Source of the DNA: Desulfovibrionaceae bacterium
GTDB lineage: Bacteria > Desulfobacterota > Desulfovibrionia > Desulfovibrionales > Desulfovibrionaceae
Direction of reading: 5' to 3'
Assembly: GCA_031082225.1 (NCBI GenBank)
Contig: JAVHLG010000005.1
Span: 1 to 64,000 of the forward strand
Length of the DNA stretch: 64,000 bases
Program-made: the position numbers and the translations under genes
The notes under the pieces: generated by a model
What the model was told of the DNA's origin: nothing
The model's database searches: none
Seen by the model: only the letters and a program-made list of their open reading frames with translations
In this document: positions 1-64,000 of the stretch, one piece after another
Position numbering within the stretch: position 1 is the first letter of the stretch
How the letters are laid out: the number at the start of each line of letters is the position of its first letter

Positions 1-67
1 GGCGGCCGGGCCGCCTCGCTGACGGCCCGGCCGCCGTTTGGGGAATCTCTTTTCCGGGGGGGGCGGC

Positions 68-2038
68 ATGATCCGGGTGCGCAGCGTGGTTTTGGGCATC
101 GCCATGGGGCTTGTGATTTGCGCCGTGACGCCGCTCAACAACATGTACATGGCGGCCACCCCCTTGGGCGGCGGGCATTTCCCCCTGGCCCCGTTTTTCA
201 TCCTGCTTCTGGCCACCCTGGGCGCCGCCCTGGTCTCGCGTCTTTTTTTCCGAAAAACCCCCATACTCACGGGCATCGAACTGCTTGTGTCCTGGGGATT
301 TATGATCGTGGTTTCGGGTGTGGCCTTTACCGGGCTGGCCCGGACGTTTTTCATCAACATCACGGCGCCGACCCACTTCGCCACCGTCGGCAACCGCTGG
401 AAAGAGGTGCTTTCCCCCCTGGCGCCGTCCGCCTGGTCGCCTGCCGATCCAGCCGCCGTGGAGGCCCTGTACAATGGCCTGGAGGGAGGCTATCGCCTGG
501 GCTGGCTCGACGTGTTCCAGCGCATCCCCTGGTCGGCGTGGATCGTGCCCCTGGCCGCCTGGGGGGTGTTCGTCCTTTTGTGCTACCTGGTCATGGTCTG
601 CCTGGTGAATCTCTTCTCCCGGCAGTGGGTGGCCAACGAGCGCATGAATTTCCCGCTTCTGCGGGTGCCCACGCTCATGACCGAGGCCTACGACCAAGGC
701 CGTCCCTTCGCCTTCTTCACCGACCGTTTTTTGCTGATGGGCCTTTTTGTGCCGATATTTCTGCATACCGTAAACGGCATCGGCTTTTACGATCCGGCCG
801 TGCCGCAGTTTCCCACCCTGTTTCTTTTGGGCCCCTATTTCCCCCAGACCGGCTTTTTTTCCGGCTTTAGCAAACTGCGCATCTATTTTTATCCGGCCTT
901 CATCGGGTTCGCCTACCTGACGGCGCGCCAGATCTCCTTGAGTTTCTGGGTGTTCTACCTGCTTGGCGGGCTGCTCTTCGGCATCTTCGAGGTCATGGGC
1001 TATCAGATCCCGTCTTCCGCCCTGGGGGTGACCTTCGGCCCGACCCTGACCCGGCCCGAAGAGACCCAGATGATCGGGGCCTACGGGGTGTTTTTCCTGT
1101 TCATCGTCTGGCTGGCCAGGCAACATCTGTTCGCTGCCGCCCGCGACGCCCTGACGTTTCGCCGCACCAGGGCCGTGGAGAGCGAATGGACCTCTGCGGC
1201 GCTGTCCTTCTGGGGATTTTTGGTTGGACTGTCGCTTCTGGTCGCCTGGTGCGTGTATTTCGGCATGCCCATTTTGCCGGCCATCCTGCTCCTGGGCATC
1301 TTTTTCGTGATCATGCTGGTGGCCACGCGCATCATCTGCCAGGGCGGGCTGGCCTATTTCACCCTGACCGCCGCGCCCACGGACGGCCTCTTGGCCTTTT
1401 TCGGTTCCGGTTTTTTCTCCAATATCGGGCTCATGATGGCGGCGGTCATGCAGAAGGTGCTGTTTGTGGATCTGCGCGAGTCGCTTATGCCGTCGCTTAT
1501 GCATTTCTCCAAGGTGGGCGAGAACGTCCGGCAAAAGCGCATGCTTCTCGTCGGCCTGGGCGTGGCCCTGGTGCTGGCGGTGGCGGTGTCCTTCGCGGCC
1601 ATGCTGACGCTGTGCCATAAATACGGTCTGCGTGACCTTCAGGTGGACTGGGAGACCCAGACCACGGTCGGCGTCTACGAGAACGTGCAGCGTCTGCTCG
1701 ACGCCCCGGCCGGGCCCAACGAATGGGTGATCGGGTTCGCCCTGGCGGGAGCGGTGGTCATGTTCGTCCTGGTGGTCTGCTACCAACGATTCTACTGGTG
1801 GCCCATTCATCCCATCGGCTACCTGACCATGTACAGTTCGGCCATGCGCATCCTGTGGTTCAGCTTTTTCATCGGCTGGATGTGCAACCAGCTCACCCTG
1901 CGTTACGGCGGCGTGGTGCTTTTTCGGCGGGTGCGGATGCTTTTTGTGGGGCTTATCATCGGTGACCTGCTCATGGGCGGCATCTACGCCGTCATCGGCA
2001 TTTATGCCGGGCAAAGCTATCTGGTGCTGCCCAACTGA
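68..2038 (+). CDS. Polytopic membrane protein, DUF6785/DUF6784-like (OPT-transporter-like), first of a pair
   Basis: The 656-residue product is hydrophobic almost throughout, with many membrane-spanning stretches. An early segment reads PLNNMYMAATPLGGGHFPL. A large central soluble loop is not evident. I chose the ATG at 68, where the hydrophobic N-terminus begins (MIRVRSVVLG); a TTG at 38 would add ten unlikely residues. The size, the PLNN-type opening and the pairing with a second similar protein match the family annotated as DUF6785/DUF6784, which is distantly like oligopeptide transporters. No substrate is known to me. The downstream paralogue starts 35 bases later and a PP2C-type phosphatase gene follows, so the three probably form one operon. 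Upstream context is cut off by the window edge. The coding call is firm, the family moderately so, and the function is unknown. Confidence 0.8.
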   Translation: MIRVRSVVLGIAMGLVICAVTPLNNMYMAATPLGGGHFPLAPFFILLLATLGAALVSRLFFRKTPILTGIELLVSWGFMIVVSGVAFTGLARTFFINITAPTHFATVGNRWKEVLSPLAPSAWSPADPAAVEALYNGLEGGYRLGWLDVFQRIPWSAWIVPLAAWGVFVLLCYLVMVCLVNLFSRQWVANERMNFPLLRVPTLMTEAYDQGRPFAFFTDRFLLMGLFVPIFLHTVNGIGFYDPAVPQFPTLFLLGPYFPQTGFFSGFSKLRIYFYPAFIGFAYLTARQISLSFWVFYLLGGLLFGIFEVMGYQIPSSALGVTFGPTLTRPEETQMIGAYGVFFLFIVWLARQHLFAAARDALTFRRTRAVESEWTSAALSFWGFLVGLSLLVAWCVYFGMPILPAILLLGIFFVIMLVATRIICQGGLAYFTLTAAPTDGLLAFFGSGFFSNIGLMMAAVMQKVLFVDLRESLMPSLMHFSKVGENVRQKRMLLVGLGVALVLAVAVSFAAMLTLCHKYGLRDLQVDWETQTTVGVYENVQRLLDAPAGPNEWVIGFALAGAVVMFVLVVCYQRFYWWPIHPIGYLTMYSSAMRILWFSFFIGWMCNQLTLRYGGVVLFRRVRMLFVGLIIGDLLMGGIYAVIGIYAGQSYLVLPN

Positions 2039-2073
2039 CCTGCCGCAAGACCGGGACGAAAGACGGAGCGCTG

Positions 2074-4029
2074 ATGTACGACGACAAGGAACTGAAGGAA
2101 TATCGCGATCTTCTGCCGCAGCCCAAGCATTTCGAGGAGGGCTTCGACTGGAAGACCATCGTCGGCGCGGTGTTCATCGGCTTTCTGATGATGCCCGGCA
2201 GCATGTATTTGCAACTGGTCATCGGCACGGGCATCGGCCCGGCCGCCCGCTGGGTGACCATCATCCTCTTCGCCGAGATCGCCAAGCGGGCCTATACCGA
2301 ACTCAAGCAGCAGGAGATCTTCCTTCTCTATTACATGGCCGGGGCGGCCATGGCCTCGCCGTTCTCGGGCCTTTTGTGGAGCCAGTACCTGGTCCAGTCC
2401 GACGCGGCCAAGATGCTGGGCCTCACGGAATTCATCCCCACCTGGGTGGCCCCGGCCGTTGGCTCCGAATCCCTGTTGCAACGCACGTTTTTGCACCGCG
2501 ACTGGCTCATTCCCATCCTGCTTTTGGTGGGCTCCCAGATCGTGCAGCGGGTGGACCATTTCGGCCTGGGGTACGCCCTGTACCGCATCACCTCCGACGT
2601 GGAGAAGCTGCCCTTTCCCATGGCCCCGGTCGGCGCCCTGGGCACCATGGCCCTGGCCGAATCCACCGAGGACAAGAAAACCGGCTGGAAGTGGCGGGTC
2701 TTTTCCATCGGCGGCATGATCGGGCTGGTATTCGGGGCCGTGTACGTCCTTTTTCCCGTGATCTCGGGGTTGGTCTTCACCGAGCCCATCCGGATCATCC
2801 CCATCCCCTGGGCGGACTTCACCCGCAGCACGGAAAAATGGCTCCCGGCCGTGGCCACGGGCATCCAACTTGATCTGGGACTGATGTTCACGGGCATGGT
2901 GCTGCCGTTTTGGGCGGTCATCGGCGGGCTGGTCGGCCTTATGATCACCGTGGTGGCCAACCCCATCCTGTTCGAGCACGGCATCCTGCACCGCTGGCGC
3001 TACGGCATGGGCACCGTGGACACGGTGTTCGCCAACAACTTCGACTTTTACATGAGCTTTGGCATCGGCCTGGGCCTGGCCATCGGCATCATCGGCGTGT
3101 GGCAGGTGGCCAAGTCCTTCGGGAAGGGCGCCTCCGGGGTGGGCTACCGGGCGCTTTTCACCACCAACAAGGCCCGCGGCGACATCAATTTTTGGGTGTC
3201 CGTGGCCATCTACGTGGTGTCCACCCTGTCCTACATCGCCATATGCCTGTGGCTGGTGCCCAACTTCCCCTGGATATTTTTCATCCTTTACGGCTTCGTC
3301 TACACCCCGGTCATCTCCTACATCACCGCCCGCATGGAGGGCATCGCCGGGCAGTTCGTGAGCCTTCCCCTGGTTCGGGAGGCCAGTTTCATCGCCGGGG
3401 CCAGGTTTTTCGGCTACCAGGGCATCGAGATCTGGTACGCCCCCATCCCCATCCACAACTACGGCAAGGCCACGGTGGATTTCCGGGAGATCGAACTGAC
3501 CGGCACCAGCCTGCGGGGCATCATCAAGGCCGAGATCGTGGTCTTTCCGGTGGTCATGGTGGCCAGCCTGTTTTTTTCCCAGTTCATCTGGCAACTGGCC
3601 CCCATTCCGTCCTCCTCCTATCCCTACGCCCAGGAACTGTGGCATCTGCAGGCCTTAAACACCCTGCTCATGCAGACCTCCACCCTGGAGGGCAACTCCC
3701 TGTTCTTCCAAGCCCTAAGCGGATGGTACATCTCGGCGGGGATGTTTCTCGGACTCATCATCTATGCCCTGTTAAGCGTCTTCGGGCTGCCGGTGCTCCT
3801 GGTCTACGGCATCGTGCGGGGCCTGGGGCAGAGCACCCCCCATGGCCTCATCCTCGAACTGCTGGGGGCCATGCTCGGCCGGTATTATTTCCTGAAGCGT
3901 TATGGGGCCATGTGGCGGCAGTACGCGCCGGTGCTTTTGGCCGGGTTTTCCTGCGGCATGGGGCTGATGGGCATGTTCTCCATGGGCGCGACGCTGATCA
4001 TGAAGTCCCTGGGGCGGCTGGCCTATTAG
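2074..4029 (+). CDS. Polytopic membrane protein, DUF6785/DUF6784-like, second of a pair
   Basis: This 651-residue membrane protein begins with about 30 charged cytoplasmic residues (MYDDKELKEYRDLLPQPKHF). Many hydrophobic helices follow. Around residues 420-500 a soluble-looking segment contains SFIAGARFFGYQGIEIWYAP. It resembles the preceding gene product in size and overall hydrophobic pattern but differs in its N-terminal extension, which suggests a heteromeric pair rather than a recent duplication. The gap to the upstream gene is 35 bases and the downstream phosphatase starts ten bases after the stop, so co-transcription is likely. Transport or sensing of an organic solute or peptide is a guess drawn from the OPT-like family assignment. 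Confidence 0.8.
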   Translation: MYDDKELKEYRDLLPQPKHFEEGFDWKTIVGAVFIGFLMMPGSMYLQLVIGTGIGPAARWVTIILFAEIAKRAYTELKQQEIFLLYYMAGAAMASPFSGLLWSQYLVQSDAAKMLGLTEFIPTWVAPAVGSESLLQRTFLHRDWLIPILLLVGSQIVQRVDHFGLGYALYRITSDVEKLPFPMAPVGALGTMALAESTEDKKTGWKWRVFSIGGMIGLVFGAVYVLFPVISGLVFTEPIRIIPIPWADFTRSTEKWLPAVATGIQLDLGLMFTGMVLPFWAVIGGLVGLMITVVANPILFEHGILHRWRYGMGTVDTVFANNFDFYMSFGIGLGLAIGIIGVWQVAKSFGKGASGVGYRALFTTNKARGDINFWVSVAIYVVSTLSYIAICLWLVPNFPWIFFILYGFVYTPVISYITARMEGIAGQFVSLPLVREASFIAGARFFGYQGIEIWYAPIPIHNYGKATVDFREIELTGTSLRGIIKAEIVVFPVVMVASLFFSQFIWQLAPIPSSSYPYAQELWHLQALNTLLMQTSTLEGNSLFFQALSGWYISAGMFLGLIIYALLSVFGLPVLLVYGIVRGLGQSTPHGLILELLGAMLGRYYFLKRYGAMWRQYAPVLLAGFSCGMGLMGMFSMGATLIMKSLGRLAY

Positions 4030-4038
4030 AAGGGATGC

Positions 4039-5439
4039 ATGGATTCGACCACAACGAGCCTTGTGGCGTTGCTCCAGAGCGTGTGCGTGGTCATGGTCCT
4101 GGCCTATGGCCTTACGCGCACCCGGGTGTTCGCCGAGATTCTCGACGGCAAACGCACGCCGAAAAACCTGGCCGTCACGGCCGTGGTCTTCGGCCTCTTC
4201 TCCATTTACGGCACCCTGTCCGGGGTCAGCATCCTCGGTTCCTACATCAACATCCGCGACCTGGGCCCGGCCCTGGCCGGACTGTTGGCCGGTCCCCTGG
4301 CCGGACTCGGTGCGGGGCTTCTCGGCGGGGCCCACCGGTTCACCCTGGGCGGTCCCACCTGCTACGGGTGCACCCTGTCCACCGTGGTGGCCGGACTGGT
4401 CGGCGGACTTGTGTATCGGTTCCGGGACGGTCGCCTGCTCACCACGACCCAGGCCGTGGCCCTGGCCCTTGGCATCGAGGCCTTCCACATGGTGGCCGGG
4501 GTGGTTTTCGGCTCGCCCGTGGCCACCGCCCTGATCGTCGTCAAGTCCGCCGCCGTGCCCATGCTCGTGGCCAACGCCCTGGGCATGGCCGTCTTCGTCG
4601 GCATCGTGCGCAATGTCGTGGAGGAACGCCGCACCAGGGCGGCCAAGGAGGCCATCGAGGGCGAACTGCGGGTGGCCCGGGACATCCAGATGGGCATCGT
4701 CCCCCGGATGTTTCCGGCCTTTCCGGATCGGCCGGAGGTGGAGCTTTACGCCATGCTCGATTCGGCCAAGGAGGTGGGCGGCGATTTCTACGACTACTAC
4801 GCCCTGGACGAAGACCGGATTTTTCTGGTCATCGGCGACGTGGCGGGCAAGGGCGTACCAGCTTCCCTGTTCATGGCCGTGACCATGACCCTTTTCAAGG
4901 CCTATGCCCGGCCGGAGCGGGACCCGGTGGAGATCGTGTCCCGGGTCAACGACAAGCTGGCCCGGGACAATGAAACCGGTCTTTTCGTCACGGCCTTTTG
5001 CGCCATTTTGGATCTGCGCACGGGCCGCCTGGACTACGCCAACGCCGGACACAACCTGCCGGTGACGGTGCGTCCGGGAGGGACCACGGCCTTTGTGCCG
5101 CCCTTGGGCGGACTGGTGCTCGGGGCCATGCCTGAGTTCCCCTATACGGTCGGCAGGCTCACCCTGGCCGTGGGGGACACGCTTCTCGTCTACACCGATG
5201 GCGTGACCGAGGCCATGAACGAAAGAAGCGCCTTGTTCGGCAACGAGAGGCTGCTTCAAGCCTGCCTCCTCGACCGGCATCGGGGACCGAAAGAACTGGT
5301 CGAAGGCATCTTCCAGGCGGTTCAGGCCTATGCCGGGGACGCCCCCCAATCCGACGACATCACGATCCTGGCCGTGCGCTACCAGGGCCGTATGCCGTCG
5401 GCCAAAATCCTTGACGACCCACAGGGATTTGGGATATAA
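4039..5439 (+). CDS. Membrane-anchored PP2C/SpoIIE-type phosphatase with 5TM-LYT sensor domain
   Basis: The 466-residue product has two parts. Residues 1 to about 195 form a multi-helix membrane domain with the repeated glycine-rich pattern of LytS-type 5TM-5TMR receptors ([20 protein letters not shown], then [10 protein letters not shown]). The rest is an RsbU/SpoIIE serine phosphatase: a linker helix [14 protein letters not shown], then the metal-binding motif [26 protein letters not shown], and a terminal [11 protein letters not shown]. Such enzymes dephosphorylate anti-anti-sigma partners, but no STAS or anti-sigma gene is in the window. It follows the two DUF6785-like proteins by ten bases, so the membrane pair may supply or share its signal; that link is inference. 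Confidence 0.88.
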
Positions 5440-5440
5440 A
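5411..5440 (+). promoter_or_regulatory. Candidate sigma-70 promoter for rpoZ-dnaJ
   Basis: TTGACG (5411-5416), an 18-base spacer and TATAAA (5435-5440) lie at the very end of the phosphatase gene, overlapping its stop codon. They sit about 150 bases upstream of rpoZ. The match was found by eye only. Confidence 0.45.
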
Positions 5441-5588
5441 CTTCAGTTTTGCGTTGGGCATCTTGTCCCGAGAAGGCCGTGTCATGCCCGATACCGGGCC
5501 CCTTGACTCGGCCGAAAAACGTCTTACCAGGGTAGGCGTACGCGCCCTGGCCGTTACCGCAGCCCGTCCGGCGCACAAGGAGAAACGA

Positions 5589-5807
5589 ATGGCTCGTATT
5601 ACCGTCGAAGATTGCCTGCAGAAAATCAACAACCGGTTTCTCATCGTCCAGATGGCCATCAAACGGGTCAACCAGTATCGCGAAGGCTATACCCCCCTTG
5701 TGGAATGCAAGAACAAGGAAGTGGTCACCGCGCTTCGTGAAATTGCCGCCGGAGAGGTCCTGCCTTCCGAATCCATTATGGAAGCGGGCATCCATGTTGA
5801 ATCTTAA
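5589..5807 (+). CDS. rpoZ: DNA-directed RNA polymerase omega subunit
   Basis: The product is 72 residues, the usual length for omega. It carries the family pattern [20 protein letters not shown] followed by [11 protein letters not shown] and a C-terminal [14 protein letters not shown]. Omega helps assemble RNA polymerase by holding the beta-prime subunit. The ATG at 5589 is chosen because AAGGAG lies seven bases upstream and the conserved N-terminus starts there; longer in-frame starts would add unrelated sequence. dnaJ follows after 17 bases, so the two are probably co-transcribed. Confidence 0.95.
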
Positions 5808-5824
5808 CGAGTTCTCATAGCACT

Positions 5825-6937
5825 ATGTCCCAGGCTGACTACTACGAGATTTTGGGCGTCGGGCGCGACGCGGGCGAGGATGAAGTCAAGAAGGCCTATC
5901 GCCAGATGGCCTTCAAGTATCATCCCGACCGGAACCCGGACGACCCCGAGGCCGAATCCAAGTTCAAGGAGGCCGCCGAGGCCTACGAGGTGTTGCGTGA
6001 TCCGGAGACCCGGGCGCGCTATGACCGGTATGGCAAGGAAGGGCTCGGCGGGAACGGCTTTGGCGGGTTTTCCTCAACCGACGACGTGTTCAGCACCTTT
6101 TCCGACATCTTCGGAGAGTTTTTCGGCTTTGGGGGACGGGCCGGGCGCGGCCCCAGGCCTCAGGCCGGTTCCGATCTGCGCTACGACCTGACCGTGGCCT
6201 TTCGCGACGCTGCCGCAGGCACCGAGGTCAACCTCAAGATTCCCAAGGAAGTCCCATGCGGCGAGTGCGGCGGCAGCGGCGCCGCGCCCGGCACCCGTCC
6301 CGAGACTTGCCGCCAGTGCGGCGGGGCAGGGCAGGTGCAGCAGAGCCAGGGCTTTTTCCGCATCGCCGTGCCATGCCCGGTCTGCCGGGGCCAGGGCACG
6401 GTCATCGCCACCCCCTGCGTGGCGTGCCGGGGCCGGGGCGTCGTCCACGAAATCAAGGAAATCAGCGTCAAGGTGCCCGCCGGGGTGGACAACGGCATGC
6501 GCCTGAGGCTGCGCGGCGAGGGTGAACCCGGCAAAAACGGCGGTCCTCCCGGCGATCTGTACGTGATCATCCGGGTCGAACCGGACAAGGTCTTCGAGCG
6601 GCAGGGCCAGGATCTCATCTTCGGAACGGAGATCGGCTTCGTACAGGCGGCCCTTGGCGACAAGATCGAGGTGCCCACCCTTGAGGGCACGGAGAGCATG
6701 GAGATCCCTCGCGGCACCCAGAGCGGCAAGGTGTTCGCCTTGCGCGGCCTGGGGCTGCCGCATCCCGGAGGCCGGGACAGGGGCGATCTTCTGGTCCAGG
6801 TCACGGTGACCATCCCGAAAAACGTGACCAAGAAACAGGAAGAGCTTTTGCGGGAATTCCAGAAGCTGGAAGAGCAAAAGCCCATGAAGAAGGTCAAGGA
6901 TTTCTTCAAAAAGGCCAAGGAGGCCATGGGGAACTGA
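5825..6937 (+). CDS. dnaJ: Chaperone protein DnaJ
   Basis: This is a full-length type I Hsp40 of 370 residues. An N-terminal J domain carries the HPD triad (YHPDRNPDD, about residues 35-43). A Gly/Phe-rich stretch follows, then four zinc-binding CxxCxGxG-type motifs ([32 protein letters not shown]), then the client-binding C-terminal domains. DnaJ stimulates DnaK ATPase activity and delivers unfolded proteins. dnaK and grpE are not in the window. The gene sits between rpoZ and a small TPR protein, all on the same strand with very short gaps. Confidence 0.97.
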
Positions 6938-6939
6938 CC

Positions 6940-7353
6940 ATGAAAACGTTCGTTCGCGCCTTTTTCCTCGCTGCCTGTCTGTGTCTTGCCCTGCCTTTTG
7001 CCGGACAGGCCACCCCGGACCAGGATTTCGCTGACGCTTTGTCGTCCATTGACCAGGGAAATTTTCCCAAGGCCGTTGAATTTTTGAACAAGATCCTCTC
7101 CAAGCCGGAAGGGATCGACAAGATGAACCTGATGAGCGCCTACAACGTGCGCGCCCTGTGCTATTCTCAGATGAACCAGTTTGACAAGGCCCTGGCCGAC
7201 TTCGAAAAGGCCCTGGCCATCGACCCCCAAAATGCCGAGATCCTGGGCAACCGGGCCTTCGTCTACCAGGCCATGGGCAACCTGGAAAAGGCCAAGGCCG
7301 ACGCCAAGGCCGCCAAGCGCATCGACTACAAAGTCAAGGTTCCGGAGTTTTAG
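6940..7353 (+). CDS. Exported TPR-repeat protein
   Basis: The 137-residue product has an N-terminal signal peptide ([20 protein letters not shown], likely cleaved after AGQA). About three tetratricopeptide repeats follow, including [20 protein letters not shown] and [23 protein letters not shown] folds bind partner proteins or peptides, so a periplasmic scaffold or assembly role is possible, but no partner can be named. It starts two bases after dnaJ stops and ends five bases before moaC starts, so it is very probably in the same transcript. Confidence 0.85.
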
Positions 7354-7358
7354 GCCGC

Positions 7359-7868
7359 ATGTCCGGCGACCTCTCCCATATCGACGCCCAGGGGAAGGCC
7401 CGCATGGTGGACGTGGGCGGCAAGGCCGTGACCCGGCGCATCGCCGTGGCCGGGGCCCGGGTGATCCTGTCGGCCAAGACCCTGGCCCTGCTGCAGGAGG
7501 CGGCCCTGCCCAAGGGCGACGCCCTGGCCACGGCCAAGATCGCCGGAATCCTGGCCGCCAAGCGGACCTTCGAACTGATCCCCCTGTGCCACCCCCTGCC
7601 CCTGTCCTTCGCCGACGTGCGCTTCACCGTGGATGCGGCGACATGCGCCGTGATGATTGAGGCCGAGGCCCGCACCGACGCCCCCACGGGCGTGGAGATG
7701 GAGGCCCTGACCGCCGCCTCCGTGGCGGCGCTGACCCTGTACGACATGTGCAAGGCCGTTCAGAAGGACATCGAGGTCACGGCCGTGCGGCTTCTTTATA
7801 AAAGCGGCGGCAAGTCCGGCATCTTCGTGTCTCCGCTGTGGCCCAAGGATCGGCCCTATCCGGTCTGA
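7359..7868 (+). CDS. moaC: Cyclic pyranopterin monophosphate synthase MoaC
   Basis: The 169-residue protein matches MoaC in length and motifs: [20 protein letters not shown] near the N-terminus, [20 protein letters not shown] in the middle, then [20 protein letters not shown], and a C-terminal SGGKSG. MoaC acts in the cytoplasm with MoaA to convert GTP to cyclic pyranopterin monophosphate, the first step of molybdopterin synthesis. This suits an organism using formate dehydrogenases and other Mo/W enzymes. It is the last gene before a strong terminator. No other moa genes are in the window. Confidence 0.95.
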
Positions 7869-7900
7869 ACTGGCCTGAACTGGCCATCCTCGCAAAAGTC

Positions 7901-7937
7901 AACGCCGCGTCCGGGGGCTCCCGGGCGCGGCGTTTTT
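7901..7937 (+). terminator. Intrinsic terminator after moaC
   Basis: A GC-rich hairpin (AACGCCGCG-t-CCGGG paired with CCCGG-g-CGCGGCGTT around a GGCT loop) is followed by TTTTTC. It lies between moaC and the convergent hisF and could also work from the other side, where AAAA and then CTTTTGC flank the stem. Confidence 0.8.
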
Positions 7938-7979
7938 CATGCCGTCGTGTGCTGCCTGTGGGAACGCTTCAGGCCGCCC

Positions 7980-8759
7980 CTACCACACCGAGCGGACCTT
8001 GATGCCCCGGGCCGTCAGATGTTCCTTGATGCCCGGCAGGGTGTATTCCCCGTAGTGCACGATGGAGGCAATGAGCGCCGCCTGGGCCTTGCCCTGGGTC
8101 AGGGCGTCGGCCATGTGGTCGGGGTTGCCCGCGCCGCCCGAGGCGATGACCGGGATGCCCACGTTTTCCGCGACAAGCCGGGTCAGCGTCAGTTCGTAGC
8201 CGTCCTTGGTGCCGTCGGCGTCGATGGAATTGAGGCAAATCTCGCCCGCGCCCAGGGCCTCCACGGTTTTGGCCCAGTCCAGGGCGCACAGGCCCATGGC
8301 CTTGCGGCCGCCGTGGATGACCACCTCGTAGCCCGAGGGAATGGTCTCGGAGACGGGAACCTTTTTCACGTCCATGCCCACCACCACGCACTGGGAGCCG
8401 AAGGCCTGGGCCCCTTGGCTGATGATGTCCGGATTTTTCACGGCAGCGGAGTTGACCGAGATTTTTTCCGCCCCGGCCACGAGCACGGCCCGCATGTCCT
8501 CCACCGTGGAGATGCCGCCGCCCACGGAGAAGGGGATGAAGATCTGGGCGGCCACCCGTTCCACCACGTCGAGCATGATGCCCCGGCCCTCGGAGGAGGC
8601 GGTGATGTCGTAGAAAACGATCTCGTCCGCGCCCTGTTCGTAGTACATGCGGGCCGTCTCCACGGGATCGCCGATGTCCACGTTGCCCGCGAACTTCACG
8701 CCCTTGGTGAGTTTGCCGTTTCGCACGTCCAGGCAGGGGATGACGCGTTTACTGAGCAT
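7980..8759 (-). CDS. hisF: Imidazole glycerol phosphate synthase cyclase subunit HisF
   Basis: The protein is 259 residues, normal for HisF. It is a (beta/alpha)8 barrel with the catalytic aspartates in [15 protein letters not shown] (near residue 11) and [17 protein letters not shown] (near residue 130). GGGI and ASGGAG phosphate-binding loops are present. HisF uses ammonia delivered by HisH to form imidazole glycerol phosphate and AICAR in histidine synthesis. Its start overlaps the end of hisH by 11 bases, consistent with translational coupling of the two subunits. Confidence 0.96.
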
Positions 8760-9390
8760 GGGCGGCCTCCCGGCAGTAGGCGTTGAAATTGGCCAGAAGC
8801 GTCAGTCCCGGGCGGCCGCTTTTTTCCGGATGGAACTGCACGGCCCACAGCCCGGGCCGGCCGTGCACGGAGCAGAAGTCGATGCCGTAGAAGGTCTCGG
8901 CCAGGACGAATTCCGGGGCGGGCACGGGATAGTAGCTGTGCACGAAATAGAATTCCGCCTCGGGTTCGATTCCCCGCAGTATCTCGCAGTCCCGAAGGGG
9001 TTTGACGCGGTTCCAGCCCATGTGCGGCACGCGGATGGGAACGCCGTCCTCCTCGGTAAGCGACCGGTTGAACATGGCGCACTCGCCGGACACGATGCCA
9101 AGGGCCTTGGTGTCGTTTTCCGGGCTGTAGTCGAGAAGGATCTGGCAGCCCACGCAGATGCCCAGAAGGGGCTTTCCGGCGTCCACCTGGGCCTTGATGA
9201 CCGCATCCAGTCCGGTCTGGGTGAGTTCGTCCATGGCCTGTCCGGCTGCGCCCACGCCGGGGAAGATGATGCCTGAGGCGGCGGCGATGACGGCAGGGTC
9301 GCTGGTGATGCGGCAGGGGATGCCGAGATGGTCCAGGGCCCGGCGGACGCTGGTCTGGTTTCCGGCCTTGTAGTCGAGGATGGCGAGCAT
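8749..9390 (-). CDS. hisH: Imidazole glycerol phosphate synthase glutamine amidotransferase subunit HisH
   Basis: The 213-residue class I glutamine amidotransferase begins [19 protein letters not shown]. The nucleophile region reads LLGICVGCQ and the histidine/glutamate pair lies in [10 protein letters not shown]. HisH hydrolyses glutamine and channels ammonia to HisF. The oxyanion-region motif GICVGCQ differs from the more common GICLGMQ. The start at 9390 has GGGAGG upstream. Other his genes are not adjacent, so this is a detached hisHF pair. Confidence 0.94.
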
Positions 9391-9543
9391 GGTGACCTCC
9401 CGTGGCCGGGGGGAGTAGTAGAAAAATCACGTCGAGGCAAGGCGGTCGCCGCTCTTTGGGCAAAATAACGCGCCCGTCTTGCCAAAGCCTTGCCGACAGT
9501 CCATAACCCGGTCACAGGACACGGGAAAACCGGGGAGGCGGCT

Positions 9544-10533
9544 ATGCACATCATAACCGGCGGGGCGGGATTTATCGGCAGCGCCATCGTGTGGAAATTA
9601 AACAGCATGGGGGTTGACGACATCCTGATCGTGGACGACCTGGGGCATGACGACAAATTCAAAAATCTCGTGGGGCTCAGGTTCACCGACTATCTGCACA
9701 AGGACGAATTTCTCCACCGCATCGAGGCCCATACCGACCCCTTCAATCCGGCGGCCCTGGTGCACATGGGGGCCAATTCCTCCACCACCGAGACCGACGC
9801 CGAACTGCTCATGCGCGTCAACTACCACTATTCCAAAGCCGTCTGCCAGTACGCCACAAGCCGTGACGCCCGCTTCATCCATGCCTCAAGCGCGGCAACC
9901 TACGGCGACGGGTCGCGCGGCTTCGACGACGACCCCGCCGCCCTGGACACCTTGCGCCCCTTAAACATGTACGCCCTGACCAAGCATCTCTTCGACTTGT
10001 GGCTCAGGCGTCACGGGTATCTTTCCCGGGTGGCCAGCCTCAAGTTTTTCAACGTGTTCGGCCCCAACGAATACCACAAGGGAGAGATGCGCAGCGTGGT
10101 CTGCAAGGCCTTTGAAAAGATCCGCGACACCGGCCGACTGGCGCTTTTCAAGTCCGACCGCACGGACTATCCCGACGGCGGCCAGATGCGGGATTTCGTG
10201 TGGGTCAAGGACTGCGCCGAGGTGGTCTGCTGGCTTCTGGACAATCCCCACGTCGGCGGCATCTTAAACGTGGGCACGGGAAAGGCCCGGACCTGGAACG
10301 ACCTGGCCCGGGCGGTCTTTGCGGCCATGGGCCGGGAACCGAAGATCGACTATGTGGAGATGCCCGGCAAACTTCGCGGCAAGTACCAGTATTTCACCGA
10401 GGCCAGGATGGAGCGCCTGCGCGCCGCCGGATACCAAGTCCCCATGACCCCGCTTGAAGACGCGGTGGCGGACTACGTGACCGGCTATCTGGCCACGGAT
10501 CAGCCCTATCTGGCGGCTACCTCTTACGCTTGA
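9544..10533 (+). CDS. hldD: ADP-L-glycero-D-manno-heptose-6-epimerase
   Basis: This 329-residue extended short-chain dehydrogenase has an N-terminal NADP-binding motif ITGGAGFIGSAIVWKLN and the catalytic YALTK (within RPLNMYALTKHLFD). A heptose-epimerase-type C-terminus contains GQMRDFVWVKDCAEV. It converts ADP-D-glycero-beta-D-manno-heptose to the L form for LPS inner core. The ATG at 9544 is preceded by GGGGAGG; an earlier in-frame start at 9490 would precede the Rossmann motif by 18 extra residues. Its last 17 bases overlap the convergent mutL gene. Confidence 0.93.
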   Translation: MHIITGGAGFIGSAIVWKLNSMGVDDILIVDDLGHDDKFKNLVGLRFTDYLHKDEFLHRIEAHTDPFNPAALVHMGANSSTTETDAELLMRVNYHYSKAVCQYATSRDARFIHASSAATYGDGSRGFDDDPAALDTLRPLNMYALTKHLFDLWLRRHGYLSRVASLKFFNVFGPNEYHKGEMRSVVCKAFEKIRDTGRLALFKSDRTDYPDGGQMRDFVWVKDCAEVVCWLLDNPHVGGILNVGTGKARTWNDLARAVFAAMGREPKIDYVEMPGKLRGKYQYFTEARMERLRAAGYQVPMTPLEDAVADYVTGYLATDQPYLAATSYA

Positions 10534-12634
10534 ACAGCCGCTCCAGCTCATGTTCCGTGAACCGCACGGCCACCGGCCGACCGTGGGGGCAGTAGTCCCG
10601 CTCGGGACATTCCCTCCAGCTCGCAAGCAGGGCCAGGGCCTCGTCCGGGGCCAGGCGCGTCCCGGCCTTGATCGCCCCCTTGCAGGACAGAAGCGTCCAT
10701 AAGTCTTCGATTTTTTTTGCCTGTCCGGACAGGGCGGCGCGCAGATAGTCCCCGGCCTCGGCCACGGTCAGAGACGGGGGCAGGCCCTTGATCGCCAGCA
10801 CCCCGGGGGCGGCGCGCTCCAGGTCGAAGCCCACGGCCCGCAACTCGTCCCACAGCTTGTCCAGCATGGCCTGTTCGGACTTGTGCAGGGCCACCTGGAG
10901 GGGAATCCCCAGGGGCCGGGAATCGCCGCGACGGCCATCCCGGCGCATGGCCGCAAAAAGCACCCGCTCGTGGGCCGCGTGCTGATCCACCAGGGTCAGG
11001 GCCGCCCCCCCCATGCGCACCAGGAGATAGGTGTCCGCGAACTGCCCCAGGTATTCGATCTCCTCGTTCCCGTGCCCCATTCCCTTGCCGGGCACGACCC
11101 CGGCCGGGGCCGAGGCGTCGCGCACGGTCGCGGTCGGGCCCGATCCAGGCTCCCGGTCCTTCCCGGGCGGGGGGGCCAGAAACGGCCGGTCGTCGCCTGG
11201 GCGGGACGCGGCGTCGGCAAAGGGCGATTCGGCGTGTCGCGTCCCCCCGGCGTGGGGAGCGGCCCAGTCCGTCCGGACGGGCTGAGCGGACTGGCCGGTA
11301 TGAGTGGATCGGGCGGCCTGGGCAGCCACGGCCGGAGGGTCCACGTTGCGCGTGGCCTGGGGCCATGCCCCGGAAGACCGGGCGGGCTCGCGCAGAAGCG
11401 GCGGCGGGGTCAGGGAGGAGTCCCGGGGATCGGGAAACGAGTCCGGTTCGGAAAAGGGTCGCGGCCCGGCATAGGGCGGTTCCGGGGAGGCCGCCTGCCG
11501 GTCCTGCTCCTGGTTGTGGGCCGCGAAATCCCGGTAGCCCGGATATTTTTCCGGCTCGCCCCGGCCCGACAGCCAGGGCTCGGGGGCGGGCGAGGTGCGC
11601 ATCACGCTGGCCTTGTCCAGGGCCTCGGACACGGCCCGGCGCACCAGGGTGAAGATGCGCGATTCCTCGCGGAAGCGGACCTCGCTTTTGGCCGGGTGGA
11701 CGTTGACGTCCACGTCTTCGGGCGGCATGGCCAGAAAGATGGCGGCCTGGGGATATTCCCGGGACAATAGCCGCCCCTTGTAGGCCTCGCGCACGGCGGA
11801 CAGGAGCACCCGGTCGCGCACATGGCGGCCGTTCACGAAAAAAAGCATGCGGTCGGCCCGGGCCTGGGCCGTGAGCGGCCTGCCCACAAGCCCGGTCACC
11901 GTGAACCCGTCATGGGCCAGGGACACCGCCACCATGTCCTCGGTCACCGCCGGGGGCCACATGCCCGCCAGCCTGGCCTGGAGGGTCTGTCCGGCCGGAA
12001 AGCGATGTACCGTGCGGCCGCCGCAGGTCAGCTTGAAGGCCACGTCAAGCCTGGCCAGGGCCAGGCGGCACAGGGTCTCCACGCACAGCTTGGTTTCCGT
12101 GGCCTCGGTCTTGAGAAATTTGAGCCGGGCCGGAACCCCGGCGAAGAGATCCCGGACCTCGATGCGGGTTCCCCGGGTCATGGCCGCCGGGCCCTGGTCC
12201 GTGATGCGGCCGTTTACGACCTCGATCATGGCCGCTTCCTCGTAGCCCTGGCAGGCCGAGGTGCAGCGGAACAGGGACACGGAGGCGATGCTCGGCAGGG
12301 CCTCGCCCCGGAATCCGTAGCTGCCGATGGTGGACAGCTCGGCCAGACTGGCCAGCTTGCTGGTGGCGTGGCGGGTCACGGCCAGGGACAGTTCCGCCGC
12401 GGTCATGCCGAAGCCGTTGTCCTGGACCTGGATGAGCCCCCGGCCGCCGCCCTCGACCACGGCCTCCACCCGGGTGGCCCCGGCGTCCAGGCTGTTCTCC
12501 ACCAGTTCCTTGAGCACGCTGGCCGGACGCTCCACCACCTCGCCGGCCGCGATCTGGTTTTGCAACTCGGGCGGCAGGATGCGGATGGGGCGGGAGACGG
12601 CCGGACGCAGTGTGCGCGTATCGTCATTTCCCAT
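10517..12634 (-). CDS. mutL: DNA mismatch repair protein MutL
   Basis: The protein has 705 residues. The N-terminal GHKL ATPase carries IRILPPELQNQIAAGEVVER, NSLDAGATRV, QDNGFGM and GFRGEALPSIASV. A long Pro/Ser/Arg-rich linker (roughly residues 350-510) leads to the C-terminal dimerisation domain. I do not see a clear DQHA(x)2E(x)4E endonuclease site: the sequence reads LVDQHAAHERVLFAA, which is the DQHAAHER form typical of E. coli-like non-endonuclease MutL as well. The linker is low-complexity and high in GC, as is usual. It ends in a convergent 17-base overlap with hldD. Confidence 0.95.
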   Translation of the reverse strand: MGNDDTRTLRPAVSRPIRILPPELQNQIAAGEVVERPASVLKELVENSLDAGATRVEAVVEGGGRGLIQVQDNGFGMTAAELSLAVTRHATSKLASLAELSTIGSYGFRGEALPSIASVSLFRCTSACQGYEEAAMIEVVNGRITDQGPAAMTRGTRIEVRDLFAGVPARLKFLKTEATETKLCVETLCRLALARLDVAFKLTCGGRTVHRFPAGQTLQARLAGMWPPAVTEDMVAVSLAHDGFTVTGLVGRPLTAQARADRMLFFVNGRHVRDRVLLSAVREAYKGRLLSREYPQAAIFLAMPPEDVDVNVHPAKSEVRFREESRIFTLVRRAVSEALDKASVMRTSPAPEPWLSGRGEPEKYPGYRDFAAHNQEQDRQAASPEPPYAGPRPFSEPDSFPDPRDSSLTPPPLLREPARSSGAWPQATRNVDPPAVAAQAARSTHTGQSAQPVRTDWAAPHAGGTRHAESPFADAASRPGDDRPFLAPPPGKDREPGSGPTATVRDASAPAGVVPGKGMGHGNEEIEYLGQFADTYLLVRMGGAALTLVDQHAAHERVLFAAMRRDGRRGDSRPLGIPLQVALHKSEQAMLDKLWDELRAVGFDLERAAPGVLAIKGLPPSLTVAEAGDYLRAALSGQAKKIEDLWTLLSCKGAIKAGTRLAPDEALALLASWRECPERDYCPHGRPVAVRFTEHELERLFKRKR

Positions 12635-12699
12635 GACAGACCGGTATCACGGCGCGTTCCGGTTGAACAGGGCCGGACGCAACGCCCGTTGGGGAGGCC

Positions 12700-13497
12700 T
12701 TAGGCGGGCCAGAAAAAAAAGACCGCAACCGCCAGGACCAGCCGATACCAGGCAAAGGGGCGCAGGGTGGTGCGGCCAAGCAGCAGAATAAATCCCTTGA
12801 CCGCGGCCCAGGCCGCAAAAAACGAGACCACGAAACCCACGGCCAACATCAGCAGATCCCCGGCCTCGAAGAGGTGGTAGCTTTTATAGAAGTCATAGGC
12901 CGTGGCCAGGCACATGATGGGCACGGCGGCGATGAAGGAATATTCCGCGGCCAGGGAGCGCTTGGCCCCAAGCAGCATGCCGCCCATGATGGTCGCGGCC
13001 GAGCGGGAAAACCCCGGCCACAGGGACAGGCATTGGAACACCCCGATGCCCAGGGCCAGGGCCGGGGAGATGTCGTCCAGGGTCTCGAAGCGCACCCGGC
13101 GGCGCGTGGCCTCGACCACCAGGATGGCCACGGCCCCCACGGCCAGGGCCAGGGCCACGGTGGTTGGCCCGAACAGGTGGGTCTTGATGGCCTTGTGGGT
13201 CAGAAAGCCCACCAGGGCTGCGGGGATGCAGGTCAGCCCCAAAAGGACGATCCCCCGCAGTCCCGAGAACCGCTGGTAGGGGTTGGCCCGCATAAGCCCG
13301 AGAAAACGGTCCCGGTACATGACCACCACGGCCAAAATGGCCCCGAGCTGGATGATGACCTCGAAGCTGGCGGCCTTCTCGCCGGTAAAATGCATGAGAT
13401 GCCCGGCCAGGATCAGGTGCCCGGTGGAGGACACGGGTAAAAACTCGGTCAGTCCCTCGATGATCCCCAAAACGATGGCGGAAAGAATCTGGTCCAT
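12700..13497 (-). CDS. uppP: Undecaprenyl-diphosphatase UppP/BacA
   Basis: The 265-residue polytopic membrane protein carries the two family signatures GLTEFLPVSSTGHLIL (near residues 17-32) and LWPGFSRSAATIMGGMLLG. It dephosphorylates undecaprenyl diphosphate to recycle the peptidoglycan lipid carrier and can confer bacitracin resistance. The start at 13497 (MDQILSAIVLGIIEG) places the first membrane helix at the N-terminus; upstream in-frame sequence looks non-coding. It follows mutL on the same strand, with its stop 65 bases upstream of the mutL start. Confidence 0.95.
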   Translation of the reverse strand: MDQILSAIVLGIIEGLTEFLPVSSTGHLILAGHLMHFTGEKAASFEVIIQLGAILAVVVMYRDRFLGLMRANPYQRFSGLRGIVLLGLTCIPAALVGFLTHKAIKTHLFGPTTVALALAVGAVAILVVEATRRRVRFETLDDISPALALGIGVFQCLSLWPGFSRSAATIMGGMLLGAKRSLAAEYSFIAAVPIMCLATAYDFYKSYHLFEAGDLLMLAVGFVVSFFAAWAAVKGFILLLGRTTLRPFAWYRLVLAVAVFFFWPA

Positions 13498-13655
13498 GAA
13501 ACGCTCGTGCGGGCTGGCGGTTTGGCGATGTGCGGCGGGAAGGAAACCACGGTCGCGGCGAAATGGCGTGAATCCGGCGCAACTACCCGAAGACGGGCCA
13601 CGTTGCAAGGGCCGGGCAGGTGGTGTAGGCAGTCAAAAGACCGCAAGGAGCGCCC

Positions 13656-13856
13656 ATGAGCACCATTATGCCCCAAGATGAACTGTTCCGGAAGGCCGTG
13701 GCCTGGATATGCGCCGCCAAGGGCGAATCCCGGGACTCGATTCCGGTTTTGGTGGAAAAAGCCGCCGTGAGATTCAACCTCGGTCCCAAGGACGCGGAGT
13801 TTCTGGTCAAGTTTTTGCGCGAACAGTCCGGCGACGCGGTTTTGTCCGAATCTTGA
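13656..13856 (+). CDS. Small conserved-looking cytoplasmic protein (66 aa)
   Basis: The 66-residue ORF has AAGGAG about seven bases ahead of its ATG and uses GC-rich third positions like its neighbours. The sequence (MPQDELFRKAVAWICAAKGE, then KDAEFLVKFLREQ) is amphipathic and helical with no signal or membrane segment. I do not recognise a named domain. It sits in the divergent gap from uppP and its last 50 bases overlap, antisense, the tail of engB. It looks real but its function is unknown. Confidence 0.65.
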   Translation: MSTIMPQDELFRKAVAWICAAKGESRDSIPVLVEKAAVRFNLGPKDAEFLVKFLREQSGDAVLSES

Positions 13857-14577
13857 CCCCGGGGGCGGCGTTCGCCGGATCGGCCTGGGGCGTCTTTGGC
13901 CCGGGCGCGTCCTTTTGGGGGGGCGTCGGGCCCGGCCCGGGGTCGGCCGCCGTGGCCTGGACAGGGAGAGACCCTGCGGAGCCGTCTCCCGGATTGACCA
14001 GCCGGGCGATTTCGGCCCACAGGTCGGCGCGGCCAAGGCCCGTCTTGCCGGAAAAAACCAGGGGCGGCACGGTCAGGATGTCCGCCCACATCCGTTTTTT
14101 GGCCTCGCGCTCCCGCTGGCTGCATTTGTCCGCCTTGGTCAAAACCACCATGGTCGGCAGTCCCTGCCCCGAGGCATAGGCCAGAAGGTCCAGGTCCAGG
14201 GCCTGGGGCGGCAGGCGGCAGTCCACCACGGCCATGACCGCCCGCAGCCACGGATTGTCGGTCAAATAGACATCGATGAGCTTGGCCCATTTCTCGCGTT
14301 CGGTCTTGGCGCAGCGGGCATAGCCGTAGCCGGGAAGGTCCACCAGGTAGAACTCCCCGGGACGGATGTGGTAGAAGTTGAGGCTTCGGGTCTTGCCCGG
14401 GGTGGCGCTGATCTTGGCCAGGCCCTTGCGGCCCCCGAGCATGTTCACCAGCGTGGACTTGCCCACGTTGGAGCGTCCGGCCAGGGCCACCTGGGGCGCG
14501 GGCACGGGCCTTAACTGCGACGGCAGATAGATGGTGTCGGTCAGGGTCATGACCACCGGGGACGTATCGGGTTTCAT
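13807..14577 (-). CDS. engB: Ribosome biogenesis GTP-binding protein EngB (YsxC/YihA)
   Basis: The G domain is complete: G1 LAGRSNVGKSTLVNML, G2 SATPGKT, G3 VDLPGYGYA, G4 LTKADKC and G5 FSGKTGLG. The family helps mature the large ribosomal subunit. The 256-residue product is about 55 residues longer than usual because of a Pro/Ala-rich tail ending in basic RTKPRRRTVRAKT. The start at 14577 (MKPDTSPVVMTLTDTIYL) is chosen because upstream in-frame residues do not fit the family. The tail overlaps the opposite-strand 66-aa gene. Confidence 0.93.
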   Translation of the reverse strand: MKPDTSPVVMTLTDTIYLPSQLRPVPAPQVALAGRSNVGKSTLVNMLGGRKGLAKISATPGKTRSLNFYHIRPGEFYLVDLPGYGYARCAKTEREKWAKLIDVYLTDNPWLRAVMAVVDCRLPPQALDLDLLAYASGQGLPTMVVLTKADKCSQREREAKKRMWADILTVPPLVFSGKTGLGRADLWAEIARLVNPGDGSAGSLPVQATAADPGPGPTPPQKDAPGPKTPQADPANAAPGVKIRTKPRRRTVRAKT

Positions 14578-14733
14578 GTCCGCATGTGTGGCCTGTCGAT
14601 GCCCCGGCGTCAAGCCCTGGATGCGGCGAACGCCAGCCAAACCTTCATGCCGGACTTGAAGTTTTGGCAATTTTGCCGCACAGTGCCGCCTGTTTGCGTT
14701 GATTTCAACGTGTGCCGGGAGAGGGGATACGCC

Positions 14734-15219
14734 ATGCGCACCTTCACGATTTTGATTGCCAACGGCCCAAACCTGGGGCACATCGGCCGACGCCAGCCGG
14801 AAATCTACGGCAGCCGGTCCCTGGCCGACCTGCCCGAGCTCATCCGGGACATCCTCGGGCCGGACAAGGCCTCACGCATCACCCTTGAGCATTTCCAGGC
14901 CAATGGCGAGGGACAGCTCATCGACCGTCTGGAGGCGGCCATGCGCCAGGGCGTGGACGGCATCGTGCTCAACGCCGGGGCCTACACCCACACCAGCCTG
15001 GCCCTGGCCGACTGCCTGGCCTGGATCGGCATCCCTTGCGTCGAGGTGCACTTAAGCAACATTTTGGCCCGAAACGACGAGCCTTTGCGGCATAAAAGCC
15101 TCATCGGCCGCGCCGCAATCGGGGTGATCGCCGGTTTCGGCCTGCACAGCTACGCCCTGGGCGTGTGCGCCCTGTGGCAACGGTTCATGGACACCGCACA
15201 ACACACACCAAAGGAGTGA
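14734..15219 (+). CDS. aroQ: Type II 3-dehydroquinate dehydratase
   Basis: The 161-residue protein has the type II dehydroquinase pattern: an N-terminal [20 protein letters not shown] (active-site loop), central [12 protein letters not shown], and EVHLSN with the catalytic histidine. It dehydrates 3-dehydroquinate to 3-dehydroshikimate in the shikimate pathway. Some positions differ from the textbook motifs (GPNLGHIG rather than GPNLNLLG, and NDEPLRHKS where REEFRHHS is common). The start at 14734 precedes the first beta strand. efp follows two bases after the stop. Confidence 0.9.
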
Positions 15220-15221
15220 CA

Positions 15222-15779
15222 ATGCTTTCGACCACGGATTTCCGTCGGGGACTCAAGATCGAATGGGACGGAGTCCCTTACGAAATCGTCGATTTCCAGC
15301 ACGTCAAGCCCGGCAAGGGCGGGGCCTTCGTGCGCACCAAGCTGAAAAACATGCTCAACGGCCGGGTGGTGGAAAACACCTTCCGCTCCGGGGAAAAGGT
15401 GGAAAAGCCGGACCTGGAGACCCGCGAGATGCAGTTTCTCTACCGCGAAGGCCCGGATTTCGTGTTCATGGACATGTCGAGCTACGAGCAGACCCATGTG
15501 GGCGGCGCCCAACTCGGCGACAAGGGCGGCTACCTCGTGGACGGCATGGAGCTCAAGATGCTCATGTACAACGGCGCGCCCCTGGACATCGACCTTCCGG
15601 CCTCGGTCATCCTGGTGGTGGCGGACACGGAGCCCGGCGTGAAGGGCGACACCGTCAGCGGGGCCAGCAAAACAGCCAAGCTGGAGTCGGGCATCACCGT
15701 CACCGTGCCGCTTTTCATCAACACCGGCGAACGCATCAAGGTCGATACCAGGTCTGGCGAGTACATTGGCCGAGAATAG
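15222..15779 (+). CDS. efp: Elongation factor P
   Basis: This is a 185-residue EF-P of normal length with KOW-like domain I ([20 protein letters not shown]), where the modified lysine lies in the PGKGGA loop, and two OB-fold domains. EF-P relieves ribosome stalling at polyproline tracts. The start at 15222 has AAGGAG upstream. The gene overlaps the proposed ftsK start by 14 bases. No epmA or epmB is present in the window. Confidence 0.96.
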
Positions 15780-18078
15780 CGCACAAGGCGGCGGGCCCCG
15801 GTATTTCCGGGAGATGGCGGGACTGTTCCTCCTTTTCATGGGGGCGTTCACCGCCGTCAGCCTGGCCACCTACGACTACCTCGATCCGAGCCTGACCCAG
15901 CATGTGGGCCCCGGGCACGAGATCCGCAACATGGCCGGGCGGGCCGGGGCCTACTGGGCCGGTTTTCTCGTCGATATATGCGGCGTGGGGGCCTTTTTCC
16001 TGCCGCTGTGGTTTGTGTGGCTCACGGTGCGGACCTTTGTGCGGGACATCGGGCTTGGCCCCGTGCGCTGGTGCGGCATCGTCGTGCTTTTCGTCGTGGT
16101 TTCGGCCGCCTGCGCCACCGAGACCCTGCGCCCCCTGGTGTCGCTTGGCCAGGTGCAGGGCGGCGGCTACCTCGGCCGGGCCGCGTTCTCCATGCTCTCC
16201 ACCTGGCTTGGCGGATACGGCGGGGGGCTTTTGCTCTTTTTCCTGTCCGTATTTGCGGTGCAGCTCCTTTTCGGCTTGTCTTTCGACGCCGTATGGGGCC
16301 GGGCCGGGCGCGGCGTGTGGTGGCTGGCCCGCGCATGCTGGACGGTCCTGGGCTGCCTGGGGGCCATCCTGGGCCGGGGCGTTCGCGCCCTGTTTGCGCC
16401 CCGGGCCAGGCGCGTGGAGCCTGCCGCGCCTGCGGACCCGGAACGGACGGCAGGGGATTTTCCGGCCGACAGGCCTGTCGCGGATGAGGAGTTCATCTTT
16501 TCAGCCGAGGGGGGCGAGGTATCCGAGCCCCCGCGAAGCGCCGCGCCCGACGCCAAGCCCGCAGCGGCATCGCACAAGCGCCCGCGCAAGCCGCGTCCGG
16601 CCCCTCTCCAGGCCGATCCCGACGCGCCCCTGCCGCCCCTGGATCTCCTGAGTGTGCCGCCCCCGGCCAAGGGTCAGGGCCCGGACCCCGAGGCCGTGAG
16701 AAAGCAGGGCGAGAGCCTTGCCGGATGCCTGGCCGATTTCGACATCAAAGGGGAGTTGCAGCGCATCGTGCCCGGCCCCGTGGTGACCATGTTCGAATTC
16801 AAACCCGCCCCGGGCATCAAAATCAGCCGCATCGCTGGGCTGTCGGACGATCTGGCCCTGGCCATGAAGGCCCTGGCCGTGCGCATCGAGGCCCCCATCC
16901 CGGGCCGGGACACCGTGGGCGTGGAGATCCCCAACGCCAAGCGCCAGACCGTTTATCTGCGCGAGATACTCGAGTCCGAGGCCTTCACCTCCCAGGCGTC
17001 GAAGCTGACCCTGGCCATCGGCAAGGACATCCAGGGACGGCCCCAGGTGGCGGATCTGGCCAAGATGCCGCACCTTCTGGTGGCCGGGGCCACGGGCAGC
17101 GGCAAAAGCGTGTGCATCAACGGCATCCTCTTAAGCATCCTCTACAAGGCCCGGCCCGATGAGGTGAAGCTTCTGCTTGTGGACCCCAAGCGCATCGAGC
17201 TTTCGGTCTACAACGACCTGCCGCATCTGGTACATCCCGTGGTCACGGAAATGTCCATGGCCAAGAGCGCCCTGGACTGGGCCGTGCACGAGATGGACCG
17301 CCGCTATGAGGCCATGGCCCGTCTCGGGGTGCGCAACATCGCCGGATACTGGGAAAAACTGGAAAAGATGGGCGACAGCCGCCCCGATGAGCTGGCCGAC
17401 CTGACCCCCATGCCCTATCTGGTCATCATCATTGATGAGCTGGCCGATCTGATGATGACCGCGGCCAAGGAAGTGGAGATCAGCATCGTACGCCTGGCCC
17501 AGTTGGCCAGGGCCGCAGGCATCCACCTCATCCTGGCCACCCAGCGGCCCAGCGTGGACGTGGTCACCGGGCTCATCAAGGCCAACTTCCCCACCCGCAT
17601 TTCCTTCCAGGTCACCAGCAAGCATGATTCGCGCACCATCCTGGATACGGTGGGAGCGGAGCATCTGCTGGGGCGCGGGGACATGCTGTTCAAGCCCAGC
17701 GGCGGCAAGATGAGCCGCATGCACGGGGCGTTCGTCTCGGACGAGGAGACGGCCGAGGTGGTGGAATTTTGGAAACAGCGCGCCGCGCCGGGCTATGAGC
17801 TGGATTTTTCCGAATGGCAGAAGGAGGCGGCCGCAGGCCTGGACGGAAACGGCGAGAATGGCGGCGATGGTGGCGACGACACGGCCTCCGACCCCATCTA
17901 TCCCCAGGCTGTGGATTTTGTCATGGAGCAGGGCCGGGCCTCCATCTCGCTTATTCAGCGCCGGTTCCGCATCGGCTTCAACCGGGCGGCCCGGTTTATC
18001 GAACAGATGGAGCGCGACGGCATGCTCGGGCCCCAGGAAGGCAGCAAGCCGCGAGCGGTGTTGCGGGGGAAAGATTAG
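15766..18078 (+). CDS. ftsK: DNA translocase FtsK/SpoIIIE
   Basis: The 770-residue protein has about four N-terminal membrane helices (residues 15-170), a Pro/Ala-rich linker, then the motor with Walker [18 protein letters not shown] and Walker B-region [16 protein letters not shown]-terminal gamma winged-helix domain ([17 protein letters not shown]) reads KOPS/SRS sites. It pumps chromosomal DNA through the septum and activates XerCD. The proposed start is TTG at 15766, overlapping efp by 14 bases; an ATG at 15814 is the alternative. Confidence 0.94.
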
Positions 18079-18102
18079 GGGACGGGACCGCAGGGGGAAA
18101 AA

Positions 18103-18140
18103 TGCCTCCGGCGGCCAAAGGGCTTCGCCCTTTGGAATCC
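18103..18140 (+). repeat. Hairpin resembling a dispersed Desulfovibrio intergenic element
   Basis: Downstream of ftsK, ATGCCTCCGGCGGC is followed by a perfect nine-base stem, CCAAAGGGC (18115-18123) and GCCCTTTGG (18127-18135), with a TTC loop. From memory, very similar text occurs many times between genes in Desulfovibrio genomes. It has no T-tract on the plus strand, so it may be an mRNA 3'-end or REP-like element rather than a classic terminator. Only one copy is in this window. Confidence 0.5.
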
Positions 18141-18254
18141 CTGACGATTTCAGAGAACTTTCGCGGTCTGAAACACGGGCTCCGGTCACGGAGCATGCTT
18201 CGGACTCCGTCCGGCCGGGCCCCGGGAAAGCGGGCAGGCAAAAAGGTGTGCAGC

Positions 18255-18917
18255 ATGAAAAAGATGATTCTGGCGTGTTTTCTGGTCGCCGTGTGGGCGG
18301 TTCCGGTTCGCGGCGCGGACCTGGTGGACGCCGTGCAAAAAAAATATGAATCGTTAGTAGGTTTTAAGGCAGAGTTCACGCAAGACTTGAAGAATTCGGC
18401 CAGCGGTGAGGGGGAAAAGCGTTCCGGGACCATCGCCTTCAAGAAACCGAGCCTGGTGCGCTGGGAGACGGTGACGCCTGAAAAGGAACTGCTGTTGGTG
18501 GGCAAGGACGTGGTCTGGGACTATTTCGAGGACGACCGCGAGGCCTTTCGGTATCCGGTGGAGGAAATCATCAACTCCAAGACCATGCTCAAGTTTCTGA
18601 CCGGCAAGGCCAATCTGCGCGAGGATTTCCACGTCTTCGAGGAACCGGATGCCGAGGCGTCAGGGCTGGTGCGGTTCAAGCTGGCGCCCAAGGAGCCGGA
18701 ACCCGGACTGGTCATGGCCCACGTCTGGGTCAACCCGGCGACGCAGATGATCATGCGTCTGTCCATCCAGGATTTCTACGCCAACACCAATGATCTGACC
18801 TTGAAAAATCTCACGCTCGAGGCCAGCCTGCCCGATTCCCTGTTTTCCTTCACCCCGCCCCCCGGCGTCGCCGTCCACGACAACACAGGGGCTGACGGGC
18901 GTTCCCTGTCCAAGTAG
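18255..18917 (+). CDS. lolA: Outer-membrane lipoprotein carrier protein LolA
   Basis: The 220-residue exported protein has a signal peptide (MKKMILACFLVAVWAVPVRG) and a LolA-fold body containing KYESLVGFKAEFTQDLKN, GTIAFKKPSLVRWE, LLVGKDVVWDYFEDDREAF and a C-terminal LPDSLFSFTPPPGVAV. LolA shuttles lipoproteins across the periplasm from LolCDE to the outer membrane. The gene lies 176 bases after ftsK, the ftsK-lolA order common in proteobacteria. A second, divergent LolA-like protein is encoded at 50984-51727. Confidence 0.92.
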   Translation: MKKMILACFLVAVWAVPVRGADLVDAVQKKYESLVGFKAEFTQDLKNSASGEGEKRSGTIAFKKPSLVRWETVTPEKELLLVGKDVVWDYFEDDREAFRYPVEEIINSKTMLKFLTGKANLREDFHVFEEPDAEASGLVRFKLAPKEPEPGLVMAHVWVNPATQMIMRLSIQDFYANTNDLTLKNLTLEASLPDSLFSFTPPPGVAVHDNTGADGRSLSK

Positions 18918-18926
18918 TCCGTCGCG

Positions 18927-19055
18927 TTATCGGCGTTTCATTTCTTGAAACAGCCCGAAGAGTGGCCCGCCCCAGGCGGATTCCACGCACGCCATGGCCC
19001 TGGTGGCGGTGAGCGGGGACGCCTCGTCGACAATCGCGTCCAGCCCCAGGGTCAT
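18927..19055 (-). CDS. Possible 42-residue ORF downstream of the pseudouridine synthase
   Basis: The ORF runs ATG at 19055 to TAA at 18927 and reads MTLGLDAIVDEASPLTATRA, then a short tail ending LFGLFQEMKRR. GGGAAGG lies immediately before the ATG. The codons look like neighbouring genes rather than noise. The stretch just upstream (19056-19132) is AT-rich. It could be a small gene or the C-terminal remnant of a longer one. I do not recognise a family. Confidence 0.3.
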   Translation of the reverse strand: MTLGLDAIVDEASPLTATRAMACVESAWGGPLFGLFQEMKRR

Positions 19056-19132
19056 GCCTTCCCGGGTCGTATCTTTATTACGACATCAAAAGCAATGCGA
19101 AATCGTCATACGTTTTGTTGACGTTTCGATTA

Positions 19133-20080
19133 CTACTTCTTTGTCTTTTGATAGTCCGTTTTCACTGACGACTGTGACGAGGCCCGACGCGGGTGGTTCC
19201 GAGGGGCGCGGGGCGGGGTCGCCTGCGGCCGCCGGTCGTCCCGGGAGGGGGAGGCGGAAGAAGGCGGGTTGGAGGCGTTGGGGACAGGTCCGAGTCCGGC
19301 GGCGGCGCGCAGGGCCGAAACCTCCTCCAGGGTCAGGGGGCGGAACGTCCCCCGGGGAAGATCGCCGAGCTCGATGGGGCCCTGGGCCACGCGCACCAGA
19401 CGCAGCAGGGTCAATCCCAGGTCGCGGCACATGCGCCGGATCTGGCGATTGACCCCCTGGATGAGCCGCAGGGACAAAAGGGTACGATCCGGGGACTCGC
19501 GATGCAGCACCGTGGCCGCAACCGGGGCCAGGAGTTCACCCTCCGCCAGCCGCATCCCCTGGCCCATGGCGGCCAGGGTGTCTTCGCCGACCTGGCCGCG
19601 CACCAGAACATGATAGATTTTTGGGACATGCGTCGAGGGATGGGTGAGCCGGTGGGTGAGTTCCCCGTCATCGGTGAAAAGCAACAGCCCTTCGGAATAG
19701 AAATCCAGACGTCCCACCGTGAACAGACCCTGGCGGGGGATGTCGGAAGGCAGCAGGTCGAAGACCGTGGGCCGTCCCTGGGGATCGGAGGCCGTGGTCA
19801 CGGTCTGAACGGGTTTGTGGAAAACCAGGTAAATGTGCGTTTTTTGCACCGAAAACGCCACTTTTTGGCCGTCTACGACAACATCGTCCCGAAAGGGGTC
19901 GATTCTGACCCCGGGTTCACGGCTTAAGACCCCGTTCACCACCACTTTCCCGGCCACTATCAGCTCGTCCGCCCGTCTTCTGGAGCAGATTCCGGCCTGT
20001 GACAGGGCCTTGTTGAGCCGAACCCCCGGGGCGGCGTCGCTGTGCGCCGGGGGGGAGGTGTCGCGTATGATCTGGGCGAT
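19133..20080 (-). CDS. 23S rRNA pseudouridine synthase, RsuA/RluB family, with no canonical start codon
   Basis: The catalytic domain is clear: YLVFHKPVQTVTT, the aspartate loop VGRLDFYSEGLLLFTDDGEL, and LIQGVNRQIRRMCRDLGLTL. A basic, low-complexity tail of about 45 residues follows. The first ATG/GTG/TTG in frame is GTG at 19957, but that would delete half of the N-terminal S4 RNA-binding domain. The S4 domain continues upstream intact (VRLNKALSQAGICSRRRADE) back to the yedF stop codon. No ATG, GTG or TTG occurs in frame in that span. ATC at 20080, with GGAG seven bases upstream, is the best unusual start; I used it provisionally. The reading frame is the same as that of yedF, separated from it by one TAA. 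Confidence 0.75.
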   Translation of the reverse strand: MAQIIRDTSPPAHSDAAPGVRLNKALSQAGICSRRRADELIVAGKVVVNGVLSREPGVRIDPFRDDVVVDGQKVAFSVQKTHIYLVFHKPVQTVTTASDPQGRPTVFDLLPSDIPRQGLFTVGRLDFYSEGLLLFTDDGELTHRLTHPSTHVPKIYHVLVRGQVGEDTLAAMGQGMRLAEGELLAPVAATVLHRESPDRTLLSLRLIQGVNRQIRRMCRDLGLTLLRLVRVAQGPIELGDLPRGTFRPLTLEEVSALRAAAGLGPVPNASNPPSSASPSRDDRRPQATPPRAPRNHPRRASSQSSVKTDYQKTKK

Positions 20081-20107
20081 ACAGGGACTCCGGGCCGGGT
20101 AGTGGCC

Positions 20108-20722
20108 TTACACCTGGAGCACCTTGGTGGCCAGTTGCAGGCTGGTGACCACATCAAGCATGTTGGTGGTCTGGCCGACCTCTTTTTTGTCCAAAAGCCC
20201 GAAAAAGTCCAGACAGGTGCCGCAGACCAGGATGGTCACCCCGGCCGCCTCGAAGGCCGAAAGCCTGTCCAGGACCGGGCTTCCGGCCACGGCCAGCCTG
20301 ACCCCGCCGTTGACCAGGACGATGCGCCACAGGCTGTCGCCCAGTTCCGGAAGGGTGGCCAGAAAATTGACCATGAGCTTCTGCCCCAGGGTGTCGTCGC
20401 CCCGGCCGATGGCGTCGGCGGTGAGAAAGACCACGATCTGTTCCCGGGCGGCAGGGGAGTCGGCGCGCACGGCGGATGGGGCAGGGGAGTCGGCCGAAGA
20501 TGCGTCCTGGCGGGTTCCGGTCAGGACATGGCCTCCAGCCACGGGCGCGATCTCCACGCTGTATTTCTTGGCGGCAAGAAAGCGGGCCACGTTCTCCATG
20601 GCCGCCTCGTTGTCCACTGTGGCCGCGATGACCGCCGGGGATTCGGAATCAATGGCGTCCTTGCAGCGCAGCACCGGTCCGGGGCAGGCAAGTCCACGGC
20701 AATCCAGGGAGAGGGTCTTCAT
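20108..20722 (-). CDS. yedF: Sulfurtransferase-like selenium metabolism protein YedF
   Basis: The 204-residue protein joins a TusA/SirA-like N-terminal domain (MKTLSLDCRGLACPGPVLRC, with the conserved cysteine in LACPGP) to a DsrE-like C-terminal domain (ILVCGTCLDFFGLL). This two-domain arrangement is that of YedF, often found with selenium metabolism genes. The start at 20722 is chosen for the upstream AAAGGA; an upstream in-frame ATG at 20758 adds 12 residues. Its stop codon is in frame with the downstream pseudouridine synthase. Confidence 0.88.
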   Translation of the reverse strand: MKTLSLDCRGLACPGPVLRCKDAIDSESPAVIAATVDNEAAMENVARFLAAKKYSVEIAPVAGGHVLTGTRQDASSADSPAPSAVRADSPAAREQIVVFLTADAIGRGDDTLGQKLMVNFLATLPELGDSLWRIVLVNGGVRLAVAGSPVLDRLSAFEAAGVTILVCGTCLDFFGLLDKKEVGQTTNMLDVVTSLQLATKVLQV

Positions 20723-20939
20723 GGGGCGTCCTTTGTTTTTCTTGCCGTTTCCCACCATATCCCCGGGGCCAGGTCAAATAGATAAAACATATCGCATTAT
20801 TGCCAAACGATCCAAGTTATCGATACCAAAAAACATCAAGAAACACTTTAACTGCCAAATGGTCCGCTGGATCATTTTCCCAGGCCCCTGAACTGTGTTA
20901 AGGACCGTCCGAATACACATCATCAGGAGCGCGGCATTC

Positions 20940-22691
20940 ATGGACACGTTGCCTTCAGACGACACGGCCCTGCTGACGCGGCGCATCTCCCTGGCCCTGG
21001 GCGACATCCCGGCCGATCTGCGCATTGCCGACTGCCGACTTGTCAATGTGCTTTCGGGTGAGATTCATGCCGCCGACGTGGCCGTGGCCGACGGCGTGGT
21101 GATCGGCTTCGGCGACTATCCGGCCCGGGAGGTGGTGGACGCCGGGGGGCGCTTCCTGTGTCCCGGCTTTCTCGACGGGCACATCCATATCGAATCGACC
21201 CTGTTGTCGCCCCCGGAGTTCGCCCGGGCCGTGGCCCCTCACGGCACCTGCGCCGTGGTCTGCGACCCCCACGAAATCGCCAACGTCATGGGCCCGGCGG
21301 GCATCGAATACATGTTGGCGGCCAGCCGGAATCTGCCCCTGACCTTTTACGTCATGATGTCCTCCTGCGTCCCGGCCACCCACATGGAGACCTCGGGCGC
21401 GGCCATCACCCCAGGCGACATCCGGCGCATGCTGGCGGCGGACTATCCCTTCGCACAGCGCATGCTCGGTCTGGCCGAGGTCATGAACTATCCGGGCGTC
21501 CTGGCCCGCGACCCGCAGATGTTGGCCAAGATCGCGGCCGCCAGGGGCAGGGTGGTGGACGGCCACGCGCCCCTTTTGACCGGAAAACGCCTCAACGCCT
21601 ACATCCTGGCCGGGCCGGGCTCGGATCATGAATGCACCCGGCTCGAAGAGGCCCGGGAGAAGCTCAGAAAGGGCATGCAGGTCATGATCCGCGAGGGCAG
21701 CACCGAGCAGAATCTGGCCGACCTCGCGCCCCTGGTGACCCCGGAGAACGCCTGGCGGTTCTCCCTGGTCAGCGACGACCGCGACCCGGTAGACATCAAA
21801 AAACACGGGCACATGAACGAACTGGTGCGCCGGGCCGTGGCCCACGGGATATCACCGGTCGCGGCCGTGGCCATGGCCTCGATCAACACCGCCCGGTATT
21901 TCCGGCTGCACGGCAGGGGGGCCGTGGCCCCGGGCTACCGGGCGGATCTGGTTCTGGTGGACGATCTGGAGACGTTTGCCGTCTCCCGGGTCTGGCTGGG
22001 CGGCCGGGATGTCCGGGACTATGACCTGGCCTGTCAGGAAGTCCCTGTCCCCAAAAACACCATGCGACCGGCCCCGGTCACCCCCGGGACGTTTCGCATC
22101 CCGGCCAGACCGGGCCGGGTGCGGGTCATCGGCATCATACCCGGGCAGATCGTCACCCGGTCGTTGATCCTTGAACCCACGGTGGACAACGGGCTGGCCC
22201 TGGCCGATCCCGGACGCGATCTGGCCAAGCTGGCGGTCATTGAGCGCCATCACGCCACGGGCAATGCGGGCCTAGGGTTTGTCCAGGGCCTTGGGCTTAC
22301 GGCCGGGGCCATTGCCGGGACGGTTTCCCATGATTCCCACAACCTCATTGTGGCCGGGGTCGACGACGCGGACATGGCCTTTGCGGCCCAAACCCTGACC
22401 AAGGTCGGCGGCGGATTCTGCGTGGTCAAAGGCGGACGCATCCTGGCCGTCGTGGAACTGCCCGTGGCCGGGCTTATGTCCGCCGGATGTCTGGACGAGT
22501 TGGAAAAATCCCTGGCCGATCTCGGCGAGGCCTATGCCGCTGTTGCCGCGCCCACGAACGCCGACGCGCATCCGTTTATGTCCATGTCGTTTCTGTCCCT
22601 GGCGGTCATCCCCGAGCTCAAACTCACGGACAAGGGCCTTGTGGACGTGGAATCCTTTTCCATGGTCGATCTGTTCGTTCCCGAGTCCTGA
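20940..22691 (+). CDS. ade: Adenine deaminase
   Basis: The 583-residue amidohydrolase carries the metal-binding GFLDGHIHIEST, CDPHEIANVMG, the GHAP motif in VVDGHAPLLTGKRLNAY, and the SDDRDP motif, all typical of bacterial Ade. It deaminates adenine to hypoxanthine for purine salvage. The ATG at 20940 is preceded by CAGGAG; an ATG at 20895 lacks such a site. The intergenic DNA between yedF and ade (20759-20939) is AT-rich and probably holds both divergent promoters, though no clear -35/-10 pair stands out for ade. Confidence 0.94.
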   Translation: MDTLPSDDTALLTRRISLALGDIPADLRIADCRLVNVLSGEIHAADVAVADGVVIGFGDYPAREVVDAGGRFLCPGFLDGHIHIESTLLSPPEFARAVAPHGTCAVVCDPHEIANVMGPAGIEYMLAASRNLPLTFYVMMSSCVPATHMETSGAAITPGDIRRMLAADYPFAQRMLGLAEVMNYPGVLARDPQMLAKIAAARGRVVDGHAPLLTGKRLNAYILAGPGSDHECTRLEEAREKLRKGMQVMIREGSTEQNLADLAPLVTPENAWRFSLVSDDRDPVDIKKHGHMNELVRRAVAHGISPVAAVAMASINTARYFRLHGRGAVAPGYRADLVLVDDLETFAVSRVWLGGRDVRDYDLACQEVPVPKNTMRPAPVTPGTFRIPARPGRVRVIGIIPGQIVTRSLILEPTVDNGLALADPGRDLAKLAVIERHHATGNAGLGFVQGLGLTAGAIAGTVSHDSHNLIVAGVDDADMAFAAQTLTKVGGGFCVVKGGRILAVVELPVAGLMSAGCLDELEKSLADLGEAYAAVAAPTNADAHPFMSMSFLSLAVIPELKLTDKGLVDVESFSMVDLFVPES

Positions 22692-23116
22692 TTTCGACCA
22701 GGGATTGCCTGGACGGAAAACCGGCACGGCCAGCCGTCTGTGATTCGGGCAGAAGCGCCAGCGATCCGAATGGCAGTTCAGGGCGTATTGCCATCAATGG
22801 TGCGCTGGAAGAGAAAGCAAGGCCTGATGTCACGAAACCCGAGAGCGACGACGGCCGGAGTTTCCGGGGCGTCCTGCATCCTGCGGCATCATTGCTGTTC
22901 TTAAAGTTTACATAATTTACATTATGGGACAATGGCGGCAGCGCTGGAAGAGGGGGAAAAGTCTGCCGCTGGGCGTCCTGTGGCCGGGAACACAGCCTGC
23001 CCGTGGCCGCTCCATGCCGGTCTTTGCCGGGCTTTACCCTTTACCAATAGTCCGCTACCTCGGAATGCGTCGTCGCAGGACGCTCCGTTTTCATTCATAA
23101 CCCTAAAGGTCGTGTC
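22692..23116. other. Intergenic region with tandem 9-mers, no gene seen
   Basis: No convincing gene is visible in these 425 bases between ade and the AlkD-like gene. The only notable structure is at 22907-22924, where TTTACATAA is followed directly by TTTACATTA in an AT-rich island. It lies about 190 bases before the next gene and could be a promoter or operator element. No strong terminator for ade was seen. Confidence 0.4.
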
Positions 23117-23926
23117 ATGCCCCAGTCGTCAACCCGGAAGCAATCCGTCGTCACGCGCCGTGTCGGCGCGGTACGCCGGGCGGACATCCCAGCCCACGTT
23201 CGTGCCGCGCTCAACGCCGGAACCCTGGAATCCGCCACGCTGGCCGAGGGGCTGGCCGTGGATCATGCCGCGCTTCTGGCCGCCGCCGTGCCGGACATGG
23301 CCCCAGCGGCCCTGGCCGAAATGGCCGCCGCCGCCGACCTGGGCATCACCCGGCGCATGAACCTGGCCGCCAGACTTCTTGTGTCCCACGGAGGGACCGC
23401 CTGTTTGCCCATGCTTTCCGGGCACGCCTCGGACACCGTGCGCGGGTTCGCCTGTTTCGTCATCGGACTGGCGCCGGACCTGGCCACGACCGACAGGCTC
23501 GCCGCCATGCGGCCTTTGGCGGACGATCCCCACTTTGGCGTTCGGGAATGGGCGTGGATGGCCATTCGTCCCCATGTTGCGCGTGATCTTCCGGCATGGA
23601 TCACCATGCTTGAACCACTTGTCCATGAACAGTCGGAGCGGCTGCGCCGGTTCGCCATCGAGGTGACGCGCCCGCGTGGCGTATGGTGCGCCCATCTGGC
23701 CGAACTCCGGCACGATCCGGCCAAAGGACTGGCCCTGCTTGTGCCCGTCCGCAATGATCCCTCCACATACGTGCAGAATTCCGTGGGCAACTGGCTCAAC
23801 GACGCGGCCAAGGATCATCCGGAATATGTCCGCGACCTGTGCGCAGTCTGGGAGCGTGAGGAAGATTCCCCGGCCAACCGGCGGATACGGTCCAGGGCGT
23901 TGCGCAGCATCAAGGGGGACGGTTAG
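23117..23926 (+). CDS. DNA alkylation repair protein, AlkD-like
   Basis: The 269-residue, mainly alpha-helical protein has the AlkD-family (HEAT-like repeat) pattern, clearest in LRRFAIEVTRPRGVWCAHLA and in NDPSTYVQNSVGNWLNDAAK followed by DHPEYV. AlkD-type glycosylases remove bulky or cationic N3/N7-alkylpurines without base flipping. A related subgroup lacks shown activity, so the enzymatic role here is presumed from the family. The gene stands alone between ade and the convergent ppaC. Confidence 0.78.
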   Translation: MPQSSTRKQSVVTRRVGAVRRADIPAHVRAALNAGTLESATLAEGLAVDHAALLAAAVPDMAPAALAEMAAAADLGITRRMNLAARLLVSHGGTACLPMLSGHASDTVRGFACFVIGLAPDLATTDRLAAMRPLADDPHFGVREWAWMAIRPHVARDLPAWITMLEPLVHEQSERLRRFAIEVTRPRGVWCAHLAELRHDPAKGLALLVPVRNDPSTYVQNSVGNWLNDAAKDHPEYVRDLCAVWEREEDSPANRRIRSRALRSIKGDG

Positions 23927-24208
23927 ACGGCCTGGCGCACGGCGTTCGTAGCAGCCGCGCCGCACCTGCCGCAGCCGTTGGCCGCAGGCGCGCTTTGACG
24001 TGTGGTCCCACAGCCTGGGCGGCCTGGGAACCGGCTGCAGCCGCCCCCCGGACACCCCGAAAGGGGTGTTTTAGATTGTTATAATATTCAATATTTCAAT
24101 GGATTATGATGGGTTATTTGAGGATAAGCCGGACTCGGCCCTATGGGCCTTCTGCCGTCGGCCGACGACCTTTCCCGGCTCGAAACACGCCGCCTCGTCC
24201 GGCGCACC

Positions 24209-24241
24209 AAAAAAAGCGGGGCGGCCCGAAGGCCGCCCCGC
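24209..24241 (-). terminator. Intrinsic terminator after ppaC
   Basis: On the minus strand a perfect 11-base stem (AGCGGGGCGGCC/GGCCGCCCCGCT) with a TTCG loop (24227-24230) runs into TTTTTTT. It lies 32 bases after the ppaC stop. The remaining DNA from 23927 to 24208 shows no gene, only an AT-rich patch near 24070-24120. Confidence 0.9.
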
Positions 24242-24272
24242 TCTCACTCACATCGCATCGCATCGAAACGAA

Positions 24273-25196
24273 TTAGGCAAAGGCCTTTTCGAAGGGCGGC
24301 ACGACCTGCTTTTTGCGGGACAGCACGCCGTCCAGCCACACGGACTCGCCAGCCACGTCCACGCCGAAGGCCTTTTTGACCACGGCCGGATCGTCGGAGA
24401 CGATCAGCATCTCGGAGCCTTCCTTCATGATGTCGGTCAGAAGCAGGAACACGCTGTGGTTGCCGTTCTCAGCCTTGACCTTCTTGCAGTCGGCCAGGAG
24501 CTGGTCCTTGATGGGGGTCAGGATGGACAGGTCCACGACTTCCAGCTGGCCGATGCCGACCTTCTTGCCGGACATGTCGAAGTCCTTGTAGTCGCGGAAG
24601 ACCAGTTCGCGGATGGGGGTGCCTTCCACGGCGGACTTGACCTTGAACATCTCCACGCCCAGGGCCATCATGTCGGTGACGCCGACGATCTTGGCCAGGG
24701 CCTCGCAGGCCTTCTTGTCGGCCTCGGTGCAGGTCGGGGACTTGAACATGACGGTGTCGGACAAAATGGCGCAAAGCATGATCCCGGCGATGGGCTTGGG
24801 GATTTCGATGCCCGCAAAGTCGTACATGGATTTGAGAACGGTACAGCTGCAGCCCACGGGCCAGACCCACATCTCCAGGGGGTTGGTGGTGGTCACGTCG
24901 CCCAGCTTGTGGTGGTCGATGACGGCCACGATCTCGCCCTTGCCCAGGTTTTCCAGGCTCTGGGACAGATCGGTGTGGTCCACGAGGATGATCTTTTTGT
25001 CGGTGGCGTCGGTGAGAATCTCGGGGGTGGCCACGCCGAACTTCTCAAGCACGAACTTGGATTCCGGGTTGATGGGGCCCTGGGTCACGGGGATGACGTC
25101 CATGCCGCATTTTTTCTTGAAGTAGTCGGCGGCGCCGATGGCGGTGGCGACGGTGTCCGTGTCCGGATTTTTGTGTCCAACAGCATAAACAGCCAT
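24273..25196 (-). CDS. ppaC: Manganese-dependent inorganic pyrophosphatase (family II)
   Basis: The 307-residue DHH-superfamily enzyme has the metal-binding motifs VGHKNPDTDTVATA, LVDHTD and VIDHHKLGD, and a C-terminal SRKKQVVP substrate loop. It hydrolyses pyrophosphate, which in sulfate reducers is released in large amount by sulfate activation to APS. No CBS/DRTGG insertion is present, so this is the short unregulated form. The ATG at 25196 is preceded by AGGAGGA with six bases' spacing; the TTG at 25202 is less likely. It follows the PTS genes but has its own promoter. Confidence 0.96.
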   Translation of the reverse strand: MAVYAVGHKNPDTDTVATAIGAADYFKKKCGMDVIPVTQGPINPESKFVLEKFGVATPEILTDATDKKIILVDHTDLSQSLENLGKGEIVAVIDHHKLGDVTTTNPLEMWVWPVGCSCTVLKSMYDFAGIEIPKPIAGIMLCAILSDTVMFKSPTCTEADKKACEALAKIVGVTDMMALGVEMFKVKSAVEGTPIRELVFRDYKDFDMSGKKVGIGQLEVVDLSILTPIKDQLLADCKKVKAENGNHSVFLLLTDIMKEGSEMLIVSDDPAVVKKAFGVDVAGESVWLDGVLSRKKQVVPPFEKAFA

Positions 25197-25256
25197 ATTC
25201 AATCCTCCTGATGGTTTAATAGCCTTGTGGGCTTCGTCTCCAGGAAAAGCTTGTGA

Positions 25257-25285
25257 ATCTTATCCCAATCTCAGGATTTTGCCAA
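25257..25285 (-). promoter_or_regulatory. Sigma-70 promoter for ppaC
   Basis: On the minus strand TTGGCA (25285-25280), a 17-base spacer and TAAGAT (25262-25257) lie about 60 bases upstream of the ppaC ATG. The near-consensus match suggests ppaC is expressed independently of the PTS genes. Confidence 0.6.
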
Positions 25286-25347
25286 GGGTCTTGGCCAGGG
25301 AAAATGCGGACGGCGTGAGATTCTTATTCTGTGCCCGCAACAGGGAG

Positions 25348-26045
25348 TTAAGTCAACACCAGGAACCACAGGATGCTGATCCCCACCCCCACGGACAGCA
25401 CCACATAGGCCGGGCGATGGCGCAGGGACAGGACGCCCCCCAGGCTGCCCAGGATCCACAGATGGGCGAAGGATTTGGACTGGTGCTCAAGCAGGGGGTC
25501 GATCATGGCGAACAGCAGGTTTCCGGCGGCGATGAGCCCGGCCAGGGCCAGGGAGAAGCATACCCCGTTGATGATCGCCATATCCGTCAGGGAACGCAGG
25601 ATGAGTCGGCCCGGCGACACCACCCTGCCCTTGCGGGCGGCGGCGTCCATGGCCTTGGCCTGGGCCGAGGTCTCGAACCGGCGGTGGAACGCCTCCAGGC
25701 GGGCGAAAAGCAGGGCCAGGGGCAGGGACATGACCGCCGCCGCCAGCACCCCCGGGGCCTGGGTCAGGCCGAAGCACCGGGCAAGGGTCAGGGTGGCCAG
25801 GGTGGCCGCCGCCTGGTTGGGCGGGATGAACGTCCCGGCGGGAAAGAGGTCGAGCCAGAACAACTCAAAAAAAATGGCGATATTCATGCATGTGGGGATA
25901 TCCCCGAACACGGCCCCGTAGATCAGTCCCACCACCAGGGGCCGATCCAGGGGGAACAGATTCACCGAAAAACGCAACGACGAAAACAGGGCAAAAAAAA
26001 AGCGACCAGGAGGATATGGGCCACAAGCCCGGTATCGATATGCAT
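25348..26045 (-). CDS. PTS mannose-family IIC component, apparent -1 frameshift at a T9 run
   Basis: The main frame encodes a membrane permease (FPLDRPLVVGLIYGAVFGDI, then FPAGTFIPPNQAA) of the AgaC/ManY type. Its only in-frame start is a TTG at 25977 with no good ribosome site. The true N-terminus (MHIDTGLVAHILLVAFF) starts at ATG 26045, which overlaps the IIB stop as TGATG, but that frame hits a stop after a run of nine T (minus strand; 26001-25993). One extra T joins the frames perfectly into a 232-residue protein. The interval is 698 bases, one short of a whole number of codons. So this is a sequencing error, a broken gene, or a gene expressed by slippage. Confidence 0.7.
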
Positions 26046-26506
26046 CAAAACGCCCTCGGCAGTTCAGAATCCCCCGGGATGCACCGGTAGTCGATTTTCA
26101 CGCCGTGCTGGAGGAAATACTGCAGGCATGTCTCGTCTTCCTTGCTTAAGGCCACATGGGGACAGATCTGTTTCTTCCCTGCGGCGTAATGCAGGTTTCC
26201 CAGGTTGATGCTGGTGAAGCCGTAACCGCCCTCGAAGGCTGCCTTGGCGTCGGCGCAGGAGGAAAAAAGGATGAGCGCGTCCATGTCCCGATAGGCAAAG
26301 CCGGAAAAAAAAGCCGTCACCTGGGAAACCTGCAGAAACACGATTTCCACGCCGTCCGGAATGGCCAGGGACATGATCTCCTGGCGCAGATGATTGCTTG
26401 AGAGTTCGTCGTTGACCACGGCGATCATCCGGGCGTGGGTGTGCGGCAACCATGTTTCGATGACCTGTCCATGCACCAGGCGGTTGTCGATCCGCACGAA
26501 ATGCAT
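26045..26506 (-). CDS. PTS mannose-family IIB component
   Basis: The 153-residue protein begins MHFVRIDNRLVHGQVIETWL, which includes the IIB phosphorylation histidine in LVHGQV. The rest follows the mannose/sorbose IIB fold (GVEIVFLQVSQV, then GYGFTSINLGNLHYAAGKKQ). It accepts phosphate from IIA and passes it to a sugar in the IIC channel. It starts four bases after the IIA stop and its stop overlaps the IIC start, so IIA-IIB-IIC are translated as a unit. Longer in-frame starts would run back into the IIA gene. Confidence 0.9.
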   Translation of the reverse strand: MHFVRIDNRLVHGQVIETWLPHTHARMIAVVNDELSSNHLRQEIMSLAIPDGVEIVFLQVSQVTAFFSGFAYRDMDALILFSSCADAKAAFEGGYGFTSINLGNLHYAAGKKQICPHVALSKEDETCLQYFLQHGVKIDYRCIPGDSELPRAF

Positions 26507-26510
26507 GGCG

Positions 26511-26945
26511 TCAACCCTCGGCGACCTTCTTGCGCAACACCTCCCCGGCCACCACGATTCCCTGGCATCCCGCCTGTTTGGCCTCCACGGCCAGCTTCTC
26601 AAGGGGGGTCGTGCGCGAGGTGAGGATTTTGATCAGCATGGGCAGATTGACCCCGGTCAAGACCTCAAGGCGGCCGGAGCCAAGCAGGGACAGGCTCATG
26701 TTGGTGGGCGTGCCCCCGAACATGTCCGTGAGCACCAGCACCCCTGCCCCGCGATCCGTTTCCGCGATGGCCTCCTTTATGGCGGCCAGCGTCAGTTCCA
26801 CCTCGTGGGAAATGTCCACGCTGATGCTGCGACAGTATTCCTGGGGACCGATGATGAACTCGGCGGCCTTGAGCAGCCTGCCGCCAAAATCGGTATGGGT
26901 GGCGATGACCACCCCGACGGAGGGAGTTGCGGAGTCTGCTTTCAT
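26511..26945 (-). CDS. PTS mannose-family IIA component
   Basis: The 144-residue protein has the ManX-type IIA fold with the phosphorylated histidine in VGVVIATHTDFGGRLLKAA (near residue 17) and the later VLVLTDMFGGTPTNMSLSLL. HPr donates the phosphate. No HPr, enzyme I or IID gene lies in the window, so the set is incomplete here. It is the first of three tightly packed PTS genes and lies 87 bases after rapZ on the same strand. Confidence 0.9.
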   Translation of the reverse strand: MKADSATPSVGVVIATHTDFGGRLLKAAEFIIGPQEYCRSISVDISHEVELTLAAIKEAIAETDRGAGVLVLTDMFGGTPTNMSLSLLGSGRLEVLTGVNLPMLIKILTSRTTPLEKLAVEAKQAGCQGIVVAGEVLRKKVAEG

Positions 26946-27032
26946 GGCGTTTCGATCAATCGGCTGCGGCAGGTTGTGCAGGGGGGAATTCCCTGGATCG
27001 TGGACACGTCGGTCATGCGCCGCGTGCAGTGG

Positions 27033-27914
27033 TCAATCCTTGTCGATATGCCGATGCTCCAGGGAGACAGTGTATCCGGCCTTGGCCAATCTGTCAAAAA
27101 CAGCCTCGGCCACGGCCACGGAGCGATGTCGGCCTCCGGTGCAGCCCACGGCCACGGCCAGCCGGTAACGGCCTTCCCGGGCATACAGGGGCACCAGATA
27201 CAGCAGGAAGTCGCTGAGTTTCTCCAGGAAGGTGCATCCTGGCTCGCCGCCCAGGACGTAGCTGGCGATCTCGGGGTCTTTCCCGGAAAGGGGGCGCAGG
27301 GCGACGTCGAAATAGGGATTGGGAAGAAAGCGCAGGTCAAAGATGAGATCGGCCTCGATGGGCGGCCCATACTTGAAGCCGAAAGACATGATGTGGATCT
27401 TGAGATGTCCGCTTTTTCCGGCCAGAAAGCTCCATTTTTCCTGAAGGCTCCGGCGCAGGTCGTGGATGGAGAAATTGGTGGTGTCGAGAATCAGGTCGGC
27501 GGCGTCGCGAAGCGGCGACATGCGCTCGCGCTCCAGAAGCACCGCACGTTCAAGGCCGAGGTTGCTGCTCTCCAGGGGATGCGGCCGCCGGGTGGTGGCG
27601 TAGCGGCGGATGATTTCCTTGGTGTCCGCCTCGAAAAAAACGATCTGGATGTCGCCGCTGCGGTTTTTGATATGGGCCAGGGCCTCGCCCCACTCCCGGT
27701 CGAGATCCTCCTGGCGGACGTCCATGCCCAGGGCCAGGCCGCAATAGCGTGTATCAGCCTGTCCCGCGAACAGTTTGATCAGGATCGGGGCCAGGCTGGC
27801 CGGGAGGCCGTCCACGCAAAAAAAGCCCAGATCCTCAAAGATCTTGAGCCCGCTGCTTTTGCCCGATCCGGAAAGCCCGGTGAGAATGATGACCGGAAAG
27901 TCATGTTCGGACAT
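27033..27914 (-). CDS. rapZ: RNase adapter/nucleotide-binding protein RapZ (YvcJ family)
   Basis: The 293-residue protein has an N-terminal P-loop (VIILTGLSGSGKSSGLKIFE), a LDTTNFSIHDLRRSL motif, and a C-terminal domain with VAVGCTGGRHRSVAVAE. In enterobacteria RapZ binds the sRNA GlmZ and controls GlcN6P synthase; outside them the molecular role is less settled. It lies between ptsN and the PTS IIA gene, the usual rpoN-hpf-ptsN-rapZ order. Confidence 0.93.
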   Translation of the reverse strand: MSEHDFPVIILTGLSGSGKSSGLKIFEDLGFFCVDGLPASLAPILIKLFAGQADTRYCGLALGMDVRQEDLDREWGEALAHIKNRSGDIQIVFFEADTKEIIRRYATTRRPHPLESSNLGLERAVLLERERMSPLRDAADLILDTTNFSIHDLRRSLQEKWSFLAGKSGHLKIHIMSFGFKYGPPIEADLIFDLRFLPNPYFDVALRPLSGKDPEIASYVLGGEPGCTFLEKLSDFLLYLVPLYAREGRYRLAVAVGCTGGRHRSVAVAEAVFDRLAKAGYTVSLEHRHIDKD

Positions 27915-28048
27915 GGTCGTTTTCCCTGCGCGAGAAGGTTGTGGACACCGGCCGTTCCCTGGCTGGCCGCATCCCGCTGCATCTGGCCGTCGCCTGTCTG
28001 CTGCGCGACGCGCCGGGAGTCGCCAGGGGGTGCGTCCTTACGGGGGCG

Positions 28049-28501
28049 TCATGCCGCCTCGGTCAAGACCCGCCACAGGCCCTGCCTGCCCTCGGCCTGC
28101 AAAAAGGCGTCGCGGAAACCCTCGTCCGAAAGCAGCCGGGAGATGTGGGCCAGGATGCGCAGATGCATCCCGGCCACATGCTCCGGAGCGATGACCAGAA
28201 AAAAGATGCGGCACGGCTTGAAGTCCAGGGAGTCGAAGTTCACGCCCGCACGGCTTCTGCCCACCACGATGATGATCTGCGACAGTCCGGGCATCTTGCC
28301 ATGGGGGATGGCCACCCCGTCGCCGATGCCGGTGGTCCCCAGGGCCTCGCGTTCCAAGAGAACCCGGTGGGCCTTCTCCATGTCGAAATCGGGGAAGGCC
28401 ACGCCAATGGGGGCCACCAGTTCGGCCAACACGTCGGATTTGTGTGTGGCCCGCATGTCGTCCAGGACGAATTCGGGCCGCAGATACTCCTCAAGCTTCA
28501 T
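28049..28501 (-). CDS. ptsN: PTS nitrogen-regulatory IIA protein
   Basis: The 150-residue protein has the IIA-Ntr/fructose fold with the active histidine in GIGDGVAIPHGKM (near residue 71). These proteins usually regulate other processes by phosphorylation state rather than carry sugar. Its place between hpf and rapZ, downstream of rpoN, is the standard ptsN setting. A 66-base gap separates it from hpf and 134 bases from rapZ. Confidence 0.92.
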   Translation of the reverse strand: MKLEEYLRPEFVLDDMRATHKSDVLAELVAPIGVAFPDFDMEKAHRVLLEREALGTTGIGDGVAIPHGKMPGLSQIIIVVGRSRAGVNFDSLDFKPCRIFFLVIAPEHVAGMHLRILAHISRLLSDEGFRDAFLQAEGRQGLWRVLTEAA

Positions 28502-28567
28502 TGTGTCGTGATTCCCCCAGCCGCATCCCGCGCATGCGGTCCTGTCCCGGATGTTTCGTTGTCGGCG

Positions 28568-29113
28568 TCAGTTGCCGGTCCCAGGGTCGATGAGGCCGAA
28601 ATCGCCGTTTTTGCGCCGGTAGATGACGTTGACGCGTTCCGTGTCGGAGTTCAGGAACACCCTAAACTCGTATCCCAGGGTGTCGAGCTGCATGGCCGCC
28701 TCGTCCACAGACATGGGCTTGGGTTCGTAATGGTCGGATTCGATGATGGTCCGTTCCCGGCCCCCGGAGGCGGAGTCGCTGAAGCTGATGACCTCGGTGC
28801 GCACGGTGTCGGCCCGCTTGCGGCGGTCCTTCTGCTTCTCGCGCATCTTGCGCACCTGGGCCTCGATCTTGTCCAGGATGAGGTCGATGGTGGAATACAT
28901 GTCCTCGGACTCTTCGTGGGCCGAGATGTGCAACAGGTCCGCCGTGAAGACGATATCCGCCATCTGACGGGTTTTTTCCACGCTGAGGTTGACCAAAAGC
29001 TCGGAGGCTTCGCTATTGCCCATATATTTCGTGAGTTTGTCGAAACGCTTCCGGGCGTAGTCACGCAGGTGATCAGACGGTTCAAAGTTCTTGAAGTTGA
29101 ACGTGATGTTCAT
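28568..29113 (-). CDS. hpf: Ribosome hibernation promoting factor, long form
   Basis: The 181-residue protein has the HPF/YfiA N-terminal fold (MNITFNFKNFEPSDHLRDYA, then EASELLVNLSVEKTRQMADI). It also has the C-terminal dimerisation domain of long HPF (KPMSVDEAAMQLDTLGYEFR and VNVIYRRKNGDFGLI). Long HPF forms 100S ribosomes on its own. AGGAGG precedes two adjacent ATGs; the second (29113) has the better spacing. It lies 51 bases downstream of rpoN. Confidence 0.93.
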   Translation of the reverse strand: MNITFNFKNFEPSDHLRDYARKRFDKLTKYMGNSEASELLVNLSVEKTRQMADIVFTADLLHISAHEESEDMYSTIDLILDKIEAQVRKMREKQKDRRKRADTVRTEVISFSDSASGGRERTIIESDHYEPKPMSVDEAAMQLDTLGYEFRVFLNSDTERVNVIYRRKNGDFGLIDPGTGN

Positions 29114-29164
29114 CATGGGCCTCCTGTATGTTCGGCCGTGACGGGTCACGGCGTGTCGGGCGGA

Positions 29165-30601
29165 TCAGAACATATCCTTGCGCTTGGACGAGGACGCGAT
29201 GTCCATGGCCGTGCGGTATTTGGCCACGGTGCGGCGGGCGATGTTGATCTGCAGCCGCTCCTTGAGAATGTCCGCGATGGCCTCGTCGCTGATGGGCTTC
29301 CTGGGATCCTCCGAGGCGATCAACTGGCGGATGGTGGCCTTGACCGATTCCGAGCCCACGGTGCTGCCGTCGTCGAGTTCCAGCGAGCTGTTGAAAAAGA
29401 ACTTGAGCTCGAAGATGCCATGGGGCGTGGCCGCGTATTTGTTGGAGGTGATGCGGCTCACGGTGGATTCGTGCATGCTGATGTCGTCGGCCACATCCTT
29501 GAGGATGAGCGGGCGCAATTTGGTTACGCCCTCCTCGAAAAATCCGCGTTGAAACCGCACAATGCTCTCAAGCACCTTGTATAAGGTGCGTTGGCGTTGA
29601 TACAGGCTTTTCATAAGCCATTCCGCCGAACGCTTCTTGTCCTGGATGTAGTCCCGCTCCTTGTCTCCCTTGGGAATGAAGTCCTCGAGGTACATGGAAC
29701 TGAGCTGGAGCCTGGGCAGGCCCTCCTCGTTCAAGAGGATGATGAAATCTTCGCCGTACTTGTAGATGAAGGCGTCGGGACTGACGTAGATGGGATCGCT
29801 TGAGCCGAAGCTGGCCCCGGGCAGGGGGTCGAGGGTCTGGATGGTGTCCAGGTAGATCTTGAGCTGCTCCATGGTGATCTTGAGCTTCTTCACCAGGGGC
29901 TTGTAGCGCCTCCCCTCCAGGTCTTCCAGGTGTTCGGAGACCAGTTCGACCAAAATGGGGTCTTCGGTCAGGCCCAGAACCTCCATCTGCACCAGCAGGC
30001 ACTCCCGGGGATTGCGGGCCGCCACGCCCACAGGGTCCAACCGCTGCACCTTGTAGAGCGTAGCCTCCACCTCTTCCGGCGTGGTCCCGGTCATGTGGGC
30101 CAGTTCCCCGGCCGTGGCCGACAGATAGCCGGAGGAGTCCAGGCTGCCGCAGATGGCCTCGCCGATGGCCAGTTCCTTTGGGGTGAATTTGGACAGGCGC
30201 ATCTGCCAATCCAGATGGCCTTCCAGGGAGGGCTTGGAGGACAGCCGGGCGTCGAAGGCCATGCCGTCCTCGGGAATCTCTGTCTCGCGGATGTGGGACT
30301 GTACCGGGGTACTGGCGAAATCGCCCAGGTAGTCGTCCCATTCGGCGTTTTTGATCAGCTCCTTTTCGATGGCCGTGTCTTCGCCGCCGACCTTGGGAGC
30401 GTGATCGTCGTCGGCAATCTGCCGGTCGCCCTTCTCCTCCTCCAGGACTTCCTCAAGGAGGGGGTTTTCCATCAATTCCTGTTGGATGCTCTCCACAAGC
30501 TCAAGCCTGGACAGTTGCAGAAGCTTGATGGCCTGCTGCAGTTGGGGGGTCATCACCAACTGCTGGGAAAGTTTGAGCTGTTGCCGCAGTTCCAGCGCCA
30601 T
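29165..30601 (-). CDS. rpoN: RNA polymerase sigma-54 factor
   Basis: This is a full-length 478-residue sigma-54. The Gln/Leu-rich activator-interacting region I is at the start (LKLSQQLVMTPQLQQAIKLL), an acidic region II follows, and the core-binding region leads to the helix-turn-helix. The C-terminal RpoN box reads ARRTVAKYR. Sigma-54 recognises GG/GC promoters at -24/-12 and needs enhancer-binding ATPases. A candidate sigma-54 promoter occurs in this window upstream of cheV. Confidence 0.97.
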   Translation of the reverse strand: MALELRQQLKLSQQLVMTPQLQQAIKLLQLSRLELVESIQQELMENPLLEEVLEEEKGDRQIADDDHAPKVGGEDTAIEKELIKNAEWDDYLGDFASTPVQSHIRETEIPEDGMAFDARLSSKPSLEGHLDWQMRLSKFTPKELAIGEAICGSLDSSGYLSATAGELAHMTGTTPEEVEATLYKVQRLDPVGVAARNPRECLLVQMEVLGLTEDPILVELVSEHLEDLEGRRYKPLVKKLKITMEQLKIYLDTIQTLDPLPGASFGSSDPIYVSPDAFIYKYGEDFIILLNEEGLPRLQLSSMYLEDFIPKGDKERDYIQDKKRSAEWLMKSLYQRQRTLYKVLESIVRFQRGFFEEGVTKLRPLILKDVADDISMHESTVSRITSNKYAATPHGIFELKFFFNSSLELDDGSTVGSESVKATIRQLIASEDPRKPISDEAIADILKERLQINIARRTVAKYRTAMDIASSSKRKDMF

Positions 30602-30747
30602 GGAGTCTCGTTCGTACCTTGTGCTCTCGTTTGAAGGTCATGCGGGCCGCACGGTTTTATGTGTGCGCCCTCGCCGGGGCCTGGGCCGCCTGCGTAGTGC
30701 GATTTATGACACAGACGCCGCGCCCTGGCAACTCGCCGGTCCCGGGG

Positions 30748-31287
30748 CTATCGCTCCCATTTTCGCCACAGGCCCTGCAGCCTTCCCTGGGCCGAAAGCA
30801 GATAGCGGATGGCCTCGCGCACCGCTCCATGTCCGCCCGGACGCCGCGACACCCACAGGGCCATGTCCAGGATCTCAGGCTGGGCGTCGGCCACGGCCAT
30901 GGGCAGCCCCACCCGGGCCATGACCGGGCCGTCCACCCAGTCGTCGCCCAGAAAGGCCGTGTGCTCGAAGGTGAGCCCCTTGCGGGCCAGGATGTCCTCA
31001 AGGATCGGCAGCTTGCGCAGATGGCCGCCGTGGTATTCGACAACGCCGAGCTCCCTGGCCCTGGCCGCAGCCGCCCCCTGGTCCAGGCCGCTGATCATGG
31101 CCACCTCGAGGCCCGCCTCCTGGGCCAGCTTGATGCCCAGGCCGTCATGGACGTGAAAGCGTTTGCGAACGGTTCCCGAGGCATCGTACAGCAAACCGCC
31201 ATCGGTCATGACCCCGTCCACGTCCAAAACCAGAAGGGAGACGCGGCGCGCCCTGGCCGTCAGATCCACGGCCGGGCCCTGCCGCAT
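30748..31287 (-). CDS. kdsC: 3-deoxy-D-manno-octulosonate-8-phosphate phosphatase KdsC
   Basis: The 179-residue HAD-superfamily protein has the nucleophile motif LLVLDVDGVMTDGGLLYD, MISGLDQGAAAARARELG and FLGDDWVDGPVM. It dephosphorylates KDO-8-P in LPS synthesis. The start at 31287 (MRQGPAVDLTARARRVSL) is the nearest ATG ahead of the first strand. pyrG lies just upstream and rpoN 146 bases downstream. The lptC-lptA-lptB genes that often lie between kdsC and rpoN are absent here. Confidence 0.92.
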   Translation of the reverse strand: MRQGPAVDLTARARRVSLLVLDVDGVMTDGGLLYDASGTVRKRFHVHDGLGIKLAQEAGLEVAMISGLDQGAAAARARELGVVEYHGGHLRKLPILEDILARKGLTFEHTAFLGDDWVDGPVMARVGLPMAVADAQPEILDMALWVSRRPGGHGAVREAIRYLLSAQGRLQGLWRKWER

Positions 31288-31369
31288 GGCGTCCGGAAAC
31301 GGACGGAGCGCTGCCGGGTCACGGCGACGGAGGTCACGGACAGGGCCGTCCCGGGGCGTATCGGCCGGG

Positions 31370-33142
<1,773 letters not shown>

Positions 33143-33369
33143 TCACTTTTTTCCCGCGAAACCCATGGAAAAGCCTGGATTTTCCGGTCAGCGCAAGGCC
33201 ATGCGGCCACTGCGCGGGCACAACCGGAAAATGGATTCGGCCGAAGGCGGAGGCGAAGGCCACAGCCTGCCGGGTTCGTGTTGACGCCATGATCCGGGCC
33301 ATTTATGTTCCGCCCCGAAACCTAAGCGACCAGCCGTATTTTTTCAAGGAACCCCCCGGAGGAATCGTC

Positions 33370-34182
33370 ATGCCCAGGGTGAAAACCATCGTGATCACCG
33401 GCTTTGGAACCAACTGCGAGGTTGAGTCGGCTTTCGCCGCGACCCAGGCCGGTTCCGACGTCACGGACATCGCCTATTTTTCGGACGTCACGGCCGGGCG
33501 CACCCGGCTTGCCGACTACAACCTCCTGATCTTTCCCGGGGGATTCCTGGACGGCGACGACCTGGGCGCGGCCCAGGCCGCAGCCCTGCGCTGGACCCAC
33601 GCCAAAACCCGCACGGGCGAGGCGGTCATCGACCAGCTCAAGGCCTTTTTCGAGGCCGGCGGGCTGATCCTGGGCATCTGCAACGGCTTTCAACTCCTGG
33701 TTAAAATCGGGCTTTTGCCCGGCCTTTTCGGCAGGTATTTCGTGCGCGAACTGTCGTTGTCCAACAACGATTCCGGCCGTTTCGAGGACCGCTGGGTGAC
33801 GCTTGCGGCCAATCCGGCCTGTCCCTGCGTCTTCACCCGGGGGGTTTCGCGCATCGACCTGCCCGTGCGCCACGGCGAGGGCAAGCTCATCCCCAACAAT
33901 CAGGCCGTGTTGGACGCCCTGTGGGCCGAGAACCTGGTGGCCCTGCAATACGCCGATCCGGCCACGGGCCTGCCCACGGAGAACTATCCCGAAAACCCCA
34001 ACGGCTCCCCCATGGGCATCGCCGGACTCACGGACCCCACGGGCCGCATCCTGGGGCTCATGCCCCATCCCGAGGCCTTCAACCACCCGACCAACCATCC
34101 CGGCTGGACCCGGGGCGAGACCTCGGTCCTGGGCACCGTGCTTCTGGAAAACGGCGTGGCCTACCTCAAATCCTCGACCTGA
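33370..34182 (+). CDS. purQ: Phosphoribosylformylglycinamidine synthase glutaminase subunit
   Basis: The 270-residue class I amidotransferase has its nucleophile in LILGICNGFQLLVKIG and its His/Glu pair in LGLMPHPEAFNHPTNHP. It supplies ammonia to PurL for FGAM formation in purine synthesis. It is longer than the small PurQ of Bacillus (about 227 residues), resembling the longer type. The ATG at 33370 is preceded by GGAGGAA. No purL or purS is adjacent. tadA follows after 87 bases. Confidence 0.9.
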   Translation: MPRVKTIVITGFGTNCEVESAFAATQAGSDVTDIAYFSDVTAGRTRLADYNLLIFPGGFLDGDDLGAAQAAALRWTHAKTRTGEAVIDQLKAFFEAGGLILGICNGFQLLVKIGLLPGLFGRYFVRELSLSNNDSGRFEDRWVTLAANPACPCVFTRGVSRIDLPVRHGEGKLIPNNQAVLDALWAENLVALQYADPATGLPTENYPENPNGSPMGIAGLTDPTGRILGLMPHPEAFNHPTNHPGWTRGETSVLGTVLLENGVAYLKSST

Positions 34183-34269
34183 CCCGCCCCGCCGCCCGGG
34201 CGATCAGGACGCCCCCCCACTGCGACGCGCCCCTGATGAGGACGCAGAGGGAGACGGTCATACCGCCAC

Positions 34270-34884
34270 ATGGAAACCGCCATGGACTCAGTCGACGCCC
34301 CCACCCTGGCTCTGGCCGAAAGGCCGCCCTGCCCGCCCCTGGCGGATTCGTGGGAGGCGGCCATGGAACCGGCCCTGGCCGAGGCCAGGCGCGCGGCCGC
34401 CTTCGGGGACGTGCCCGTGGGCGCGGCCGTCTATTCCCCCCTTGGGGAGCTACTGGCCCGGGCCGGGAATTCCCCCTTGCGTCTTGGGGATCCCACGGCC
34501 CACGCCGAGGTGCTGGCCCTGCGCCAGGCGGCCCAGCGCCTGGGAAACTACCGGCTTTCGGACTGCATCATGGTCTGCACCCTTGAACCGTGCCTGATGT
34601 GCGTGGGGGCCATGGTGCATGCCCGGGTCGGGCTCCTGGTCTATGGCGCGGCGGACCCCAAGGCCGGTGCGGCCGGGAGTCGGCTGGCGGCCATGGATCT
34701 GCCTTTTCTCAACCATCGCTTGAAGGTTTTCGGCGGGATCCGGGACGACGAATGCGCCGAGATGCTGCGGCAGTTTTTCAAGGCCCGGCGGGAGCGTCCG
34801 GCCACGCCGGATGTGGCGGGGATGGCGGGCGCCGCCTGGGTGGAGGCCTCTCCCGGCGGGCCGCTTGGAATCCGAACCGGCTGA
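34270..34884 (+). CDS. tadA: tRNA-specific adenosine deaminase TadA
   Basis: The 204-residue protein has the zinc-binding cytidine-deaminase motifs HAEVLALRQAAQ (HAE catalytic) and TLEPCLMCVGAMVHAR (PCxxC). It converts A34 to inosine in tRNA-Arg(ACG). About 30 residues precede the deaminase fold, so the true start may be later, for example the ATG at 34363. About 25 extra residues follow it. GVGA-type flanks fit TadA better than other deaminases. Confidence 0.9.
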   Translation: METAMDSVDAPTLALAERPPCPPLADSWEAAMEPALAEARRAAAFGDVPVGAAVYSPLGELLARAGNSPLRLGDPTAHAEVLALRQAAQRLGNYRLSDCIMVCTLEPCLMCVGAMVHARVGLLVYGAADPKAGAAGSRLAAMDLPFLNHRLKVFGGIRDDECAEMLRQFFKARRERPATPDVAGMAGAAWVEASPGGPLGIRTG

Positions 34885-34914
34885 AGCAGTGAATCGCCGT
34901 CCAGATGGCTTAAA

Positions 34915-35053
34915 GCGGAAAAATCCGGCCGGAAACCGGAATGGGAAGCATGCCCTCACCCAGGCGGCAGGCCATGGAACATGCTGATCCGGCAGGAATC
35001 CGGAGCGGGACGCGCGGCACCCCGTGGAGCGGGAAAATCCGCCAGGAAACCGG
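34915..35053. repeat. Pair of imperfect 25-base direct repeats before tRNA-Ser
   Basis: The 25-mers at 34915-34939 and 35029-35053 share 22 positions (core AAAATCCG, then GGAAACCGG) and lie 114 bases apart in the gap between tadA and tRNA-Ser. A shorter related piece (TCCGGCAGGAATCCGG) lies between them. Function is unknown. Confidence 0.45.
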
Positions 35054-35064
35054 GCATGAAAGTC

Positions 35065-35093
35065 TTGCCTAATCCACGTGAAGCGGCTATTAT
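35065..35093 (+). promoter_or_regulatory. Sigma-70 promoter for tRNA-Ser
   Basis: TTGCCT (35065-35070), a 17-base spacer and TATTAT (35088-35093) place transcription start about 25 bases before the tRNA. This is a near-consensus stable-RNA promoter. Confidence 0.7.
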
Positions 35094-35125
35094 ACTAAAT
35101 TCATTCGCTGTCGCGAACCGCACGC

Positions 35126-35219
35126 GGAGAGGTACCGAAGTGGCCGTAACGGGCCCGACTCGAAATCGGGTTGTGGGTTAATAGCCTGCACGTGGGTTCG
35201 AATCCCACCCTCTCCGCCA
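35126..35219 (+). tRNA. tRNA-Ser (anticodon CGA)
   Basis: The 94-base class II tRNA has an acceptor stem of GGAGAGG paired with CCTCTCC, discriminator G and an encoded CCA (35217-35219). The anticodon stem CCGACTCGAAATCGG presents CGA. A long variable arm follows, and the T arm reads GTGGGTTCGAATCCCAC. The CGA anticodon reads UCG serine codons. It stands alone, with its own promoter. Confidence 0.96.
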
Positions 35220-35482
35220 CCAGCCCTTCCGAAGCCGTCCGATACCATCCAAACCGACCAGAAAACCCCAGATAAATCAAGCCGTCGCGGTTTCCCTTCG
35301 TCCGACGCCCTGCGTTCATACCCGGGAACATGACCGGATACCTTTCCGGACAACCCGCCATTGTTCGCCGACATGGACTGAGGGGGGCACGCCCGATGCT
35401 CATCAGCAATTCAGAGTCGATAGCCGCTCGTAAATCACTCCATAGAGGACTGTACCGAACACGTGGTTTGCATATTTCTGAC

Positions 35483-35511
35483 TTGACCATACGCTTCTTG
35501 TACTGTATTTT
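35483..35511 (+). promoter_or_regulatory. Candidate sigma-70 promoter for the metalloprotease gene
   Basis: TTGACC (35483-35488), 17 bases and TATTTT (35506-35511) lie about 110 bases upstream of the ATG at 35620, in an AT-rich stretch. The rest of 35220-35619 contains no gene I can support. Confidence 0.55.
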
Positions 35512-35619
35512 TTTCCTAAGCTTTGGACTTCATCCACCTTGTTTCGTCACCCGTAAGCATTCATACGGCGACAGCCTCAATCACGAGTTCCGCACATTCT
35601 GACGTGTACGGAGATTCCC

Positions 35620-37860
35620 ATGCGTCGAAATATCACAAAGGATGGATTTAACTTCATATTATTCTTCATCTCTTTCAATCTGGCCGCACTGCTCCTCTCT
35701 CTGGCTCAGACCGGAAAAGCTTTGGCTGAGGATGACGAACTGCTGCTCCTGACCATTCCCGCCATCCAATCGCCGAAATCGGCCAGTCGCGACATCGACC
35801 CCGCAGGCGGTTCCCTTGCGGTCGGGGCAAGCGTCGTCGTTTTCCCCCCCGCCTCCTTTGATGCTGTCACCACGGTCAGCCTGCGCCAGGAAACCCCGCA
35901 AACCACCTACGGGATGACGCCCGCCGGCAAGGGCTACACCCTGACCATGAACGACGCCTGCCTGCGCCAACAGGCCACCCTCCGCCTGCGTGTGGGCGGA
36001 GCGGACCGCCAGGTGGCCGTGGCCATGGCCGAGACCATCCGGTTCGCGGACAACACGACCAGCGCCGACCCGCCGGGCATCGTGGTCGGGACGGTGTCAG
36101 GCGGTATGCTGACGCTGTCCCTGCCGGCCAGCGCCGAGTGTCCCGCCCCTGTCGTCGGCCAGGCGGCTTTGGCCGACGTGCCTACCAAGCGCGCCATCAC
36201 CTTCTGGGCCATAAGCGGTTTTCGCGCCGAAACCAGCGAGCACTTCTATCTTGTCTACCCCATCGGCATCCTGGGCGAAGAAACCGACTACCCCCAACTC
36301 GTTCTCAATGCCGCCGAATTGGCCTACACCAAGCTGTGCGCCATGGGCTTCGACTTCGCCGCCAGGTTTTCCTGGCCCTTTCGCCTCTATATCGTAAGCG
36401 GCCTCGGCGAAAACGACGCCCAGACGGCCATTCCCCTGTCCGGCAAGCGTTACCAGTACATCGACATCAATGACTCCCTGTGCGCGCCCGGGAAAGAGAA
36501 GGTCATCAAGACCACTCTCGGCCACGAGTTCTTCCACGCCGTCCAGAATCTCTACGACCCGCGTTCGGCCATCGCCATCCGCAACCCGTACTTGGCCGCT
36601 GTCCGCTTCCTGTGGCTGGGTGAAGCCAGTTCCGTGTGGTTCGAATCCTCCATGCTCGACGACGCCACCTATGTATCCCCGGTGTTCCTCACCAATGCCG
36701 ATATGGCCACACACGGCCTGGAGACAGGCACGTCCAGCAAGGAGATCCAAAACATCGGCTACTGGGCCAGCGGTTTTCTGCGCGCCCTGCGCCAGGATCG
36801 AGGCTCCGACGCCTTCATCCTCGACCTCTGGAATGCCGTACGCAGCCAAGGAACCGGAACCACCGGCTATAGCGATCTGCGGGCGCTTATGAACACTGTC
36901 GGCAGCGGCACGCAGCTTGGCGCCAAATGGACGACGTTCAGCAACCGCTACCATACCAGGACGACCGGCTACGCCAACTGGCCCATGCCTCCGAGCGACC
37001 GGAACTGGCTGGCCGCCGCCCAGCCCTCGGCCGACATCGCCACGGAGTTGACGCCCTTTTCCAACCGGAAGCTGCTCTTTTCCTTCAACACCACCCCCGT
37101 CTCCCCAACCTACGTAATCAGCGTGCTGACGCCCTCCCCAAACCTGAATCATGCCCTCTACAAGGGCACCAGCCCGTCAGGACCCTTCACGTCCCTCGGC
37201 AACCTGCGTTTCGGCTTTCCCCGGACCTTCGGCGTGTCCGCAGGCGACATGTACCTGGTGTCCGTCACCAACACCGACGACACCGCGCCCTATACCGCCC
37301 CGGATCGCTCCGTGGTCCACATCGGCCCCCAGAATGTCTGCGCCTTTTGTGAAGAAGTACCGACCACGGCCGTCTATTCCCAGGGTGTTTACGCCGGGGC
37401 CGCCTGGAGATACTGGCGGCCGTCCGCAGGCAGCTCCAACTATTACGCCAGCGCGAGTTATTATGATGCGGCCGCCGCCAAGCCCAAGGAAGTGATCTGC
37501 AACTGGCCGACGACCTTTAGCACGAGATCGGATACCACCTATTACGAATCCGGCGGTCTGGAACGCTTCAGTGCCTACGACACCAACGGTTCGGGTCACG
37601 GAACCTGGTTGTTGTACTACGAAGACGGAGTCCTGTGGTCCGAGATCCATTATGATCACGGGAAGCGCAACGGTCCCTGGCTGGTCAACCAGCCAAACGG
37701 CCAGCCACTCTACCAGGGAACCTACGCCAACGACAAAAAAAACGGAACGTTCACCAAGTACGACGCGGCCGGGACCGCAATCCTGTCCTGCGTTTACGCC
37801 AACAACGAACTGCAATCGGGACCGGCCGACGCCTGCTGGAATGTATTCGGTGATCTGTAG
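35620..37860 (+). CDS. Secreted putative gluzincin metalloprotease with C-terminal MORN-like repeats
   Basis: The 746-residue protein has a hydrophobic N-terminus (NFILFFISFNLAALLLSLAQ) that could be a signal peptide with a likely site after KALA. An Ig-like region follows, then TTLGHEFFHAVQNLYD: HEFFH at residues 302-306 supplies HExxH. Twenty-nine residues after the second histidine, LWLGEASSVWFE offers the third zinc ligand (E335), as in gluzincins. The last 90 residues contain MORN-variant repeats (GTWLLYYEDGVLWSEIHYDH, NGPWLVNQPNGQPLYQGTYA). I know of no family with this combination. It probably acts outside the cytoplasm. It converges on the subtilase gene. The N-terminal coding stretch is AT-rich. 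Confidence 0.75.
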   Translation: MRRNITKDGFNFILFFISFNLAALLLSLAQTGKALAEDDELLLLTIPAIQSPKSASRDIDPAGGSLAVGASVVVFPPASFDAVTTVSLRQETPQTTYGMTPAGKGYTLTMNDACLRQQATLRLRVGGADRQVAVAMAETIRFADNTTSADPPGIVVGTVSGGMLTLSLPASAECPAPVVGQAALADVPTKRAITFWAISGFRAETSEHFYLVYPIGILGEETDYPQLVLNAAELAYTKLCAMGFDFAARFSWPFRLYIVSGLGENDAQTAIPLSGKRYQYIDINDSLCAPGKEKVIKTTLGHEFFHAVQNLYDPRSAIAIRNPYLAAVRFLWLGEASSVWFESSMLDDATYVSPVFLTNADMATHGLETGTSSKEIQNIGYWASGFLRALRQDRGSDAFILDLWNAVRSQGTGTTGYSDLRALMNTVGSGTQLGAKWTTFSNRYHTRTTGYANWPMPPSDRNWLAAAQPSADIATELTPFSNRKLLFSFNTTPVSPTYVISVLTPSPNLNHALYKGTSPSGPFTSLGNLRFGFPRTFGVSAGDMYLVSVTNTDDTAPYTAPDRSVVHIGPQNVCAFCEEVPTTAVYSQGVYAGAAWRYWRPSAGSSNYYASASYYDAAAAKPKEVICNWPTTFSTRSDTTYYESGGLERFSAYDTNGSGHGTWLLYYEDGVLWSEIHYDHGKRNGPWLVNQPNGQPLYQGTYANDKKNGTFTKYDAAGTAILSCVYANNELQSGPADACWNVFGDL

Positions 37861-38098
37861 GCCTCTGGAATCCCTTGCGGCATGAGGCTGGGAAGGTCTC
37901 CGGGGGCACGGCGCGTCGCCAAGCTGCCGTCATCAGGGAGACGGGCGTTTTCGTGCCGGACACTCTCGCCCGGAGCCGACTTGGAGCGTGCTCCCATATG
38001 CTAGAATAATAAGCATACAATGTGACTGCCGCCCTCCCGATAGTCCCTACGCGCCTCTCCGTTCCTCCCATCCGATGGCGCCGCCATCCAAGACGTCG

Positions 38099-38132
38099 CA
38101 AAGCCCCGGTTGTTTTCAAAACCGGGGCTTTG
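38099..38132. terminator. Bidirectional terminator between convergent protease genes
   Basis: CAAAGCCCCGGTT (38099-38111) pairs perfectly with AACCGGGGCTTTG (38120-38132) around GTTTTCAA. It lies between the ends of the metalloprotease and subtilase genes. The U-tract is only the CTTTG within the stem, so efficiency is uncertain. The rest of 37861-38207 shows no gene. Confidence 0.65.
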
Positions 38133-38207
38133 GCATCTGTCATGGCCAGGACCGCATGATCGACCGTGTTTCGGTGAGTGCGGGGGCCAGCGTTGTCCCG
38201 GACCCGC

Positions 38208-40535
38208 CTATTGCAAGAGCAACAGTTGCGTCGCCCCGGGAGTCCCGGCCGAGCCGCCGCCTGGATTTTTGGCCTTGCGCACGGCCTCCAGGGCGTTCAC
38301 CCGGCCCCAGCCCGTCTTGTCGTCGTAGCCGACGGACCCGATGTCCTTGGCTGTGGAGCACAGGATGGACTTGACCTGGGCTGGGGTGAGGTTCGGGTTG
38401 GCTTTGAGCATCAGGGCGCAGATGCCCGCCACCTTGGGCGTGGACGACGAGGTGCCTCCGAAGCTGACGGTGTAGTTGGCGTCGGCCAGCTCCGAGCCGT
38501 TGTTGTAACCGAGGCTCCCTTGCCGGTCCGTGGTGTAGCTCCAGGGGCCCGGGGCCACCACGTCGGGGCCGCTGCCCACGTAGCTGGAGCCCCAGTTGAA
38601 CAGGCCGTCGGAGGATGCTGCGGCCTTGTGCTCGTCGGTCATGCTCGACGCCCCCACGGTGATGATGTCCAGGGAACCGGTCTGGTTTCCCGGGAAGGCC
38701 ACGTCATAGGTATACGGCGGACGGTCCGGCCCGTTGCCTGCGGCGAAGACCACCACGCGTCCGGCTTGCAAGGCGTCGCTGATGGCGTTGACGATGACCT
38801 GCACGGGGGTGCCCACCCAGCCCCAGGAGTTGGAAAGCACCTTGGCCCCGTGAGCCACGGCCACGTCGATGGCGCTGGCCAGATCGGACTGCTGGGTGGC
38901 CGAGCCCAGGCCCTCCACGGGCATGATCGGCACGCCCGGGGCCGTGCCCCGCACGCCGATGCTGTTGGCCCGCGCCCCGACGTTCCCGGCGCAGGCCGTG
39001 CCGTGGTTGCTGGTGTCGTTCTTGGGACCGCCGCCGGTCGACCCGTTCCAGTCGTAGCCCTGGACCAGGTTCAGGTCCGGATGGGTCAGGTCCACACCGT
39101 CGTCGATAACCGCCACCAGTGGCGTATAGGGTCCGGGGGTGTCGGCCCAGGCCTGGGGGACGTCCATGTCGTTGGACGTGGCGCCCAGGCCGGCCACTTG
39201 GCCCACGTTGCGCAGCTCATACTGCCGACCGGCAAAGGGGTCCGAACCCAGGGGCTCGGTGTCCACGTCCGAGGTTCCCACCACCCGGATGTCGTCGAGA
39301 TACAGGCCTTCCCTGCTGTCTCCGGAGTCAGAGAGAAATTCGAAATCCAGGTAGATGTTGGCCTTGCGCGCGGCCGGGGGGATGCGGATCAGGCAGCGCC
39401 GCCACCCGTTGGCTGTGGTGGGGTCGATGGTCATGTCGCCTTCCGGGCCGTTGTTGAGCAGGTACCGGGTGACCACGGCGCTCAGGGTGTCGCCATCGAT
39501 GACGAGCACCTTCCCGTAGTCATAGGGCGTTCCGTCTCCACCCACCTCGTTTTTGGCGTAGAACCAGAATTCAAGATAGACCTCTTCGTAGGCGGCGAGG
39601 TTGACCGGGAAATAAAAGTAGGCGGCCATTCCGGTGGGAGCGGGACCGGGCGCGGTCACGGCGCTCCCGGCGCAATAATAGGAATACGATCCGGAACGCG
39701 CCCGGTAGTTGGTTCTGCCCCAGGTGGCATACGTGGTCGCGGAGGCGCCGACGCCCACCTGCGTGCCGTACGGGACGTTGGTGGTCTCCGCGTCCATGGC
39801 GGCGATGACGCTCCAACCCGGGGCGGCGGTCGGCGTCTCGGTCTGTCTTTGGGCACGGTTTGCATGATCTGCAGTCAGGGCCGCCAGGGAAAACGGCTCT
39901 TTCGGGGCGGCATCGGAGGGCTTCAGGCTGCGGTCCAGCACCATCAGATGGTCAGGCTCCGCGAAGGACACGCCCGGCAGGGAGGACAGCTTCCGGGCCA
40001 CCTGATAGACCCGGCCGTTGCCGGGGTTGTCGATCACGGCGATGAAGGTGTTCTTGCGATGGGGCAGCACCTGGCGGACGCCGACCCCGGCTCCGGTCAG
40101 AAAGGCTGTGGCGGCGGACAGATCTTCGGCGGCGGTCAGCCCCACGATGACGCGGTCTGTGGGAATCATGATCGCCCAGCCCTGTTCGAAGACGGGTTGC
40201 GCCTCGCTGATTCCGGCGCCGGACAGCGCCTGGGGGGTCAGGTCGACGGCGGAGGCGGATTTATCCTTGGTCTGGGGTCGGGAATAGATGATATAGCCCT
40301 TGGCCTTGAGGCCATCCTGGGGGATATCCAAAGCCTCGGCCAGCCCCAGGGCCGAAAGATCCGGGGAATATCCGCCCGCAGGCTGTTTGGCCGCCACATA
40401 GCGGGAGCTGGGCGTCATGGTCACCAGTTCGCCCTTGAAGTAGTAGCTGTATGGACCCGCATCAGCGGCGGCGGCTTGGCCTGTCACGACAAACAACGAA
40501 AATAAAACGGTAAACACCTGAAACAGATTTCGCAT
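38208..40535 (-). CDS. Secreted subtilisin-family (S8) serine protease with inserted beta-sandwich domain
   Basis: The 775-residue protein has a signal peptide (about 22 residues, cut near AAAADAG) and a propeptide-like region to about residue 200. A roughly 180-residue MAM/jelly-roll-like domain (TTNVPYGTQVGVGASATTYA to EGLYLDDIRVVG) follows. The catalytic domain carries the S8 triad: D478 in LVAVIDDGVDLTHPDL, H511 in NHGTACAG, S696 in GGTSSSTPKVAG. The oxyanion asparagine is in VVFAAGNG. It probably cleaves proteins in the periplasm or outside. Two ATGs lie six bases apart (40541, 40535); the second is better placed after GGAGG. Confidence 0.92.
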   Translation of the reverse strand: MRNLFQVFTVLFSLFVVTGQAAAADAGPYSYYFKGELVTMTPSSRYVAAKQPAGGYSPDLSALGLAEALDIPQDGLKAKGYIIYSRPQTKDKSASAVDLTPQALSGAGISEAQPVFEQGWAIMIPTDRVIVGLTAAEDLSAATAFLTGAGVGVRQVLPHRKNTFIAVIDNPGNGRVYQVARKLSSLPGVSFAEPDHLMVLDRSLKPSDAAPKEPFSLAALTADHANRAQRQTETPTAAPGWSVIAAMDAETTNVPYGTQVGVGASATTYATWGRTNYRARSGSYSYYCAGSAVTAPGPAPTGMAAYFYFPVNLAAYEEVYLEFWFYAKNEVGGDGTPYDYGKVLVIDGDTLSAVVTRYLLNNGPEGDMTIDPTTANGWRRCLIRIPPAARKANIYLDFEFLSDSGDSREGLYLDDIRVVGTSDVDTEPLGSDPFAGRQYELRNVGQVAGLGATSNDMDVPQAWADTPGPYTPLVAVIDDGVDLTHPDLNLVQGYDWNGSTGGGPKNDTSNHGTACAGNVGARANSIGVRGTAPGVPIMPVEGLGSATQQSDLASAIDVAVAHGAKVLSNSWGWVGTPVQVIVNAISDALQAGRVVVFAAGNGPDRPPYTYDVAFPGNQTGSLDIITVGASSMTDEHKAAASSDGLFNWGSSYVGSGPDVVAPGPWSYTTDRQGSLGYNNGSELADANYTVSFGGTSSSTPKVAGICALMLKANPNLTPAQVKSILCSTAKDIGSVGYDDKTGWGRVNALEAVRKAKNPGGGSAGTPGATQLLLLQ

Positions 40536-40683
40536 GGACATCGCCCTCCAGATGCTTCAGGTTTCCGACACAAAAACGGGGCATCCGAGCCGCCCAGGCG
40601 CAACTCGTCAACCCCGCCCCATCTCTGGGCCGGTCAAGACACGATTTTTCAGGGGATAAGCGCAAGAAAAAAACTACGTGCAA

Positions 40684-40713
40684 AAAATAGCACAGCTTCT
40701 CCACGGTATGCAA
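40684..40713 (-). promoter_or_regulatory. Candidate sigma-70 promoter for the subtilase gene
   Basis: On the minus strand TTGCAT (40713-40708), an 18-base spacer and TATTTT (40689-40684) lie about 145 bases upstream of the protease start, between it and tamB. Confidence 0.45.
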
Positions 40714-40754
40714 GATGAAGCTGGAGCGGGAGAGGTGGCGCCGCAGTCCCAGCC

Positions 40755-43700
40755 TCAGTAGTCCCACTTCCAGTTGACGCCCACGCCCTGGTTGGAATCC
40801 GCCCCCACCTTGCTTTCCAGGCTGATGTTGGGTGTTATGTCCACCTCCACGGACACCGAGCCGCTGTCGGCGGCCGCGCCCTGGTCCACGGTGACCTTCA
40901 CCCCCTTGGCCAGATACTTGGCGGCCCGCAGGCGGGTGGATTCCAGGCCGCCCTGGCCGGGAACGAAGTCCAGTTCGTCAAGCCCGGCCAGCCGCCGGGT
41001 CCGCGACAGCAGGTCCAGCGACGTGCCGCCCCCGGACATGAGCGCCGCCCCGGCCTGGGCCATCTGCAGGCCCTGGAAGGCGGTGATGGTCCCTGCGCTT
41101 CGCCCGAACAGGATGCGGGCCAGGATCTCGTCCCGGGGCAGGGGCGGGTCCGAAGTCAGGGTGATCTTGGGGGCCGAGGCCGAACCCGTGACCAGAACGC
41201 CGCAGGTGGCGTCGCTGGTGGCGATGCTGGCCTCCACGTTCAACTCGGGATCAGGGGGCGTGCCGCCGCTAAACGACACCTGGCCCTTGACCAGTTCCAG
41301 ACGCCGCCCGAAAAATTCCACGCCGCCCCCCTGAAGGGTATGCACCCCTCCGGTGACATGCGGCGCGGCAGCCGTGCCGCGCACAGACACCTCCCCCTGC
41401 CATTCCGATTCCAGACCCATGCCCCGGACATAGACCCCGTTTCCAACGCCCACGGTCACATCCAGGGAAATGTCCGAGGCTGTATCGGGTGCGGCGGCCT
41501 TTCGTTTGTCCGCCTTGGTCGGCGTGGCGGGATTGTTGATCTCGACCACCGCCACCTGGGTGACCTCCGGCGGCAGCCGGGAGGGGATGTTCACCTGGGC
41601 CGGGCCGACAAAAAACTTGCCCGTCACCGCCAGGGCGCTGCCCCTGCCCGAGGCCGTAACCTCGCCGGACAGGGCCGCCTTGGCCAGTTCCATGTCCGCC
41701 ACGGTCAGGGCGTCGAACATGGCCGCTCCGTCCAGGGAAAAGCCCTCCCCCGGGGAAAGGTCGGCCTGGCCGGAAACACGCATGGTCCCCTTGCCGTAGT
41801 CCCTGGCGGAGAGCTCCACCAGCCGGATCTGTCTGCCTGCGGCCTCAACGGCCAGATGCAGGTCTTTGAGGCGCATGCCCGTATCGGCGTTCTCGACAGT
41901 CCCCCCGGAAAGCCCGGCCTTGCCGCTCACCACCGGCGCGGACAAGGTTCCCGAGGCCGCCATGTCCGCCGTGAGCCGTCCCGTGGCCCGGGTGTTGGCC
42001 TGGGCCAGAAGGGCCGCAAAATCCGCTAGCTCCACATCCGCCGTCACGTTTCCGGACAGGGCGCCGTCCGGGGGCGTCTCGAAGGCGAAGGGCGTCAGGC
42101 TGAAGCGGGCCGGAAGGGCCAGCCGGGCCGAAAGGGGGGCCTTGCCCAGGCCCGAGGCGGCCAGGGTGGCCTGCATACCGCCCTGCCCCACCGCGGCGGT
42201 CACGTCCACGGCCAGGGATGGCGTTTTTCCTTTCTGCCCCCCCTGGCCGCCCGGCATCCCGATCCCCTGGGCCGTCAGGCGCAGGGACGCCTCGGGCCGG
42301 GCGCCGGAGCCGGTCACCCTGGCCTCGGCCCGGGCCGTGCCCGTCATCCCCGGCGCGCCGAAAGCGGCCAAATCTAGTAGGGACACATCCGTAACGGTCA
42401 CTTTGAGGTCGGCCTTTTGGGCGTCGTAACCGCCGTCCGCCGCAAGCAGGGCCTTGCCCAGGCCCAGGCGCAACCCGGTTACGGACAACCGGTCCCCGGC
42501 CAGGACCAGGGCGGCCTTTTGCGAAAGCGTCACGGGCATGTCGGCCACCTTGGCGGCAAGCCTGGTCAAGTCCAGGTTCAGGCCATCCGGCCCGGGCGCG
42601 ACCCGCCCGGCCATGTCGCACCGCACCGGCCCCACGGCGTCCAGGGCGGCCACGCTTTGTATGGAAAAATCCATGCCCTTGCCGTCGCGCCCCGAGGCCG
42701 CGACATTGAGGGAGGATACCGTGGCGCCAGGGGCCTTGGCCCCGGATGCGGCCAAGGAGAGCTTTCCCCGGGGGGAGCGCAGGACGTCCGCAAGCTCGGC
42801 GGACAACGACAGAGAGGAGACAAAGGCCCCGGGCAGCCCCAGCCCCTTGCCCGTCAGGGAGGCCGTTACCCCCTGCCCGCCGCCCTGCTCCGCGAATCGG
42901 GCGTCCAGGGCGAAGCTCCCGGACAGGGGCGAGCCAAGCATGGCCCCCAGGCGGCCCAGATCGGCGGATGATCCCGACAGGTTTCCGGAAATAAGCCCCG
43001 TGTCCAGGGCCAGACGGGCCTGCCCCGTCACCTTCGCCCCGGGGCCGGACAGGGTCAGGCCGCCCACCTCCACCTGCCCCGGCGGCATGGCGACTTCGGC
43101 CTCAAGCCCCAGCCGTTCCCCGCTGACCACGGCCGTGGCCGCAAGTCGCCCCCGGAGTTGTCCGGTCAGATCCGAGGCCGAAAGGCGGATGTCGGCCGAG
43201 GCGGCAGACATGTCCCCGATCCGCAGGCCGGAAAGGCGGATGTCGGCTGCGGCGTCCGGGGAATCCAGGCGTCCGGAGAGGGTGGCGACGAGGCCTGCCT
43301 CACCGCGCAGGGGGCGTCCGGCCACGGCGGAGAGGGCGTTCAAATCCGGCAGGTTCAGCGTGGTTGTGGAGGCCATGGTCCGTTCGGTCAGGTCGGCCCG
43401 GGCCTCGGCGGTCAGACGCAGATTCTTTCCGCTTAGGCCGAGTTCCGGCACGGTGATGCGTTGGCCCTTGATCCGGGCCTTGGCCGAAAAGGTGGGGGAT
43501 GGCCCCAGAAGATGCGTGATCAGGGCGGCGGCGGGTTCCCCGGAGGCGGCGGCAAGTCCGGTCAGGCCGCCGGACAGTTCCAGGCCCAGACCCTGGCCGT
43601 CCGGCTGTCCGTCAACCTTGGCATCGGCCCGAAAGGCCCCGGACAGGGGCAGTCCCAGGCCCGTGGCCAGTTCCCCGAGGTCGGCCAGGGTGATCCGGCA

Positions 43701-45215
43701 GGCGGCCTGCATGGGCCGGGTGCGGGGCATGTCGCCCTGGGCGGCGACGGCCAGGCCTCCGGCCGTGACCGACAAGGAGCGAACGGCCACGTCCATGTCC
43801 GTGGACAGTCCGGCGTCCACGGCCAACACGACGGCATGTCCCGGGAAAAGCGGGCCCCCGGGACCGTTCAGGCCGGTGACCTCCCCGCCTCCCGTAACGC
43901 CAAGCCCTGGAAAGACCGGCCCAAGCTCCGCGACAGGGAGAACATCGAAGGACAAGGCGGCGGACGCCAGGCCCGCCTGGGGGGTCTGCACGTCCTTGGC
44001 GTCCAGGGTCAGGCGCGCCGTGGGCCGGTTCAGGTCGCCTGTGGCCGTCAGCCGGGCCGAAAAGGCCCCGCTGATCGTACCGGTCAGGGGGGTGAGCGGC
44101 GCAAGGTTGGGTATGTGCAGGGCGGCGTCCAGGCCCATGGTTCCGGCGTCCGGGTCGGTCTGCCCCGACAAGTCCAGGCGGGCCGGGCCGACAATGACCC
44201 ATGAGGGCTCCGCAAAGACCGCGTCCGTGCCGAGAACCGTGCCCCCGGCCAGGGAAAAATCGATCCGTTCGGCCAGGGCGGCCGCCTGGGGGGGGAGCAT
44301 ACCCGGAAGCGGCGCGGCAAAGCCGGTCAGCGCCAGTCTGGCCCTGGCCTTGGGCGTCAGGGGGACGCCCAGGGAGACGTCCGTTTCCAAAAGGGGGCGG
44401 TCGGCAAGGCGGGCCGTCAACCTGCCCGTCCAGTCGGCCAACGGTCCCTCCCCGGCCAGGGCCACGACCAGCGGCCCCCGGCGGCAGTCGGCCCCGGACG
44501 GATCAAGGGCCAGGCCCAGGGGGCCGCCCGGGGCCTCCTCGGCGGCAAGCTCCACGGCCAGTGTCCAGTCGCGGGGATTCGCCGTGACCAAGAGCCGGGC
44601 AAAGGCCCTGGGACCGTCCCGGCGGTCGGCGCGCAAGAGGGCCTGCACCAGCCCGCCGCGTTCGGACATCCGTCCGGCGATGGCGGTTTCCGTGCGTTCG
44701 CCCGAAATCGGCGCATCGAGAATCAGCCGCTCCACGGCCAGCCGCTCCAGCACAACGGGCGGCAGGGACGGCAGCCTCGGCGGCCAGACCATGGGCGTCG
44801 GTTCCTCGTCGGGCGGCAGATCGGGAGGACGCAGCACCCGCACGATGCGGGCCGAAATCTCGGCAATCTCCACCCGGCCCGCGAAAAGCGCCCAGGGCGA
44901 CCAGTCCAGTCGGGCATCGGCAACCACAAGCCACGGCCCGGCATGGTCCATCAGGGCCACGGTTCCCACCCGGACGGAAAACGGCAGAAATCCTTCCAGG
45001 CCGTCGATTCTGGCCGTCAGGCCGGGGGCGGCGGCCACGGCCCTCTCCAGCAGGCGGCATAGGGCGGTGCGGCCGGGCCCGGTCTGGATGCCCGCAAAAA
45101 ACAGCCCGATGACGAGCAGGACGCCCGCCGCGGCGAAAAGCGCCAGACGCATGGCGCGGCGCACCCGGCTGGACGGGGCGGCAGGGGTTTGGTCCGGGCG
45201 GGGGGACTCTCTCAT
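40755..45215 (-). CDS. tamB: Translocation and assembly module inner-membrane protein TamB (DUF490)
   Basis: The 1486-residue protein has one N-terminal membrane anchor (LALFAAAGVLLVIGLFFAGI), a very long beta-helical repeat body, and a C-terminal DUF490/TamB domain (TTRRLAG-like end, closing GVGVNWKWDY). TamB spans the periplasm and, with TamA, moves lipids or assembles outer-membrane proteins. It uses GC-rich, low-complexity codons throughout, which explains the very long antisense ORFs on the plus strand. The ATG at 45215 with AAGGA nine bases upstream is preferred over a TTG at 45251. tamA is upstream on the same strand. Confidence 0.92.
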   Translation of the reverse strand: MRESPRPDQTPAAPSSRVRRAMRLALFAAAGVLLVIGLFFAGIQTGPGRTALCRLLERAVAAAPGLTARIDGLEGFLPFSVRVGTVALMDHAGPWLVVADARLDWSPWALFAGRVEIAEISARIVRVLRPPDLPPDEEPTPMVWPPRLPSLPPVVLERLAVERLILDAPISGERTETAIAGRMSERGGLVQALLRADRRDGPRAFARLLVTANPRDWTLAVELAAEEAPGGPLGLALDPSGADCRRGPLVVALAGEGPLADWTGRLTARLADRPLLETDVSLGVPLTPKARARLALTGFAAPLPGMLPPQAAALAERIDFSLAGGTVLGTDAVFAEPSWVIVGPARLDLSGQTDPDAGTMGLDAALHIPNLAPLTPLTGTISGAFSARLTATGDLNRPTARLTLDAKDVQTPQAGLASAALSFDVLPVAELGPVFPGLGVTGGGEVTGLNGPGGPLFPGHAVVLAVDAGLSTDMDVAVRSLSVTAGGLAVAAQGDMPRTRPMQAACRITLADLGELATGLGLPLSGAFRADAKVDGQPDGQGLGLELSGGLTGLAAASGEPAAALITHLLGPSPTFSAKARIKGQRITVPELGLSGKNLRLTAEARADLTERTMASTTTLNLPDLNALSAVAGRPLRGEAGLVATLSGRLDSPDAAADIRLSGLRIGDMSAASADIRLSASDLTGQLRGRLAATAVVSGERLGLEAEVAMPPGQVEVGGLTLSGPGAKVTGQARLALDTGLISGNLSGSSADLGRLGAMLGSPLSGSFALDARFAEQGGGQGVTASLTGKGLGLPGAFVSSLSLSAELADVLRSPRGKLSLAASGAKAPGATVSSLNVAASGRDGKGMDFSIQSVAALDAVGPVRCDMAGRVAPGPDGLNLDLTRLAAKVADMPVTLSQKAALVLAGDRLSVTGLRLGLGKALLAADGGYDAQKADLKVTVTDVSLLDLAAFGAPGMTGTARAEARVTGSGARPEASLRLTAQGIGMPGGQGGQKGKTPSLAVDVTAAVGQGGMQATLAASGLGKAPLSARLALPARFSLTPFAFETPPDGALSGNVTADVELADFAALLAQANTRATGRLTADMAASGTLSAPVVSGKAGLSGGTVENADTGMRLKDLHLAVEAAGRQIRLVELSARDYGKGTMRVSGQADLSPGEGFSLDGAAMFDALTVADMELAKAALSGEVTASGRGSALAVTGKFFVGPAQVNIPSRLPPEVTQVAVVEINNPATPTKADKRKAAAPDTASDISLDVTVGVGNGVYVRGMGLESEWQGEVSVRGTAAAPHVTGGVHTLQGGGVEFFGRRLELVKGQVSFSGGTPPDPELNVEASIATSDATCGVLVTGSASAPKITLTSDPPLPRDEILARILFGRSAGTITAFQGLQMAQAGAALMSGGGTSLDLLSRTRRLAGLDELDFVPGQGGLESTRLRAAKYLAKGVKVTVDQGAAADSGSVSVEVDITPNISLESKVGADSNQGVGVNWKWDY

Positions 45216-45298
45216 GCGGGGCTTTCCTTGTCCTCGTTGGTCGTCCGCCAACTGCGTCGGCTGGTGGACTTGATGGCGCAGAGTGCAATCATCTTTCT

Positions 45299-45304
45299 AT
45301 TATA
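45299..45304 (-). promoter_or_regulatory. Consensus -10 box upstream of tamB
   Basis: A perfect TATAAT (minus strand, 45304-45299) lies in an AT-rich patch about 85 bases before the tamB ATG. The -35 is weak (TTCACA at 19 bases' spacing), so this may be an internal promoter in the tamA-tamB operon. Confidence 0.35.
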
Positions 45305-45401
45305 TGAATATGCGCGGGCATTGTGTGAAGGTGACGCAAGGGGTCGGCGTCGGCCGTGGCAGGCGGTCAGGGGACAGGGTTTTGCGCCAACGTCCCGGTG
45401 G

Positions 45402-47282
45402 TCAGAAGGCCTGCCCGATGCTGATGTAGAACTGCCCCACGTCGTCGATGTTCTCACGGCGATTGAGCGGCGTAGCCACGTCCACCCGGAGCGGACCGAT
45501 GGGGGTGTAGACCCGCAGTCCAAGGCCCGCGCCGAAACGCAGGGTCTCCTCATAGGGCGGCAAGGCGTCGGCAAAGGCCGTGCCGCCGTCCAGAAAGGGC
45601 ACGACCCCCACGTATTCGGAGAGCCTGACCCGCAGTTCCGAGGAAAAGGTGAACACGGACCGACCGCCTGTCGGGGTCTTGCTGCGTAGCGGCCCCACGG
45701 TCTGGTAGGGATAGCCCCGGATGGAGCCGCCGCCGCCGGCAAAAAAGCGCAGATCCGAGGGCAACTCCTCCATGGCCGCCCCGATGTCCGCGCCCAGATA
45801 GCCCCGGTTGGCGAAGATGACGTCCGGCGAGTCGAAAAGCCGCCAGTAGAAGGCCGCGTTGACCTCAGGCCGCACAAAGCCCGACTGGCCGCCCAACCCG
45901 GCATAGGGGGCCAACGACAGGCTGGTCAGGAACCCCTTTTGCGGATCCAGGGGGTCGTCGCGGGAATCATAGGCCATCTCCATGGGAACAAAGACGAAAT
46001 GGTAGTCCTTGCCGGACTCCCAGGGGCGGCTTTTGTCCTCGGTGACCACGGACAGACGGTATCCCACCCCGGCGGCGGCCGAAAGATGCTCCCCGAACTC
46101 CCGGCGCAAAAGGGACGTGGCCGTGAAATTCTCGCCGACATACGCCTCCAGTTCCTCGTTGGCGTAACGCATCTTGGAGGTCAGCTTCTGGCGGGGATGC
46201 CACAAGGCCGGAAGCTCGAACTGGGCTTCGCCGTACTGGCGGATGAGCGAGGCCCCGGCGGACAGGGACAGCCTCTCCCCCTGCCCGAAGAGGTTGCGGT
46301 GTTCCCATCCCAGGCTGAACCCCGGGCCCTCGTCGCTTTTGTAGTCCACCCCGCCCTTGAAGGTGCGGTGCTTGCGCTCCAGAAGCCGCAGGACCATGGT
46401 GATGCGGTCCTTGGCGTCGAGTTCCCGGCCTGGCTGGGCCTCAATGCTGGAAAAAAGCCCCAGGGCCGTCAGGCGGGTGCGCAACTGCTCCACCAGGCGG
46501 ATGTCGTAGGGCTGGCCGACGCGCCAGGGAATCTCGCGACGGACCACCGCCGGGCTGACGTCGGTCAGGCCCTCGATGTCGGTTTCCCCGAATGCGGCGT
46601 CCGGCCCCGGGTCCACCCGCCACAGCACCGTGACCGCATGGGCGGCGAAATCCGCCGTGACCGTGCGGTCGGCGATCTCCGGAAAGGGACGGCCCTTTTC
46701 CTGAAAGCGGCGCAGCAGGGTCTCCTGGGCGGTCAGGACGGCCTTTGCGGAAAAGGGGGCGTTGACGTCCAGTCCGAGGTCTTTTGGAGACGGAAAATCC
46801 ACCGTGCGGGTTTCTTCGCCCTCGGGAAGGGCGAAGCGGACCTCGCGCAATACGAAGGCCTCCCCCAGATCGACCTGAAAGACCACCTTCACCGGCGTCG
46901 CCTGCTGGTCCACGTCCACAACGGTCGTGGCGGCGAAGTACCCACGGGAGTTGAAGACGTCCTTCAAGGCGGAAAGATCGGATTCGGCCCGGGTCTTGAG
47001 CAAAAAAATCGACGGCGACGGGGTGTCCTGGGATTGCCGGGTTCCGGACACCTCTTGCAGGAGGGACAGCAGCTCGGAGTCGGCCACGCCCTGAATGTCC
47101 ACGACATAGGAAACGCCCGCTGCTGGTTCGTCCTCTCCGGCGGCGAAGCCTGCCGGGACGGACAGAAACAACAGGGCGACCACAAATCCCAATACCCTGA
47201 ATACGCTGGATACGCTGGGAAACGGACAAAAACGAAACCGCCCGTGCCCGACGGACCTCCTCCCCGTGCTTGTCCTCGGCAC
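45402..47282 (-). CDS. tamA: Outer-membrane BamA-family protein TamA
   Basis: The protein has an N-terminal signal segment (VLGFVVALLFLSVPAGFAAG), then POTRA domains (FNSRGYFAATTVVDV, FGETDIEGLTDVSPAVVRRE), then a 16-strand Omp85 barrel. The conserved GGSIRGY motif near the end (FFAGGGGSIRGYPYQTVGPL) is diagnostic, and the chain ends in a barrel-type FYISIGQAF. I chose GTG at 47282 as start because GGAGGAGG lies eight bases before it and no ATG is in frame; this gives 626 residues. The frame stays open to 47549. tamB follows after 186 bases. Confidence 0.9.
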   Translation of the reverse strand: MPRTSTGRRSVGHGRFRFCPFPSVSSVFRVLGFVVALLFLSVPAGFAAGEDEPAAGVSYVVDIQGVADSELLSLLQEVSGTRQSQDTPSPSIFLLKTRAESDLSALKDVFNSRGYFAATTVVDVDQQATPVKVVFQVDLGEAFVLREVRFALPEGEETRTVDFPSPKDLGLDVNAPFSAKAVLTAQETLLRRFQEKGRPFPEIADRTVTADFAAHAVTVLWRVDPGPDAAFGETDIEGLTDVSPAVVRREIPWRVGQPYDIRLVEQLRTRLTALGLFSSIEAQPGRELDAKDRITMVLRLLERKHRTFKGGVDYKSDEGPGFSLGWEHRNLFGQGERLSLSAGASLIRQYGEAQFELPALWHPRQKLTSKMRYANEELEAYVGENFTATSLLRREFGEHLSAAAGVGYRLSVVTEDKSRPWESGKDYHFVFVPMEMAYDSRDDPLDPQKGFLTSLSLAPYAGLGGQSGFVRPEVNAAFYWRLFDSPDVIFANRGYLGADIGAAMEELPSDLRFFAGGGGSIRGYPYQTVGPLRSKTPTGGRSVFTFSSELRVRLSEYVGVVPFLDGGTAFADALPPYEETLRFGAGLGLRVYTPIGPLRVDVATPLNRRENIDDVGQFYISIGQAF

Positions 47283-47473
47283 TGAAAAAGCCTCCTCCGG
47301 AACCGGGGCGGATGCCGCACGCGCCCGGGATGTTTTCCGGTTTCTCCCCGCGTTCCTGATACCATCGTCCCCGCCGGGGGCAAAGTCCTTTTTGCCTGGT
47401 GCGGCAATGAACCAAAAACGGCCGGGAAGCGAAAATATGTCTTTTTTATGAAGAATGGATACGATAGCGTCTT

Positions 47474-47489
47474 TGGCACAGAAGCTGCG
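47474..47489 (+). promoter_or_regulatory. Candidate sigma-54 promoter upstream of cheV
   Basis: TGGCACAGAAGCTGCG matches the sigma-54 pattern TGGCACG-N4-TTGCA with the invariant GG and GC correctly spaced (11 bases between). It lies about 170 bases before the cheV ATG, in the 379-base tamA/cheV divergent gap (47283-47661). No other gene is seen there. Confidence 0.45.
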
Positions 47490-47661
47490 CCAGGGACTGC
47501 TAGATTTTCTCCTGCGCCCGGCGTATGGGCGTTTGGAGACGGAACCCACAGGGACTCCGGCCCGGCGTCAGCGTGGGGTTCCGGACGCAATCACGGCGGA
47601 TCAGCAAGCCTTTTTTCGCACGAACCTGGGCTCAAACACATGGGAGCGGAGCCAAACAACC

Positions 47662-48648
47662 ATGTCGCAAACCAATATTTTGCTTGAAGCCGGAACCAAT
47701 GAATTCGAAATCATCGAATTCTACATAGATGAACAGCCTCAGGGGGACGAAAAACCCTACCGGGCCTATTTCGGCGTCAACGTGGCCAAGGTGTTGGAGA
47801 TCATCCGCCTGCCCACGGTCACGGAGATGCCCCACATGCCGCACCCAAGCATCATCGGCACGTTCAATCTCCGTTCCCGGGTCATCCCCCTCATCGACCT
47901 GAGCCTGTGGCTGGGCAAGCCCATGGCCCGCAACGGCTCCACCAAGGTCATCGTGGCCGAGTTCAACAAGGTGGTGAACGCCTTCATGGTTTCCGGCGTC
48001 ACCCGCATCCACCGCAAAAGCTGGAACGACGTGGAGCCGCCAACCGGCTACACCGCGCAGTTTGCGGCCCGCAACTTCACGGGCGTGGTCAAGTTCGAGG
48101 ACCGCATCCTGCTGCTTCTGGACATGGAGCAGATCATCTGGGACTTAAACCCCGCCCTGGCCATCCGCATGGACCGCACCGGACGCCAGGACGGCGTGGT
48201 GGACTGCAAGCACTACAAGACCCTGGTGGTCGACGACTCCAACTCCATCCGCAAACTCATCGTCACCTATCTGGAAAAAGACGGCTTCTCCGTGGAGCAG
48301 GACATCAACGGCCAAAACGCCTGGGACCGGCTTCAGGAGTGGAAACGTCTGGCGACGGAACAGGACGTGCCGCTCTCCACATACGTGGATCTGGTGGTCA
48401 CGGACCTGGAGATGCCGGCCATGGACGGCCACAACCTGTGCAAGCGGATCAAGGACGACCCGGTGCTCAAGCCCCTGCCGGTGATCCTTTTCTCCTCGCT
48501 GATCAACCACCAGCTCTACCACAAGGGCATCTCCGTGGGCGCCGACGACCAGGTGACCAAGCCCGAGATCGCCACCCTGGCCGACCGGGCCAAAAAGCTC
48601 ATCGAAGGCGACCTGGAGGGCATCCCGAAACGGATACTGACCGAATAG
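47662..48648 (+). CDS. cheV: Chemotaxis protein CheV (CheW-receiver fusion)
   Basis: The 328-residue protein joins an N-terminal CheW domain (IIGTFNLRSRVIPLIDLSLW) to a C-terminal receiver domain with the phosphorylatable aspartate in VDLVVTDLEMPAMDGHNLCK and the conserved lysine in DDQVTKPEI. CheV couples receptors to CheA and is thought to tune adaptation. The start at 47662 has GGAGCGGAG upstream. No other chemotaxis genes are nearby, so it stands alone. A candidate sigma-54 promoter would link it to rpoN. Confidence 0.94.
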   Translation: MSQTNILLEAGTNEFEIIEFYIDEQPQGDEKPYRAYFGVNVAKVLEIIRLPTVTEMPHMPHPSIIGTFNLRSRVIPLIDLSLWLGKPMARNGSTKVIVAEFNKVVNAFMVSGVTRIHRKSWNDVEPPTGYTAQFAARNFTGVVKFEDRILLLLDMEQIIWDLNPALAIRMDRTGRQDGVVDCKHYKTLVVDDSNSIRKLIVTYLEKDGFSVEQDINGQNAWDRLQEWKRLATEQDVPLSTYVDLVVTDLEMPAMDGHNLCKRIKDDPVLKPLPVILFSSLINHQLYHKGISVGADDQVTKPEIATLADRAKKLIEGDLEGIPKRILTE

Positions 48649-48669
48649 CCGCCCCCCCCTTTCTCCACC

Positions 48670-48715
48670 AAGAACAACAGCCGCCCGGCGACATCGCCGA
48701 GCGGCTGTTGTTCTT
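48670..48715 (+). terminator. Terminator after cheV
   Basis: AAGAACAACAGCCGC (48670-48684) and GCGGCTGTTGTTCTT (48701-48715) form a perfect 15-base stem, with an inner GGCGA/TCGCC stem in the loop. It lies 21 bases after cheV. Confidence 0.85.
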
Positions 48716-48767
48716 GTATCCCATTTTTCATATTCATTAACTATGCAATCTCCGCGGTCATCATGCC

Positions 48768-48790
48768 GTATATCTAAAATGTATATCTAA
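48768..48790. repeat. Tandem 10-base direct repeat in the promoter region of the ABC operon
   Basis: GTATATCTAA occurs at 48768-48777 and again at 48781-48790, a 13-base period, in strongly AT-rich DNA (48721-48900). It may be a transcription-factor site. No gene is supported in 48716-49009; the short ORFs there have poor coding character. Confidence 0.4.
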
Positions 48791-48912
48791 TCGCTATAGT
48801 ACATTTTCTATGCATCAGAAACATTTTGTCTGTATAAATACTATCCAAGATGGTGAACCAGATAATGAATTATTCAAGTATGCCGGAAAATTCTCCCTGG
48901 AATGTTCTTTGC

Positions 48913-48941
48913 TTGATCCTCCCCGGTTTCCTAGGCATTAT
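48913..48941 (+). promoter_or_regulatory. Candidate sigma-70 promoter for the envelope ABC operon
   Basis: TTGATC (48913-48918), a 17-base spacer and CATTAT (48936-48941) lie about 70 bases before the ATPase gene. Confidence 0.35.
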
Positions 48942-49009
48942 CAGTGTCACTCGTCATGTTCAATGCATCGTACGACCTTTCACAGCCCGGAAAGGAGATG
49001 GAAGTCCAT

Positions 49010-49720
49010 ATGTCCCTCATAGAACTCACAGCTCTTTCCAAAACGTATCATACGGGCCAGATGGACCATCCTGCCCTTGAGGGCATAACCATGGCCATCG
49101 AACCGGCCCGGCTGGTCACCTTCGTCGGCCCCTCGGGCAGCGGAAAAACAACCCTGCTCAACATCATCGGCTGTATGGACAAACCCACATCCGGCGAAGT
49201 CCGGGTGGCGGGAACACGCACGGATACCCTGAACCGCCGTCAGGCCGCCGCCTTTCGGGGCGGGCACCTGGGATTCATTTTTCAGTCCTTCAACCTCATC
49301 CCCGTGCTTTCCGTGTATGAAAATGTGGAATATCCGCTGCTCATGATCTCTCCCACCCCGGCCCCCGAAAGAAAAGAGCGCGTCCTGCGGGTTCTTGAGG
49401 CCGTCGGCATGACCGACCATAAAGATAAACGTCCCGATCAGGTTTCCGGGGGCCAGAAACAACGCGTCGCCGTGGCCCGGGCCCTGGTGACCAACCCCCA
49501 GGTCGTCCTGGCCGACGAACCCACCGCAAACCTCGACCAGAAAACCGCACAGAGGATCATTGCCCTCATGCGGCAGATGCGGGACGCCTTCGGGACGACC
49601 TTTATCTTCTCCACCCACGACCCCCGCATCGTCGAACACGCCGACGAGATCCACACCCTGGAGGACGGTCGTCTCGTGAAGGACAACCACGACATTACGG
49701 GAGGCGCGGCCCATGCGTAG
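49010..49720 (+). CDS. LolD/MacB-type ABC transporter ATP-binding protein
   Basis: The 236-residue ATPase has Walker A VGPSGSGKTTLLNIIG, Q-loop FIFQSFNLIPVLSV, signature VSGGQKQRVAVARAL, Walker B VVLADEPTANLD and H-loop STHD. It belongs to the LolD/MacB/FtsE group, which work with FtsX-like permeases and act on envelope substrates rather than import solutes. AAAGGAG lies 12 bases before the ATG at 49010. The permease gene overlaps its end by eight bases. Confidence 0.92.
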   Translation: MSLIELTALSKTYHTGQMDHPALEGITMAIEPARLVTFVGPSGSGKTTLLNIIGCMDKPTSGEVRVAGTRTDTLNRRQAAAFRGGHLGFIFQSFNLIPVLSVYENVEYPLLMISPTPAPERKERVLRVLEAVGMTDHKDKRPDQVSGGQKQRVAVARALVTNPQVVLADEPTANLDQKTAQRIIALMRQMRDAFGTTFIFSTHDPRIVEHADEIHTLEDGRLVKDNHDITGGAAHA

Positions 49721-50966
49721 CATCTTCAAAATCGCCTTCCGGAACATGACCCGGTACAAACGCCGGACCATCCTGACCTCCCTGCTCATCATTCTCGGCG
49801 TGACCATGGTGGTGCTCTTTTCCGGGCTGGCCGGGTCGGTCAAGTCCATGATGATCGGCCTCATCACCGATTCCAACCTCGGGCATCTGCAAATCCACAA
49901 ACGCGGCTACGTTTCCTCCATCGACACCCTGCCGCTGAATCTGAACATGAACGCCAAGGGGTACGACAACGCTACGGCTGCCCTGGAACGCACGGCTGGG
50001 GTCGAATCCTTTGCCCCGCGCCTCAAACTCGGGGCGGTGCTCAGCAACTTCGTGGAGTCCACCAACGTCCGGCTGACCGCCGTCGATCCGGCCAAGGAGC
50101 CTCTCGTCTGCCCGGGACTCGCGTCACGGCTGGTAGGCGAACCCGGGGGAATCACGGGCTCCTTGCTCGAACCGGGCCAGATCATCATTCCCCAGAAGGT
50201 GGCCAACGGCATCGGCATCAAGCCGGGCGACACCGTGGTCCTGGTGGCCACCAACCGGGACGGCTCGGTGAACGGGATGCAGTTTACCGTATCGCGGCTC
50301 ATCGAGGACATCATGGGGCCGTCCGGCAAGGACGCCTACATGCACATCGACGACGCCCGGTCCCTGCTGCGCACGGAAAAGGGGGAGGTCTCGGAGATCG
50401 TCCTCAGGCTTACCCCGGAGGCCGATTTGAAGCATGTTGCGAAGCAGATTGAAAACGGGCTCGGGGAGTTCAAAAACAAGCAGGACAAACCCGCCTTCGA
50501 GGTCCACTCCTGGGCGGACCTGTCCCCCTTCGCCAACATCGCCAACATGATCGACCTGCTGATCATCACCGTAAAAATCGTCATGATCGCCATTGTGCTC
50601 ATCAGCGTGCTCAATGTCATGCTCATGTCGGTCTTCGAACGCATCCGGGAGATCGGCACGATTGCGGCCATGGGAACCCCGCCCGTAAAAATCCTGGCCC
50701 TGTTCGTGGCCGAGGGCTTCTGCCTTGGCCTTCTGGGGACGGCGACCGGCATCGTTGTCGGCGTTGCGGGACTGCTCGGCATCAAGGCGTCGCATGTCAC
50801 CTTTTCCTTCGGTCGCATGGACAATCTGCTCCTGCGCCCGGACATCAATCTGACGGAACTGGCGATCATCGCCGCCATGGTTTTGGCCGCTTCAGCCCTG
50901 GCCGCCCTGCAGCCCGCCTGGAAGGCCAGCCGCATGGAGCCGGTGGACGCCCTGGGACACGTCTAA
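49713..50966 (+). CDS. LolE/MacB-type ABC transporter permease
   Basis: The 417-residue protein has the MacB/LolE topology: one N-terminal helix (ILTSLLIILGVTMVVLFSGL), a large periplasmic domain, and three C-terminal helices in an FtsX domain (VKIVMIAIVLISVLNVMLMS, FVAEGFCLGLLGTATGIVVG). With the ATPase it forms a mechanotransmission-type exporter, probably extracting or moving a lipoprotein or lipid at the inner membrane. It overlaps the ATPase gene and is followed 17 bases later by the periplasmic carrier gene. Confidence 0.9.
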   Translation: MRSIFKIAFRNMTRYKRRTILTSLLIILGVTMVVLFSGLAGSVKSMMIGLITDSNLGHLQIHKRGYVSSIDTLPLNLNMNAKGYDNATAALERTAGVESFAPRLKLGAVLSNFVESTNVRLTAVDPAKEPLVCPGLASRLVGEPGGITGSLLEPGQIIIPQKVANGIGIKPGDTVVLVATNRDGSVNGMQFTVSRLIEDIMGPSGKDAYMHIDDARSLLRTEKGEVSEIVLRLTPEADLKHVAKQIENGLGEFKNKQDKPAFEVHSWADLSPFANIANMIDLLIITVKIVMIAIVLISVLNVMLMSVFERIREIGTIAAMGTPPVKILALFVAEGFCLGLLGTATGIVVGVAGLLGIKASHVTFSFGRMDNLLLRPDINLTELAIIAAMVLAASALAALQPAWKASRMEPVDALGHV

Positions 50967-50983
50967 CGCAAAGGATATACGTC

Positions 50984-51727
50984 ATGCGCATCGTCATAAC
51001 GTTGATTTTGGGCATATGCTGTCTGACGCTGCTTTCCCCATCCGCGCACGCCCTGGACGGAAACCAGCTTCTGGAGGAGATTGACCGGAATCTTGCACCT
51101 GTCAGCTACGAGATGTTCCGCAAATTGATAAATATCGAGCCCGATGGCTCCAAGCGTGAATATACCCTGTACACGATCAAAAAGGACCAGGACAAGATCA
51201 TCTCCATATTCCTTGCCCCGGCCAGTGAAAAAGGACGTTCCACGCTGCGTCTGGCCGAGAACATGTGGCTGCACATCCCCAACGTCGGCAAGCCCGTGCG
51301 CATCACCAGCCTGCAATCGGTCATCGGCGGCATATTCAACAACTCCGACATCATGGGGCTCGATTTCAGCGTGGAATACAACGTGGAACGGATGGAGGAC
51401 GCTGGCGAGGCGCACATGCTCTTTCTCAAGGCCAAATCGGATGTGGTGGCCTATGACCGGCTGGAGATGCGCGTGGACAAAAAGAGTCTGGTTCCCGTGG
51501 AGATCAAGTGTCTGGCGGCCTCAGGCATGCTCATCAAGACCCTCTATTTCAAGGAAATCACCGATTTCGGGGAAGGGCTGGTCCGTCCGGCGGTCATTGA
51601 AACCGATAGCCCCCTGAACAAAGGCTACAAATCTCTCATGGTGTTTGCGAAGGTGAAAAAGCGTGAATTCCCGGACGAGATCTTCACCCTGAACTATCTT
51701 CCCCGGGCCGAATCCCTGCGTCAGTAA
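50984..51727 (+). CDS. Periplasmic outer-membrane lipoprotein-sorting-like protein
   Basis: The 247-residue exported protein has a signal peptide (IVITLILGICCLTLLSPSAH-ALDG) and a LolA-like body (EMFRKLINIEPDGSKREYTL, ENMWLHIPNVGKPVRITSLQ, KRREFPDEIFTLNYL at the end). It matches the COG2834-type outer-membrane lipoprotein-sorting group, longer than true LolA. In this operon it is likely the periplasmic shuttle between the LolE-like permease and the outer-membrane barrel encoded next. Cargo unknown. Confidence 0.85.
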   Translation: MRIVITLILGICCLTLLSPSAHALDGNQLLEEIDRNLAPVSYEMFRKLINIEPDGSKREYTLYTIKKDQDKIISIFLAPASEKGRSTLRLAENMWLHIPNVGKPVRITSLQSVIGGIFNNSDIMGLDFSVEYNVERMEDAGEAHMLFLKAKSDVVAYDRLEMRVDKKSLVPVEIKCLAASGMLIKTLYFKEITDFGEGLVRPAVIETDSPLNKGYKSLMVFAKVKKREFPDEIFTLNYLPRAESLRQ

Positions 51728-51774
51728 GCAGCATGGGCAAGTGTGCGTCGTCATCTGTCGTGCGGAGGCATTGC

Positions 51775-53286
51775 ATGTCTGTCGTGATGAATTCAAAGCC
51801 TCACATGTTTTTGACCGACCGGAGTCGCTCCCTGCGCGTCAAGGGATGCATTTTTGGATGGATTCTCCTCGGAATTGCACTGATCGCCGCGTTCCCGGCT
51901 GACGCAGCGGAAGAGACCGCTTATGATCTGAATTTCGAGATACCCGAAGCGGAATCAAAAGAGGTGTTCAAGATTTGGGGCTATTCGGAATTTCGCCCCT
52001 TTCTCCGCATACTAGACAAAAACTCCGCGCTCTACAGGCAAAGGTACGCCAAAAACCCGCAAAGCGATGTCCAGACGAATTACCTGCTGAACCTGCGTCC
52101 GGAACTGTCCATCGACTACGGCCAGTTTGGCGCCTACGCCCGGCCGCGACTGGAGGTGGACTGGAACGAGGTGAAAAGCGGCAGCCTCGTGTTGGATGAA
52201 CCGTCTGAGGAGTTCTGGGAAAAGGACAGGCACTGGGGGGCGTCGATCATGCTGGAAGAGGCCTTCGTGACCTGGCGTCCGTCGCCCACGTTCACGGCCG
52301 AGGCCGGGAAAAAGGTGCTGAACTGGGGCAAGGGCTACGCCTGGAACCCGGTGGCCTTCGCCAGCCGCCCCAAGGACGTGGACGACCCGGACCACGCCCG
52401 CGAGGGCTACGTCATGTCCTATCTGGACTACATCCGCAGCTTCGACGGCCCCCTCAAAACCCTTGCCGTCACTCCCTTGATCCTCCCGGTGGCCGACCGC
52501 CTCAACGCCGAACTCGCCTCCGGGGACTCCCTGCTGTTCGGCGGCAAGGTCTATGCCCTTCTCTACGACATCGATCTCGACCTCATGTTCATGGCCGGAG
52601 ACAACTCCAACACCCGTGTCGGATTCGATTTCTCCACGAACCTGACGAGCAACCTCGAAATCCATGGTGAGTCGGCAATCCGGTTCGGATACAACAAAAA
52701 TATCATCAACACCAACGGCGATATTCGCAGCAAGACGTTTGACGCCTTGAATTATCTGGTCGGCATCCGTTATCTCAATTCTTTCGATACGACGATAATC
52801 GCCGAATATTATCACAACGGCGAGGGGTACAGTCCAGAAGAACTTCGGGACTACTATCAATTGATCAACGACGGCTACAACGAATATGTCGACAATACAA
52901 CGGATAGCGCCATCCAGAAAAATCTGAAAATGCTCAAGGGCAATTTTCAGGGAAACTCCGGGAGTAATGCAAACAGTACCAGTCTCTTGAAAGACAGTTC
53001 CCAGGTGGCCAATACATACAACAAAAGCACCGCAGGACAGGACTACCTGTACCTGCGGATCTCCCAGAAAGAACCGTTCAACATTCTTTTTTTGACGCCC
53101 ACGCTGACGTTGATCACCAATCTTGGGGATTTGAGCTGCTCGCTCAATCCGGAAATCTCCTACATGGTCATCCCCAACCTGGAGCTCAAACCGCGTTTGG
53201 TCATCCCCCTGGGCGGGCGGCTCAGCGAATTCGGTGAAAAGATGAACACCTTTCGGGGGGAGTTCCGGGTCACCTACTATTTCTGA
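51775..53286 (+). CDS. Outer-membrane beta-barrel protein (DUF1302/alginate-export-like)
   Basis: The 503-residue protein has an N-terminal signal region (ILLGIALIAAFPADAAEE). The body alternates in the way of barrel strands (YGQFGAYARPRLEVDWNEVK, ASIMLEEAFVTWRPSPTFTA), and it ends in the aromatic terminus GEFRVTYYF typical of BAM substrates. A conserved-looking WGKGYAWNPVAFASRPKDV resembles the DUF1302-type motif. The start at 51775 follows GGAGG by six bases. It is the last gene of the ABC operon and may receive the transported cargo. Confidence 0.8.
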   Translation: MSVVMNSKPHMFLTDRSRSLRVKGCIFGWILLGIALIAAFPADAAEETAYDLNFEIPEAESKEVFKIWGYSEFRPFLRILDKNSALYRQRYAKNPQSDVQTNYLLNLRPELSIDYGQFGAYARPRLEVDWNEVKSGSLVLDEPSEEFWEKDRHWGASIMLEEAFVTWRPSPTFTAEAGKKVLNWGKGYAWNPVAFASRPKDVDDPDHAREGYVMSYLDYIRSFDGPLKTLAVTPLILPVADRLNAELASGDSLLFGGKVYALLYDIDLDLMFMAGDNSNTRVGFDFSTNLTSNLEIHGESAIRFGYNKNIINTNGDIRSKTFDALNYLVGIRYLNSFDTTIIAEYYHNGEGYSPEELRDYYQLINDGYNEYVDNTTDSAIQKNLKMLKGNFQGNSGSNANSTSLLKDSSQVANTYNKSTAGQDYLYLRISQKEPFNILFLTPTLTLITNLGDLSCSLNPEISYMVIPNLELKPRLVIPLGGRLSEFGEKMNTFRGEFRVTYYF

Positions 53287-53414
53287 CCCGGAGCAGAATC
53301 CTCATCACAAGTCTTGCGCCACGCCTCCAGAGACGCAACCGTGCCCTCCACCGTGTCGGTGGCCAGCGTCTCCCGGGTCAGGGCGTTGACCCTTCGATTT
53401 CGATGTCCAGCCAT
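53277..53414 (-). CDS. Possible 45-residue ORF at the end of the SBP-GTPase-ATPase cluster
   Basis: The ORF starts at ATG 53414, inside the 3' end of the ABC ATPase gene in another frame, and ends at TAG 53277, overlapping by ten bases the end of the convergent barrel gene. The product (MAGHRNRRVNALTRETLATD, then TVEGTVASLEAWRKTCDED) has GC-rich third positions and a plausible helical, acidic composition with one cysteine. GGAAG lies four bases before the ATG. It could be a fourth cluster gene or chance. No family recognised. Confidence 0.35.
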   Translation of the reverse strand: MAGHRNRRVNALTRETLATDTVEGTVASLEAWRKTCDEDSAPGQK

Positions 53415-54229
53415 GCGGCTTCCGGGGCGATGCATCCTGAGTCTGGCCCGTCCAGGGCCGCGCCGCGGCGCAGGCGCTCCCGCACCCGGGAGATCTCCGT
53501 CTCCATGGCCGACAGCCTAGCCAGGACGCCCTCCTCCCGGCCGCTGCGCTCCTGCATGGCGCGCGCCGCGCCGTTTTCGAAGACCAGCCTCCTGTGCGCC
53601 GACAGGGCCAGGACCGGGTCATGGGTGGCCATGACGATGATCTTGTCGCTTCGCACCAAAAGCTCCAAGGCCTTTTTCTTGTCCACCCCGGCGTTTTCGA
53701 TCTCGTCGATGAGCAGCACCGGCGACCAGCTTAAAAGCGCCGTGTCCGCGATCATAAGCGCCCTGGACTGGCCGCCCGAAAGCTGGGTGAGCTGGACCTC
53801 CGGGGAAAACGGCTCCCCGGCCAGGGCGTTGGCGGCGGCGAAAACCCGGTCGGCCACATCCTTCGGGTCGGCCGCCCCCCGGCTTTCGGCGTGCGTGGTC
53901 AGAAAATCCAGCACCCCCATGTCCAGGACAAAGTTCATGTTCTGAGTGAGCTGGGCCACCAGCCTGCCCGTCAGGGCGAAACGCTCGTCCGCGTCCGGGA
54001 GACGCCCGTCAAGCAAGAGCGTACGCCCGGTGGGGGTGTCGCCCTGGGCCATGGACTCGATGTCCGAAAGAAAGCGGCTCTTGCCCGAGCCCGTAGGACC
54101 AAGGAGGGCCGTAACCTGCCCGGCGGCAAACGACACGTCGCAAGCCTCGGGACGCCCCGACTTGTCGCGTCCGGCGGTCAGGGTCATGGTCCGGGGCACG
54201 AAAACGCCCTCAATGATCGGCGTGGACAT
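53378..54229 (-). CDS. Stand-alone ABC-type ATPase of the SBP/GTPase cluster
   Basis: The 283-residue protein has Walker A GPTGSGKS (44-51), signature LSGGQ (150-154), Walker B VLLIDEIENAG (171-181) and H-loop THD (202-204). A C-terminal helical tail of about 60 residues follows. There is no membrane segment and no permease gene nearby. It is unlike importer ATPases in having a QLTQNMNFVL stretch where the Q-loop would be. It overlaps the upstream GTPase gene by 20 bases. A partial second copy of this gene survives at 57870-58056. Its role is unknown; conformational work on a soluble partner is one possibility. Confidence 0.8.
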   Translation of the reverse strand: MSTPIIEGVFVPRTMTLTAGRDKSGRPEACDVSFAAGQVTALLGPTGSGKSRFLSDIESMAQGDTPTGRTLLLDGRLPDADERFALTGRLVAQLTQNMNFVLDMGVLDFLTTHAESRGAADPKDVADRVFAAANALAGEPFSPEVQLTQLSGGQSRALMIADTALLSWSPVLLIDEIENAGVDKKKALELLVRSDKIIVMATHDPVLALSAHRRLVFENGAARAMQERSGREEGVLARLSAMETEISRVRERLRRGAALDGPDSGCIAPEAAWLDIEIEGSTP

Positions 54230-54920
54230 CGCTGCCTCCGAAACGGGCCTTTTTCACATTGCCCTTCTGGTAGCGCACGCCGATACGGGTTTCGCTCAGG
54301 CAGTAGGAGCATACGGCGGCGGGCATGGAGAAGCGCAGCTTCACGTCCGTGACCGAGGAAAGATCCGGGGCCTGTTCCATGATGGCGGCCAGTTCGGCGC
54401 AGCCCTGGCCGGTTAAGCCGTTGACGTGTCGGATCACGGCCCGGCTGTTCATCTGGCGGATGCGGTGCCGGTATACCTCGCGCTCGGCCTGGGAGACCAG
54501 ATCGCCCTTGGTGACCACCACGATGTCGGCCAGCCTGAGCATGGGGCCGATCTTGGCCGGGGCGTTAATGCCCATGAGGTTGTCGATGACGCACAGTCCA
54601 AGGGCCCCGCGCAGGTGCGGGGAGCAGCGGTTGCACAGCCCGGCGGTCTCGATGACGAAGCAGCCCGCGCCGGTCCCCCTGGCCCACTCGAAGGCCTCCT
54701 CCAGGTTCGAGGCAAAGTAGTGGTCCGGGCACAGACCGCCGGAAAAGACCACGGAGACAGGCACACCGGCCTCGCGATAGATCTCCCCGTCGCGGCTTTG
54801 CAGGCAGTCGAACTTGACCACGGCGCAGGCCGTGCCCGCGTCCATGAGCGCCCGGCAGGCCTTGGACATGACCGCGGTCTTGCCGCAGGAGGGAGGCCCG
54901 GACACGGTGATCAGGCGCAT
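54210..54920 (-). CDS. HypB/CobW-like GTPase with CxxC motifs
   Basis: The 236-residue P-loop GTPase carries Walker A GPPSCGKT (8-15), FDCLQSRDG, ETAGLCNRC (with C96/C99), VTKGD (136-140) for guanine recognition, and a second CxxC at C204/C207 (AAVCSYCLSE). The cysteines suggest metal or Fe-S binding, as in HypB-type nickel insertases and CobW metallochaperones. It overlaps the substrate-binding gene by ten bases and the ATPase gene by 20, so all three are likely co-translated. The metal or cofactor cannot be named from sequence. Confidence 0.78.
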   Translation of the reverse strand: MRLITVSGPPSCGKTAVMSKACRALMDAGTACAVVKFDCLQSRDGEIYREAGVPVSVVFSGGLCPDHYFASNLEEAFEWARGTGAGCFVIETAGLCNRCSPHLRGALGLCVIDNLMGINAPAKIGPMLRLADIVVVTKGDLVSQAEREVYRHRIRQMNSRAVIRHVNGLTGQGCAELAAIMEQAPDLSSVTDVKLRFSMPAAVCSYCLSETRIGVRYQKGNVKKARFGGSDVHADH

Positions 54921-55951
54921 GTCGCCTTCCGGACCATGTCGCGAAAAAGGACGTTTAATGTGTCGCGGCGCTCGGTGACGTCGTTGTCCTCGATCCAGTC
55001 CCACCCCACCCACTTGAGGCTGGCCTCGGGGGGAAGCCTGACCGCCGCAGAAGCGGCCATGGGGACAAACCAGGCCGCGCTGTCGATTCCCAAAAACCCG
55101 TCTGCAAAAAAGGCGATGACGTCCGCCAGCCGTTCCCGCTCGCTTTTTTTGGCCAGGAAATACAGGGGGCTGGACGCCGCGCCGTCGCGTGGCCAGACCA
55201 CCCGCAGGTGCGCCGGACGGGTGACGGTCTCGGCGAAAAAGGCCGGGATGATATAGACCGCCCCGGCCGACTCGTCGCCGGAACCGGCGGACTTGACCAT
55301 GGACGAGGAATGCATGAACCCCTTGCAGTTGGCCGCCAGGGCGTGCAGGCCGTCCATGCCGAACTCCTTGTAGACGTTTAGGATCACGGCGTCGGCCATG
55401 TCGTCGCCGTCCCCGCACATGATGAGTTCGCCCTTGTAGCGCGGATGCAGGACGTCCTCCCAGGCCTGCGGCACGGGAAGGTCGCCCAGGCGGCGGGTGT
55501 CCACGAGAAACAGGTAGGGGGTGACCCCGTAGAGGGTGTAATGGCCGCGCGGATCGAGGAGTCCGGCCCGCTCGTGCAGGGGGCTTAGGGGGACCGCCGG
55601 GGCGGCGGAAAAAAGCCCGGCGCGCACGTGGCGGGAAACGAACTCCCGCCGCCAGAAATCCCCGAACCCGATGGAGCCGATGACCCCGGGCAGCCGGTCC
55701 GGGTCGGATTCGCGGTAGATGGGATCGTAGGGGTCCACCGAGGTGCAGCCCATGGGGATATGCACCCTGAGTTCCCGGCCACGCCGGGCATGGTCGGCGG
55801 CAATGCGGTCGATGCCGTCCTTCACCAGAAGCTTCACCGGGCAGGGGGCGTAGAGCAGAAGATCGGGGACCGCAGGCGCTGACGTGACGCCGGGTGCGTC
55901 TTCCTTAGCCATGTCTCGCACGGAGCGCATGAGTTCATCCAGGGCTTTCAT
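54911..55951 (-). CDS. Periplasmic-binding-protein-like protein without a signal peptide
   Basis: The 346-residue protein has the fold pattern of Fe3+/spermidine-type solute-binding proteins (LRVHIPMGCTSVDPYDPIYR, YGVTPYLFLVDTRRLGDLPV, WEDVLHPRYKGELIMCGDGD). It starts MKALDELMRSVRDMAKEDAP with no hydrophobic signal, so it is probably cytoplasmic. Cysteines occur at APCPVK and MGCTS. GGAGG lies upstream of 55951. It heads the overlapping SBP-GTPase-ATPase set, and a permease is absent. An intracellular ligand-holding role is inferred from location and lack of export signal. Confidence 0.75.
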   Translation of the reverse strand: MKALDELMRSVRDMAKEDAPGVTSAPAVPDLLLYAPCPVKLLVKDGIDRIAADHARRGRELRVHIPMGCTSVDPYDPIYRESDPDRLPGVIGSIGFGDFWRREFVSRHVRAGLFSAAPAVPLSPLHERAGLLDPRGHYTLYGVTPYLFLVDTRRLGDLPVPQAWEDVLHPRYKGELIMCGDGDDMADAVILNVYKEFGMDGLHALAANCKGFMHSSSMVKSAGSGDESAGAVYIIPAFFAETVTRPAHLRVVWPRDGAASSPLYFLAKKSERERLADVIAFFADGFLGIDSAAWFVPMAASAAVRLPPEASLKWVGWDWIEDNDVTERRDTLNVLFRDMVRKATCA

Positions 55952-55983
55952 GGTCTTTTGACCAACCTCCGTGGTGTGGGGAA

Positions 55984-56018
55984 ATGCAAAAATGTCTCGT
56001 CAGGCTACAGTTTTGCAT
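55984..56018. promoter_or_regulatory. Inverted repeat upstream of the SBP-GTPase-ATPase cluster
   Basis: ATGCAAAA (55984-55991) and TTTTGCAT (56011-56018) are perfect eight-base arms around 19 bases, starting 33 bases before the SBP gene. It is AT-rich and looks like a regulator site or leader hairpin. The rest of 55952-56297 shows no gene; I checked it by eye for riboswitch motifs and found none. Confidence 0.45.
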
Positions 56019-56297
56019 GATGCCGGGCACAAAGACACCACGTCCTTCACTGGCCGGGGACGGGGAAACTCCCGCCAGACACCCGCCTCGGGCCGTTTCC
56101 CGGAATGTTATGACCCCATGCGGCGACCGAACCGGGGCTCCCGAAGGGCAGCAAAGCAACCCCCGTGCCATGGGAAACAGGCCCCAGGCGGCGTGAAGGC
56201 CAGAAGTCAGACGATACTCGCGCTACGCAGGCCGAGGCAGCTATCCGTAAGATCGAGAAGAACCCCGGTATCTCCGGGAACAAACCTACGGTGCGGG

Positions 56298-57626
56298 TTA
56301 GACCTGTTTGTGCAGCATGATGTCCAGGATCACCGGATCAAGCCCGCAAAGGCCCTTTTTGGCGATGATTCCCAGGTTGCGCATGGTCTGTTCCGGGGAT
56401 TTGTCCACCACCCCGTCCGTTTCCCGCACGATGCAGCCCGACAGGGCCAGAAGGCCGTTTTTGACCGCTGCGGCGGCCATCTCCCCGACCTTGAGGGCGC
56501 AACTGGTCTTGGCCCCGTCGCAGGCCACGGGGCAAAAGGCCGCGATGTGGTTTTTGATGGCCCCGCCGATTTTTTCCACCGTGCCCCCGAAAAGGTAGGC
56601 CGTGGCGGCGGCCACGCCCGCTCCGCCAGCCATGCCGCTGCCGCACAGCGCGGAGAGCCGCCCCACTCCGGCCTTGATGGAACAGGTGATGAGGTAGCTT
56701 AGCATCACCGCCCGCACCGCAAGGGTCTGGTCCTCCATGGCCGCATACTGGGACACGGTGACCACCGGAATGCCCGCCGCAATGCACTGGTTGCCCGACC
56801 CGGCCAGGGTCATGGCCGGAAGCGGCACCCCGCCCATGCGCGAATCGATGCCCGACGCCGTGCGTATCCCGGCCCAGACCACCATGTCTTTTTTGAGAAG
56901 CCCCTGGCGGATGAGCCCAAGCTGGGTGCGGCCCACGGCGATGCCCGGGCCGTGGGCCAGGCCGTATTCCACCAGGGCCTCGTTTAAGGCCAGCCCCTCG
57001 CGCACGTAGTCCAGGTCGGCGCTGTCCATCTCGTTCACCAGATTGACCAGATCCGCCACGTTCATTTCGAGCAGCCACTCTTCCAGGGCCACCAGCCCGG
57101 AGTCCGAGGACGAGGGCCCGGAATCCCCGTCGCAGCCCATCTCCCGGCCGTCCAGTCCCCGGGAGGCCACATGGTCGTGGCGTCCGGAGACCACGGCCCA
57201 GGCCGTATGCTCCCCGGCGGTCATGGCGACCTTGACGTACAGGCCCGTGGTCTCCGGGGCGATGCCTGCCGTGACCCTGCCCTGGCGCACCAGGGCCTGG
57301 GCCTTGTCCAGGTCGTCCGGGGTCACGGTGGAAAAGATCTGAAGCCTCTGGGACGGCTCCCCGGCCACGGCCCCCAGGGCGGCGGCCAGGGGAATGCCCG
57401 CCTCGGAATTGGCGTTGGGGATGCTTACGCCCATGGCGTTTTTATAGATGTTGGGATCGGTCGTAACGACAACGGCGTCGGGCTCGCGGGATTGCAGGAT
57501 GGCGGCGGCAACGGCGGCGGCCAGGCCGATGGCGGCGGGCTCGGTGCAGCCCAGGCCGGGATCGGTTTCCAGGCGCAGAAGCTGCCAGGCCTTGTCGTGC
57601 AGGATGTCCTTGAGGCTGAATCCCAT
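56298..57626 (-). CDS. cyuA: L-cysteine desulfidase / UPF0597 family protein
   Basis: The 442-residue protein has the serine-dehydratase-alpha-like family pattern with probable Fe-S cysteines in DPGLGCTEPAAIGLA, LAGSGNQCIAAG and ACDGAKTSCALKVGE. Homologues (CyuA/YhaM, CdsB) degrade L-cysteine to pyruvate, ammonia and sulfide using a [4Fe-4S] cluster. The ATG at 57626 follows AGGAG by about six bases. It lies upstream of the SBP-GTPase-ATPase cluster on the same strand across 346 bases, which raises a possible sulfur link. Confidence 0.9.
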   Translation of the reverse strand: MGFSLKDILHDKAWQLLRLETDPGLGCTEPAAIGLAAAVAAAILQSREPDAVVVTTDPNIYKNAMGVSIPNANSEAGIPLAAALGAVAGEPSQRLQIFSTVTPDDLDKAQALVRQGRVTAGIAPETTGLYVKVAMTAGEHTAWAVVSGRHDHVASRGLDGREMGCDGDSGPSSSDSGLVALEEWLLEMNVADLVNLVNEMDSADLDYVREGLALNEALVEYGLAHGPGIAVGRTQLGLIRQGLLKKDMVVWAGIRTASGIDSRMGGVPLPAMTLAGSGNQCIAAGIPVVTVSQYAAMEDQTLAVRAVMLSYLITCSIKAGVGRLSALCGSGMAGGAGVAAATAYLFGGTVEKIGGAIKNHIAAFCPVACDGAKTSCALKVGEMAAAAVKNGLLALSGCIVRETDGVVDKSPEQTMRNLGIIAKKGLCGLDPVILDIMLHKQV

Positions 57627-57869
57627 GGTGGCTCCTTGAACATGGTTGGGGCAAAATCAGAAATGGGAGGCGTTCGACTCCGGATGTCCGCCCGGGCGAA
57701 CATGTACCCCAAGACTCCGGCAGACAACAACATCCCACAAACCAGATACCTGAACATAGTTTGCAACGCCAGCGACTGCAAACGCCTCGCCCAGGGCGGT
57801 TTCGCCCCGCTATCCGAGAGTGGTTTTTGGGGCTTTCCGGGATGCTGCCGCGCCGTCCCTGGCGGCGAC

Positions 57870-58056
57870 GGGCAGCGGCGTGCAAGGGGTCGGCGGCCAT
57901 GCGGTTTTCGGCGTGAGCGGCCACAAAGTCCCTGGCCCCCATGTCCAGGACGAAATTCATGTTCTGGGTGAGTTGGGCCGCCAGCCTGCCCGTCAGGGTG
58001 AAACGCTCGCCCGCGTCCGGGGGATGTCCGTCGAGCAGAAGCCTGCGTCCGGCGGG
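57870..58056 (-). pseudogene. Fragment of a second cluster-type ABC ATPase
   Basis: The minus-strand translation GRRLLLDGHPPDAGERFTLT, then TQNMNFVLDMGARDFVAAHAENRMAADP, matches residues about 66-122 of the ABC ATPase at 53378-54229 with high identity, also at the DNA level (for example CATGTCCAGGACGAAATTCATG against the same site there). Walker A, signature and Walker B are missing. The match stops within a few bases of 58063, where the MocR gene ends, so the copy was cut by a rearrangement. The remaining 57627-57869 contains no supported gene. Confidence 0.8.
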
Positions 58057-58062
58057 GGATTT

Positions 58063-59571
58063 TCAGGCATCCAACACCCGGGCGAGCGTACGCACGCCGG
58101 ATGCAATCGCCTCCGGGCCAACAGCGGCAAAACCGAGCAGCAATCCCGGTTTCACAGGGTGCGTTCTGGCATAAATCGACAGTGGGAGGCTTTCGATTCC
58201 TGCCTGGGCCGCCAAGTGGGCAACACTCTTGTCATCCCTATCGCCAGGAAGAAATGCCGGTGTGTCCAGCCCCATGGTGATTTCTGGAATTTCAAGCAGC
58301 CCTGCCAGATACACATCGGCAGCTTGCCGCAGGGCCTGGGCGCGTTCGGCATAGAGCAGCCGCATCCGTCGCACGTGGCGGCCAAAATGGCCCTCGGCAA
58401 TGAATTCGTGCAACGTGGTCTGGGCCATGAGGGCGACGTGACGAGAGGTCAGGGACAAAGCCGCGGTGAACGGGGCAATCAATTGATCGGGCAACACGGC
58501 ATAGGAAATACGGAGAGAGGGGAAGAGCAGTTTGCTGAAGGTTCCACAATAGATCACTCGACCCGTTTCATCCAGGCTCTTCATGGCGGATAGCGGCGCC
58601 CCCTCGTAGCGGTATTCGCTGTCGTAGTCGTCTTCAATCACAATGGCATCGTGCCGATGGGCCCAGTTCAGCAGGGCGAGGCGCCGATCCAGCGCCAGCA
58701 CGGAGCCCATGGGCGATTGCCTTCCGGCCGTGACATATGCCAATCGCGCATTGGGAGCCTGATTGCGAGCGAAAACCACATCCATGCCATTTGAATCCAC
58801 CGGGATGTCCACGATTTTTGCGCCTGCGGCGGCGAATATCATGTGGGCGCCAGGATACCCGGGATCCTCGACCCATACTTCGCCTCCCGGATCGAGCAAT
58901 AGCCGGGCGCTGATATCAAGTATCTGCTGGACGCTCCCCACCAACACCACCTGCTCGGCGAAACAGGTGATCCCACGGCTGGAACGGAGGTAACCAGCGA
59001 TCGCCTCGCGCAACGGTTTGTAACCGCGAGCGTCACCATCCATAAGGAGTTCCGGCCGCAGCCGACGTGATCTGCTTGAGGCAATGCGCGTCCACAGCTC
59101 AAGGGGAAATGCTGTGACATCCGGTTGGTTGGTTCGGAATGCTTTTGCCGGAAAAGAGCGTCCAGCGACGCTGAACGGCGTCATGGATAGCCTCTTGCCC
59201 CGGGTAGGCAAGACCACGGCCGGTACCTCGTACATGATACCGGTAGCGTTCCTGTTCATTGGTTTCGCCGCCCAGCCGCCTGGAGCGAGCTGTCTGGGAG
59301 GCAGGTCCGGCAATTCCGGGGCAACAAAGCTGCCCTTTCCCGTTGCCCCCCGGAGATATCCTTCCGCGCCCAACTGGTCATACACCGCCAGCACCGTACC
59401 ACGGGATATTTTCAATCGTAGCGCCAGGTCACGTGTGGCAGGCAGGCGGGAACCCGGCGTAAGCCTGCCCGAGAGTATGGCTGTGTGGATCTCATCATAC
59501 AGCCACCGTTGAAGCGTCGCCCCGTCCGGCCTTGGCGTCAAGGCGATGTCGATGTCAGCGGCTTGTCGCAT
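58063..59571 (-). CDS. MocR/PdxR-type transcriptional regulator (GntR-aminotransferase fusion)
   Basis: The 502-residue protein has an N-terminal GntR winged helix (ILSGRLTPGSRLPATRDLAL, RLKISRGTVLAVYDQLGAEG) fused to a fold-type I aminotransferase domain with the PLP lysine in YCGTFSKLLFPSLRISY and EDDYDSEYRYEG. MocR proteins sense PLP or an amine-linked ligand. The start at 59571 follows GAGG. It is divergent from an SMR efflux gene, and may control it. It closes directly on the broken ATPase copy. Confidence 0.9.
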   Translation of the reverse strand: MRQAADIDIALTPRPDGATLQRWLYDEIHTAILSGRLTPGSRLPATRDLALRLKISRGTVLAVYDQLGAEGYLRGATGKGSFVAPELPDLPPRQLAPGGWAAKPMNRNATGIMYEVPAVVLPTRGKRLSMTPFSVAGRSFPAKAFRTNQPDVTAFPLELWTRIASSRSRRLRPELLMDGDARGYKPLREAIAGYLRSSRGITCFAEQVVLVGSVQQILDISARLLLDPGGEVWVEDPGYPGAHMIFAAAGAKIVDIPVDSNGMDVVFARNQAPNARLAYVTAGRQSPMGSVLALDRRLALLNWAHRHDAIVIEDDYDSEYRYEGAPLSAMKSLDETGRVIYCGTFSKLLFPSLRISYAVLPDQLIAPFTAALSLTSRHVALMAQTTLHEFIAEGHFGRHVRRMRLLYAERAQALRQAADVYLAGLLEIPEITMGLDTPAFLPGDRDDKSVAHLAAQAGIESLPLSIYARTHPVKPGLLLGFAAVGPEAIASGVRTLARVLDA

Positions 59572-59674
59572 ACGTTGCGCCTCATAATGGCCCAACAAAA
59601 TTTTCGTTTATGGATCTATTTATTGTGCCATATCATCGATATCCTCAATGCACAATCGTTGAGCAGGAGAAAGC
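59572..59674. promoter_or_regulatory. Divergent MocR/SMR control region
   Basis: This 103-base AT-rich gap contains the inverted repeats CTCAA-N10-TTGAG (59644-59663) and ATATC-ATC-GATAT (59630-59642). The first lies just before the SMR ribosome site (AGGAG). Either could be the MocR operator. Confidence 0.4.
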
Positions 59675-60004
59675 ATGGGATATCTGTATCTTTCCATAGC
59701 AATAATTGCAGAAGTGGTTGGAACCAGTGCCTTGAATGCGTCACAAGGATTTACAAAGTTATGCCCAGGCCTTATCGCAATTGTAGCTTATGGTGCATCG
59801 CTATATTTTTTATCGCTCGTATTGAAAACGATACCCGTAGGTGTTGCATATGCAATATGGTCAGGAGTAGGAATATTGCTCGTCACCATGATAGGATTCA
59901 TATTATTTAAGAAGATTCCTGACACTCCGGCAATAATAGGCATGGCAATGATAATCTCCGGTGTTTTAATCATAAATATATTCTCAAAAACTGTTGTTCA
60001 TTGA
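59675..60004 (+). CDS. Small multidrug resistance (SMR/EmrE-type) efflux protein
   Basis: The 109-residue protein has four membrane helices and the essential glutamate in IAIIAEVVGTSALNASQGF (E14), then AYAIWSGVGILLVTMIGFIL and IIGMAMIISGVLIINIFS. SMR dimers exchange protons for cationic drugs or guanidinium. It is clearly more AT-rich than the rest of the window. AGGAG precedes the ATG by six bases. It is divergent from the MocR gene and upstream of a DUF169 gene. Confidence 0.93.
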   Translation: MGYLYLSIAIIAEVVGTSALNASQGFTKLCPGLIAIVAYGASLYFLSLVLKTIPVGVAYAIWSGVGILLVTMIGFILFKKIPDTPAIIGMAMIISGVLIINIFSKTVVH

Positions 60005-60062
60005 ACGTAAACATATAATTTCATCAGAAGTGATAAGCATTTCAAAACATGAGGAGTACATC

Positions 60063-60881
60063 ATGGAGAGCATCATCGTTAAAAATTTGCGTCCGGATTT
60101 CTATCCGGTGGCAGTTGTTTGGAGCGACGACATCCCAGAAGATGCATTCCAGTTTAAAAAAGGTACATTCGGGTGTGTTCTCTATTTATTCGCAGAGGCA
60201 AGCGTACGCGGCAAAATAGCCGGCGGTAGCCGTGAGAGCATCCTCTGCACAGGTGGTCGCGCGGCTTTGGGTTTTGGGACCGATTTCGATATATCGGACG
60301 AGCAGTTGGATCTGCATGCCGCCTTGTTCAGTAAAGGGCTTCAATCCACACAAAACCTGGCGGCTTATCAAGCCGAAATAGAGGCTGCGCCCAAAAACTG
60401 GCGTTCTCTGTACGAGTATGGTGAACGTAGGCACTGTAATGCAGAATTGGCCAGGGAGTGGATTCTTCATGAATTTCCGCGATACGACATTCAGCACAAG
60501 TACGTTCTGTTCAAACCGCTGAGTCGCACTTCTGGTGATGAGAATATCCGTGCCGTCATTTTCCCGGTCAATCCGGTTGAGTTTTCAGGTCTTGTGACGC
60601 TCGCGGGGTCGGTTATGCAAGGAGCCGACCCACTCCGGGCTCCCCAAGGTACAGATTGTTGCAGCATCGCGGCTTTTGCCTATGCTGAGGGGGAATTGGC
60701 GGCCCCCAGAGCGGTGCTGGGCATGCTGGGGAGCGATGGGCGAGAGGTTATGCGCAGACGTTTCCGGGACGATATCATGACGCTAACCCTGCCCGCCCCC
60801 CTCTTCTTTCGGATGGAGCAGGAGGCCGACGACTGTGTTTTCCAACTCCCGTCGTGGAAAAGGTTAGTTGGACGAGTGTAA
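60063..60881 (+). CDS. DUF169-family protein
   Basis: The 272-residue protein has the DUF169 pattern: YPVAVVWSDDIPEDA near the start, KGTFGCVLYLFAEASVRGKI, ILCTGGRAALGFG, VNPVEFSGLVTL and GTDCCSIAAFAYAEG. It has several conserved-looking cysteines. The family function is not established; members often sit with metal or redox genes. The start at 60063 follows GAGGAG. It follows the SMR gene after 58 bases and probably shares its transcript. Base composition is less GC-rich than the core genes. Confidence 0.75.
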   Translation: MESIIVKNLRPDFYPVAVVWSDDIPEDAFQFKKGTFGCVLYLFAEASVRGKIAGGSRESILCTGGRAALGFGTDFDISDEQLDLHAALFSKGLQSTQNLAAYQAEIEAAPKNWRSLYEYGERRHCNAELAREWILHEFPRYDIQHKYVLFKPLSRTSGDENIRAVIFPVNPVEFSGLVTLAGSVMQGADPLRAPQGTDCCSIAAFAYAEGELAAPRAVLGMLGSDGREVMRRRFRDDIMTLTLPAPLFFRMEQEADDCVFQLPSWKRLVGRV

Positions 60882-60947
60882 AGGGGCTTTTCCACTGTCG
60901 CCAAAGAGGACTTCCACCGCCAAGTGTGTGCGCCCTGCCGGGCGCTC

Positions 60948-60982
60948 ACAAAACAAACGGCGCGCCCCGAAGGACGCGCCGT
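60948..60982 (-). terminator. Intrinsic terminator after glpV
   Basis: On the minus strand ACGGCGCG-t-CC pairs with GG-g-CGCGCCGT around a TTCG loop and runs into TTTGTTTTGT. It lies 27 bases after the glpV stop and separates it from the DUF169 gene converging from the left. Confidence 0.8.
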
Positions 60983-61009
60983 CATGCAAGTCATGTCGTG
61001 CTGGCGTGC

Positions 61010-62773
<1,764 letters not shown>

Positions 62774-62849
62774 CTGCCGTACCTCCGGTTAAACGTTTCC
62801 TGCCGCACATTTCGCAAAACGTCTGTCCAGGCCAGGCCTAGCCCGGGGG

Positions 62850-63128
62850 TCATCCGAACCGCATGACGCCGCCGAGAAAGGCCAGGGCCACGGCCAGGGC
62901 ATACCAGAGACTGACTTCGGAAAGGCCGATGAAGGCCAGCAATATATAGCACCCGCCGAGAAGCCCGACGAAAAGCCGGTCCCCCCGGGTGGTGGCCATG
63001 GGCAGAAACCCCTTGCGTTCGACGGTGGGTGACAGCACCTGCCACACGGTCATGACGGCCAGGGTGCAGCCGATGAAGATGAAGAAATAGGCCGTGATGG
63101 GGGTCCATTCCATCCAGGTGAGATCCAT
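62850..63128 (-). CDS. glpU: Small DUF2160 membrane protein (GlpU-like)
   Basis: The 92-residue protein has two or three helices (TPITAYFFIFIGCTLAVMTV, LFVGLLGGCYILLAFIGLSE) and the WMEWTP opening of DUF2160. Genes of this family sit between the permease and binding-protein genes of glycerol ABC transporters in rhizobia, where the product is named GlpU. Its role is not well known. The ATG at 63128 follows AAGGAG by about eight bases. Confidence 0.82.
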   Translation of the reverse strand: MDLTWMEWTPITAYFFIFIGCTLAVMTVWQVLSPTVERKGFLPMATTRGDRLFVGLLGGCYILLAFIGLSEVSLWYALAVALAFLGGVMRFG

Positions 63129-63192
63129 TCCCCGCACTCCTTACGTTACGCGCTTTGGACAGATGGCCTGATCCACTCGTTCCCATGGTCGC

Positions 63193-63208
63193 GGACGCCT
63201 GGGCGTCC
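63193..63208 (-). other. Short hairpin between glpQ and glpU
   Basis: GGACGCC (63193-63199) and GGCGTCC (63202-63208) can form a seven-base stem with a two-base loop in the 116-base gap. It lacks a T-tract and may only protect or modulate the transcript. Confidence 0.3.
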
Positions 63209-63244
63209 CGCCGCAAACCGTTTCCATTCCCCGCCCGTGGCGGA

Positions 63245-64000
63245 TCAGACCCGGCCCAGGGCGAAGCCCTTGGCCATGTAGTTGCGCACGAACCAGATGA
63301 CGATGGCCCCGGGGATCATGGTCAAGACGCCGGCGGCGGCAAGCCCCCCCCAGTCCATGCCTGCGGCGCTGATGGTCCGGGTCATGGTGGCGGCGATGGG
63401 CTTGGCGTTGACCGTGGTCAGGGTCCGGGCCAGAAGCAGTTCCACCCAGGAGAACATGAAGCAGAAAAAGGCCGTGACGCCGATGCCGGCCTTCACCAGG
63501 GGGATGAAGATGGTGAAGAAAAACCGGGGAAAGCTGTAGCCGTCGATAAAGGCCGTCTCGTCGATCTCCCGGGGGATGCCGGACATGAACCCTTCCAGAA
63601 TCCACACCGCCAGGGGCACGTTGAAGAGGCAGTGGGCCAGGGCCACGGCGATGTGCGTGTCGAAAAGCCCCACGGTCTGGTAGAAGTTGAAAAACGGCAG
63701 CAAAAAGACGGCCGGGGGGGACATGCGGTTGGTCAGAAGCCAGAAGAACATGTGCTTGTCGCCCAGAAACCGGAACCGGGAAAAGGCGTAGGCCGCAGGC
63801 AGGGCCACGGACAGGGAGATGACCGTGTTTAAGAGCACGTATTTGATGGAGTTGATGTAGCCCATGTACCAGGAGCTGTCGGTGAATATCATCCGGTAGT
63901 TGGCCAGGGTGAATTTTTCCGGAACGAGGCTGAAGGTTCCGAGAATCTCCTCGGTAGTCTGAAACGACATGTTCACCAGCCAATAGATGGGCAAAAGCAA
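63245..64000 (-). CDS. glpQ: ABC transporter permease, glycerol type (GlpQ-like), 5' end cut by window edge
   Basis: The visible 251 residues are the C-terminal bulk of a MalG-type permease: MLLPIYWLVNMSFQTTEEIL at the cut end, several helices, and the EAA loop IPREIDETAFIDGYSFPRFF that docks the ATPase. It ends YMAKGFALGRV. The N-terminus and the partner permease and ATPase genes (glpP, glpS, glpT) would lie to the right. It shares strand and order with glpU and glpV. Confidence 0.87.
   Translation of the reverse strand: MLLPIYWLVNMSFQTTEEILGTFSLVPEKFTLANYRMIFTDSSWYMGYINSIKYVLLNTVISLSVALPAAYAFSRFRFLGDKHMFFWLLTNRMSPPAVFLLPFFNFYQTVGLFDTHIAVALAHCLFNVPLAVWILEGFMSGIPREIDETAFIDGYSFPRFFFTIFIPLVKAGIGVTAFFCFMFSWVELLLARTLTTVNAKPIAATMTRTISAAGMDWGGLAAAGVLTMIPGAIVIWFVRNYMAKGFALGRV

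Follow-up and report, generated by a model that had tools for sequence, protein, structure and literature searches.

Transcriptional slippage that joins or separates reading frames is known from several bacterial genes, as described in the available parts of two accounts (PMC1088944, PMC5009743). In Shigella flexneri mxiE, a non-templated base added at a U run joins two overlapping frames (PMC1088944, PMC5009743), and in Thermus thermophilus dnaX, nine identical bases (A9) within a cellular gene set the ratio of its products, the genomic frame specifying the long product and slippage the short one (PMC1088944). In ant and aphid endosymbionts, homopolymer frameshifts are rescued by slippage, with 12-50% corrected messages (excerpts of PMC5009743), and in many bacteria, according to PMC1088944, selection against slippage becomes visible at a length of nine A or T.

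The locus analysed here, encoding the membrane subunit IIC of a mannose-type phosphotransferase system (PTS), appears closest in mechanism to mxiE, insofar as the sources cited above describe that gene, since both have overlapping frames at a U run and, as we infer for IIC, both require slippage for the long product; however, mxiE is a plasmid-borne regulator, whereas IIC is a subunit of a transporter, encoded on the chromosome and conserved across an order. It shares with the dnaX gene, as described there, nine identical bases in a cellular gene, with the direction reversed, and with the endosymbiont genes, as portrayed in the same excerpts, a homopolymer frameshift and putative slippage rescue, although theirs are poly(A) runs in reduced genomes of very high AT content, whereas here 63 of the 163 loci have a GC content above 60%, and both the length and the phase of the run are fixed. 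Endosymbiont homopolymer frameshifts are reportedly also the topic of Wernegreen 2010, judging by the title of that reference. None of mxiE, Thermus dnaX, insertion sequences and the endosymbiont genes is a chromosomal transporter gene held at one exact run length and phase over an order. Thus, slippage as such is already known, as mxiE illustrates, and it is the width and strictness of its conservation that appear unusual here.

The gene lies in a 64,000-nt stretch of DNA (hereafter, the window), in a row with other PTS genes, the features being:

25993..26001, minus strand: run of nine T (T9), the proposed slippage site, with length, position and codon phase conserved across the order
25962..26045, minus strand: IIC as read without slippage, 27 codons plus TGA, comprising the first half of membrane helix 1 and then a short out-of-frame tail
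25348..26001, minus strand: bulk of the IIC permease (PF03609), read in the shifted frame and extending from the run as far as the stop codon
26045..26506, minus strand: PTS IIB, mannose/fructose/sorbose family (PF03830), its stop overlapping the IIC start
26511..26945, minus strand: PTS IIA, mannose family (PF03610)
27033..27914, minus strand: rapZ, upstream in the same gene row
28049..28501, minus strand: ptsN-like IIA (PF00359), upstream in the same gene row
24273..25202, minus strand: manganese-dependent inorganic pyrophosphatase, the next gene downstream of IIC

An earlier note on this DNA, made from the letters alone, had described a IIC gene that starts within the IIB stop codon, breaks off after 27 codons and continues one frame away beyond a run of nine T, and its anatomy holds in every part. 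The stop codon of IIB overlaps the start codon of IIC in the sequence TGATG (26047-26043, minus strand), the T9 run (26001-25993) begins 44 bases after the IIC ATG at 26045 and contains exactly nine T, and reading from this ATG yields 27 codons before the TGA that ends at 25962, 40 nt past the start of the run. The remainder of the permease can be read in another frame, one base off, that stays open as far as the TAA at 25350-25348, and the coordinates give 232 codons for the joined gene. The IIC product scores 54.9 bits with the PF03609 profile, above the Pfam cut-off of 26.3, and thus belongs to this family; with the NCBIfam profile TIGR00822, its score of 36.8 falls below the cut-off of 339.85. 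In the window's own genome, a strong hairpin is predicted at 25902-25952 of the minus strand, about 40 nt after the run.

Considering the comparisons reported below, we regard it as likely that this is a working IIC gene whose full product depends on programmed transcriptional slippage. RNA polymerase would add one extra U at the T9 run in a share of the transcripts, and ribosomes would read through these messages to make the whole permease; on unslipped transcripts, they would stop about ten codons after the run and release a peptide of about 27 residues. Because the run lies in the middle of membrane helix 1, the unslipped message is not expected to yield a working permease. Such an arrangement could serve as a fixed dose control, keeping IIC at a set fraction of the IIA and IIB made from the same gene row. 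That the polymerase is the slipping agent, how efficiently it would slip and the role in dosage are what we infer from the conserved run and frame.

Relatives were searched with the open permease part of IIC (209 residues). Among GTDB records, 23 loci were found, 19 of which carry T9 in the same phase, one, from Salidesulfovibrio brasiliensis (L022), has T10 and is in frame, and three lack the run. Within the order, IIC is present in 250 of 348 genomes. Among the matches listed, 180 loci came from 179 of the 250 gene-bearing genomes, and omission of three loci without the N-terminal region left 177 loci, each from a different genome, with one genome per species. The alignment of the T run in relatives for which the earlier note had called shows exactly nine T at the same alignment and codon position, with the same one-base shift required, in 162 of these 177 genomes. 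They represent 42 of the 48 genera and all six families, namely 125 of 138 genomes in the window's own family, and 1/1, 13/14, 8/8, 10/10 and 5/6 in the others. The 163 loci treated as shifted in our statistics include one (G005) that a later check found to be in frame, the true count being 162; G005 is accordingly contained in the codon-usage, RNA-structure and hydrophobicity statistics (n = 163), and the tree described below codes it as shifted.

The exceptions are few. Thirteen of the 177 loci are in frame, either with T9 preceded by A (G005), with T10 (G075 and G221), with T8 (G235, G255 and G298) or with shorter runs (G018, G114, G115, G168, G256, G283 and G339); G221 and L022 are probably the same record, being identical in sequence around the run. 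One genome, 65% complete (G120, locus L099), has T9 in another codon phase and is still one T short, a natural hint that it is the length of the run rather than its phase that is kept. Another (G254, locus L088) combines T10 with what seems to be one additional G in a G7 run some 80 nt downstream; its state is unclear, and the two one-base homopolymer differences look like either assembly error or real decay. No T7 or T8 run that requires a shift occurs among the 177 loci, all three T8 cases being in frame.

These counts bear on two readings that the earlier note had left open. A homopolymer tract close to the gene start, together with in-frame T10 versions in G075 and G221, would suit a phase-variable switch in which replication changes the run length in the DNA and thereby switches IIC between on (T10) and off (T9) from cell to cell. 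However, such a tract should show several lengths and mixed states, yet the 162 genomes, one per species, are all off at exactly nine, and T10 occurs in only three of the 177, with the three T8 runs in frame. Tract length and state therefore do not vary between relatives in the manner of a phase-variable locus, and we consider this explanation very improbable. As for a sequencing error or a decaying pseudogene, a one-base homopolymer frameshift is the classic error type, and G254 carries T10 plus a second one-base difference. Nevertheless, the same run recurs in 162 genomes, including single-contig assemblies, which excludes a base-calling error, and purifying selection acting on the permease part rules out a pseudogene, so that this reading retains practically no probability. 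Transcriptional slippage, which the earlier note had listed among its options alongside low-level expression, is in turn strongly supported by the order-wide conservation of an exact run that is short by one base.

The selection in question was assessed in six pairs of relatives. The pN/pS of the permease part is 0.08-0.23, compared to 1.7-2.5 for the same DNA read one base on, and to judge from this substitution pattern, the permease part evolves as a protein under purifying selection. In the 14 codons before the run, 0-3 nonsynonymous changes in about 32 sites were counted across the six pairs; in the three pairs from the window's genus, the per-site count of synonymous changes is clearly the higher, and the other three pairs hold too few changes to judge. 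The indication of selection on this short part is thus weak. The locus shows two of the features expected of a slippage gene, a homopolymer of around nine A or T where the frames meet (T9 in 162 of 177) and a selected change of frame between two coding frames, the pN/pS before the run being informative in three of the six pairs only.

The residues just before the run also speak to the proposal that the locus makes two proteins, a leader peptide and, by internal re-initiation, a permease lacking the first half-helix. In the window, a GTG overlaps the TGA of the short frame (GTGA), and in 47 of the 163 loci, the 75 nt preceding the run include an ATG, GTG or TTG in the permease frame, at a distance of 18 nt in about 30 of these loci. 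Against this, such a start is missing from the other 116 loci (only starts upstream of the run were counted), and the residues preceding the run are hydrophobic in the first frame, as in most in-frame relatives with one continuous protein: their mean hydrophobicity is 1.32 in the first frame versus -0.84 in the permease frame, and in 157 of 163 loci, the first frame exceeds the permease frame in hydrophobicity, the in-frame G005 being among the other six. We therefore find re-initiation hardly credible, and return to a single protein joined across the run, probably by a slipping polymerase.

By itself, a T9 run is unremarkable, because 15 of 100 dinucleotide shuffles of the window, in which it occurs once, hold at least one such run. 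It is its conservation, rather than its presence, that goes far beyond chance. Given three Phe codons after a small residue, the codon usage of the genes themselves predicts the run in about 7 of 163 loci, compared to the 162 of 177 genomes in which it was seen, and in the 63 GC-rich loci mentioned above, the expectation is 0.45 of 63. Elsewhere in the same gene bodies (104,601 nt), there is no T run of nine or more, and T8 occurs 26 times. The codon before the Phe codons specifies Ala, Gly or Ser (Cys in 8 of 162) and ends in T each time, compared to 16% of the Ala, Gly and Ser codons elsewhere in these genes. The 12 bases flanking the run on each side are variable, with 142 distinct contexts in 163 loci. 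The Phe triplet itself is strongly conserved in an alignment of 21 rows; because 20 of these rows were chosen from T9 loci, this conservation is not separate evidence.

The own genome contains 33 other runs of nine or more T or A (L233-L263), which were inspected by their open frames only. A conserved change of frame was shown at none of these 33. One of them (L261) at first sight resembled IIC in its frame change and was rejected as a second slippage gene, with no convincing protein recognizable by eye. Some of the runs lie inside one long open frame (e.g. L242, L251, L257 and L260). Slippage-prone runs may thus be tolerated in other coding stretches of this genome.

A programmed -1 ribosomal frameshift at U_UUU_UUU or U_UUU_UUG, with the RNA keeping its nine U, would produce the same joined protein, and we hold it to be unlikely. 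A long U run inherently contains U-type ribosomal heptamers, both of which lie in phase within T9, and the codon phase is identical in 162 of the 163 shifted genes. Moreover, U_UU.U_UU.U is among the motifs that shift at more than 0.10% without stimulators in E. coli, according to the portion of PMC4066793 available, although U_UU.U_UU.G is missing from the motif list in that portion. However, nine T are retained where seven suffice, and no single heptamer needs all nine; because a heptamer requires seven, a T at either end of the run would be free to drift, so that the conserved length favours slippage. No common stimulator of either kind was found: no stimulatory structure is present 5-65 nt past the run (mean z 0.15 in a sample of 60 of the 163 loci; none in 42 genus representatives), and an SD-like 4-mer within 20 nt upstream occurs in just 11 of 163 loci, a rate without a control.

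Further downstream, 40-nt windows at +60..+100 have a mean z of -0.75, with 27% below -1.5 (163 loci). When each genus is represented by a single locus and the windows are 56 nt wide, the value for the same region is -0.31, the minimum being -0.86 at +120..+176, and we treat these z-scores as no clear signal. In 14 genus representatives, no common structure is apparent at the position of the hairpin predicted in the own genome, and no upstream hairpin that might aid slippage was found. We favour slippage by RNA polymerase over ribosomal frameshifting because there is no common RNA structure and no T7 or T8 run that requires a shift, although the two may act together.

The distribution of the run implies that it is, on the available sequences, a feature of this order. 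Outside the order but within the same phylum, 98 sampled genomes had a match (114 minus 16 belonging to the order), and each of the 20 IIC genes fetched from them can be read in a single frame, beginning at a start codon upstream, none with a T run longer than six near the start. In a FastTree phylogeny, the 177 loci of the order and the 20 from outside fall on opposite sides of a branch with a support of 100, which suggests that the run is a trait of the order and probably dates to its ancestor. This fast tree has many long branches, and within the order, it requires at least eight changes between the shifted and in-frame states. The in-frame genes are probably later reversals, the direction of the changes being deduced from the tree. 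With 13 in-frame genomes among the 177, and no fewer than eight transitions required by the tree, the slip seems to be dispensable.

One of the in-frame genes allowed the fold of the joined protein to be predicted. A PDB sequence search with the in-frame relative gave no match at 0.001, so the fold was compared instead, using a structure model of the naturally in-frame T10 relative L022 (231 residues), built from 24 unchanged sequences. The model has a mean pLDDT of 89.3 and places the Phe triplet (residues 14-16) inside the first helix (5-25). Against the PDB, ranks 1-9 have a probability of 1.00, with E-values of 0.003-0.016, none at or below 0.001, and query TM-scores of 0.57-0.66, followed by a probability of 0.06 at rank 10. 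Five of the nine matches with a probability of 1.00 are titled Man-PTS; 9wjw (two chains), 7xno and 6k1h are what we take to be Man-PTS entries. Thus, the in-frame relative is predicted to fold like a Man-PTS IIC. The IIC of this order resembles the mannose/fructose/sorbose PTS IIC family (PF03609) in both profile match and predicted fold, and differs in its small size (231 residues for the in-frame relative) and in the change of frame needed for its expression.

The partners of such a permease are present. IIA and IIB are adjacent to IIC, and IID, located elsewhere in the genome, was found in all 12 genomes checked; in the own genome, it lies on another contig, near HPr, EI, smpB and alaS. 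With IID, HPr and EI found besides IIA, IIB and IIC, all parts of a mannose-type PTS are encoded in this genome. A search of a plasmid collection gave no match. The portion of Comas et al. 2008 consulted describes a putative mannose-class PTS in D. vulgaris (PMC2405797), and the word frameshift is absent from the main text of that paper.

Besides its putative role in dosage, the slip might be responsive to the state of the cell. Sulfate activation produces pyrophosphate, and a pyrophosphatase gene lies directly downstream of IIC in the own genome. A speculative extension, which we rate as quite improbable, is that the share of U10 transcripts follows UTP or pyrophosphate, making the slip a sensor of energy state for the output of the PTS permease. 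If true, this would be order-wide regulation exerted via RNA polymerase alone, without a protein or RNA regulator.

We found no earlier report of this IIC as a frameshift gene in the titles and first abstract lines of the papers listed by our searches, although it may have been detected before; the words Desulfovibrio, mannose and sorbose are absent from the main text of Antonov 2013 (PMC3711429) and from the searched part of the main text of Atkins 2016 (PMC5009743). Standard gene calling likely reports IIC as a pseudogene or misses its start, and because of this, the mannose-type PTS may be misinterpreted in these bacteria. If slippage is indeed responsible, an order of sulfate reducers would have retained a chromosomal transporter gene that looks broken, with slippage as a requirement and not just something tolerated, and the in-frame relatives would offer natural comparisons for why the slip is kept.
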